64,000 nt of DNA from Agelas oroides. Taxonomy: Eukaryota > Porifera > Demospongiae > Agelasida > Agelasidae. Shown here in pieces: positions 1-64,000 of the stretch; positions within the stretch are counted from its first letter, which is position 1, and each line of letters begins with the position of its first letter. The stretch covers positions 7,220,636-7,284,635 of the forward strand of contig OX422183.1 in NCBI GenBank assembly GCA_949130485.1. The letters run 5' to 3'. The translations under genes were made by a program, and so were the position numbers. Below the pieces are notes generated by a model. That model was given only the letters and a program-made list of their open reading frames with translations. It made no database searches and was not told where the DNA came from.

Positions 1-1105
1 ATTTTGAAACCAACAATCAGTGAACCACATTTCCTAGCTAAAGCTGAAGCCTAGATGTATAAATGAACCACTGTGCAGGATGCATTTCAGCCAATGTCAG
101 GGACTGATATCTCCTGCACGTCAGCTGGCTGGTCTTATCCATACGACAGGTATAATTGTCTCTGTGCAGCTGCCATCTAAAAATCAACATGAGTGATCAC
201 AGTTGCTACGTGCTGCATATAGGTAACTGAGAGATGGGGACTAGGGCTTCATTTTGGGGGGGTGGGGGTGCATTTATCCCCCTTGGCCAGAATCTCGTCC
301 CCCTGCCCCCTTGGAACTTGTAAACACTGTATGAGGTGTGGTAACAAGACCAGTGATGCCCCCCCCCAAACCTTTTAACCATCAACTTTTGCCCCCTTTG
401 TGACAATTTTTCTTACTAAACCCTGTTATTAAATGCAAAGGTCTGATGTCTGGTTTTATCTATGATGTGAAGATAGCAGCACCTCAGGAGTAGTAAGTAA
501 GTGCCCTTATATGGCTGTCTTTCCCCACATTATCACCACAAGTGATTGTTAGTGGAAATGTAGAACTTGGTGGGGATGAGCCGAGCAAGCGATGCAGAAC
601 AGCATCGTTCTTACCAGGTCACAGCATGAACAATCAACAAACCACTTCTCCCTTAAAAATAGGCCTAGATGTTATGCAAAGTCACCCACATTAACAAGCG
701 GGACGCGTTTCAGCCAATACCAGGCTTCTTCAGTTGTCAGGGTGACCGGGAGATGGGGACTGCAATCTCATGCACAGAATGCAGTCAGGGATTGATCAAC
801 TCACAGTTCAACTGGTCGATTGGTCGATGGATCAACTGACGGTTCGAGTAGTCTACTGGTGGCTGGCCTTATCCAAAAAGGTCGGTAGAAGCTCCTCAAA
901 AAACGCCATGTACGCTATACATGTCTTGATCTAGCAGCAGTGGTGGAAGGCCGAGCAAATGAGTGTGTTCGCAAGCTGGAGCTGTGCAAGCAGTGCAAAA
1001 AAGGGTGGGATAGGGGGAGATGGGTGGGTTTCACTCACAGTGCGAAAAGCACGGCTTTTTGTGCTAAGTTGTAGATAGCACTCAATCAGCACTGAATGGC
1101 CATTG
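1..1105. other. Gene-free stretch, no supported feature
   Basis: I see only short unsupported reading frames. Positions 240-400 are G/C-homopolymer rich with runs of C and G, probably a decayed copy of the C-rich repeat also seen near 26.8 kb. No splice-bounded exon or RNA gene is visible. Confidence 0.5.
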
Positions 1106-1319
1106 TAGCCTTGTTCCCAGGCCACTCCCAGATTTTATCTCAGCCGTGGAGAAAAATCGGGAGAGAGCCTGGTACCATTACTACGTCATGGACCAGAAAT
1201 GGTGGACTTGGTTTCGTAACGATGGCAACGTACCCACGGTCAGTGACGTAGTAATGGTACCAGGCCTTCTCCCGATTAGTTGCAAGATAAAATCTGGGAG
1301 TGGCCTGGGAACAAGGCTA
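1106..1319. mobile_element. MITE, TAGCCTYGTTCCCAGGC family, near-perfect palindrome
   Basis: The left end reads TAGCCTTGTTCCCAGGCC and the right end is its reverse complement. Outer arms of about 34 bp match, and a second inner inverted pair (around CTGGTACCATTACTACGTCA) follows, so the whole unit can fold on itself. It carries no coding capacity. The same terminal motif recurs at 8944, 9742, 23289, 28972 and 58380, which defines a family of non-autonomous elements. Confidence 0.85.
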
Positions 1320-2699
1320 GGGCTATTGTTCTCCAGAACTGTGAAAATTGCCCTAGAAAAAACTCCTCTATCTTTGCTCAGTTTTCTGGTGTTTGGTGTT
1401 AGTTCTCAGAGGCCTCCTCTGGCTGACAGCTCGAAGGTTCAAAAATGAGTGGGTGTGGTTAGAGCCGTAAATCTGCGGCTGCATGTTCTCTGTTTGCACT
1501 TTAACAATGAGAGTAAGGTACATTGTAAGTTGAAGCAGTCTATTGGCCAAGAGTGACCACTGAGCCTCATTCCCAGGCCTTCCCAACATCAAGTGTTTGA
1601 TCGCTTGCAGTATGCAAAAACGGAGGGGGAAGGGCTGGTCTATTTATCACGTGAATGACGTCAGTCTGTACCTAGGTAGACAGAGGGGGGAGGTCATGTT
1701 CAAGACGGAGCCGCTACAAGTTGTGTACAAAGAGAGATAAGTGTGTTTATGGCTACGAACGGGCCTTTATGGCAAATCGATTTGTTACCTTTCTGTTTGA
1801 GTGTAAGTTTTGAAGAAATTATACTGCCACGTCTAGTAGTATTCTGCAAGTCAAGTTGCTGCTGGAGTCAATATCGAAGATAGCTTTGTATTCTTGGTTA
1901 GTATAATCTTCCGCATACGGACAAGATAAGTGCACAAAGTTTTATATGGAAAATATATATACCTTATTACACGAGTTAGCGTGCAATATCGCGAGTTATT
2001 GCACGCGTGGGCATGGTATTTTCACGAGCCGAAGGTGAGTGAAAATGCAGCCCACGAGTGCAATAACCGCGATATGCACGCTAACGAGTGTAATAAAGTA
2101 TTTATTATCCATTACCACAACAGCGTCGTGTCTCTTCTCACCAAGTCCTGAGTAACTCGCCGTTCGAACGCACTGGTTCTAATTAAAGCGCATGCTGGTT
2201 GCTAGGATATCGCGCGTATATAGCCTCAGGGCCCGTGCAATAACTACCCGTGTAATATCGTGTGATATTGCACGGCACGGGAATAGGAAAATACTGTTGT
2301 AGAAATATCAACTGGATAATAAAATGGAATATATCGCGTATGCGCAAACAGTGTGTACCAGGCCTCTCCTTGGGGGGGAGGGGCCTGGGGACAAGGCTAG
2401 ACTTTCCCATGTTTGTTGGTGAATGCAAGTTTCGTTCCTGTGTTTGGTGCACCATGGCACTAGAGGTTTAGATCGACTTATTTCTTTATCTTGTTGCAAG
2501 GAAGGAGTTTAGTAAAGTGATGCAGTGCCAGGTAGCTGTGAATAGTGAGTAAAGCCTACTTGTTGAAGCAAGTTTGTGTCTAGGAGCACCAGAAAGGCCA
2601 CTATGCACCCCATTGCCTCTTCTGGGTACAGGAGTGATGTACTTATGTGAATCCTTCGTTTTGAATCATGCCTAACAACTAACAGACATAATTATATAA
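1320..2699. other. Repeat-derived intergenic DNA
   Basis: About 1562-1690 holds one copy of a roughly 130-bp repeat (begins like the CCTCRTTCCCAGGC family, contains ATCGCTTGCAGTATGCAAAA and CTACCTAGGTAGACAGAGGGG). A palindrome built on GCGTGCAATATCGCG spans roughly 1960-2101. A short hairpin of the CCAGGC family lies near 2355-2400. No gene is supported. Confidence 0.6.
1960..2101. repeat. Imperfect palindrome (foldback repeat)
   Basis: The left arm contains TTACACGAGTTAGCGTGCAA followed by a TATCGCGAGTTATTGCAC segment. The right arm (from about 2054) gives the reverse complement with minor mismatches, ending CGAGTGTAATAA. It is probably a small foldback transposon. Confidence 0.65.
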
Positions 2700-3740
2700 C
2701 AAGAGCGCATAAGAATGGGCGGCTTGAGTAAGAGCATGTAACTCCATAAAATTTTAAACCGGTCGGAATTTACTGCCAGTTCTAAAAATAGTTCCACGTA
2801 CTGTGCAGCTATATACACTTAGATCATGGTTGTAGTAAATGCTTGAATATGATTGGTCAACAGCAGGTGTTCTAAATCCCATAGAATACTTGTAAATTCT
2901 CATAGAACACCTGTAATTTTATTGCTTAGAGCATGAGGCCATTGTTTTGGCCTTACATTGTCAGTAGTATGTACATGGATTATGTATAAACAAATATTTT
3001 GATGTGTGTAAATACAAGTATATTTTGTGTAAATAAGCGAATTTTTGTTTTCTGTAAATCAAAAAATTGTTTTTCCATTCGAGCGTATGCGGAAGTCCGG
3101 TTATTATCCGTACACCACCTCCGTGAGCAGCGCTGTCTTTGAAACTGGCTGTGTTCTTCGAGTGAAGACAACGCTTTGAACAGCCGTTCGTTGTTCTCAG
3201 CGTGACCTTTCTTCACCAAGGTATATCGTAACCTGCACCCGTACTTTCAGAACACAGGTGAGTTATAGTTCGATTGTCGAGGTGTGTTCCGTTCGCTCGG
3301 TTCGCTCTGCAGGGTAGCTAGCCCGACGGCTCTTCGTGTCCACAGCTTTCCGTCGCTTGTGATGGCGGTATTTGCTTCGAAAATATGCTGGAGTTTACAA
3401 CAGTGCTAGCCATGATCTAAAAAAGTGAGACACTGAGACCAACGGGATCTACGCGATTTATAAACCCTCGGGCCCCCTAGTAGCGCCCTCGCTGCGCTCG
3501 GGACGCTACAGCCCGGGGGTCCTCGGGTTTCTAAATCGCGTAGATCCCTTGGTCTCAGTGTCTAACTATTATGTAGACAAAAGTTAGCTAGCTGGTGTTG
3601 CTAAGCATGTGACCGGGTGTTCTATTTTCAATAATTTTGACCTGACTATGGGCTTCTATTGTAGTTTACACGCTCTTACTCAAGCTGCCTGTTCTTATGC
3701 ATTCTTGTTGTATATATATTCACGGCCACTTGCCAACACA
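2700..3740. mobile_element. MITE of the AAGAGCGCATAAGAA family, split by later insertion
   Basis: The left half (2700-2820) begins AAGAGCGCATAAGAATGGGC and contains TAAGAGCATGTAACTCC. The right half (about 3590-3735) ends with GCTCTTACTCAAGC and TTCTTATGCATTCTTG, the inverted counterpart. Intact copies at 21631-21873 and 22391-22634 are only about 240 bp, so roughly 770 bp, including the 3429-3562 palindrome, was inserted between the halves. Confidence 0.6.
3429..3562. repeat. Long palindrome (foldback element)
   Basis: GACACTGAGACCAACGGGAT at the left is matched by the reverse complement at the right with one or two mismatches. The arms continue inward through ATCTACGCGATTTA and CCCTCGGG, giving arms of about 60 bp around a short GC-rich centre. 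Confidence 0.8.
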
Positions 3741-3849
3741 GCGAGCTTTGTAGGTTCAACAATTTTTGATCAGACTATGGGCTTCTATTGGAGTTACACG
3801 CTCTTACTGTAGCCACCCCGTTCTTATGCGCTGTTGGGGTATACATATT

Positions 3850-5170
3850 TGCAGTCACTTGCCAACACAGCAAGTTTTGCACTCAGGTGTAAGGACAGCA
3901 TGCAAACAAGTTAACATCCTATTCTCACCCACACAGCTGCAGAAAACCTACAATGGAACATTTTGATTATGTCCTGTTCAATTGTACACTCACTCACTCA
4001 TAGAAGCTGGTCCTTATCGCCCTTCAACCCAGACAACCTGTATTGAGTATTAGTAATTGTATTCTCACCCACACTGAAACCTCTTCTTGTAAGAACATCC
4101 AGCGGAAACATTTTTCGACCAGCTGGTTTCACCTACTCCGTCTACACCTGTTCTACCTCCTGGTTAAAAGGGGCATTATGCCCTGTTCAATTGTACACTC
4201 ACTCACTCATAGAAGCTGGTCCTTATCACCCTTCAACCCAGACAACCTGTCTTGAGTATTAGTAATTGTATTCTCACCCACACAGAAACCTCTTCTTGTA
4301 AGAACATCCAGCGGAAACATTTTTTGACCAGCTGGTTTCACCTACTCCGTCTACATCTGTTCTACATGAACCCTAAAACCTTAAGGTTGCGGGCAGATGA
4401 GGTTGGAGGTTGGAGTTAGTACAAGTATTAGTGCCGCATACTGAAAGCGATCAGCACTGCACGGAAAGGGTCTGGCTTGCGAGACTACTTCAAGACAGAC
4501 CACATCTGCCATGCTCAGTATAGCATGCAACTACATTGCAGCCACCCACAACATAACTCACTCCCCCTACGCATTAACATGCACTCCACACCCAGCACTA
4601 CCCAGCACTACCCACCCCACTGCCTTCCACAACCCTCCTATGCACACAACTAACAAACACAAAGCATAGTTGGCAAAATGGCACAAGATGTAGGGATGGT
4701 GTGAAATTGTTGTGGTGTCATTCCCATCTAGTTTGGTTGGTTTTTGAGGGTTCCATCCCTACATGTGCTTGTTTTCATTCAGAAAACTTTTTTGTGACTT
4801 GTAATTTTGCAGTCACTTGCCAACACAGCAAGTTTTGCACTCAGGTGTAAGGACAGCATGCAAACAAGTTAAACATCCCATCAAATTGTATTCTCACCCA
4901 CACAGCTGCAGAAAACCATTTTGATTATGCCCTGTTCAATTGTACACTCACCCACTCATAGAAGCTGGTCCTTATCGCCCTTCAACCCAGACAACCTGTA
5001 TTGAGTATTAGTAATTGTATTCTCACCCACACAGAAACCCTTGTAAGAACATCCAGCGGAAACATTTTGTGACCAGCTGGTTTCACCTACTCCGGTCTAA
5101 ACACCTGTTCTACATGAACCCTAAAACCTTAAGGTTGTGGGCAGACGAGGTTGGAGGTTGGAGTTAGTAC
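3850..5170. repeat. Cluster of local duplications
   Basis: A block containing CAATTGTACACTCACTCACT and CATAGAAGCTGGTCCTTATC occurs three times (from about 3976, 4188 and 4938), each followed by ACCCAGACAACCTG and AGAACATCCAGCGGAAACAT. The preceding segment with GTCACTTGCCAACACAGCAA also occurs at about 3853 and 4810. These are local duplications of non-coding sequence. Confidence 0.75.
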
Positions 5171-5800
5171 AAGTATGAGTGGTACCTGTCAGATAGCAAC
5201 CAGGGCTATGTGACCGATGTAATCAACAGGCTGCCATAGTGACAGGTGAACTCAAACTAGCCTTGTCTCCAGGCACTCTCCTCAAAAACGGGGGAAGGAG
5301 AGAGTCTGGTAATATTCGCGAGAAAAGCTGTCCCCAGGCTCTCTGCAAAGACAGCCTGTGTCCCTTCAAATAAGCTTGCTTAGTGGTTAGGGTTTTGACT
5401 AGTCTATCAAGCTAGACCCTCTCTCACCCTACATTCTCTGTGGGTTCATGACCTAAACCACACCCACTCATTAGCAAGCTTTCAATGGTCAGGACTCCTC
5501 GACCAGCGAGCGCTCTGCCTGACTAAAAACTGCCTACAGATCTGGAAATGGTGCCCCTCCAAGGGGAGAGGAGTGGTTTCCGCACCCATTTGTGCTAATA
5601 AGGTGAGAAATGGTCCAGTCAGTGCCAACCAAGGCTGTTCTACAGCCAGCCATGGCAGCCGCCATGTGCACGGCATGTCTTGAATATGCCCACCCACCTC
5701 CCCCTATCCCACCTTTTTTGCTAGCACAAAATCTATCTTCAAAACAGATTGTGCCAACTGATAACATGCGGCCAAAGTCAGATGACGGCGTCATCAGTGT

Positions 5801-6183
5801 TTAACTCTTTACCGACCATAATGCGTTACAGCAGATGACCGTATTAATCACGAACGAAGCGGTCAAGACTATGTGTTGTGTACTCCGTTTTATATCTCCA
5901 GTTGTAAACCAGTTACAGACTTCTAGTAAAAAGCAATGGATAGCCTTAGGCTTTGCCTAGCTACGCTGTAGTTTCGAAGCTTACCACTGAAGTACAAGCT
6001 TGCAGATAAACGTCAACTTTTCAAACCGGAAGTCGCTATCTTCGGAGTCCGTAATTCACTGCGACCTTATGGAAAAGACTTGCAAACGCAGATATGTATT
6101 CATGACGCATAAATGCGTCATTGGTCATACGGGAACACTAATTTCGTGACGCTAAAACGCGTCATTGGTCGGTAAAGAGTTAA
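5801..6183. mobile_element. TTAA-flanked MITE
   Basis: The element starts TTAACTCTTTACCGACCA and ends with the reverse complement, TGGTCGGTAAAGAGTTAA, so the terminal repeats are perfect over at least 18 bp and are bounded by TTAA on both sides. TTAA target duplications are characteristic of piggyBac-type transposition. No transposase is encoded inside, so it is non-autonomous. Confidence 0.8.
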
Positions 6184-7670
6184 AGGGCTGCCTGCAGTCT
6201 TGGTTTAGACTGGTGTAAAACGTAATTTAGCTGAAAGTTATGGACATACAAAAAAAATTAAAGAAGTTTATCACAACCTACAACCCTTCAACTCTATTGA
6301 TTACAACCTCAGGACGTTCTTAATCATTAGTGGTCTGCTGAAAACAAAATAAACAAAACACCAATTTCCTGGGTCATATCTTCCTGGGTCATATCTCCCT
6401 GAGTGAGTGGGTGAAACATCCTGCTTGTAACCACACACTACACCGCTGGTCCTCAGGCCCTAGCAGCTGCCTAGCAACCAGACAAACACAAACTCATGTA
6501 TACTCATGTATGTTTGGTCTACTGCTAATAATGTCTACTACTGTGGGAAGAATCAACTTCACCAGACCAGCTAAGGGTTTCAGAAGTTTGGACAGAGGGA
6601 GAAGCAGTAAAAGAACATGATCTTCTCTCCACAGCCAGCTTAAACAGCTACCAGCTACAATAAACAAAGAGGAAGATCATGCGGGTGCTGATGAGAAACT
6701 ATGATGTAGCTTTTCAGTGGCTTCTCAGGTGGCCCCTGCATACATGAAGACGAAGGTTATCTGTTACCAACTTGAGCTTGGAAAATAACTTACTGATGTT
6801 TCGACTGAATGCTCCAGTCGTCATCTTTCACCCTGATGATGACTGGCCAACACAAAACTGCCAAATCCTGACACACTTCACCTTTAAGGGGAGCCCTGCT
6901 TAGCCAGCCTGTCTGTTGGCTGTCTATCTGGTTGTCTGTCTGTTTCTCTGTCTGTCAGTCACTTTCATATTAACCCAAGGTGGGTTGGCTTTAGTCTCAT
7001 GCCCAGCTCAGGTGAGAAACAGTCTGGTGAATGAACTCAAGTCCTTCCTTTCGCTTAACCAGAAAAGGTTGGATGACATTTCTATCAACTTTTTAAAAAC
7101 CAAAAATAGTAATTTGTCAAAGATACACAAAATAGTTGAATGTAAGACTGTCAGACTCCTAGTTCCAAATTCTCCTAAACCTCACAACATTTCACACCTG
7201 GTTTTGTGCACTACAACCCTTGTCCACCCTCTGCAATCAAAAGGTAACCTCATTCAGTGGGCTGAACTGCAACTTAGACCATCATGAATAATTAATGAGC
7301 CCAAAGCTTTGATGTTCAATTAGTTCACTAAAATACCCCAGAGCAATTTAAACACCTGTGTAGGTCAGTTAGACACCTCTGTTTTGACAACCTAAGCAGT
7401 AACATAATTACCTCAGCCAGGAGCTTATGAGCTTTGCCTCCGTAATTATGTTAACTGCTGCAGGTTGTGAACATTCAACATCTCACACGGTGCTGGACAT
7501 GAGACTAATCTCACACATGGTTTTGTGCACTACCCAGCAAAAGGTGACCTCATTCAGTGGCCTAAACTGCTGCTTTCACCTTGTTTACATATCACCTGAC
7601 CTCTAGCCAACCAGACTAGGAATAGGTCACCTACCATGCAGAGAGCATAGGCAGAACTGTGTCTCAGTGG
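6184..7670. other. Gene-free stretch
   Basis: No exon with credible splice context was found. The 123-codon open frame at 6916-7287 has no recognised domain and lies in sequence partly repeated nearby (the CACACNTGGTTTTGTGCACTAC motif occurs at about 7194 and 7514). Confidence 0.4.
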
Positions 7671-7932
7671 CTATAGACCTTTTGCAGGGGGTGTGGCTTC
7701 AAGGTTAGCAACTGCTATTTATGTTGCCATGGTAACACCAATTTAATATGACAATTCTTATAGTCCAAATGATTCAAATCTCAAATATGAAAGTTATCGG
7801 CCTTATGGTTGAAATCATCAAACTTTGGCATTTAAGTATTGAGTTCTATGGTGAGTGGCAAAGAAAGTTACCATGGCAACATAAATAGCAGTTGCTAACC
7901 TTGAAGCCACACCCCCTGCAAAAGGTCTATAG
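7671..7932. mobile_element. Foldback element with about 65-bp inverted arms
   Basis: The left arm begins CTATAGACCTTTTGCAGGGG and continues through TTGCCATGGTAAC. The right arm is the near-perfect reverse complement, ending in CCCTGCAAAAGGTCTATAG. The centre is about 130 bp of unrelated AT-rich sequence. No coding capacity. Confidence 0.85.
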
Positions 7933-8943
7933 AGTAGCCAAATGTGTTCCAATCACTCATAGCAACAAGGTTGAAAAAAAAAGAGGACAGCTGGCTAAGA
8001 GATGCTACTACTACATGGATAAGGCCAGCCACCTGACTGCTTTCTTGCAGTCCCCATCTCCTGGTCACCACAGCACAGCTGGTGAGGCCTGGTGTTGGCT
8101 GAGACACGTCCTAGGCAGTACAACATCTACATGCAGGCCTGCCTGTTTTCAGGGAGATGTGGTTCATTGGTTGCTTACGTATGCATGCACCATTTTCACC
8201 CCAAAAGATTATGCAACCAATACAGGTAGTTAATGATCATGTGATTCAGGTCCAAGGCATCGCAACGCAAGAGATGGACTACTGCTACCGAAAGAACATC
8301 TCAACTACCCCACTTCTCCCTTCCAGGGCCTGTCCTCATTCCCAATCCAAGATTCACAACCCTCAGACCTTCCTGGACACACCCCACTCCAAAGCTCTCC
8401 AACTCATGGAGACATAAAATTAAATATACATTTAGCCCTGTCGTGGCAGCCCTAAACCCAACCACACAAACCTAACTGCAGCATTGGCAAAAATTTGCAC
8501 GCTCAGCAGAGAGAGCCCATGTTCCTTGATGTAAGCCAGCTCTTGGAACTGTTGTTGTCCGAAGGAGCACAATTGGTGGCCACTGATTGCTGGAACGTTG
8601 ACGCTAATCTCAACAGACCCATGTCTACCTTTACTTTCACAGCACCAATTGGATTTCCTCCCCAAGTTTCCACAATCCCACACTTGTATTCCTTGCTTCT
8701 AGGAAGGAAGCCTAGAAGGATGTAACCTCAGGGGAAACTTAACCAGTGCGAAAAAAAAAAAACCTATCTAATCAATTTTTAATTCACCAGAGCTAGTTCA
8801 ATGAAGTCTCATTCCTAAAAGAGCTTGGGAAAAACTCAAGCAGTGTTTATATATTTTTTAATTTGTAGAAATGGCACATATACTGTTACTGTGCTCTGCA
8901 TAATACAAATCTGAGTGCAAACAGAAGGGGAGTACCGTTTTGC
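7933..8943. other. Gene-free stretch
   Basis: Only short, domain-less reading frames are present (for example 8495-8725 on plus overlapping 8432-8683 on minus). A short A-run occurs at 8749-8761. Nothing is supported as a gene. Confidence 0.4.
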
Positions 8944-9313
8944 TAGCCTCATTCGCAGGCTTTCCCGTTCCGGAATGCGAAGATTGAAGTTGTGCAGGTG
9001 GTATTTTTTCTCACGTGAGCAGTGTCAAAGGTAGAGAGGGGGTAGAGAAACCTTAATTGTGCATGGGCGTATCTGAAGACTCACAAGAAGGAAGGTAGCA
9101 GGTAACTTACTACACGTATCTAGCTATCGGGGGACGAATATTAAACACACCGAGCATTGAACGAATATTTAGTTGAACAACGCAACACACCTTTCTGTTC
9201 TAAAAACTGTGGTCCTGTTTCGATTATGTCATGGTCACATGAGAAAAGATACCAGGCTCTCCCCGTGTATACATATTCACATTCCGGAGCGAGGAGGCCT
9301 GGGAACGAGGCTA
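8944..9313. mobile_element. MITE, TAGCCTCGTTCCCAGGC family
   Basis: The left end is TAGCCTCATTCGCAGGCTTT and the right end is GGCCTGGGAACGAGGCTA. Internal inverted copies of CATTCCGGA lie near each end. No coding sequence. Confidence 0.7.
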
Positions 9314-9628
9314 CCACTTTGCATAAGCTAACATGAAGAAGATCTCTGCAGTCTCTGTTTCCCTCAAGCAACAAGGCACGTAGCCAGAGGTAAAGAACTC
9401 GGTCTTATCGTGACTAACTGACCTGAGCTCACTCAGTGAGCGTTTAACTAGTGCTTATGTAAATGCACGCAGATAGCCTCGCAGGAAGCGAATTAGAATT
9501 CTTTGATCAAGCCATCCTTTGACTCAAGTTTACTAGTCTTTGCTCCCGGCAGATCAGTTGTGTACTTTACTCAAAATTGTTTTTGAGTAAAAACAAAGCG
9601 AGATGGAAGTAAGTTTATAGGCTTTACT

Positions 9629-10468
9629 ATCACTGTTATGCCCCACCCTCCCAGGTTGGTAGAAGGTGAGGCGTAATAGGAGATTTGAATAGGGCAATTA
9701 TCTAATTCTCTTCTACAGGGACAATCTCTTTCATTAAATCATAGCCTCGTTCCCAGGCGCTCGGAAAATCGGAGGGAGCGCCTGGTACACACTGTTTGCG
9801 CATGCGCGAAGTCTCCTTGGTAACCTGCATACTATCCGTTACACTAACCATGCACTAACAAAACAGTCTATTTCAGTTTATCTGCTGATAAGCCATACTG
9901 CAGAGTTATGCTCTCTGTGAGATACATTCGGGGGGTTTTAAAGTCAAAAATGCTATCACTTTGACAGCAACGGCTTGTATCATCTCGTTCAGGGCGATCA
10001 ATGAACTTCAAAGTGAAAGACTACATCATTCACGTGCCACAGTGTTTACATGTACCTGGAATGGACAAACGGGTGAATAATTTTTGCAAGCGAAGAGCTG
10101 AGTGTTTTCATCGCTTCCTCGTCATCGTTTCGACGGAGCATGGTCAATTGCAGGCATCTTTCACACCGGAGAAATCGACTGACAAACCGAGGTTAGTGTA
10201 ACGGAGTAGATTTTACGGATGTTTCCAAGTTCCCCAGAAAAACCTGGGGAGCCGCGCATGCGCAAACAGTGTGTACCAGGCGCTCCCTCCGATTTTTCGA
10301 GCACCTGGGAATGAGGCTAATTAAATCAGTACTACACTAATGTGCGAATGTGCAGTAAAAATCCCCCATATAAGGCAAATGCCCCTCCCAAAGGGCATGC
10401 TGCTATGATCAAACCCCCTTTATAATCCCCACCCGCCACCAACCTGGGAGGGTGGGGCATAGCAGTGA
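9629..10468. mobile_element. Outer inverted-repeat element carrying a nested MITE
   Basis: The left arm contains ATGCCCCACCCTCCCAGG and the right arm (about 10437-10468) is its reverse complement, CCTGGGAGGGTGGGGCAT, with flanking CACTG/CAGTG. Between the arms lies a complete element of a different family (9742-10319), so this is a transposon-in-transposon arrangement. Confidence 0.75.
9742..10319. mobile_element. MITE, TAGCCTCGTTCCCAGGC family (nested)
   Basis: The left end is TAGCCTCGTTCCCAGGCGCT. The right end ends in CACCTGGGAATGAGGCTA. The subterminal pair CGCTCCCTCCGATTTT and its complement, plus a GTGTACCAGGCGC/CGCATGCGC pair, continue the inverted arms for about 75 bp. Confidence 0.8.
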
Positions 10469-10763
10469 CAGGTGCATAAATCTGTGTAAACCAGTGTAGC
10501 AGACTGAGACATGGCAGAATGGAGACGAGTGAGAGAGAATTTAGCTTGACAGACTAATTGTCAGCTAGCATCGGTGTGGACCGATTTATCGACTCTGAAT
10601 CAAGAAACTGGCCAGTTCTATATTGTACTGACTACCAACATGAAGGTAACACACACAAGTCCTAACTACTTAAAAAGAGGACTGTAGTAGTTTTGAAGTG
10701 GGCTTACGTCTGAAAGTGTGTGGGTGCCTTGCGTCCACCCCTATATGCATGTCTACCCTTGAT

Positions 10764-11573
10764 ATTGTGATTCCACGCTACCCCCTTGTTCTAAAGTGGG
10801 GGAGTCTGGGAACGAGAGGTAGGTTGACAGGCCAAGCAATAATGGGGGGGTAATTGAAAGCTATGACACTTAATCTATTTAGATGTAATTACTAATTAAG
10901 TATTAGTAATATGGTTAACTACCGTAACATTAGTCTTGTCTCCAGACCAAATCCTTTGCACACCCTGCGGCCTCAACAAAAAATATGATCTGGACACCTT
11001 CGCTAGGCAAACTGAGGCCAGTTGCCTTAGGGCAGTCAGTAATTGCATTATTAGTTACTAGCCGGCGTTGGTTTTGGCACCCAAAAATCTGCAAGTTCTG
11101 TGATAACGTATAAACATAATTCACTTCCCTGAGCAATCTGATTGGTGCGACAACATATTGTGATTCCACGCTACCCCCTTGTTTTAAAGTGGGGGAGTCT
11201 GGGAACGAGAGGTTTCACAAGTAGGTTGACAGGCCAAGCATTAATGGGGGGTAATTGAAAGCTATGACACTTAATCTCTATTTAACAAAGTTAGATGTAA
11301 ACTCATTAATTGCTAAGCAATGTGGTTAACTACCGTAGCATTAGTCTTGTCTCCAGACCAAATCCTTTGCACACCCTGCGGCCTCAACAAAAAATATGAT
11401 CTGGACACCTTCGCTAGGAAAACTGAGGCCAGTTGCCTTAGGGCAGTCAGTAATTGCATTATTAGTTACTAGCCAGCGTTGGTTTTGGCACCCAAAAATC
11501 TGCAAGTTCTGTGATAACGTATAAACATAATTCACTTCCCTGAGGAATCTGATTGGTGCGACAACATGCTGAT
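10764..11573. repeat. Tandem duplication, about 393-410-bp unit, two copies
   Basis: TTGTGATTCCACGCTACCCC begins copy one near 10764 and copy two near 11157. The order of motifs is then the same in both: TAGGTTGACAGGCCAAGCA, TAGTCTTGTCTCCAGACCAA, TGATCTGGACACCTTCGCTA, CTGATTGGTGCGACAACAT. They differ by a few substitutions and small indels, which indicates a recent duplication. Confidence 0.85.
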
Positions 11574-12612
11574 ACGATCGTACCATTGCGCCTTAGTTTT
11601 GTTGACAAGGATGGAGAAGAGTGCACATGAAAAATTTGGTCTGGGCACGAGACTGCAGACTACTGTTGCATGGGAACTTACAACAGGCAGAGGGAGGAGG
11701 AAGAGCTTGTGACTGCCAAAAAGTCGAAACAGGGAGAATTTAAAAATAGTTCCACAATCTAAGACTTCACATTGCACTGTTGCCCTTGTAGTCAGTAAAA
11801 CGTGCACACTCAAAGCTTAGCTGGCAAGTTCTCCCCCCACGGGGATGGTTCTTGGCCCTTTCTGATACAAAGAACTTAGTTTTCCGATGCTACCTACACC
11901 CTGCTGACTCCTGGACTGTAGCCTTTTGGTCCAACTCTTGAGCTCCTCTTTGGGTAACGTGCAGTTCTTATTCGTTCAACTGATATACATTGCATGGGAG
12001 GAGTTTTCTAGATTATGGTCTATATTTATAATTTGATGTATCCATTAAGTACCAGAGGTTATCAGTAGCTCACAATCTTAATTAAGTATTCATTCTTGCC
12101 CAGAGGGCATATTTAGAAGCCTGCTAAGTGCAAATCAGCAGATTGTCCCAAAAGATCTCTAAGGCAATTATCATCCTCACTCCAAACCACTTTGTTCCTA
12201 AGTACACAGACACAGGGCTTCCTGATCCAATTATGAACGCTAAGTGTGTTGCTAAGCAACAAGTCGGTCTATTTGGCAGGCAGAGAGGAGCAGACAATCT
12301 ACTAGCCTTGTTCCCAGACCAATAAGTGGAAGAGGGTCTGGTGTAGTCTCGTTCCCAGCCCTTTCCACAGTCCAGTTTTTGCAGTATGCAAAATCGGAGG
12401 GGAAAGGCCTGGTCCATTTTATTGTGAATAACGTTGTGTCTACCTAGGTAGACAGAGGGGGGGCGGGAGGGGTTCTCGCTGTTACGCCGATTATTACATA
12501 GCACTTTCCTCAAAGCAGTAAAAATTTTGCCTCTGTATTCTGGTATCCAAACAGTTTGTGAGGCGGCATGGCACATGAATGTTGTTAGGCTATGTTGTAA
12601 CAAAAAGCACAT
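11574..12612. other. Gene-free stretch with repeat fragments
   Basis: About 12345-12470 is another copy of the roughly 130-bp repeat seen at 1562 and 23054 (TGCAGTATGCAAAATCGGAG followed by CTACCTAGGTAGACAGAGGG). The 181-codon minus-strand frame at 12124-12669 runs through this repeat and shows no domain, so it is not called as a gene. Confidence 0.5.
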
Positions 12613-12953
12613 GCTAGCCCAAGAAATTAAGACTTGGTGCACTTGGTCCCTCATGAGAGAGTTATACATTAGATTGTAATACCATATAGCGGGAAATTTT
12701 TGCTGGGTGCAAATTTTCGCGATTTTCGTGGACAGACCTGCTTCCGCGAAAATAAAAAACGCGTAAAATGAACTAAGGTGGAAATTGATGACGTCATTAT
12801 GTGTGCATGTCGATACGAACTTGTATGCTTGTACCCGTGTGAACGAGATAGTTCTCTGTCTACAGTCTGTCTGCCCTCTAAATGGTTGCTGTAGAGAAGA
12901 ATCAGCCTGCTACTGTACAAAATGCCAACAAACCACACACTAGCTCAAGAAAT

Positions 12954-13593
12954 TTAAGGTGGCAGGCTACTGTTCTGTGCGTACGGCGTGCGCGTAGCAA
13001 TGAATTAAGATACCGTAATTCCTAATTGAACGTATATATGCGCATGTGCTATTCATTTGAACTTTGAACTCAGCCGTTACGATGCTAGTTATCGAACTTT
13101 TTTGTAACCAAAAATAAAGTCGTGGAGACGGATTTACAACTAGTGAAGACGGTTAAACTACGCAAAAATACAATGCGAAGGGCGACTCGAAGCAGTTTTT
13201 GCGATATCGCCTTCCGTTGCAACGTTGCTTCAAGGAAATTTGGTAAGACAGTAAGTTTTTCTAGTTCAAAACTTTCTATTTCGAGTACCATTTACCGTAG
13301 TGGCAAAAACGTTTCGAGCCGCCCTAGAGTTTATTAATGCGCATCTCCAACAGCGAGATTAAGTTGCTGGCAAACTTCGTACTGTAGATTTTTGGTTAAT
13401 AGTCTGTGGGGACACTCGTGTGCTTACTGTAGCTACAAAGTGAGCTATTTCCACGGTTTTTCCTGTACACATTCACTACCCTCCCTGCTTCATATTCAGT
13501 AGGTTTTGTTGTACTGGGATGAATCCTGTACGAGAAATTTTATGTTGATATATTTCATAAACCACGCCCACCGGGACTATCCCGCCACCTTAA
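12954..13593. mobile_element. TTAA-flanked MITE with a preserved empty-site paralogue
   Basis: The ends read TTAAGGTGGC and GCCACCTTAA. The flanks (AGCTCAAGAAATT on the left; CTTTTGGTGCACATGGTCCC on the right) match, without any insert, a second copy of the target region at about 12613-12680 (GCCCAAGAAATTAAGACTTG, then GTGCACTTGGTCCCTCATGA). This shows both the target and the TTAA specificity. The same termini occur at 44602, 45619 and 46585. Confidence 0.8.
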
Positions 13594-14011
13594 CTTTTGG
13601 TGCACATGGTCCCTCATGAGAGAGTGGGGGTTCGAGCACAAGATTACGTTAGATTGTAATCAGTGCTTATAGTCATCTAAGACAGGCCATTTTTTGTATC
13701 CTTGCACAATGGACATATAGGAAATGTACCCTAACCTGGTAGGGATTCATTTTCGGGCATTGAAGGCAGCTTTGGTCTTAAACAGGTGTTCGTTGGTCGA
13801 GAACCCTGACTACTGCAAAGCTTATTAATCAGTGAGCGTGGTTAGAGTCACAGGATAATTGCAGTGGCTATGAGCAAAATCTGGCAAGTGGCATCTGATC
13901 AGAAATGGATATATGGTGCAATCTTGCTTCTCGTGAAGAATGTAGTGCACTCTTTTCAGCAGCGCCACAGCGCCTACATGTAGGCATACGTAAACGCACC
14001 ATGCTTTACGC

Positions 14012-14249
14012 AGAGCATGTGAAAACAGCCTGGTGAGTCTTTCGTGTGAAAACAGCCTGGTGAGTCTTTCGTGACAGTAGAGCATGTGAAAACAGCCTGG
14101 TGAGTCTTTCGTGTGAAAACAGCCTGGTGAGTCTTTCGTGACAGTAGAGCATGTGAAAACAGCCTGGTGAGTCTTTCGTGACAGTAGAGCATGTGAAAAC
14201 AGCCTGGTGAGTCTTTCGTGTGAAAACAGCCTGGTGAGTCTTTCGTGAC
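14012..14249. repeat. Minisatellite, two alternating unit lengths
   Basis: The core GTGAAAACAGCCTGGTGAGT followed by CTTTCGTG is repeated seven times, with or without an intervening ACAGTAGAGCAT segment. The open minus-strand frames over it come from the repeat and are not genes. Confidence 0.9.
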
Positions 14250-15844
14250 AGTATGTGACAGTGGGAAGCATGTGTAGCGTGAGAATTCAAGGAGTAATCA
14301 ACGATGCTGGTAATATTTGATGATTGACTATAAAACAAGAACACACCACCAACTGACACACTATCAAACAAAACCACAGTGGCAGTGTTGTACCATTACA
14401 AAGAGGTGGCTGTCATTGCGATATGAATGGTACAGCAGGTGGAGCCATTCTATATTGGCCTCTGTTTGGACAGCTGCCCCTAACCCTTTGTAATGGAGAG
14501 CCATCGGCAAAATCAGTGTTCTCACCAGAATTTACAGGCCAAAGGGCACAATTAGTCTCTCATGACCACGCCCCTCATCTTGAATGTAGTGATTGTTAGT
14601 ACCAAACATTTGTTGCATGTGTCAACAAAGCAATGTTCACTAATTGAGTTCTATATTGGGAGTTCAGACAGTTCTTAAGTTCTAAGTAGTTCAAGTGGCT
14701 GTTGAAATATGTTGGTCTTGAGGTGGAATCAAAGGCACATTGTTGGTTTTGGGGCAGACACAAAGGGCACATTAGAGCCCCCAAGTGCCCTTTGGAGAAG
14801 GCCTAGCAAGAACATTGGGAAAAAATCAAATTCCATCCACACTTGATGTGGCATGTTGCCTCATGTTATTGTTATGGGTGTGTCTAATCCAGTTATGATA
14901 TAGACAATAATAAAAGCAAAGTTTTGACCAGAGGGGCTAAGAGAAAGCCTCTAAATTGTTTGATACTACATACTTCTTTCTGAGACAGGAAGAGCAAGCC
15001 AATAAATTGCAAGATACTATGCGGACGCTTCGTGGGACATGTCTGAGTGAGCAGTGCAGTTCTAAACTAGTTTGCTCAGCTTTAGAGTGGATGAAAACTT
15101 ACAGGAATCTAGCCTCGTCCCTAGGCTCCTCGGCCCAAAGAGAGACCAGCTTCTCACAGTTTGCGTATGGTGGTGGGAAGTTGCGAGCATTGAAAAGTAA
15201 CTAAAGCTGTCCACCTATAACTCAACTAGCAGTGTCAAACTGAGCAGAGTTTGCATGAAACACGAAGGTTTTCCCATAAAATTGGTTTTACAGTTCACCA
15301 TGGTTGGCACCCATACATAAACATATTCATGTACTAGTTGCCAGCTCCTCCAGCAGTCAATCACGCTAACAAAAGCCTCCTCCAGCTGGGGGCTGGGACT
15401 ATATCAACAAGCACTTTAGTATTACCATATATGGTGATAGCACATGGTGCTATCCTCATTACGGTGGGTCAATGGTGGGCATTTATTAGAATACATACCC
15501 TTGTGCAAACTAGACTACATTTTTTCCAACCTCAGTGGTTCAGCTTTAGTCTCGTGCCCAGACCCAACCTACGCTTCACGCTGAAGAAAAAATCTCATAC
15601 CATTGCTCAGAGTGGTCCAGTTGAAACACTAGCTTCACTGCTCTAGTTTTCTTGCTATTTAAATCCCACTTTCTTTGTCCTTCCCAGTGACTGGAGTGAT
15701 TTAAGCTTGCGCCATCAAAAGTGGTGACAGGCCTGGAACAATTACCAGCTATAGCCTCATAATCTAGTCAGACCCTTGTTCCCAAATTACTAGCAGAAGT
15801 TGGGTTCATGTATACGTAGGGAAGCTTATTCCAATGGCATTTCT
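14250..15844. other. Gene-free stretch
   Basis: No domain-bearing frame or splice-supported exon was found. About 15115-15140 and 15549-15585 hold single ends of the CCTCGT/AGTCTCGTGCCCAGACC MITE families. Confidence 0.4.
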
Positions 15845-16455
15845 GCTCCTGTTTGCAAGAAACACCAGGCATCATGTGACGTGTTTGCAAGAAGCACCGG
15901 GCATCATGTGACGTGTTTGCAAGAAACACCGGGCATCATGTGATCATGACGTGTTTGCAAGAAACACCCAGGCATCATGTGACGTGTTTGCAGAAACACC
16001 GGGCATCATGTGACGTGTTTGCAAGAAACACCAGGCATCATGTGACGTGTTTGCAGAAACACCGGGCATCATGTGACGTGTTTGCAAGAAACACCGGGCA
16101 TCATGTGACGTGTTTGCAAGAAACACCGGGCATCATGTGACGTGTTTGCAAGAAGCACCGGGCATCATGTGACGTGTTTGCAAGAAACACCGGGCATCAT
16201 GTGACGTGTTTGCAAGAAACACCGGGCATCATGTGACGTGTTTGCAAGAAACACCGGGCATCATGTGACGTGTTTGCAAGAAGCACCGGGCATCATGTGA
16301 CGTGTTTGCAAGAAACACCGGGCATCATGTGACGTGTTTGCAAGAAACACCGGGCATCATGTGACGTGTTTGCAAGAAACACCGGGCATCATGTGACGTG
16401 TTTGCAAGAAACACATGTGGACGTGTTGCAAGAAACACCAGGCATCATGTGACGT
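15845..16455. repeat. 32-bp minisatellite, about 19 copies
   Basis: The unit is GTGTTTGCAAGAAACACC followed by GGGCATCATGTGAC. Copies are nearly identical, with occasional A/G swaps, one-base losses and one expanded unit. There are no unique spacers, so it is not a CRISPR array. Confidence 0.92.
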
Positions 16456-17449
16456 GTATTTCCCCACCAAATTACTGCTGGGACAAGCTTGTGTGTGATA
16501 AAGTGCTGACTAACTCTCCGCTGTATTGTCTAAACCGCCATAATCCACAGAGTTTATCTTTAAGACTTTGTCAACATGATTGCAAAACAACAGAAAGAAT
16601 TGTGCAAGCAAAAGGAGCAGAATACTCTATGACACGCGCAGGCGGGGCACAAGACTACGGAATACTCTATGACACTGCTTGTTGTCGCTCCCTCCAAACA
16701 GCGCAAATCAGTGCCAGTTTCAAACTCAATGGTATATTACACCGAAGTGGTTCGATACACCAAAAGATGTGAGCTGGTCTGCGCAATCAATTGCAACGTA
16801 ATAAACACACAGGCCGGAGGAAGAGATTAAATTCGAGTACGTTAGTGCCATACTTCACTCTGTTTTACCTGGCTTTTGTTCTGTTAGACAAATTGGGTAT
16901 CCCTGCTCTTGTCTGTGTACGCTCACAACGCACCACTTTCAAAAAAAGGCTGCTCTTACAGTCTCGACTAAAGTGGGCATTAAATAGAATATTCACAGAC
17001 TGCATTTTATATTTAAGGCTTGGCTTATTAGTGTGTCAATCTTTGACTTCTGAAAAGAGCCTGCATGTTAGTGTACACGTGTTGTATGTTCGGCCACTTT
17101 CTAAGAAAGTACCTTCACATTGAGGTAAAGGCAAATACCGAAAAATTATGCGGCCAAGCATTTGTCGAAGACTATTTATGTACAAAGTTAACATACTGAA
17201 CAGATTTGTGATGGAATGTAAAGTGCGCATGTACAGTAGCTCCGTTCTTCAAAGGTATAGTCTAAGTAGACAGCAAAGGTGGGGATTAAATAGAATGCTC
17301 ATACACTGCAATATTGTTGGCCTTGTGAGCATGTCAATCTTTGATACCTGACAAAAGCATGTGTGTCTAACGTCTTGCACTCCCTAAGAATAAAGAAAGT
17401 AATTTTTACAGCCAAATTAATGCAAGGACTGAAAAGCCAAGTGGTCTAG

Positions 17450-18295
17450 CCAAGAGCGCATAAGAACGGGTGGCTAGAGAAGGAGCGTGTAACTCCAGGA
17501 AAATTTGAAATCGGTCAGTTACCGTCAGTACTAAAAATAGTAACACATACTGTGCATGCTGGTAGACATAAGCCATTGTTGCTAAGCACGTGACTGGGTG
17601 TTCTATTTTTAGTACGGTTCAATAATTTTGACCGACTACAGGTTTCTATTGCAGAGGTCGAAATAAGGTTTATTGAATGTCTGCATGGTCACTATGTCCT
17701 AGCACTTATGATGTTGAGTGGTCATATTTACAATCTGTCTGGACGTGCTTGTCACAGTCATCCAATTTTATATCTGTATTTTATATCTGTATATACCCAT
17801 AACGACAGTATATATAACCTTTAGCCCAACGCACATGCGCAGAAATCAACCGCGTGTTACGACAGGTCGATTTTTGAGTTGTGTAGCTATACTTAGCTTG
17901 GTTTGAAATGAACCTACTTTACGCTGGAAATAGTCAGAAGAGAAGCCAGTAAAGTCTGAACGAGATACAACGGTGGAAAAGCCGGTAGCTACTCGACATT
18001 GCATGCCAGCGTTCATGAAAATGAGATGTGAAACGAGCTCGTGCTGTCACTTACAGAAGGTAGCGTACTTGAGGCGTAGTTTCCTGGTACTGTCTGCCTC
18101 GTCTCGTCTCTACTGGAAGTGATCCGCAGCAGTTGGGTCGGGCTTGCGAGACTACGAACGGTCGGTCATGCCTACCGACCACTTACATTTATGGTTGGTC
18201 ATTGCAATAAAACGCGCGGAATTTGACCGATGACCGCATGTAATTTCGACCTCTGCTATTGGAGTTTACACACTCTTACTCATGCACTCTTGTCT
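17450..18295. mobile_element. AAGAGCGCATAAGAA-family MITE interrupted by a second MITE
   Basis: The left part starts CCAAGAGCGCATAAGAACGG. The right part (from 18257) has TTTACACACTCTTACTCATG. Compared with the intact 240-bp copies at 21631 and 22391, the reading is broken in the TTCTATTGGAGTT segment by the 17651-18256 element. Confidence 0.75.
17651..18256. mobile_element. Nested MITE with GCAGAGGTCGAAAT termini
   Basis: The left terminus GCAGAGGTCGAAAT is matched by ATTTCGACCTCTGC at the right. The host sequence TATT is present on both sides, consistent with a 4-bp target duplication. No transposase is visible. Confidence 0.75.
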
Positions 18296-18356
18296 AGCTT
18301 AATTATAGAACACTCACACACTGCAATATTTTACTAGTGAGATGATTCATCATCAT

Positions 18357-18895
18357 GGGGCGAGCCTGAGCAAGCAGCAAACTGCTGATTTACTAATTTG
18401 TCGTGGCACACGCAGGATTTGTCACTGTCGACTGTTTAAGCCAAACTTGATAATGGGGGGGAAGAAATACATCATTGCTATGCCAGCTGTTTCTCCAGCC
18501 AGGGCAGCTAATGTGGCTACACATGCATGGACTAAGCTTACACCGAAATCACGAGCTAAATTCCTGGCGTTTAGCTAGTGTCGTTTATGCATGGCCCTTA
18601 CCTCAGTGAAGCGACCTCAACCACCGTCCATATGAGTAAATTTGTACCGCCTGTGAGCGGACTGGTTGGTAGAAGCACAAAGCAGAGTTAAGTTGCCACG
18701 CGTGCTTCAACTTCAGTGGTCTTCGCTCCCGCTGCACTCGGACAGTTCACATGCTTGATAATCGATCTTCGTGAAATATTTGAATACGCTTATTTGAAAT
18801 TTACAGTAAGTGGTCGGTCCAAACAAACAAGCAAGCATACACACACGCGTGCGCAATGCAGTCACGCTAGTGTGGGGCTCGCTCAGGCTCGCCCC
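18357..18895. mobile_element. MITE with GGGGCGAGCCTGAGC termini
   Basis: The left end GGGGCGAGCCTGAGCAAGC is matched by GCTCGCTCAGGCTCGCCCC at the right with few mismatches. The interior has only short reading frames with no domain. Confidence 0.65.
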
Positions 18896-19324
18896 AATTA
18901 AGGCTTGCCTTCTTAGCATGTCAATCTTTGATCAGTGCTTGAATGTTTGTACACACGTGTTGTATGTTTCGCTATAGTCTCAGAACCAGCACTTCTCCTC
19001 CACATGTGATGGTCCGGTCCTGAGACTAGTTTGGCTCAAGCTTGCCACTGTGCAGGACAGAGGCAGATGAAAGGAAGGGAGTTAAAGGGTCAAGGATCAG
19101 ATGAAAGGAGCGGCTGAAAGCTGAGTGGTCTAACTTGGAAAGTACCTCTGTATAAGTACAGCTAATTTGCCATGGAATGTGAACTACTACACGTGCCACA
19201 ATTACAACAGTTCCCTTTCTTCAAAGATATATATTAATAGGGCATGCAACAGTACAAAAACGTGGCAGTGCTGGACAGAAATCCAATGTTATTACACTGC
19301 AAATTTTGCCCGCTCACCAAATCC

Positions 19325-19742
19325 AGAGGAGGTTGGAAGCTAGTAATTAGCTACACACGCAGGATAGTAATTAGTACTACGTGATGACGTAATCACACGG
19401 GCTGCCATTCAGGCCCATAGTAAAATGTGAAATCAATTGACACAACAGCGCACTCGCTTGTTTGGAACAAAACTCACTCAGTGGACACCGCCAGGTGAGC
19501 TCTAGATCGTCGACTATAATCCTTCGTTATAAGCGAAGCATTTGAGCGGTTCCTGGGGAATCCCGTCAGACTACTCTGCACATCATAAAATGCCATAGCG
19601 GGTGATCTAGAACTCACCTGGCAGTATCCAGTGAGCAAGTTGCATTCTGAACAAGCGAGGCAGTCCACACGATTACATCATCCACAAAGCACTAATTGCT
19701 ATCCCGCACGCATCACTAATTACTAGCTTCCAACCTCCTCTG
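19325..19742. mobile_element. MITE / foldback with long inverted arms
   Basis: The left end contains GAGGAGGTTGGAAGCTAGTA and the right end its reverse complement. Additional inverted pairs (GATGACGTAATC / GATTACATCATC; GCCAGGTGAGCTCTAGATC / GATCTAGAACTCACCTGGC) run inward, so most of the unit is two degenerate arms. Confidence 0.75.
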
Positions 19743-19820
19743 CACCAAATCTGAAGTGTTGTTGGGGCTCATACATGCTTTGTTGGTGTATCAGAAGTTC
19801 ATGTGACCCATGTCCTAAAA

Positions 19821-20131
19821 TAGTCTCGTGCCCACACCCAACCCTCTCACTAGGAAAGGGTCTGGTGTCACAAGCCTGAATCCTTGGGCTTGCAGAAGTG
19901 TTGACGCCTTGTAATTGTTAGTGTAGAGTTACAAATTGCTCAGTGTTGGATAATGCACACTTTGAGCAGTACGATTGAAGTACTTGTTCTTGCTTCCGCA
20001 TTATTCCAATAAACGCTGCTCTGCGATTTGATTGGCCACTCCACACTTCTGGAGCTAGCCCAAGGATTTGGACATGTGACACCAGACCCCTTCTCCTCCC
20101 GTAAGCTGGGTGGGGTCTGGGCAGGAGACTA
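19821..20131. mobile_element. MITE with TAGTCTCGTGCCCA-type termini
   Basis: The element runs from TAGTCTCGTGCCCACACCCA to GGGGTCTGGGCAGGAGACTA. Inner inverted segments carry GGTCTGGTGTCACAAGCC and its partner. A close relative lies at about 30223-30506 inside an intron of the HARE-HTH/TBRG1-like gene. Confidence 0.7.
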
Positions 20132-20924
20132 CATGTAGGCCTAAAAAGTCATGTACATACCAAGACATGGTGCTTTCCTTCCTAGCCTTCAAGAGCATGT
20201 TTAAATTGGGCGTGGCAGTCGAGAAAGCAACTGAATATCCTTAATCACACACATGCTGAGGATGATGCCTTCAAGGGAGCACATGACGAGGTGTGATTTC
20301 CAAGAATGCATATTACTAAAGACAAAGTGTTTGGTAAATGAGCAACATCCTGCAGGGGGATACTCTGACATGAACTAGGCATTGTGCCCACTGCCAGTGC
20401 CAGCTGCAAACACCAAATAATTGTATTTCTGAGCATCAGTAGTGATTCGGGATTAACAAAGCATCCATCAAAAACAGAAGGACTATCAGTCACTATCAAA
20501 ATAAAAATATTTATACATCAGAATAAACAACATCTCCCCAGCATTCCCCACTGTACATGTAGTTGGAAGCAATCAAGGAGGTAGTGAAGGCCTTTGAATG
20601 AGGCTAAGGTCACCACTCTCTTTGGCTGTCACACGGGAGCTACATCCTGTTTGGGATAAACAAACGCAAAGTTCTTAGTGTAATGTAGCATGTCATGTAG
20701 TTCGTGTCACCAGGGTTGTCCTGAAATATGCAACATTCAACAAATCGTATATGTTGTACTGTATGTATACAAACTTTAATGCAACAGAATACATGTACTA
20801 TGCACAGAAAATTTTTTTTCACTGACGAACTGATTAGTCGAATGCAGTATAAAGACTGTTTTGAGAGACATTCGGGAGGGACACTTGGACTGTGAGTTAC
20901 TAGCCTTGCACTCAAGCTCTCACC

Positions 20925-21365
20925 TCAAAGACAAGGGGAGGAGACAGTCTGGGAACGAGGCTAGCCAAAGACAAGGGGAGGAGACAGTCTGGGAATGAGG
21001 CTAGCCAAAGACTGGGGGAGGAGACAGTCTGGGAACGAGGCTAGCCAAAGACAAGGGGAGGAGACAGTATGGGAAAAAGGGTAGCCAAAGACAAGGGGAG
21101 GAGACAGTCTGGGAATGAGGCTAGCCAAAGACTGGGGGAGGAGACAGTCTGGGAACGAGGCTAGCCAAAGACAAGGGGAGGAGACAGTCTGGGACCGAGG
21201 CTAGCCAAAGACAAGGGGAGGAGACAGTCTGGGAATGAGGCTAGCCAAAGACAAGGGGAGGAGACAGTCTGGGAACGAGGCTAGTCAAAGACAGGGGGAG
21301 GAGACAGCCTGGGAACGAGGCTAGTCAAAGACAGGGGGATGAGACAGTCTGGGAACAAGGGTAGT
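20925..21365. repeat. 40-bp tandem array built from a MITE end
   Basis: About eleven copies of a 40-bp unit: GAGACAGTCTGGGAACGAGG then CTAGCCAAAGACAAGGGGAG. The GGGAACGAGGCTAG part is the right terminus of the TAGCCTCGTTCCCAGGC MITE family, so a MITE end appears to have been captured and amplified in tandem. Confidence 0.9.
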
Positions 21366-21630
21366 GTCAGATAGACATGCAAAGCACATAAACTTATCTG
21401 TCCCCAGTATATTGAAGGCCAAGCTATAATGAAAGTGCATTGCGTAGCTTTGGCTCGCAGTCCTTGGGCAAGACATTACAAGGAATAACCCCGAGATGTT
21501 TCATCAGGCACTGCCCCTTGTGGATCTACCTTCTGTCAATTAACCCAAGCACAGGTGATGAGGCCTGGTATGGGGCTGAAATGTGCCCTGCACAGTTGGT
21601 GATTCTGCTTAGAGGTATGTGGTTCACCAA

Positions 21631-21873
21631 GAGCGCATAAGAACAGGCGGCTTGAATAAGAGCATGTAACCCCTAATAGAAGCCCATAGTCCAGTCAAAA
21701 TTATTGAACTTCACTAAAAATAGAACATCCAGTCACGTGCTTATAGTAACAATGGCTTATGTCTACACAGCATGCACAGTATGTGTTACTATTCGCAGTA
21801 TGTGTTAATACCGGTTTCAAATTTTACGGAGTTACATGCTCTTACTCCAGCCACCCATTCTTGTGTGCTCTTG
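21631..21873. mobile_element. MITE of the AAGAGCGCATAAGAA family, intact
   Basis: Begins CCAAGAGCGCATAAGAACAG and ends with CACCCATTCTTGTGTGCTCTTGG. The inner arms share TAGAAGCCCATAGTCCAGTC-like and TTACATGCTCTTACTCCAGC segments with the other copies. No coding capacity. Confidence 0.75.
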
Positions 21874-22390
21874 GTTCAGCAATTATTAATGTGCATGTAT
21901 ACGCACAGACGCAATCACAGAAAAGAGGATTTTCTGTTCTCTACTAACAACTTGGGGTACAATAACTAGCAATTTCTCGTCTGGTTCTTTAGCTCACCTG
22001 ATGGTGGTAGGAAGATGTGGGGGACCGCTGCTGGGATGACGGGGAGTGGGCGGGGCTTGAGTTGGGGTGATCACGGTCGTTTGTTCCTATATTCATCGCT
22101 CATGAAAAGGGTGGGTATAATCTGCAATCTGGTGGAAAGGGAGATCAGAACATTAAGTACATTTAAATGACCTGTCATATTAATTAAGTTAAAACCCTTT
22201 AAACCCTATAGGTTACATTGTACTGTGGTTCAGTTTTGGAGTCAGAGCTTGAACAGAAATGGAGATACAGTATGTTAAAGTATAGGCCTGTCATATTAAG
22301 TTGCACGCATGTGAAGCTAGTCTGCTCCCAAGACATTTCTACTTATAAATGAAAGTAGCGTGGTCCATTTGAAAGTACTAGTTAGTGCCA

Positions 22391-22634
22391 CCAAGAGCGC
22401 ATAAGAATGGGCGGCTTGAGTAATAGCGTGTAACTCTGTAAAATTTGAAACCGGTCAGAATTTACCACCAGTACTAAAATAGTAACATGTACTACGCAGC
22501 TGCGCATAGACATAAGGCATTGTTGCTAAGCATGTGACTGGGTGTTCTATTTTTGGTACAGTTCAACAATTTTGACTGGACTATGGGCTTCTATTGGAGT
22601 TACTCGAGCCGCCCGTTCTTATGCACTCCTGGTA
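22391..22634. mobile_element. MITE of the AAGAGCGCATAAGAA family, intact
   Basis: Begins ACCAAGAGCGCATAAGAATG and ends GCCCGTTCTTATGCACTCCTGG. It is roughly collinear with the reverse complement of the 21631 copy and provides the reference length for the interrupted copies at 2700 and 17450. Confidence 0.75.
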
Positions 22635-23053
22635 CAAGCAATGGAACACTGCCCTGGAAACAAGCCCTCCCCCCTATCCAAATCTTCGACTTTTCGCTCC
22701 CTCTTCACCAATTTTCTAAATAACGCCCTGCTGCATGCATTTAATGTATGAGATAGCAGTCCCATCTCCCGGTCACCCCAGTGCAGGTGATAAGGCCTGG
22801 TAATGTGTTTTGCCCAGTGAGTCACTATATAAGATCCAGGTCTGCCTTTTTCAGGGAGATGTGGCTCACTCATTGCTGATGCAGAAAGCCTCATACATGG
22901 AACAATAGTGCTTAGCTTCTTCAATAAATACAGGCCATATGCTAAGCAACGGAATTTGAGTAAGCTCACGTTGAGTGCTCGACTAAGATTCTAGCTATAT
23001 GCACAAGATTGAGAGCATGCATACATTCGAAGTTACAGGGCCTGAGAACATAC

Positions 23054-23190
23054 TAGCCTCGTTCCCAGGCCTTCTCACCGTCCAGTTTTTGATCGCTTGC
23101 AGTATACAAAAACGGAGGGGGAAGGCCTGGTCCATTTTATCACGTGAATGACGTTTTGTCTACCTAGGTACGTAGACAGAGGGGGGGGAG
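23054..23190. repeat. Interspersed repeat (about 130 bp), third copy
   Basis: Contains TAGCCTCGTTCCCAGGCC, ATCGCTTGCAGTATACAAAA, GGCCTGGTCCATTTTATCAC and CTACCTAGGTACGTAGACAG in the same order as copies at 1562 and 12345. It shares its left end with the MITE family but lacks the matching right end. Confidence 0.65.
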
Positions 23191-23288
23191 GTGTTCTCAA
23201 TCGAAGGAACGCCTGAGAACATAACATACCACAAGCATACACATAAGAAGTGGTATGAGGCCAAGCAAAGTATAGACCTAATGTCCTT

Positions 23289-23608
23289 TAGCCTCGTTCC
23301 CAGGCCGTTCCCGCCTCCAGTTTTTAATCGCTTGCAGTATGCAAAAAAAAAACAGAAGAGGAAGGCCTGGGAGAAAGAGTCACATGTGTGACGTCAGGTA
23401 GACGTGAGGAGGGGCGGTGCACGAAGAATCTCGAGGGTCTTCTTGTAATATCTTGTCCAAGAACTTGTGACCGCAACGTTCGAAAGACAGCATCAATACA
23501 GCTCGTTGTTCGGTAGACTCGAGGCTGATCAACGCAAAGTTTGTGTGTATCCGGGGTTTTTTTTTGCATACTGCAAGCGATCAAAAACTGGAAGCGGGAA
23601 CGAGGCTA
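23289..23608. mobile_element. MITE, TAGCCTCGTTCCCAGGC family
   Basis: The left end is TAGCCTCGTTCCCAGGCCGT with CCAGTTTTTAATCGCTTGCA inside. The right end has TGCAAGCGATCAAAAACTGG and finishes GGGAACGAGGCTA. The inverted arms are about 60 bp. Confidence 0.8.
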
Positions 23609-26600
23609 AATGTCCCTCACATCACCTTCAAACAGCACTTTTGCACGAGTGCAAGAACTGATTTCACATTTCCACCTACGTACAATGCAAAAGGTCTCAA
23701 CAGGCCCTACAGCTCACTGGAGCTAATCAAACTTACCTGCATGCCTCCTTGAAGTTGTGAGCTTGCAAGCTGTACTCAGGGGGGCAGGACAAGCTCTAAG
23801 AACCACGTAAAAAAATTACATCCCATTCTAAGGTATCCGGAAACTTCACGGGGATTTACAGAGATTAAACAAGTTAGCACCTGTAGCATCCAAGTTTGCC
23901 GGGGGATCAATGCTTGAAACACATTCTTTAGGGTAGAACATCCCTACATTGTCGGAAAGTTTCATGCCGAGAAAACTGCATGTTACCGATTACAGTATTG
24001 CACCATCAGCTGATGCACGTGAGCTTGTCCCACCCACCATGAGCAGTACCCAAGGTATTGAAAGTGTTCTTTTTGCCGCACAAAACAAGAGAATAATATC
24101 CAGGTGTTTCCTATACCGTCAGTTTCACAAGAAGAATTGTCTAAAGTCTACATTACACAACTATCAAGCCTTGTTATACTTTTCAGCAATTCCTTTTGGA
24201 GGCTAATTAGTGCTGGATTACAATTTTATACTTAGATAGCCTCCCTCCTCTTCCCTCCTCCTTCTCCCTTCTATTGTCCTTTTGACAGATTCAGAACAGG
24301 AAATATCCTGTCAGGCAATAACCTTTCACTTTGGGAGGGGAGGTTAAGTTTTAATGCCTGCAGCAACTCTAGATATAACAGACCCACACTCAAATTTTTC
24401 TCAAAGTTGATGTTGTTGTTGTTCTTTTAAGGCAGAACTGACAGGTCCGACACAAACAGAATCTAACATAGCTTACACAAAAATCAAAGCTACTAGAGAC
24501 AATAAAGTCAGAAATCATCAGCAGAATGACCAGAAATCTACTAACTTGATTACAAAATCTCTTAGACCTTAGAGTCAGATCCCTCTTGTCGCAGAATGGA
24601 ATCAGTTGGCACCGGAAATCCTGTCCAACACTAACCCTCACCCTATCTATGCTCTCTAACACTAACGCCACTGTTTGTTGCATATTAGTTTCTCATCCCC
24701 CGCCCGCATGATTTTTTGGGACCCGCTTCTCTGGCCATTATTGTATGTTTTATTGATCTCGTGTTCTGTATGCGTCGTTGCTGCTGATTTACATGTCAAT
24801 TTGCTACACAGCGTACTGCAAAACAGCTAAAAGATGTAAGATGTCTCGCTCCCTAAAATACCCCCAGATGGTTACTTGGGAGCGTGGCCTCATGAGCCCA
24901 GGAGCCAGAACTTTTTTGTGATTGGCGAATGATGGTATAATGGTAATGGCCGCCCGCCTGCACAAACTTTAGAGAAAGTGCCTGATGAGAAACTAATATG
25001 CAACAAATAGTGGCCTAACCTAGATTTCCAGTACCGTAAATTCAAACTGATCCACAGGACGTTTTGAGAGCACAAGCTGGGGTTTCAACATGGTGATTTA
25101 AACGACACACACAAACACTCCAGTTTCAAGTGCCTGAGTGTGCGGTGGGTACCTCTGTTTGTATACCATAATGGTTGGCTCACATTTTGCTATTCCCTTG
25201 ACAAACGTTTGTAATCTATCGCACACACTACGCATTGTAGCTAAATTGCCTGAAGCTTGAAAGCCATTACTAGACAAAGACGTTCAAAGGCCCGTTATGT
25301 AATACGGTGCAGAAACGCCACAAGCTACACTCAGCACTTCATACACCTCAAAATGGGATCTTTACCGAGAACGCAGCTAGCTAGTTGACCACCCTAACTA
25401 CCCAGCTACGCTTTTGCAGTTGTAAACTGCCAACCCTTACAAAATTTGAATCCTGTGCCAAATGACTTCCTTTGGTGCTGCTGCTTTGGTGCCAACTTTC
25501 TCTTTCCCCGAGTCCTCCTCGATCAACGTCAGAAAAAGGTTATTTTCTCCGATCAGTTCAAATTCGAACAAAATATTCACACCACGCCAGCTGCCATGGG
25601 TCAATTTTCCTTTGGCCGCATCACTGAATGACGTATTTCAAAATGGCGCAGCGCCGCCCAAATAAGGAAATCCTTGCATAACTCCGTAAAGCTCCGTATT
25701 CTATTATTAACCATTGTTTTACACAAACTGGAAAACAATAGCTCTTCTTACACAACGTACAGAAGTGGAATTGGTCTAGACAGAGTTAAAAACAAAAGTA
25801 CAATTAAATTTGAAGTGACTGATTGATTGCAAGTGCCTCCAACACAAACAAAAAGCGGCTGTTACCAAAAAAGGGGACTCCCTTGTTGACCATAGTCTAG
25901 TCCTAAATCAAAAACAGACCCCATGCATGCAGTACAAAATCTTACCATGACTGACTTGTTATTGTTGAGTACTTTCTGCAATTATTGCGAAATTGGTATA
26001 TCAAAAACTAGACAATCCCCACAAATCCATTTCCTTGTCCTACATGCTAATACTGGAAGCAATGCATACATGCACTGAACAAAACTGATCATCTCCAGTG
26101 ACATGTATGTATTCTTAGTATAGTTCTGGCCCAGTGCCTAAAATATGGGGGTATCAAAATGGACAGTGATAAATACAGATTTGACATTTGACTAAGTGCA
26201 GTGCTGCATTGCTGCACTACAAATATAAAAATATTTTCTTGTTGCAATTGCAGTGCTGCAGTAAGAGTCAAATGACTCAAGCTCTATTAAAATTGAGGTT
26301 TTTACAGCAATGAAAAGACTAACAGGCCATTATTATAAAGATGTATGCAAATCTGCAGGTACAATACAAACTAGTAGTGGGCAGTAGTGTATATTGCCAG
26401 CATGTAGGAGGGGCTGGTTGTGCATGACGTATAGTAGTGCACGCATGCGTTGTTCTAGGCAATCTAGTGCTTGACGCCTGCATTGGTGTTGGAGTCCCGT
26501 CCATCTTGCAAAGTGGTGCACTTTGTTAGGCTATAAAATGCAGAAAGAGCTTCACAGCAGACCCTCAGCAGCAGAAAATGTTAATAGAGGCAGTTTAAGA

Positions 26601-26802
26601 AACAACCAGAAGTGAGCTCAGAGCATGTAGATATCAAAATACCCCCCTACAATCACTTGCTTTGCACCCTTTCTTATTAAAGCCACACCCATGTATACAC
26701 CCTACTGCGTGTTACAGCCACACCTACCTCAATTAGCACCTGCTGCTATGAATATCATCAAAATTTGAAATTTTACTTCTTGATATTGTGACTGTGTGTT
26801 AC
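23609..26802. other. Mostly gene-free; possible LINE relic and an unassigned open frame
   Basis: At about 24570-24620 the plus strand can be read as a short peptide ending in EWNQLAPEIL, which resembles the 3' end of LINE reverse transcriptase ORFs (…EWNxLPxEI…), so it is probably a relic. Around 25440-25670 frames are open on both strands (67 codons on plus from 25462; about 65 codons on minus, ending at a possible GTAAGG donor) and the base composition looks less AT-rich. I do not recognise a protein. Nothing else is supported. Confidence 0.3.
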
Positions 26803-26941
26803 AGTGGTGTAGGAAAGACTTTTTGATTGGGGGGGCATGGTTTGAAACTACGCATAGAGTAGTGAGCAATTTATATAACAATTATGAAAACTTGGGGGGG
26901 CACATGCCCCCTGTGCCCCCCCCCCGGTTCCTACGCCTATG
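26803..26941. mobile_element. Short MITE with GTGTAGGAA / TTCCTACGCC ends
   Basis: Left end CAGTGGTGTAGGAAAGAC, right end GGTTCCTACGCCTATG. The interior is rich in G and C runs. The termini are inverted over about 10 bp with mismatches, so this is probably a short non-autonomous DNA element. Confidence 0.5.
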
Positions 26942-27633
26942 TGTTATCATTTCCTGCATTGCCACATTGGCATTCATGTACCTAGTTGTCCAAAACATTG
27001 GAAAACAAGTACAACTCTAGATATTTTCTTCCGAAATGGACAGTAATAAATTTTTCATATTTTAGGCACTGTTCTGGCCACAAGATCCTTGACACTTCTC
27101 TCCAGATTGATAAAACAAAATGGCAGAATATATTCGTCTAGTAGCTCATGAGCAGCCAAGCTTCCACTTATGAGCGGCGAAGCCGCCACTTAAAAGCTCC
27201 TGATTGTCCTAGCACCCTTTCCAGGTAAGCAAAAAGAGGGTCATCCATTATGAATTTAAGATTTAAACACATTGAATGTTACGAGGTAAAAATAAAGGGA
27301 AGTGACAAACTGGCAGTGGCAGGATAAAATCAAACTCGGTTTCATTTTCCTCCTCAATCCCCGTTAATGTGTCTGGAGGCTAGCAAGACTTTTCTACCTT
27401 TAGTTTCATCAGATGAAACAATAACACACATTTGCACCTACCAGAGCATTGAGTCGAGCATCAGCAAAAACCCCTCCAAAAGTTTTCCTAAACTTGATAA
27501 CAGAGAACTCCCTTTTTGTTTATGCAGAAGACAAGTGAGTTTTGTGAGACAAGTGAGAGTTGAATGATTCACAGAATAAGAGAATACACAAAATTAATAC
27601 AGTTTCACTTTTGGAGAATTGACCATCATTATT

Positions 27634-38153
<10,520 letters not shown>

Positions 38154-38232
38154 GATCGTAAATCTCAAAATTACTTACAAATTCGTTTTATTAGAAGGTA
38201 CCGCTAGCTCGCGGCGGGTGAGCGGTGCGGTT
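38154..38232. promoter_or_regulatory. Divergent promoter between TBRG1-like and selenoprotein genes
   Basis: The two start codons face away from each other across 79 bp. The selenoprotein side is GC-rich (CTCGCGGCGGGTGAGCGG). No TATA box is apparent. A shared bidirectional promoter is inferred from the spacing. The transcription starts are not visible, and the promoter may extend into the coding regions. Confidence 0.55.
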
Positions 38233-39177
38233 ATGGCCGCAATCTATACCACCAAGGATGGCAAAACTGTACGGCTGCTGCCTGCGTTGCGAAAACTGAA
38301 CCTGGAGCTAACCAAGAAAGTTAGCGACGGACGGAAAAGCTTTGAGGCGATGAAATTTGACCGCTTAGATGAGTTTTTGAACAGTGACTGTAAAATGGGT
38401 TTGAGTGTATTGTTTCCAATGTCCAGCTACATCCGATGCATGAACACCGTTGGTGTAAAGACACGGGCAGAACTCGAGGAGATGTGGAAGGGTTGCTACC
38501 ATGATGACTGAGTTAGGGAGTGTGTAGACGAACTTTTGGGCTTAGAGGAAAGTATTCAAGAATTGTATGATGATATTGATGTGGAGCTACAGAAAGCAGA
38601 GGATCGACTTGCCATCCAGAATGTCACTAAGGTGGGTGACCAGCTTCCAGCCAGTCTGTCCCTCACCAATTGCCGCTCAGGGGAGGTGATCAACATTGAG
38701 AGCATCTGGAAGCAGTCCAAGTTCACACTCTTCATTCCTCTCAAGTTTTACTCTTGAGGTAAATGAAACATACATCTGGAGGGCATAGCGGCTAGGGTAG
38801 GTGAATTTAACCAGCTGGGGTGTCAGGTGGTTGTCGTTTCCTGTGGAACACAAGAGAGTGGTGTCACATGGTTGCAGAAACATGGCTGCACTTTTCCACT
38901 TTTCATTGATCGAGATAGAGTGTTCTACAAACAAGTTGGTCTGCGAAGATTCCTCAAAAACTCATGCTGCATCAAAATCTTTAAATATTATGCAGATGAG
39001 CACTTTGCTGGTACTGGGAGACTTGAGCCTTCCTATCCAGGGAGTGACATTGCAGTAATGGGAGGTGATTTCATTGTTGATTCAACTGGGAAGCTGCTGT
39101 ATGCTCACCTCTGCAAGAACCAGTTTGACAGACCTGACATTGAGACATTGGTTGAATTTATGAAAGGCACCATTTAA
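38233..39177 (+). CDS. SelL: SelL-type selenoprotein with UGKU redox motif, three in-frame UGA codons
   Basis: One uninterrupted frame of 315 codons runs from ATG 38233 to TAA 39175-39177. It is broken only by three TGA codons (38509-38511, 38755-38757, 38764-38766) and no TAA or TAG. Translating TGA as Sec gives 314 residues, with U175-G-K-U178 directly after the strand KFTLFIPLKFYS. This is exactly where thioredoxin/peroxiredoxin-like folds carry CxxC. Downstream residues (LGCQVVVVSCGTQ, FPLFIDRDRVFYKQVGL) fit the AhpC/TSA-2 (PRXL2) fold. SelL is a known family from aquatic animals and marine bacteria with UxxU forming a diselenide, so a redox role is inferred. A SECIS follows 40 bases after the stop and AATAAA lies at 39318. 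The first UGA (codon 93) is not explained by SelL and may be a third Sec. The gene is intronless; a decayed gene is the alternative, but it would not be expected to keep only TGA stops plus a SECIS. Confidence 0.87.
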
Positions 39178-39204
39178 TCCATTAGTGCTTCAGGTTTTCA
39201 TTCT

Positions 39205-39276
39205 AAGAGGCACGTTATGAAGCTTGCACCCTCAATCTGGAGACCAGAGGGGTGTGTGCTGAAGTGATATTGTGCT
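39205..39276 (+). promoter_or_regulatory. SECIS element, type II
   Basis: The core motifs are ATGA at 39217-39220, AA at 39234-39235 and TGA at 39260-39262. The 13 bases AGCTTGCACCCTC between ATGA and AA pair with GAGGGGTGTGTGCT (one mismatch, one bulge). Beyond the AA, TCTGG and CCAGA close a mini-helix over an AGA loop, which is the form II geometry. CAC/GTG or GCAC/GTGC can close the lower helix. Its place in the 3' UTR, 450 bases after the last UGA, fits Sec insertion by SBP2 and eEFSec. Confidence 0.87.
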
Positions 39277-39317
39277 GCTTTGGATGAGTAGTGGCTTTTT
39301 CTGTGTATTGTGTGTAA

Positions 39318-39323
39318 AATAAA
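39318..39323 (+). terminator. Poly(A) signal AATAAA of the selenoprotein gene
   Basis: AATAAA lies about 140 bases after the stop codon and just after the SECIS, the expected order for a selenoprotein 3' UTR. The cleavage site cannot be seen. Confidence 0.55.
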
Positions 39324-39544
39324 ATTACTGATTCCTCAAGGATTGTAGCAGTCTGATGAGAAGGATGAATCGTATGAGGAGGTGATTTGGCCAGACTGGG
39401 GCTATTAAGGTTGCTGTCACCTTCTCTTCTTGAAGCTTGGACTCCGGCGGCGAGAGATGAGGACAAATGGTGGGAACATGCATGCAAGGGTGATGGCCTT
39501 TCCACGAGATTAAGATCTATCTATACATAGTCACAGCTGCTGGA

Positions 39545-41370
39545 TCAGGTTTCCAGCTTCAATACAGCTATAGCGGAAGTTGGGCATTCATTCTGGAAGC
39601 AAACATGTCAATTGAGAAAGGACTCTGCTTGCTCTCCAACTGCAGGAGGGCATTGAGAGCAAGTGGAGGACTTCGGTTGTTGGTAAAACAGCACCTGAAA
39701 GTATTTCCACTAAGGTCTCAGACAGAGGGAGTGGTAGCTATGGGTTGAAATTAGACTTGAGAAGGGAAAAAAGCTGGCTAGCTGTCCGGGTATTGTACAT
39801 AAATCCAGAGGGTGTAAAGGTGGAGAAGAAACAATTTGAGGGTATGCAAGACGAAAAAGTGAGGTTACAGCAGAAGGGATTTAGTGTAGTATTGATGGGA
39901 GACTTTAATGCCACATTGGACTAGGAGAAGAGCAATCACCAAATAGGAATGGGGAAAGGCTGGTGAATTTGGTCTGGGCATGTGATCTGAGGGTTAAGAC
40001 CTTAAGGCAATGAGCTCCCCGAATGTACATGAAGATGGACTTGGGAATGTGGAGAGAAGAGGTCTGCGGTAGATTACATCCTAGTATCAAGAGAGGTGAA
40101 TGTGCACAGGATGGTAATAGAGGATGAGGGAGCAGTGGAGTTGGGATCAGACCACAACCTGATTTGGTCAGTCAAAAGCAGAGAAAGTGATACAAGAAGA
40201 GAGGTATAAGTGGAAGGTGGATGGTAAACAAGATTGGGAGGAGTACCAACACGCTGTGCAAGAGGAGTTTTTGGACTGGGAAGAGAAACTGGAGGAGCTG
40301 GCTGAGAGCAGGGAAAAAGAGAGATGGGTTGAAGGTGTTTGGGAGCTCTGGAAAGCAAAAATATTAATAAAGGCAGCCAAGAGGGGAATACGAAATAAGA
40401 AAGTAAATGAACACTCAAAAGGGTGGTGGTCGACTGAGGTAGAGTTACCAATCCAAGCAAGAAACTGAGAGGCATGTAGAAAACTGAGGGAAGCAAGTAG
40501 GACAGTGAAACAAGATGAGACCTTGAGAGAGAAGTGGAACATGAAAAGGCGGTTGGTGAAGAAGCTGATCAGAAAGGAGAAGGAAATGAGGAAGAAGACA
40601 CTGAGAAAGACAAAAGAGTCAGGGCGTGCCAAGCTGTAAGCTTTTTTGGTCAGACTTGAAGGGGGGACATCGAACCAAGAAGAGAAGCATCCCAAGACTG
40701 AAGTGTAAGAGTGGAAAGACCATATAGATGAGCCTATGGAGGTGCTAGAGGAATTGGCTAACCACTGGGAAGATTTGGGGAAGCAGACAGATGGTGGTAG
40801 AATGATTGCAGAAACAGAGGATTGGAGAGAAGACAATGGACTTGACATGTGTGAAAAAGTAATGTGGCAGCATGTCTTAGGTGTTGTGAGGTGCCTGCAA
40901 AGAAGCAAAGCTCCAGGTCCAGATGGCATCCTAAACGAAATGATGGTGTATGGAGAGGGATGAACCCAGCTGATGAACGATAACAGAAGAGTATGTGCCC
41001 TCAGAGTGGAGAAAGAGCTATGTTGTCCCATTGTATAAACGTGCAGACCCCGAAATTGCTAGCAATTATAGGGGAATTGCTCTGGGTAGCTGTGTGGATG
41101 AAGTTTTCACAAGGGTGCTAACAAGGCAGCTGGGTGAGTATGTGGAGGAAAGAATAAGTACTATAACAGAGGCACAAGGTGCATTTTGAGCGAATAGAAA
41201 CTGTTCAGACCAGATGAGGGGATGCTTGCCTCCACATCTTGATACAGGCATTGGTAGACTCTGATGAACTTCTCCTCCACGCTATACATCCTCATCTTCT
41301 CCCAAAGGCCCTCCCTCCATATAGTCTTGTATGTCTTACTCACATCAAGAAAGGCAAGGTAGCTATGTTC
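39545..41370 (+). mobile_element. Decayed non-LTR retrotransposon (LINE) with inverted RT fragment
   Basis: Across several frames on plus I can read a LINE ORF2. The endonuclease part includes VLMGDFNATL at about 39890-39920 and GSDHNLIWSV near 40145-40175. The reverse-transcriptase fingers region includes KAPGPDGILNEMM near 40908-40945 and VVPLYKRADPEIASNYRGIA near 41020-41080. Many stop codons and frameshifts break it. The RT palm start (LDVSKTYKTIWREGLWEKM) is present on the minus strand at about 41218-41360, so the 3' part is inverted. That arrangement is typical of twin-primed insertion. The element is non-functional. Confidence 0.8.
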
Positions 41371-41544
41371 CTCTTCCTTCTTCTCAGTTCACAGACTTGT
41401 ATTGAATGGTCAACAGTCAAAGTAGAGAAAATGTGCGTGCAATCACAGAAGAGTACCAAGTTAGCTAGAGGGGAGTGGAAGCCAAAATTGCATGGAAGAA
41501 GCCAATGACCAAGAGGTGTAGGCTCTATGGGGAGGGTAGATGTG

Positions 41545-41880
41545 TGTTGTGTGATAGGAACTGTCTCTACTGCAACTGCTGTTGCTGTGTGTGTAGCTAG
41601 CAAGTGAAGAAATCCTTGCACCAGTTGTGGCTGTATATTGCTACTACTGCCACAGCTAATGTTTTGATTGGTGCATTGGCACTTGACACCATTTTCCAAG
41701 CAATTATTGGCACAACTAGACAAGAAAGCAGCTTGAAAGTGCATGTGATAAATTTATCCCAGCTTCTCAAAGGTATGAAGTGCTAGCTGAAACAAAGATA
41801 CACAAGTTGCATTGTTGAACTTCTGAACTAAACAGCTGAAAATTTGTTGAGACGTTTCAACATTGTAGTTTATATCGGCA
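41545..41880 (+). pseudogene. Truncated decayed copy of the SMCO3-like gene
   Basis: GGAACTGTCTCTACTGCAAC and AATCCTTGCACCAGTTGTGG, followed by CATTTTCCAAGCAATTA, match the gene at 43700-43990 almost base for base. The copy has small deletions, frameshifts and an early stop. The homology continues into the 3' UTR (AACAGCTGAAA…GTTTCAA). Only the hydrophobic and C-terminal part survives; the N-terminal half is missing. Confidence 0.85.
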
Positions 41881-42871
41881 TATTTTACACTACAGTTGCA
41901 CTCTAGTGGGAAAAAGATGCAGGGATGAGGCTTTGTACATTTAGCTACCTTCACTTTTATATCATCCCTACCTTGTTTACATACCTTTAGCATAGCTACC
42001 ATCCTTACACCTTTTTTTTCTTGTTCAAGCATAACTGCACCCCAATTTGAAAGAAAATGGTGACTTGAATGCAGGTGGCTTGAATGCAGGTGGACAAATC
42101 AGCTTGTCCTGCCATAAAGAAATCATTAAGCTAACCCACTAGCTATGGTTAGTGTGGAAGTCTGACAAAAGTGGAACAGGGAAAAGGGAATCGGAATTAG
42201 GTGCACAATCCAGCTTCTAACAACTAGTGAAATGCTGCACTGAGCCATCCTCAGGCAAGCCTGAATGAGTAGATGGTTCAATACGTTCGATACGTTTGAG
42301 GCCCGCATGTACATATGTAGGCATAGCTACCTCCTCCAGACATGCTGACAGCTATTTTTCCATGCAGCAGTGAAGGGGCTACTAAGGTTTTAGTTAAATC
42401 TGAAATAGGCCCTTCCTTAAGTATACACAGAGGAAAATTCAAGCTTCCAACCCCAATACCTTTAAGAAAAAAACTTGAACTAGCTACATTTGTATTGTCT
42501 CATAAGCCCTCTTGGGCTGGCTGCTTTGCAGGTGATATTGATTGTAGGTTAGGACGTGACATATTAAGCACTCCAATTTTGGATACAAACCCCATGCCAT
42601 AGTATGAGCCACCATAGTACCACAGTGCCACATTCAACATGGCACTTCCGCTCCCAAAACCGTGATGTAATCAAAGTTCATGTTATGTGGGTCTGCCTGG
42701 GCATTGACAAACATACATAGCTACAGGGTAATCATGACAATATAGCTAAAGAGAACACAATTGAGAGTAAGATAGTATTTAAAAAAAGCACAAAACATGG
42801 GTGTAAAAGGAGGGGTCCATGGTGGTCAAAGAGTCAATCAGAGTGTTCCAGGAGCTGTCACTTTTTATGTG

Positions 42872-42924
<53 letters not shown>

Positions 42925-43040
42925 CATCGAATAACGGTACAAAGAGAGAACACAGCAGGAACATGCACATGCACCCATACAAGAACACAATACTGAAATC
43001 AACGTCCATTGTGTTGTACAAGTACACAATCTTATCGCTG
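41881..43040. other. Gene-free stretch between pseudogene and gene
   Basis: I see no domain-bearing frame. A (TCAA)n microsatellite lies at 42872-42922. CGCATGCGCA just before 43060 and the following GC-rich stretch may be the promoter or first non-coding exon of the downstream gene. Confidence 0.45.
42872..42922. repeat. (TCAA)n microsatellite
   Basis: About twelve uninterrupted TCAA units. Confidence 0.95.
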
Positions 43041-43332
43041 CGCATGCGCATCGTCAACTGGAGGCGCGCACGGGCTGGCATGAGTGTGGAATTATTTCAC
43101 GTTGCGGTTCGGCACCTCACCCAACTCGGAAGAAAAACCGGAGAAGTAACCTCTTTTTTTTTGCTAAGAAGAAGAAAGAAAGAGAGAATAGGTATGTGTT
43201 GTAGTGTGATCTACTGTTGATATTTCTATTGGATGCGTTTTAGTTAGTCTTTTGGATGAGTATAGTCAGGGGAGTTGATGCTGCTGTGTTGTGTTCAGTC
43301 CTAGATATACGTTTGAACGGGATCTTCTGAGC

Positions 43333-44019
43333 ATGGGTGCGTCATTGGGAGATTTGTTCCGTCCGGGAAATTACGAGCACCAACGCAAGGTTCTTCAACT
43401 GAGCCAAAAGCTTTATGACTACATGAAAGCCAACTTTCGAGCCACAAATGTTCTGTCAGAATTTATGAATGCTCATGTGGCCGAAGCACATTTTCAGCCT
43501 ATCAGTGTGGACGATAACCAAACCATCAAGTACAACAGTGACCTTCTTTGTCAACGAATCAAGGAAGTCCAAGAAATTGTTGAAAAGATAGACAAGAAAC
43601 TATCCGAAGATCTTGATCCTAAGCTGTACAGACAGTTGAGCAATGTACGTCTCCCTTATGAGGACAGAGTGCAAACAGCAAGTAATGTACTTCATGTTGC
43701 AGGAACTGTCTCTACCGCAACTGCTGTTGCTGTGTGTGTAGCTCTAGCAAGTGCACAAATCCTTGCACCAGTTGTGGCTGTATTGGAGGTTGTTGCTACT
43801 ACTGCCATAGCTAATGTTTTGGTCGGTGCATTGGGTGGACTGGCATTTGATGCCATTTTCCAAGCAATTACCGGCTCAACTGAGCAAGAAGAATCCATCC
43901 AGCACCTTGAAAGTGCATGTGAAAATTTTATCCCAGCTTCTGAAAGATACATGGAAATATACGAAGTGCTAGCTGAAGCAAAGATACACAAGCAAGTTGC
44001 AGCATTAGCTTCCGACTAA
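43333..44019 (+). CDS. SMCO3-like small protein with hydrophobic glycine/alanine segment
   Basis: The first ATG in the open frame is at 43333, giving 228 residues. An acceptor-like TTGTGTTCAG at 43288-43297 and a donor AG|GTATGT at about 43191 suggest a 5' UTR intron. The N-terminal half is helical and charged, with likely coiled coil (ICQRIKEVQEIVEKIDKK-like heptads around residues 70-95). It is followed by a long hydrophobic Ala/Val/Gly region (about residues 117-180) that may span or insert in a membrane, then a short helical tail. The architecture resembles vertebrate single-pass membrane and coiled-coil protein 3, but that is from memory of the family and not from a search. The function is unknown. 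A decayed partial copy lies 1.8 kb upstream. Confidence 0.65.
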   Translation: MGASLGDLFRPGNYEHQRKVLQLSQKLYDYMKANFRATNVLSEFMNAHVAEAHFQPISVDDNQTIKYNSDLLCQRIKEVQEIVEKIDKKLSEDLDPKLYRQLSNVRLPYEDRVQTASNVLHVAGTVSTATAVAVCVALASAQILAPVVAVLEVVATTAIANVLVGALGGLAFDAIFQAITGSTEQEESIQHLESACENFIPASERYMEIYEVLAEAKIHKQVAALASD

Positions 44020-44601
44020 ACTAACAGCTGAAACTCATTAATATGTTTCAATGTTGTGTTTTCATTGGTACTCTACTAGTTATGTATACCGGTAGATACT
44101 TTGGCTATGATTTGAATTATACTTCTCGCAAGCATTTTTAACACTTTTCTCCTTTTTGGGGGTTCCACCTCTTTACATTTTATTAATCACAAGTGCAGGT
44201 ACAGGATAAATAATGTTTTTGTACTTCAATGCTATAGACTCAGTGACAGGCTTGGTGGACATGGAGACTACATGCCTGGTTGGTACTAGCATCGGCTGAG
44301 AAAAGTGGAAGAGTTGCCACTAGGCAGGAGTTGATTGGTTTTATTGCTATCCAACAACCAAAAACATTGACTTTACAAATTTGTACACGTCGTGTGGTAT
44401 TGGGATTGTCGGGTGCTCTTTGTCATGGAACTATTGTAGTTCCCAGAGACTGGGTGGTGAAATGTGTATATATTGAGTACTTCACTCATGCCTTTTTCTT
44501 TTTGCATACAACCTGGAGAGTCACTTCACCCATTATGTGATGGGCCAACTAGTACTGGACACCAAAATAAAGATTGGTCCCCAAACAAGTACAGCAATGA
44601 C

Positions 44602-45622
44602 TTAAGGTGGCACGGTCGTCCCTCGGCGGAGGTTAACGAAAACATAAACTTGGGTTACAGTCAGGACCAGGGTTACTCCTAGTTTCAGGGTTAGGGTTTG
44701 GTTTAGGGCAATCTTGCTTTGCCTAATTTTAAAAAGGGTTTTAGTAGCTCATTAATATATTCATGAACCCAAAATTGCCACTCGATGGACGCATCTACAC
44801 GCTCACTGTAGGTAGCGTCCCAACCACCAATGTATCTCAAATCAATCTATGCCAGCTTTTGTTCAAAGCTACTCTCAAAGTCAGGCTAGACTCATGTTTG
44901 TCACTACTCTTGGAATGGACAACTTTGACTGCACCAAAATGAATGCACATTTCGAAAAATTCACAGCTTGTCTACGGGAGGGGCTCATTCACGAGTGGAA
45001 GCAAGCATTACTAGCCCCACCTCTCCCCCTTATGTCGCTAAACAACTCACGGCTCTGTTCCACACACAGCCACCGTTCAGCTCCCTTGTCTGTCAGACTG
45101 TAGCACAAACGATAAATTGCGTATTCTAGTTAAAGCCCAGCCCAGCACTCGAAGCACCTGGCCACGGTCACCAACTAGACTAGGCATACGGCCGCGAGAC
45201 CTGGGCCTACTCAACAAATACAGTCTTGGCCATTGTGGCCTTTCTGCTGCTTCTAGACACAAGCTTGCTTTCACAAGCAGGCATCACGCACTACTCACAG
45301 CTACTGACACTACAGCACTCTACTAAACTCCTTCTCTTTTTTTTTTTTTTTTTTTTTTTAAGTCGATCTAAGCTTATCTTCAAAGTTCCGAGCACCACAT
45401 GAAGGGTGCCGCCAGGCCACATCTTAACTAACTTAATTATAAACTGATTATTGGATGGCAATGCCGACAGGAAATGGGGAAAATCCCCAATTTTACGGAC
45501 TGTGAACGGTTTGAGACTCCCAAAACGGACTGTGCGCTAAAATTTTAACAAGATAAAGAAGACTATCAACTTGGATTCCAGGTTTGTTGACCTTGAAAAT
45601 ACAGGGTACCGTGCCACCTTAA
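44602..45622. mobile_element. TTAA-flanked element, 15-bp terminal repeats
   Basis: The left end TTAAGGTGGCACGGT is matched perfectly by ACCGTGCCACCTTAA at 45608-45622. The interior contains a poly-T run (45340-45360) and sequence homologous, in opposite orientation, to 46110-46588. Short frames share RLMFVT…MDNF between the two copies (plus 44849-45103 and minus 46118-46456). I do not recognise that protein, and no transposase catalytic motif is visible. Confidence 0.75.
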
Positions 45623-45799
45623 CCTCTAGCAACCAAACTATTAATGAAACACTGACACCTATTATCACATAATGTGCAAACATTTCTCACATTAACGCCT
45701 AGATAATAGATGCTCTGAGATCATTGCTGATGTGTATCAAACCTGCAACTAAAATGTTTCCTTTAGTCATACATACCCATAGTTCGTAGATCAGCAGAA

Positions 45800-46588
45800 T
45801 ATACAGTCATAGTAGTCTATTGAGTATAGTCTTCCCTGATAGACACAACCTATAACCATAGGCCATGCTGGAAGGTCCTTGGTCCATGTATCCTTGTAGA
45901 CTCTGTGCATATATGCTAAGCATATAGTCTCGCATAGTTGGATTTAGACTTTTGGTGAAGAGACTGGCTACGATAGAGCACTGACCACCCATGCATGCCT
46001 TTTTGTCTTTCATGCAACCGTACATTTTCAAGCTTGCAAACCTGGAATCCAAGCTGATAGACTTCTTTGCTTTCACCAACTGTTTGCAATTAGTCAGTTT
46101 TGGGAGTGTTCAACATTTCACTGTATAATTGGAGATTTTACTAGCTTCCTGTTGGCATCAGCACCCCCATGTATAATGAACTTTGTTAAGATATGGCCTG
46201 GTTGAACCTTTTTTTTTTTGCTTCCAAGCCTAACTCCAAGTGGAAAGAAATATAATGGTGTACAATTTTCAAGTGTGTACTTGTGCACCCAAGCATGTAC
46301 AGATGCCAGAGTATAGAAGTCTGGTTGGAGAAAATTGTCCATTTCAAGATTAGTCACAAACATGAGCCTAGCCTTACTGATGGTGGCTGTGGACAACTGG
46401 TGGCATACATTAATTTGAAGCATGTTGGTGCCGTTAGGACCTAAACTGAGTGACAATGAGGATCAAGTTTATGAACACATTATTGAGCTAATAAAACCCA
46501 ATTTAAAAATTAGGCAATGCCCTAACACTAGGAGTAACCCTGGTGACTGGTTTATGTTTTTGTTAACCTCTGCCAAGTCCCACCTTAA
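45800..46588. mobile_element. Second copy of the same TTAA element, inverted and truncated
   Basis: Read on the minus strand from TTAAGGTGGGACTTGGCAGA, it follows the same order as the 44602 copy (AGAGGTTAAC, AACATAAAC, AGGGTTACTCCTAGT, GCCTAAT). It also contains GCTTGGATTCCAGGTTTG near its far end, as the first copy does near 45575. The distal terminus is not found. A 90-codon frame at 45807-46079 (minus) has no recognised domain. A fragment with AACCTGGAATCCAAGCTCAT also lies at about 51505. Confidence 0.65.
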
Positions 46589-46844
46589 GGTGGCACACAA
46601 CCCGCAGTATTTTCAAGGTTGATGTAATATCCCGAACTAGACTGCATGCAAACAACTGATAGCACAACACTCTAATCTCAACTCACTGGTTACAACTCAA
46701 CAGTCAAATATATGTGCAGCAATAGAACAAAGGGAATAAGAGGCCTCGTGGGGGGCATGCCCTGTGTACAAAGAACACAGGCACAAAGGCCTTACATTAC
46801 CATCACAAAAGGAGCATTCATGCACAAGTACAACCAAGCAGGTG

Positions 46845-47101
46845 TGTAACGAGTATGTTAATCAGTTGTGTATATAATCATCTGTCATTCTGTCATCACG
46901 GGACTAGGCCCCCACAACTGACTGCAGAAGTTTGCCCAAACAGGGATAAGTTACTCTCCTTAAGTGGAGGTTATAAAGAAGAAGAAGAAGACCCTCCTCG
47001 TGTACTCTCGGTCCTCTCTGATTGTACCCACTGATCGTTGTTGAACTCTTGTCCCTGTGACGGACGTCAGGCGCATAGACAGCAAGCAACAACACGTTAC
47101 A
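46845..47101 (+). repeat. 5' LTR, 257 bp, with about 88-bp extra segment
   Basis: Starts TGTAACGAGTATGTTAATCA and ends CAACAACACGTTACA. Relative to the 3' LTR it has an extra segment of about 88 bp (roughly 46903-46990) ending in an AAGAAGAAG run, just before ACCCTCCTCGTG. Confidence 0.95.
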
Positions 47102-47119
47102 TGGTGTCAGAGGTGGGAT
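47102..47119 (+). promoter_or_regulatory. Primer-binding site
   Basis: TGGTGTCAGAGGTGGGAT starts right after the LTR with TGG, the complement of a tRNA CCA end. I do not assign the tRNA. Confidence 0.75.
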
Positions 47120-47155
47120 CCCGCGTCCTCTGAGCGGTGATACAAGCCGATAACG

Positions 47156-50100
47156 ATGGCGACAGGAAACTTCGCACTCCCGCCCCCAGTACCGCTCGAT
47201 ATCCACAGCGACCAGGCCGGGGAGAAGTGGAAACGCTTCAAACGGGCCTGGGATAGCTACGCCCTCGCTACAGGACTGAACGAAAAGGACGAAGGCGTAC
47301 AAGTCGCGACATTGTTGACGGTGATCGGAGAAGAGGCGCGGGAGGTGTATTCTACCTTTACGGGTTGGGCGGCACCTGGCGACGACAAGAAAATAGATCC
47401 CATGTTAGAGAAGTTCGGACAGTACTGTGAGCCTCAAAAGAACATTCCGTTTGAGCGATACAGATTCAACCGTCGCTGCCAGGAGGCAGGAGAGAACTAC
47501 GACCAGTACCGCACAGCTCTCAGGAAACTCGCCGGAAACTGCGATTTTGGAACGATTACACCGGACGAAATCCTGCGTGACCGCCTCGTGTTCGGTATTC
47601 GCGACGGTAAGACCAGAGAGCGTTTGTTGAGAGAACCGGCGCTGACGCTGAAGCGAACAGACGAGATATGCCGTTCTGCGGAAAGTGCAGTCACGCAACT
47701 AAGGCTCGTGGATGATGGTCAAGGAACAGCTGTTAACGCCTTGAACACACCCCCTAAGTTGGCGCAGGGCTGCCCCAACTGCGGCAGACAGCACGACACC
47801 CAGCGGCGAGAGCTGTGTCCGGCCTTTGGCAAGATATGCCGGAAGTGCAAGAAACGAAACCACTTTGCAGCGAAGTGTCGGAGCAGGAACCAGAGAGCCC
47901 TCGCCCTGGACGAGACCGAGACACGGGATCCACCTGACGATGACGAGACATTGACACTCTCACTACCAGTCCATTGCCTGGATGACTCGCAATTCATTAC
48001 ACTCCGTGTCAGGTCAGGCAGCTACATCAGATTCCAGGTGGATACAGGGGCGCAATGTAATGTCCTACCAGTAGACACATACAAGAAGGCCACGGGCGAC
48101 AAGACCCTCCGCAACGTCACTCACACCAATACTCGAGTCACAGCCTATGGTGGAACCACACTGCCGGTTGTTGGACGTGTAATATTGGTGGTTTGGAGGG
48201 AAGCATCAGAGTACCGTCTGGACTGTTGGCTCGTAGACTCTCAAAAGATCCGTCCACTGCTCGGGCGCAAGGCATGCCTGGGCATGAAAGTCATCAAATA
48301 CCTTGACAACGATGCCATCCACAAGCCAAAGACTGGTAACGCCCCTGTCCATACTCTCGAACCAGCTGGACCTGTATTCATTGAACAGTTGCAAAGAGAG
48401 CATCCTGAAGTCTTTGGGGCAGGAGTGGGTCGACTGGAAGGAAAGTACAGGATCGTACTAGATAACAGCATTCAACCAGTGCAGCACCCTCCACGCCGAG
48501 TTCCAGTCCCCTTGCGTGATGCTCTAAAGGGTACACTAGACGACCTTGTGCAGCAGGATATTATAGCACCTGTCCAGCAGCCCACACCATGGGTCAGCTC
48601 CATGGTGGTCGTGCCGAAGAAGGATGGCAAGCTGCGTATATGCCTCGACCCACGTGACTTAAACAAGGCCATCCGCCGGGAACACTACCCACTCCCCACC
48701 ATAGAGGACATTGCGACACGCCTCCACAGTGCCAAAGTCTTCACGGTCCTCGACGTCCGCAAGGGTTTCTGGCACGTAGAGTTGGAAGAGGACTCCTCCT
48801 TCCTGACCACTTTCAACACCCCTTTTGGGCGGTACAGGTGGAAGAGAATGCCCTTCGGCATCTGCTCTGCGCCTGAAGTGTTCCAGCGGAGGATCCACCA
48901 ACTCATCGAAGGTTTACAGGGAGTGGAGGTTGTGGTGGATGACTTTGTTGTGGTTGGGTTTGAGGACACGCTGGAAGATGCTGTAAGAGACCATGACCAT
49001 AACCTGGAGGCGTTCCTTCAGAGATGTGCGGCCAGAGGTATCAGACTGAACAGCAACAAAGTGCAGCTGAGAAGGCAGGAGGTGCCATTCATTGGGCATG
49101 TAGCAACGGACAAAGGCCTCCGGGCAGACCCCACCAAAGTGGATGCAATCACACGAATGCCACCGCCCACAGATGTCGCTGGGGTCCAACGACTCCTGGG
49201 AATGGCCCAGTACTTAGCAAAGTTTCTTCCCCACCTCGCAGATGTAACAAAACCACTGAGAGAGCTCACTCACAAGGACGTCGAATGGGTCTGGGACAAA
49301 CCACAAGAGGATGCGTTTCAGAAGCTACAGAAAGCCATCACGAACATCCCTGTCCTGAGGTATTACAACCTCGAGGAAGAAGCCACAATACAATGCGATG
49401 CATCACGATCGGGACTAGGGGCCGCTTTGATGCAGAACGGACAACCTGTGGCTTATGCGTCCAGGGCCATGACGGAGGCAGAAACCTGGTATGCCCAGAT
49501 AGAAAAAGAACTCCTTGCTATTGTGTTTGCATGTAACAGATTTGATATTTACATTTATGGCAGGGACAGGGTGAGAGTGGAGTCGGACCACCAGCCATTA
49601 GAAGCAATCATGAAGAAGCCGCTCAATGATGCCCCAAAACGTCTCCAACGTATGCTCCTGCAACTGCAAAAATACTCACTCGACGTCACCTACAAGAAGG
49701 GTAAGCTCATGTATCTGGCTGACACTCTAAGCCGTGCATACTTACTTGACGAGGTCACTGTAGCGGAAGTAAAGGAGCTGGAATCGATCGACCACACTGA
49801 GTCATTGGCTGTGGCCCCAGAAGACCTAGAGCGCCTCAAGCTGGCGGCATCACAAGATGTGGCAATGCAGGAACTACGGCGCATCGTTCAAGAAGGCTGG
49901 CCAACACACAAAGCCGAAGTGCCAGATGCTGTTCGTCCGTACTTCGAGTTCCGAGACCAGATGACCACACAAGGTGGGCTAGTGTTCAAGGGCCAAGTCG
50001 TGGTAATTCCAGCAGCACTGAGAGCGGAGATGATGGCCAAGTGCCATGCCACGCACATTGGGATCGAAGGATGTGTCAGGTGTGCTCGTGAGTCAATGTA

Positions 50101-51145
50101 TTGGCCACGCATGTCATCCGATCTCAAAGATTACATATCCAGATGTGATGTGTGCCTAGCTTACCAAAGTGCACCACATAAGGAAACCCTCATGCAGCAT
50201 GAAATCATGGCCCGACCATGGGCAAAAGTGTGTGCTGATCTATGCGACTTTAGGGGACGGATGCTCTTGGTTGTCTGCGACTATTTCAGTGGCTTCATTG
50301 AGGTGGAGCGTTTGCACACAACAACCGCTACAGCAGTTAGCAGGGCTCTGAAGGCCCTTTTTGCCAGATATGGTGTCCCCGACGTGCTAGTGACCGACAA
50401 TGGGCCACAATTTGCCTCAGCTGAGTTTGTGTCTTTTGCCAAGAGATGGGGTTTCCAGCACGTTACATCATCTCCTCACTACCCACAATCTAATGGTAGG
50501 GCGGAAAATGCAGTAAAAACAGTCAAACGACTACTCACTAAATGCCAGGAGACAAGACAGTCGGAGTTCCAGGCTCTACTAGACTGGAACAACACACCGA
50601 CGGAGGGGGTGGGGTCAAGTCCGGCACAACGGTTCCTCGGCAGGAGATGTCGAACACTACTCCCCATGACAGAATCGATGTTGAAGCCAGCATACGATAC
50701 CACAACAGATGCCCAGGCATTGAAGGGCAAACGAGCCAAACAACCCTACTACTACGATCGCCAAGCTCGTGATCTTCCTCCCATAGCAGTGGGAGAGACT
50801 GTGAGACTGCGACTACCTGGGAAAAAGCAGTGGACGTCAGGGATATGTACTGGCACAGAGGGCCCACGAAGTTACACAGTTCAAGCGGGATGTACCGTGT
50901 ATCGGCGGAACAGACGACACCTAATCAAGGGTGGAGAACAAACACACCAGGAAGAACCCTCAGAGCCGAGTCAGCTAGATGATCCTGATTTGCCGCCATC
51001 ACCACCTGCACCCAACCCGGCACCACCAAACTTGCCGGAACCACAGCCACCATCGGCCCCCACACAGGACGAAACTCTGCAACTACGTCGATCAACGAGG
51101 CAGAGAACGACACCCGACTGGATTACAACATATGTGCCATCGTAA
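47156..51145 (+). CDS. Gag-Pol polyprotein of a Ty3/gypsy retrotransposon
   Basis: A single 1329-codon frame starts at the first ATG after the primer-binding site. In order: Gag (about 1-200); zinc-binding region (CPNCGRQHD, then CX2CX4HX4C in CRKCKKRNHFAAKC, about 205-240); aspartic protease (VDTGAQCNVLP, about 293); reverse transcriptase (LDVRKGFWHVELEE about 531, MPFGICSAPEVFQ, and the catalytic DD in VVVDDFVVV about 593); RNase H (CDASRSGLGAAL about 745, EKELLAIVFA, SDHQPLEAI); integrase zinc domain (H…H…CARES…CDVC) and core (D in ADLCDF, TDNGPQF, then E in SNGRAENAVK with 35 residues between D and E). A proline-rich tail and a basic LRRSTRQR segment end it. Gag and Pol are fused without a frameshift. 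The protein makes and integrates the element's cDNA copy. Confidence 0.97.
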   Translation: MATGNFALPPPVPLDIHSDQAGEKWKRFKRAWDSYALATGLNEKDEGVQVATLLTVIGEEAREVYSTFTGWAAPGDDKKIDPMLEKFGQYCEPQKNIPFERYRFNRRCQEAGENYDQYRTALRKLAGNCDFGTITPDEILRDRLVFGIRDGKTRERLLREPALTLKRTDEICRSAESAVTQLRLVDDGQGTAVNALNTPPKLAQGCPNCGRQHDTQRRELCPAFGKICRKCKKRNHFAAKCRSRNQRALALDETETRDPPDDDETLTLSLPVHCLDDSQFITLRVRSGSYIRFQVDTGAQCNVLPVDTYKKATGDKTLRNVTHTNTRVTAYGGTTLPVVGRVILVVWREASEYRLDCWLVDSQKIRPLLGRKACLGMKVIKYLDNDAIHKPKTGNAPVHTLEPAGPVFIEQLQREHPEVFGAGVGRLEGKYRIVLDNSIQPVQHPPRRVPVPLRDALKGTLDDLVQQDIIAPVQQPTPWVSSMVVVPKKDGKLRICLDPRDLNKAIRREHYPLPTIEDIATRLHSAKVFTVLDVRKGFWHVELEEDSSFLTTFNTPFGRYRWKRMPFGICSAPEVFQRRIHQLIEGLQGVEVVVDDFVVVGFEDTLEDAVRDHDHNLEAFLQRCAARGIRLNSNKVQLRRQEVPFIGHVATDKGLRADPTKVDAITRMPPPTDVAGVQRLLGMAQYLAKFLPHLADVTKPLRELTHKDVEWVWDKPQEDAFQKLQKAITNIPVLRYYNLEEEATIQCDASRSGLGAALMQNGQPVAYASRAMTEAETWYAQIEKELLAIVFACNRFDIYIYGRDRVRVESDHQPLEAIMKKPLNDAPKRLQRMLLQLQKYSLDVTYKKGKLMYLADTLSRAYLLDEVTVAEVKELESIDHTESLAVAPEDLERLKLAASQDVAMQELRRIVQEGWPTHKAEVPDAVRPYFEFRDQMTTQGGLVFKGQVVVIPAALRAEMMAKCHATHIGIEGCVRCARESMYWPRMSSDLKDYISRCDVCLAYQSAPHKETLMQHEIMARPWAKVCADLCDFRGRMLLVVCDYFSGFIEVERLHTTTATAVSRALKALFARYGVPDVLVTDNGPQFASAEFVSFAKRWGFQHVTSSPHYPQSNGRAENAVKTVKRLLTKCQETRQSEFQALLDWNNTPTEGVGSSPAQRFLGRRCRTLLPMTESMLKPAYDTTTDAQALKGKRAKQPYYYDRQARDLPPIAVGETVRLRLPGKKQWTSGICTGTEGPRSYTVQAGCTVYRRNRRHLIKGGEQTHQEEPSEPSQLDDPDLPPSPPAPNPAPPNLPEPQPPSAPTQDETLQLRRSTRQRTTPDWITTYVPS

Positions 51146-51257
51146 GAGACTCACACCAGGAATAGCAAGTTACTCTACTAATGCATTTATCATTGGTACC
51201 TTGGTGTGTGTGTGTGTGTGTTCATCTTTATATATCCTCATAGTGCGCATGTTTTAC

Positions 51258-51268
51258 AAAAGGGGAAA
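51258..51268 (+). promoter_or_regulatory. Polypurine tract
   Basis: AAAAGGGGAAA directly precedes the 3' LTR, the expected place for plus-strand priming. Confidence 0.8.
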
Positions 51269-51437
51269 TGTAACGAGTATGTTAATCAGTTGTGTATATA
51301 ATCATCTGTCATTCTGTCATTACGTGACCCTCCTCATGTACTCTCGGTCCTCTCTGATTGTACCCACTGATCGTTGTTGAACTCTTGTCCCTGTGACGGA
51401 CGTCAGGCGCATAGACAGCAAGCAACAACACGTTACA
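51269..51437 (+). repeat. 3' LTR, 169 bp
   Basis: Starts TGTAACGAGTATGTTAATCA and ends CAACAACACGTTACA. It lacks the segment of about 88 bp present in the 5' LTR and has otherwise only a few substitutions. Confidence 0.95.
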
Positions 51438-51442
51438 AGGTG

Positions 51443-51954
51443 TAAATACAGTAAAGTAACCACAACATAGCAAATACAATATACACTTTATTACAGTTGA
51501 CAAACCTGGAATCCAAGCTCATGGACTTCCTAGCTTTATTTTGAGACTGACTGGTGGGTGATTCTGTGTAACATCTAAGCCTGTTCTTGAAAGAAGGGGG
51601 ATTTCATTGATTGTTCATACATATACACATACTAGCTTCAAAAACTTTTACTCGAAGCTGTGAGACAAAATCCAGAACAGAAAGCCTGGGTTCGAGGCTG
51701 TAGCTACATGTACACAGCTCCTCAGACTACGTACTGATTATTATGTAGCCAAGGGGTTACTTAATTACCTGGTTCATGCCAGATGGACTAAACACAATCT
51801 TTTTAACTGGCTAACTACATAACGTAGCTATATATGCATGGTGAACAAGCATTGGGTATACATGTTGCAGCACCTAAATATATACAAGCTACCACACCTG
51901 TAACATAAACTATCGATGCAGGTAAAGTTGAAATGCTACACTAAGTCTGTTTCA
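51443..51954. other. Gene-free flank
   Basis: Contains a fragment with CAAACCTGGAATCCAAGCTC that matches the 44.6-46.6 kb repeat. Otherwise AT-rich, with no gene seen. Confidence 0.4.
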
Positions 51955-53570
51955 GGAGACCAAGCTGTTTCATCATATCTATAGCAGTATATATGTAAGG
52001 TACTACACTGTGCTTCTGTAGATATCGAGCAATGTCTGGGTGATTCGTATCTCTAGCCCATTGAAGTGGTGTCATGTTTAGCTGTTCTATGATGTCAGGA
52101 GGACACTTCAATTCTTTGATAAAAATCTTAACTATCTCTAAGTGACCACAAATAACTGCATAGTGCAGAGCAGTATGTCATACTGATGATGAAGTGGAGT
52201 GCACTCGTTGTCATCCAAATATGATGGACCATATATATAGCATTGCTTGTCAGTCAAATACTTGACTATGTGCAGATGACCAAATGCAGCAGCATTGTGA
52301 AGAGAAGTAGGTGTTGAAGGTTTGGGTCACAGTGCTGCTCCACAGTAAGGAACTTTACAATGCTAGTTGCGACACCTAACTTGAACTCTACTCTTTAAAA
52401 ACTTCAGTTAGCACTCTGCTATTATTGGATCCTTGCATTTTGCAGAATATGTTATAGAAAACATTTGTATATTCCCCTAAATGGAAGCAATATATTGTAC
52501 TTGTTTTTATCCCAACATGACGGATTGCAGCCTTGCTAATCAGTCTGACTAGCTATGTGCACGTGGCCATACCATCAGCAGAGGAGTTTTGCTGTAGTGG
52601 CCTCTTGGAAGGTTTGGGTCACAGTTCTGACCATGCAGAGATGAAGAATTGGACCATCCTCAAAAGCCCCTTTCATTGTTGCTAGATGTAGAGCAGTGTG
52701 ATTGTTAGCATTTCTACTTGTTAAATCATAGTGCACGCATTTCAAGAGTGAGAACCTATGTCTTTGTGACCAAACAGTGCTGCCATGTGAAGAGGAGTGT
52801 GCTGTTCATCCATCTCTGCATAGTGCTTCTCCACAGTAAGGAACTTCACGATATATGTGTGCCACTCCATGGCAGAGCACTGAAGAGGAGTTTCATATGT
52901 ACTTCTCTAAACATGATCATGATGGACTGCAGTTGAGCTATAACCACTGGCCATGGTGATGACCCGTGAAACAGCTAGCTGTGCTGAGGGAGAGAGATGA
53001 ACCGCCAAACTCTTAACCAATATTTGGAGAAAAACATCACAAACTTGGATCATTGTTAAATGGAGCATAGACTGGCTGAAAAGTTGTAAACATGGACTAC
53101 CCATAAGCTTATGTGTGACCATGCATGCCTTATAAAGAGGAGGACACTTCTTACAACAAATTGAAATGCTGAAAATGCCACGGCTCTACATCTAGAAATA
53201 GTGAGAGGCAATTCTTCATGCACATCTCACGATCAGTGAAGTTTTCTTCAAATGTGCTGTGACCCTCCGTTTCATGGTGATAAGGTGGAGTTTCATTCCA
53301 TGTGTTCATCCGAACATGAGTAAAGAGTTGTACTATAGTGACCTGGAATTATGGTATTAATGTTTGACTCATGATTTCTGACCAGAGATGAAAAATTTGA
53401 CAATGTCCAAATGCCTATTATTACGCCTCCATGCTAGCATGGTGAAGTGGGGTGTGCTGATCTTCATCCAGTCTTGCATATCAGTCAAATACATTGCTGC
53501 ATGATGACCTAGCCCAGTATTAGCCACAAATGCTGGGGTCAAAGCTATCCATAATTGCCACATCTACAAG
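51955..53570 (-). pseudogene. Decayed ankyrin-repeat copy
   Basis: The left end (ACCAAGCTGTTTCATCATAT, TAGCAGTATATATGTAAGGT) matches the 3' end of the intact ankyrin gene at 53870-53915. Further along the minus strand, fragments of the same ankyrin repeats (for example GATGAAGAATTGGACCATCC-type and CTTCACGATATATGTGTGCC segments) appear in broken order. Frameshifts, deletions and stops interrupt every frame. It is probably a tandem duplicate of the neighbouring gene that has lost function. Confidence 0.75.
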
Positions 53571-53856
53571 TCATGTTAGTAAATACCATGCAACTGAAAG
53601 ATGTCAAACAGCATAATTAATCTAAGCAAGTGTTGTTACACATACCATGACTGATTTGTATGACCATGGGTTGCGTAGCCAGGAGCCATAACAGCTGACA
53701 CTACTAATACCTTACATAGCTATAGCATACATTCACTATGATGCATGTATGTGATACATGTTGGTAACAAAACATGTAGCAAATTAAACACTGGTATTGA
53801 TGTACATAGTTACTATACTACCCACAGAAAGCTGGTGCATGTGAATACATAACTAA

Positions 53857-56800
53857 CTATTTCAGAAACCCAAGCCGTTTCATCATAGCTATAGCAGTAT
53901 ATATGTAAGGTATTACACTGTGCTTCTTTAAATATTGAGCAACGTCAGGGTGATTCCTTGCCAGTTGGAGTGGGGTTATGTTCATCGGTCCTGGAATGTC
54001 TGGAGGAAACTTCAGCTCCTCAACTAGAAACTTAACTACCTCCAAGTGACCACTTGTCACTGCATAGTGCAAAGCAGTATTGTTAAAAGTGTCATAATGA
54101 ATTGCAGTGTACTTGTGTTCATCCAAACAAGATGGATTACAGCCTTGCTCATCAGTCAAATACTTGACTATGTGCAGATGTCCAAACTCAGCAGCTGTGT
54201 GAAGAAGGGTTCTACCATACAGACCTCCTAGGTCTGGGTCACAGTTCTGATCAGAGATGAAGAATCGAACTATGTCCAAGTGTCCATTCATTACTGCTAG
54301 ATGTAAAGCAGTGTCATTGTTAACACTTCTACACATTGGGTCGCAGTGCTTTTCCACAATAAGAAACTTCACGATGTCAATGTGCCCCTTCATGGCAGCA
54401 CGGTGAAGTGGGGTGTACTTGTGTTCATCCAAACATGATGGATTACAGCCTTGCTCATCAGTCAAATACTTTGCTATGTGCAGATGTCCAAACTCAGCAG
54501 CATAGTAAAGAAGGGTTCTACCATGCTGACCTACAAGGTTCGGATCACAGTTCTGATCAGAGATGAAGAATCGAACTATGTCCAAGTGTCCATTCACTAC
54601 TGCTAGATGTAAAGCAGTGTCATTGTTAACATTTCTACTTGTTGGATCACAGTGCATCTCAAGAGTGAGGAACTTCACTATGTCTTTATGACCATTTTGT
54701 GCTGCTATGTGAAGGGGAGTGATCTGTTGAAAGTTTCTACACATTGGGTCACAGTGCTTTTCCACAGTAAGAAACTTCACAATGTTGATGTGCCCCATCA
54801 GAGCAGCACAGTGAAGTGGAGTCAGCTTGTCTTCATCCAAACAAGATGGATTACAGCCTTGCTCATCAGTCAAATACTTTGCTATGTGCAGATGTCCAAA
54901 CTCAGCAGCATAGTGAAGAAGGGTTCTACCATACAGACCTCCTAGGTCTGGGTCACAGTTCTGATCAGAGATGAAGAATCGAACTATGTCCAAGTGTCCC
55001 TCCACTACTGCTCGATGTAAAGCAGTGTTATTGTCAACATTTCTACTTGTTGGATCACAATGCATCTCAAGAGTGAGGAACTTCACTATGTCTTTATGAC
55101 CATTTTCTGCTGCCATGTGAAGGGGAATATTCTGTTCATAATCTCTACACATTGGGTCGCAGTGCTTTTCCACAATAAGAAACTTCACAATGTTGATGTG
55201 CCCCTTCAGGGCAGCACAATGAAGTGGAGTGTACTTGTCTTCATCTAGACATGATGGATTACAGCCTTGCTCATCAGTCAAATACTTTGCTATGTGCAGA
55301 TGTCCAAACTCAGCAGCATAGTGAAGAAGGGTTCTACCACACTGACTTCCTGGAAGGTCTGGGTCACAGCTGTGATCAGAGATGAAGAATCGAACTATGT
55401 CCAAGTGTCCATTCACTACTGCTCGATGTAAAGTAGTGTTATTGTCAACATCTCTACTTGTTGGATCACAGTGCATCTCAAGAGTGAGGAACTTCACTAT
55501 GCTTTTATGACCATTTTGTGCTGCCATGTGAAGGGGAGTATTCTGTTCATAATCTCTACACATTGGGTCGCAGTGCTTTTCCACAATAAGAAACTTCACA
55601 ATGTTGATGTGCCCCTCCATGGCAGCACAGTGAAGTGGAGTGTACTTGCGTTCATCCAAACAAGATGGATTACAGCCTTGCTCATCAGTCAAATACTTTG
55701 CTATGTGCAGATGTCCAAACCCAGCAGCATAGTGAAGAAGGGTTCTACCATACAGACCTCCTAGGTCTGGGTCACAGTTCTGATCAGAGATGAAGAATCG
55801 AACTATGTCCAAGTGTCCATTCACTACTGCTAGATGTAAAGCAGTGTCATTGTTAACATTTCTACTTGTTGGATCACAGTGCATCTCAACAGTGAGGAAC
55901 TTCACTATATCTTTTTGACAATTTTCTGCTGCTATGTGAAGAGGAGTGGTCTGTTGAAAGTTTCTACACATTGGGTCGCAGTGCATCTCAACAGTGAGGA
56001 ACTTCACTATATCTTTTTGACCATTTTCTGCTGCTATGTGAAGAGGAGTGATCTGTTGAAAGTTTCTACACATTGGGTCGCAGTGCTTTTCCACAATAAG
56101 AAACTTCACAATGTTGATGTGCCCCTTCATGGCAGCACAGTGGAGTGGAGTCAGCTTGTCTTCATCCAAACAAGATGGATTACAGCCTTGCTCATCAGTC
56201 AAATACTTTGCTATGTGCAGATGTCCAAACTCAGCAGCATAGTGAAGAAGGGTTCTACCATACTGACCTCCAGAAAGGGATGGGTCACAGTTCTGTTCAG
56301 CGATAAAAAAATTGAGTATGCCCAAGTGACCATTTGCTGCTATAATGTGAAGAGGTGTGCTGTTCCATTTGTTCTTGAGTTGACTCACAAGTTCTGTAAT
56401 GGGGTTATATATTTCAAGCTCTGAAGTAAGAAACTCAACAACTGCTCGATAACCACCTGCACAAGCTCTATGCAGTGGAGTGCTTCCAAACTCATCTTCT
56501 AAAAGTGGATCCATCTGTTGTTCAATAACCAGATACTTAACCACAGCAACATGACCTTGGTCACTAGCTAAATGAAGTGGTGTTAAGCCAAATGGGCCTA
56601 GACATGCTGGGTTGCAGTTTCTCTCAGTGATGAAATACTTGAATACCTGTATATTTCCTACAATTGCTGCCACATGAAAGGGAGCAATGCCACCCTGATT
56701 TTTCTGCATTGGGTTGCAGTGGTTCATCTCAACAAGATACTTCACATGCTCCAACTGTCCCTTTGCTACTGCATAATGGAGCTCTAAACCACTACTAGAC

Positions 56801-59537
56801 TTGTAGGAGGATACTGTTTCTACAAGACCCTGCACTTTCAGTTCATAGTCCAATTCCTTGTCCAGTCGGTCCTAGCGCAGAAAAAAGGAAAGTAAGCGAT
56901 ATGCAAGAAGTGAATTCTTTGTATACAACTATATCACTGTGCCTATCTTTGGATGATTAACAGTTTAACACATTTACTTGACCAGGAAATTAGTAGCTTA
57001 CCTCAGAAAATGTGGTGCTCTTTGTGTCTGTAAGTGTGCTTATTCCAGAATCATCATCGGGATCACGCTGGTATTTCTTCTCTATGAAAACAAAAGAGAA
57101 AGGGCACAAAGCTAGAGACTATTCTTGCAATGTGATAGCAACTAGAATGCACCTACCAATTCCTGATGGTGCATCTCTCTGTAAGAAAAGAAGTGAACAT
57201 GACTTGAATATCTGTAGCACCTACATAGGATATGGCAACAGCTTTCTTGCCTATTTCTACAACCTACAGTAAGCAATGCAGTGACTGTAGTACTTTCATA
57301 GATAACTGTTGTATCATCTATTTAACTTATGAAAGGTATATTAATGCAGTGACAGTTAAATTTTATAACCTTACCAGGAACTGGTACTCCCCACACGTGA
57401 GCCTGATAACACCCATGGCTGCCAGAGACCCCTCTTGCTCTCCAGACAGTGGAAATACCTCCTGTTGTACAAATGTGGGTACCTGGAACATCAGCTGCAA
57501 ACAACCTTTATCTACCCGACAGAGATGCAGAGTACCTTGGGATGAAACACGTAGGATTTCACTGAGTTTATGACGGAATTTCTCAATTTGTGCAACAGTG
57601 CAGTTCTTGTACTGCGAGTCCACCTTCACAAAGACATCAGCATGGTTAGCATCACTTACTGGTCCAAACTCTGGCAGGCATTCAAAGATTCTTCGCTTTG
57701 CATACTGATTAAAATCTTTCTTGTACCTCTGTAGCTTAGCTTTATCATTTCTAGTACCAAGTGCTTTGATGATGTGTTCAATGAGCTGGTAGTTGAAGAA
57801 AGAAAAGTAGTCATTAAGAACCAGGAATATTTCATAAATTGTGTTTGCAGTTTTCAATTCTTTGAAGCGATGGCAAAACACTGGCACTTGTGGCTCCTTG
57901 AAGACAGGGCCAAATGCTCCCAGAGTCATGATATGACATAACAGCTTCTTTGGTGATACATTTTGTCGAATGAGGGACTCAATTGTTGCTGATACAAGTT
58001 CCTGAAATTGTATCATTATCTCTTCAGATTCAAGCTGAAGCTTTCCCTGTAATTCCTGCAGCTGCTGATGATCGAGGCCACTGAGGTTAAGGTAGGGAAA
58101 GGAACTTACTGAAGAGATGGGTGTTGAACAGCGCCTCTCTAAAAAGCTAAGGAATGTGCACTTGCCACATCCACACCCAAATGGTGGCTGCTGAGACCCC
58201 TCACTTGGAGGGGTGCTGGTATTGTCATATTGTACTGCACTACCAGTAGGGCTTTCTAAAGCATGAGATTGCCTCTTGTGATCTTGAAGTCTGATTTCAA
58301 TAGAGCTGGCAGTAGTTTCACCATAAATTTCTGCAGAAGGTATACATTTACACAAAAGGAAAAGCATTATAAAAACTACAGCCTCATTTCCAGGCCTCCT
58401 CCTTCTTATTGTTTTTGATACAAGCTATACAGAATTCGCTTCCCCCATTTTTACTCCTCAGTTTTCATTCACAGTATATATGATACACAGATGTGGAATT
58501 CAAACACAAACTGAAGAGCCAAAAAGAGGGGAGGCCTGGAAACGTGGCTAAAGAAACCATGTAACAAGTACTTTCAGAAATTTATTCAGATGTTCTCTAA
58601 ACTTAATTGTTAATCCTAGGCTCTTGTCTGGGAATCTTCCTGCAAGTTGACAGCATAGGGAACTAAAGTAACACCTAAATCATGGAATGAAAGGGTACCT
58701 TCGCTCTTCTCTGCCTTGGTAGGACTGGATGTATCCATTATATCCTGCATTGGTGCACAATACTTTGACTCCAACTGTGCAGCAACATTCATCTCATTTA
58801 CTATCAGTGACCTCAAGACAGAGACAACTGCTTCCCAGGTAGGAGGTGGGTCAACAGTTGTTCTTAACCAATGTATCAACACTTCACGCAATGAATCTGA
58901 GGGATCTGAGTACATTTTCCTGAAGCAGTTCAGTTCAGTGTATGGGATACCCAATTCCAGTCCAATGTTGTACCAGTTGACACGAACTGAGTGAAGTTCA
59001 ATCAGCAATGCTTTCAGAGTTAGTTCTGTGCATGTAAAGAGAAACATCTTTTTTCTGTCTCTTTGTACATTGATTCAGACAACTCCATCTACCACGTTAC
59101 AATCGCAATTTCCCCCCTCCCCCAAACACATTACCTTCAGGCCCTGGGTTTGTTTCCACATCTCCTGCTATCACTAGCAGTAGAGGTATCACCACCACAA
59201 TGGCTCTGAGCAGCAGAGGTCCCCCACCATCCAAAATCCCCTTCACTCGAGAAGTGGACCCTCGCCAGTGGCAGCGCACCTTGCCACCCCCACTCCTCCC
59301 CCTCAGCTTGGACCAGGAGTGGACTACATACTGCAGTATCAGTGACAGAGCAACAACTGTCATGCAGCCCTTGAGCACCAGGGGTGTGTCATTCATGACC
59401 TCCCCCACCCCCCAGCTGGCCACCCCAGGCTGGTACAGCCGACCACCACTGCTTCTCCACCTGGTCTGGAGGGGGCGACACATGTGGTAGTAGTTGAGCC
59501 CGATTCGAGCCCGCCATGTGGCAACATCAATCCCCAT
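53857..59537 (-). CDS. 2A-leader / death-domain / ankyrin-repeat protein, 6 exons
   Basis: Joined exons (minus): 59537-59135, 59025-58699, 58330-57375, 57178-57157 (22-bp microexon), 57081-57002, 56871-53857. All are GT-AG with matching phases, giving 1600 residues. Residues 1-134 have two hydrophobic stretches (about 58-72 and 107-124) and end in GDVETNPGP (D126-P133), the 2A ribosome-skipping signature, with release predicted between G132 and P133. Residues about 136-220 resemble a death domain (LTLKALLIELHSVRVNWYNI, WEAVVSVLRS). Residues 244-561 are a helical region with a GCGCGKC cluster that I do not recognise as a named domain (it recalls repeated families in sponge genomes). Residues from about 620 are roughly 27 ankyrin repeats. 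An acceptor (TTTTACAG) before the ATG suggests a 5' UTR intron. A role in immune-type signalling is inferred from the architecture. Confidence 0.85.
53930..56790 (-). repeat. Higher-order ankyrin array, four-repeat super-unit of about 408 bp
   Basis: Within the last exon, a block of four ankyrin repeats (YGRTLLHYAAEFGHLHIAKY; YTPLHCAAMKGHINIVKFL; TPLHIAAENGHKDIVKFL; TALHLAVVNGHLDIVRFF) recurs about five times with high identity. For example, the CTTGCTCATCAGTCAAATAC motif falls near 54450, 54860, 55265, 55675 and 56185. One block has an extra repeat. The spacing shows recent tandem duplication of multi-repeat units, while the terminal repeats are more diverged. Confidence 0.88.
58380..58550. 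mobile_element. MITE, CCTCRTTCCCAGGC family, in an intron
   Basis: AGCCTCATTTCCAGGCCTCC at the left is matched by GGAGGCCTGGAAACGTGGCT at the right. It lies wholly within intron 2 of the 2A/death/ankyrin gene and leaves the splice sites intact. Confidence 0.75.
59139..59162 (-). other. 2A-like ribosome-skipping motif (DVETNPGP)
   Basis: The eight codons for D-V-E-T-N-P-G-P match the D(V/I)ExNPGP consensus exactly. They are preceded by the hydrophobic stretch RAIVVVIPLLLVIAG, which may also act as a signal segment. The exon ends one codon later, so the released downstream protein would start P-E-E just before the death domain. Confidence 0.85.
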
Positions 59538-60403
59538 GATTGACCAGCTCGCTGCTGTAAAAGATCACAGACAATTCAGCATGAGAATAGACTACTTCAA
59601 TTATTCTGCATTAGTTATTATAAGATTTCACAAGTGAGTGTACAGTGACAAACAAAGTCCATCTTTCGTATGATATAGTGATATGCATCAGTGTATTCTA
59701 TACAAAGAGAGTACTTGAGGCATTTGTACTGGTATGTACTGCGCTTACCGCACTGTTAGTGTTGTAAACACTATAGTATCAGAGCTTTCTTACAAGTAGA
59801 AGTATACAGCTTGCTACTTGCATGGCTTGCTACTTGCATGGACTGATAAATGCACCAAAAAGTTCACTCTTTTTCTCCTATTAGCTACACTGTATATGAC
59901 GACTTTGTTCCCTCCAGCATTGTTGTTCCACCTGATGTGTTGCCATCGCTGGGCCAAGTTCACAAAGAATTCTTGCGTCTTGTTTTTGGACTCTTTACTT
60001 GATATGTTATTACTGTTTGTGTCATGTTTTGCTACAACAAACTGCCCCCAGTTTGTAGTCCAGTTCATAATAGCCAGAACGAGGCTCCTCGAGGATGATA
60101 GCACATTAAGTCCAGTCCAAAACTCAGTCCAAAAACCAGTCCATAGTCCAGTCCATAGTCCAGAGTCCAGGTTTTACACCAACCCCATCATAGCAGACCA
60201 ATGATCGTGGTATTTGGCCTGGGAACGAGACTACATGTGCGCATACGTACAAAATTAGAAAATGGCGTCCTTCACAACGGACAGCAACCACAGAGTGTTG
60301 TGAATGGCTTTTATTGACCAGGGTGAATTTGAAACTATGAAGACGCTGAGTGGTCGTAGAGCTCCGCGCTGTGATAAGCATCAGTTTCGTGCTAAAATGA
60401 CGG
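59538..60403. other. Intergenic flank, no supported gene
   Basis: Positions 60108-60175 hold repeated CAGTCCA units. A short plus-strand frame from ATG 60302 to a GTGAGTAAG at 60404 (33 codons) could be a first exon, but the putative donor is also the terminus of the following inverted-repeat element, so I do not call it. Confidence 0.35.
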
Positions 60404-61140
60404 TGAGTAAGGTACGGCGGGGTAACTTGGAACACGGCACTTTCTTCAGCTTCTTACTCCGGGACAAAGACTGTTAGACTAGCTTCGTGGGATGGTATTG
60501 GAAGGTACACTAGTGCACTTTCTTACCGTGGGTTGCAAGTCTCTGACTCGAGCTTTGTAGGGTCTTTTGAAGGCATTTTGTATTCCCTACGCAATCAAAA
60601 TTATGCAAAATAATTTATCAGGTGACTCTAAACTTCTGACAGTGGCCCCTGCACATCAAATTACCTTCTACAGATGTCAGGTAGGCCTTCTACACTTGCT
60701 CTGAAAGTTTGGTGCTGGTACTTGAAAGCTACAGATAATTACATGATATTGTTTGCTACTGTTTGCATGCAAATTTAATAGATAAGAAGTTGCAAACAAA
60801 GCATGTACAGAGGGGAACTATAGAGGCAGATGAACAGCCTAACATCTAAAAGGAGCTCAATACTTGTATTTCCATGGTTTCTGTGCAGTATAACAGTTGC
60901 TATGCCCAAATAGGAAGCGTTCCAAGTTACCCCATGCACCTACCAATTTTTGCACCAGCAGCAATTGATCAGCCGTGCGCCCAAGATACAAAAGCGAAGT
61001 CAAGTAACTTTTACTAGCTTTTAGTGTAGACAGATGGGCCTCCCACACAAACATTGTTTCGGACTTCGAGCAAAACTTTCTTGAGCAGCAGGTACCAAAA
61101 TCTAATTTCCGTTCCAAGTTACCCCGTTTTACCTTACTCA
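60404..61140. mobile_element. Inverted-repeat element with TGAGTAAGGTA termini
   Basis: Left end TGAGTAAGGTACGGCGGGGT followed by AACTTGGAAC. The right end is the degenerate reverse complement (GTTCCAAGTTACCCC…TACCTTACTCA). A third GTTCCAAGTTACCCC lies inside at about 60918. No transposase frame is visible. Confidence 0.7.
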
Positions 61141-62346
61141 AACCGTTTTCGAGATATTGTTGTTGAACATAGTAGTCTTAATTTAAGTATTGCATATATT
61201 ACGCGTCGGCGCCATCCCTACATAGAGAGTATACCGACTCTCTGATGCACACACACACACACACACACACACGCACGCACGCACACACACTTTCTTTCTC
61301 TTATTATAAGTTAGTAAAAATGAAATGAAGAGAGATATAAAGGATGGTAGTGCCAAAAAGTATGCATACTAGATGTAAGACAGGTGGTACGTGAACAGGG
61401 CAGGAATGGTGGCCGATAACACACCTGCCATCCCTTCATCTTTTTTTTTCTTTATCTTTAGACACCCATAAACACTCATCAGTTGCTGTATAGAACTGGA
61501 GGCTGACAAGATCGTGGCAACAATTAAGCACAAGTCTATGGAGAGTGCTCAACCGATACCAGCACTCTGAACCCACACACTTGAACTAATACCTATAAAT
61601 TATATATATATATCACTGCAAAAACAAATTGGTTGTTTTAACCACAAAATGGTTACAACGGTTGCAGACAAGCTGAAGAGTGGGTGGTTATGTATTGTTT
61701 ACTTGCTAATTGCATAAGACAACCAGAGAGGAAGCTTCCCAGACTGGCACTGATCATGCATCTTTGAAAGAGGTCACACCTGCACGTATCAAGAGCATGC
61801 ATGCAATAATAACCATTATCTTGCAGATATAGTAACCACTGAACATCTGTGAGAGGATCACCACAAAAGCACCATTATTTTTGAAATGCAGTTGTAGTGA
61901 CTCACGCGGTCACAGATGTTCTGAGGGTTGTCAGTTGTAAGGTATGATTTGGGCTCAGGTTGCTTATGAAATTATCCTCTAACACCAAAACAAACCTCAC
62001 AAAACCACTGTCTCCTGCAACCAGGGTAACCACTCACTGGTTAAAACGTTTTTTGCAGTGTATTTTCTGGTATTTGTTTGTCTATGCCACTGATTAGGGC
62101 TGTTGTACAGCAGCCAATTGCAACGTTTGGTGTGTAAAAAAAAAACAACAACTAATGCTGGTGTGAGAGAGCAAACAATAAGTATATAGCAATTCTTTAG
62201 TGTCTAACTTGGAAGAGAGGATTGAATTACAGATCGAGTTGCAGCTTGTTCAGTAACTTAGTATAATACAAATTGCATACACATTCTTGAATTAAGTACT
62301 AGCTATAGCTATGCATGGAGTGTCCAAATAAGCTATCTTATGAGAG
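61141..62346. other. Gene-free stretch with simple repeats
   Basis: A (CA)n run lies at 61247-61288, TA-rich sequence at 61600-61612, and homopolymer T and A runs near 61440 and 62137. No gene is supported. Confidence 0.5.
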
Positions 62347-63492
62347 TTAATTGTATCCCATCTGCTCAACAAATGCATGTCCAGCTTCAACATCATTCTC
62401 ATCATGAAGAGTTGCAGTTCCCTCGAAGAAGTATGTGTCAAGCCATACCTCCGATCCAGGCACCAAGGCAACCATTTTGTAAACTTGGTCTTTGAGCTTT
62501 AGATGCCAAGCAGTGCAATAGGTATTTCCTTTCTCATTTGTGGTGGATTTCCAATGTGGGGAGTTTTCAGGATGAGAGGGTGTAAGAATGTTAAGATCAA
62601 ATTCCTGTTTCTCCAAGACGTTAACTCCTTGTACTGGTGAAGACCCATCCCACTTTAGCAGAGCAGGATATTCAAGTGCTGTTTGGGAGGTGGGAGGGTA
62701 TCCAACATCTGTGCCAACAATCCACTGTGTTCCTTTTTCCTCTTTCTTTGGCCAATAGAATGATATGGTGTAGCTTGTTTGGTCGTTCATGGTTATTGCC
62801 AGCCAATTGCCAAGATACAATGGCTTGAAGACATTGAACATCTTCACAGATTGTCGCTCAAGCCATATGTTTCCCTGAGCAAGTTGAGTTGGTTCCCCAT
62901 TCATTGTAATAGTGCTTCCTTCCTGGATAGTCATAGCTGGCATGGCAAACTGAATGGTATCGATCCCAGGAAATGCACCGGAAGCACCTTCTTGAACTAA
63001 GCCTACAGTAGATTTGAGCTTGAGAGATGCCTGAATGTTGTTGGTCGTATCATTCATATCCACTTGGTACGTTGCACCAGATAACCCAAGGGTTCCTGAT
63101 ATTAACTTGCAGGTCATTGAAGTACATGTATGTGGCCTGGGTGTTTCAACTTTTGTGGACCAACTCGTGGACGTTGGAGTCGGAAATCGACCGAATCCAA
63201 ATCTATCTGTTTTTGTGACGAAAGCAGTATCGGGAGTGCTAGAGGAATTCTTCACGCCGATCCCGTAAAGAATACCTCCATCAATGAGCGCCCTAAGTGA
63301 ATATAGTAAAATCGTAAATTGTTTTGAGTTGGCAGCATCGCCTGCCCATCCTCCGTAGTACCACCACTCGATAGGAAAGTGATAGAGGGGCCCCATCACA
63401 CCCGGCAATGATGGGGTGTAAGGGACATGACCAAACGGGACGTGAATCGTTTCTGGATCCTCTCTCACAGGCGTGCTGTGATTGCAGCCCAT
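62347..63492 (-). CDS. AttH/CrtC-type lipocalin-like protein, intronless
   Basis: One 381-residue frame starts at ATG 63492 with a good context (AAGATGG). Residues 38-49 carry HFPIEWWYYGGW, the signature of the AttH / hydroxyneurosporene-synthase-like (CrtC) lipocalin fold, and the rest is the beta-rich pattern of two lipocalin-like halves (for example NIWLERQSVKMFNVFKPLYL and the C-terminal YCTAWHLKLK). Bacterial members are often secreted or act on hydrophobic substrates. The substrate here is unknown. There is no signal peptide; instead the N-terminus MGCNHS could be acylated (Gly2, Cys3), which is inference. Lack of introns, while the multi-exon genes around it are spliced, leaves room for retroposition or transfer from bacteria. 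Confidence 0.8.
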   Translation of the reverse strand: MGCNHSTPVREDPETIHVPFGHVPYTPSLPGVMGPLYHFPIEWWYYGGWAGDAANSKQFTILLYSLRALIDGGILYGIGVKNSSSTPDTAFVTKTDRFGFGRFPTPTSTSWSTKVETPRPHTCTSMTCKLISGTLGLSGATYQVDMNDTTNNIQASLKLKSTVGLVQEGASGAFPGIDTIQFAMPAMTIQEGSTITMNGEPTQLAQGNIWLERQSVKMFNVFKPLYLGNWLAITMNDQTSYTISFYWPKKEEKGTQWIVGTDVGYPPTSQTALEYPALLKWDGSSPVQGVNVLEKQEFDLNILTPSHPENSPHWKSTTNEKGNTYCTAWHLKLKDQVYKMVALVPGSEVWLDTYFFEGTATLHDENDVEAGHAFVEQMGYN

Positions 63493-63639
63493 CTTTAGTC
63501 TCTCGTAGCCAGACTGTCACGCACGACGTTTTCCAACGTTTCTTCGACCGCGCCCGAAAATCCAGAGCTTCTGCAATGCGCACGATGCGGAAGTAGAAGG
63601 AATTTTGCGGTTGTGCGCTCCTCTATTGGGCTATTCCAG

Positions 63640-64000
63640 ATAATAGGGATACACCCCCATTGAGGAGCATTTTTGATGAAAACCCCCAAGACAGTAATGA
63701 GGTTGACTTTTTACCCCCCAGACAAATTATTATGCCAAGATTTACCCCCCAAGACTAATTACTTCTCCTCAATGGTTCCAAGCCTGTCAATAATTAGTGT
63801 GTAGCCAAAAACTTTGAGGCTACACCCACAATATTGTAAGAGGCACACCCACATGCAGTACTGTAACTATACAACCCCCATTGAGGAACATTTTAATAAC
63901 CCCCCCAAGACAGTAATGAGGTTGGCTATGTACCCCCCAGACAAATTCTTTTTCAAAGATTTACCCCCCAAGACTAATTAGTTCTCAATGGTCCTAAGCA
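63640..64000. repeat. Two copies of an ACCCCCC-rich repeat, about 230 bp apart
   Basis: ACACCCCCATTGAGGAGCAT, GACAGTAATGAGGTTG, TACCCCCCAGACAAATT and TTTACCCCCCAAGACTAATT occur in the same order at about 63650-63770 and 63875-63990. The repeat continues to the window edge. Confidence 0.8.

Follow-up and report, generated by a model that had tools for sequence, protein, structure and literature searches.

A SelL-type selenoprotein gene with a third in-frame TGA, predicted in a sponge genome that carries a multi-copy SelL family

In the available excerpts of the literature, SelL (SELENOL) is described as a selenoprotein with a diselenide bond that occurs in aquatic organisms including marine bacteria (PMC2397514), with one SECIS element inserting both selenocysteines (Sec) and with a distribution among vertebrates that is limited to fishes (PMC3316567). 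The excerpts also place SelL in Ciona (PMC2874816), and in a table from 2012 it has one entry in each of Amphimedon, Trichoplax, Nematostella, Capitella and Branchiostoma (table 1 of PMC3473315). An initial sequence-only reading of the locus described here expected it to add an early-branching animal to the family, which must be given up, since Amphimedon, Trichoplax and Nematostella already stand in that table. As far as the consulted part of a further source goes, fewer than 1% of SELENOE, SELENOL and SELENOJ genes have a good annotation in Ensembl (PMC12822975). The SelL genes reported below would probably be cut at their TGAs by automatic annotation.

The window, that is, the whole stretch of 64 kb that was analysed, contains at 38233-39177 (+) one open frame of 314 codons that closes with a TAA at 39175-39177. 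Its only internal stops are TGA codons, namely codon 93 (38509-38511, +), codon 175 (38755-38757, +) and codon 178 (38764-38766, +), and the 314 codons contain neither TAA nor TAG nor a frameshift, as the sequence-only reading had stated in describing a single frame interrupted by TGA only. No intron is seen in the coding sequence, which is colinear with five intronless relatives on contig C3 and a further one on contig C7. Codons 175 and 178 form the motif U175-G-K-U178, which lies within a Pfam AhpC-TSA match (residues 134-239, E 7e-11); this match and one to AhpC-TSA_2 (residues 187-293, E 5.5e-15) both fall in the C-terminal part of the protein. The NCBIfam model NF040769, "SelL-related redox", matches residues 159-308 (E 3.8e-23). 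With 82 bits the match falls short of the model's cut-off of 120 bits, which was not treated as defining SelL because the model is a prokaryotic one named "SelL-related". At the limits used, all three models match each of the seven aligned family members. Nine plasmid records show weak similarity to the protein (at most 26.2% identity), and in the three that were aligned both cysteines of CPYC/CPFC fall on U175 and U178. Two scans each of prokaryote and viral contigs gave no confirmed relative, and none was found in phages. The Pfam and NCBIfam matches and the CPYC/CPFC alignment bear out the proposal of a SelL-type selenoprotein with UxxU at the redox position. Two TGAs arranged as UxxU, a peroxiredoxin-like domain of predicted thioredoxin fold around them and a single eukaryotic SECIS in the 3' UTR are the features of SELENOL that the gene displays, and the name SelL, better read as SelL-type, rests on motif, domain matches and SECIS.

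The SECIS element occupies 39209-39276 (+) in the 3' UTR, starting 31 bases past the TAA, and is followed by an AATAAA poly(A) signal at 39318-39323 (+). It consists of an AUGA core, an apical AA, a CUGG/CCAG mini-stem and a UGA, and the mini-stem above the apical AA gives it a type II-like layout; the type II element claimed at first sight thus stands as type II-like. Run against 4 kb of sequence, the Rfam model SECIS_1 aligns to it over its full length with 26.6 bits (E 0.039), under the gathering score of 35, and an Rfam scan of the whole 64 kb did not list it. Its fold over 76 nt is more stable than expected (z -3.75; none of 200 shuffles equally stable), and a pattern-and-energy scan of our own over both strands of the window placed it first at -18.2 kcal/mol, the runner-up reaching -8.3; in ten 64-kb shuffles, scanned on one strand each, none of 112 candidates lay at or below -14 kcal/mol. 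A covariance model built from seven relatives, with the window copy left out, found the element at 83 bits (E 8e-22) and the next match in the window at 17.7 bits. The same model gives 80.7 bits to a dead-looking SECIS-like relic at C3:4811501-4811581 (-), which has no SelL coding match beside it and served as dead-copy control, so the score of 83 bits shows descent and not function. The two elements are set apart by the apical AA, which the window element retains and which has become GA in the relic. In an alignment of nine rows, relic included, the drawn structure has 93.6% of its cells paired, compared with at most 56.3% when it is slid along the alignment. Two-sided changes occur in four of the 19 pairs, each in a single sequence. 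Extra pair types are no more numerous than under shuffling, where 436 of 500 runs equal or surpass the observed number, and the covariation score stands out only modestly (equalled or surpassed in 29 of 500).

The gene does not stand alone. When the whole genome (259 Mb, 141 contigs) was searched at the protein level, 12 matches at E 0.001 or better were obtained that resolve into nine genes, all of the SelL family. Eight are without visible damage: the window copy (W, UGKU), the five intronless copies A (UGPU), B (UGPC, opposite strand), C (UGPC), E (UPPC) and F (UGEC) on C3, one gene on C7 (USPU, 46% identical) and one on C9 (USPC). The coding regions of the undamaged copies on C1, C3 and C7 lack introns; the C9 gene is split by an apparent intron and is partly reconstructed, its N-terminal exons not having been found. 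The ninth gene, D (C3:4836048-4837802), is broken by a frameshift and an insert of about 0.8 kb that is rich in GGGGACCCC-type repeats; it still has TGA at both motif positions (UPPU) and a SECIS, and with it the C3 cluster spans approximately 41 kb. A DNA search of the genome found no second copy of the window gene near 100% identity. The window gene belongs to a local SelL expansion and is a dispersed member of the intronless family, which probably arose when an intron-bearing SelL was retroposed and which then multiplied on C3.

The position of codon 175 is TGA throughout the eight undamaged genes, while the position of codon 178 is Sec in W, A and C7 and Cys in B, C, E, F and C9. Each of the eight also has a SECIS-like element 28 to 86 bases past the stop (for A measured from a TAG three codons beyond its likely TGA stop), as found with a family scan that was laxer than that of the window and run without shuffle control; judged by energy, F (-10.4) and C7 (-12.5) have weaker elements. 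Because the covariance model was built on the A to F and C7 elements, their own scores follow by construction. The C9 element lies outside the model and was found by it at 25.7 bits (E 0.0003), with 31.9 bits in Rfam. In an Rfam scan of eight loci the C9 element was listed but none of those on C3 or C7, and an Rfam SECIS search over the whole genome gave no signal anywhere, controls included.

The window copy has been under purifying selection for most of its history, like its paralogues. Its pairwise dN/dS against the five C3 copies is 0.25-0.36, and the changes specific to it comprise 30 nonsynonymous ones at 468 sites and 19 synonymous ones at 76 sites, a ratio of 0.26 (95% range approximately 0.14-0.46, calculated by hand from the counts) that compares with 0.10-0.31 in the five C3 copies. 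It deviates at 15 of the 150 columns at which the other five agree, the lowest and highest values being those of F (4 of 139) and B (21 of 156). On the terminal branches of a codon model the window copy has 0.35, with 0.39 for A, 0.48 for B and 0.34 for C, values to be read with the window copy's position in the tree being uncertain, as codon and nucleotide trees disagree. A neutral simulation limited to substitutions gave a chance of remaining free of TAA and TAG of 0.24, 0.07 and 0.001 at 0.05, 0.1 and 0.3 substitutions per site, respectively. Together with the ratio of 0.26 this rules out that the copy has been a pseudogene for most of its life, and a long relaxation of constraint is unlikely.

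Codon 93 behaves differently from the other two TGAs. A, B, C, E and F have Glu at this position (GAG or GAA), whereas C7 has Gln (CAG) and, by alignment of its exon to C7, so does C9. With Glu in five and Gln in two of the seven remaining undamaged genes, UGA93 is a derived state of the window copy and does not belong to the conserved Sec set. The sequence-only reading had named random stops at the TGA positions of relatives as grounds for its rejection; codon 93 comes close to this, the difference being that the change is to TGA and not to TAA or TAG. Several bases differ at once (GAC TGA GTT in W, GAA GAG GTG in A, E and F), for which a single complex event, or a small insertion offset by a deletion, would be as likely as several substitutions.

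The concerted difference of several bases would also fit an assembly error or a rare allele, most genomes then having Glu at this position, although one complex mutation would fit it too. There is a single assembly to go by, and the DNA search mentioned above offers no near-identical second copy for comparison. Since the change leaves the overall length as it was and preserves the frame to either side, and since the long contigs suggest long, accurate reads, this explanation appears improbable. Still less can be made of a small in-frame intron, for example at 38453-38545, that would remove UGA93 by splicing: a GT can be paired with an AG to enclose 93 bases, but the six other undamaged intronless copies encode conserved protein straight through this region and C9 encodes conserved residues from position 93 on, and this continuity rules the intron out.

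A genuine UGA could be a working third Sec. The copy would then make a stable SelL with three Sec, in which Sec93 would lie between Cys88 and Cys97 and could form a selenenylsulfide with one or the other. These neighbours are well kept (Cys88 in all seven aligned copies, Cys97 in five of the seven), the sole new stop of the frame is a UGA (of the weighted single-step nonsense mutations open to copy A by chance, 47 of 168 would produce UGA), the selection ratio is that of a constrained gene and the SECIS core is intact. With Glu or Gln there in all seven remaining genes, however, the site has no Cys or Sec ancestry, and a non-Cys site is unusual for Sec; moreover, each additional UGA should reduce selenoprotein yield. 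The reading is thus a serious one that falls somewhat short of an even chance. The same standing is due to the proposal that UGA93 is a nonsense mutation marking a recent loss of function, with a 92-residue fragment and at most a trace of read-through as products. The family evidently undergoes birth and death, as the broken copy D and the SECIS relic without gene and without apical AA testify, and the window copy is located apart from the C3 cluster. Against this proposal, the window copy carries no further damage, and the low simulated chance of a frame free of TAA and TAG means that any loss of function must be recent. A working three-Sec protein and a recently disabled copy are accordingly given equal weight.

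Some Sec insertion at codon 93 would be expected, since UGA93 lies upstream of an intact SECIS, at a distance of about 700 bases, and a eukaryotic SECIS acts on upstream in-frame UGAs at sufficient distance. As no intron was found in the coding region, a stop at codon 93 may also escape junction-dependent decay. In the boldest reading, which is less likely than not, a SECIS-bearing intronless gene can absorb a UGA nonsense mutation as a new Sec, Glu93 having become UGA and SelL having gained a third Sec in its N-terminal region. If true, this would be a natural case in which a gene's own recoding signal allowed Sec to arise at a position that was not Cys.

The sponge origin of the DNA, already assumed in the sequence-only reading, is borne out by silicatein-like exons. 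Papain-family matches number 66 in the genome, and in five short stretches that were examined the motif CGSCWAF is replaced by CGASYAF or CGASYVF in three and by CGSCYAF in one, the fifth having ordinary CGSCWAF. Clusters of cathepsin L/silicatein-like exons were seen at C4:288000-303000 and C11:396000-436000, with CGASYAF/CGASYVF in three of the four pieces read there and CGSCWAF in the fourth. The best solved relative of one CGASYAF piece is silicatein alpha (PDB 6zq3, E 8e-12), ahead of the best native cathepsin L (2.6e-10). Judged by these exons, the host is a siliceous sponge.

Among the components of Sec decoding, tRNA-Sec gave five matches in the genome, two of them above the cut-off with 78 bits each and counted as its tRNA-Sec genes; control genomes gave weak matches in 14 of 14 and matches above the cut-off in five. 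The selD family matched contig C16 with 34.3 and 30.3 bits, against a cut-off of 125, and one of the matches holds a TAG; as 13 of 14 control genomes also give signal, this is no proof of a selenophosphate synthetase. The weak selD-family matches, which may belong to a related enzyme, lie at C16:757000-766500 together with a SECIS-like site (-16.1 kcal/mol), and no clear Sec exon was recognised in the region. A SelU-like exon reading RRFG-TGA-QLC, with SECIS-like sites in our laxer scan, was observed at C8:1064000-1070000 (-). No sponge-specific Sec AhpC was recognised among 12 genomic AhpC-TSA matches, four loci of which were translated, a partial search.

Upstream of the SelL gene lies a divergent gene with a HARE-HTH domain (37482-38156, -; Pfam 1.6e-13), and the 79 bp from ATG to ATG (38154-38232) are probably a promoter shared by both. 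Elsewhere in the window, inspection by eye revealed frame pieces resembling a non-LTR reverse transcriptase just 3' of SelL (39740-41200, +), a stop-to-stop frame of 1334 codons like a Gypsy-type retrotransposon polyprotein (47141-51145, +), a frame of 1004 codons with ankyrin-like repeats (53857-56871, -) and a death domain-like sequence (58616-59074, -).

Taken together, the window gene is with a probability of roughly 85% a genuine SelL (SELENOL-type) gene of a siliceous sponge whose UGA175 and UGA178 are decoded as Sec through one SECIS. The predicted protein would have an N-terminal region of about 120 residues followed by the thioredoxin/peroxiredoxin-like domain, and the sponge's Sec machinery would insert both residues by means of the single 3' UTR element. 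By analogy with the SelL literature and the CxxC homologues, Sec175 would attack the oxidised substrate, Sec178 would resolve the intermediate as a diselenide, and a thioredoxin-type system would reduce it. UGA93, as a copy-specific change at a Glu position, should be read as Sec at least part-time, so that a three-Sec protein would be made at some level, perhaps a reduced one.

Compared with SelL/SELENOL of fish, ascidian and other aquatic animals, and with the sponge protein Aq.SelL of Amphimedon as far as the consulted part of its description goes (PMC3473315), the gene shares two Sec arranged as UxxU, the Prx-like domain and a single SECIS. It differs in its third in-frame TGA and in belonging to a local multi-copy intronless family whose second Sec is often Cys. 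A search of the open-access literature found no report of a multi-copy sponge SelL family or of a three-Sec SelL; within its reach, the expansion and the Glu-to-UGA change are new, while sponge SelL itself was reported in 2012. A diselenide-type selenoprotein gene has multiplied in one sponge, with the second position switching between Sec and Cys among close paralogues, and this series provides a natural set for asking what role the second selenium plays. UGA93 in turn poses the testable question of whether a SECIS can soften a UGA nonsense mutation so that it is tolerated as a missense change to Sec. The homologous model NF040769, with its 173 positions, lacks the N-terminal region. With PRXL2/SelU-like proteins the gene has the AhpC-TSA_2 domain in common, a match that does not separate SelL from SelU; SelU has one Sec, whereas the window protein has the SelL-type UxxU. 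With Selenoprotein P it shares several UGAs in one frame that are read, or predicted to be read, as Sec, the difference being that Selenoprotein P, in the accessible part of its description, has a varying and larger number of Sec and two SECIS elements (PMC3316567), whereas the window gene has one SECIS.
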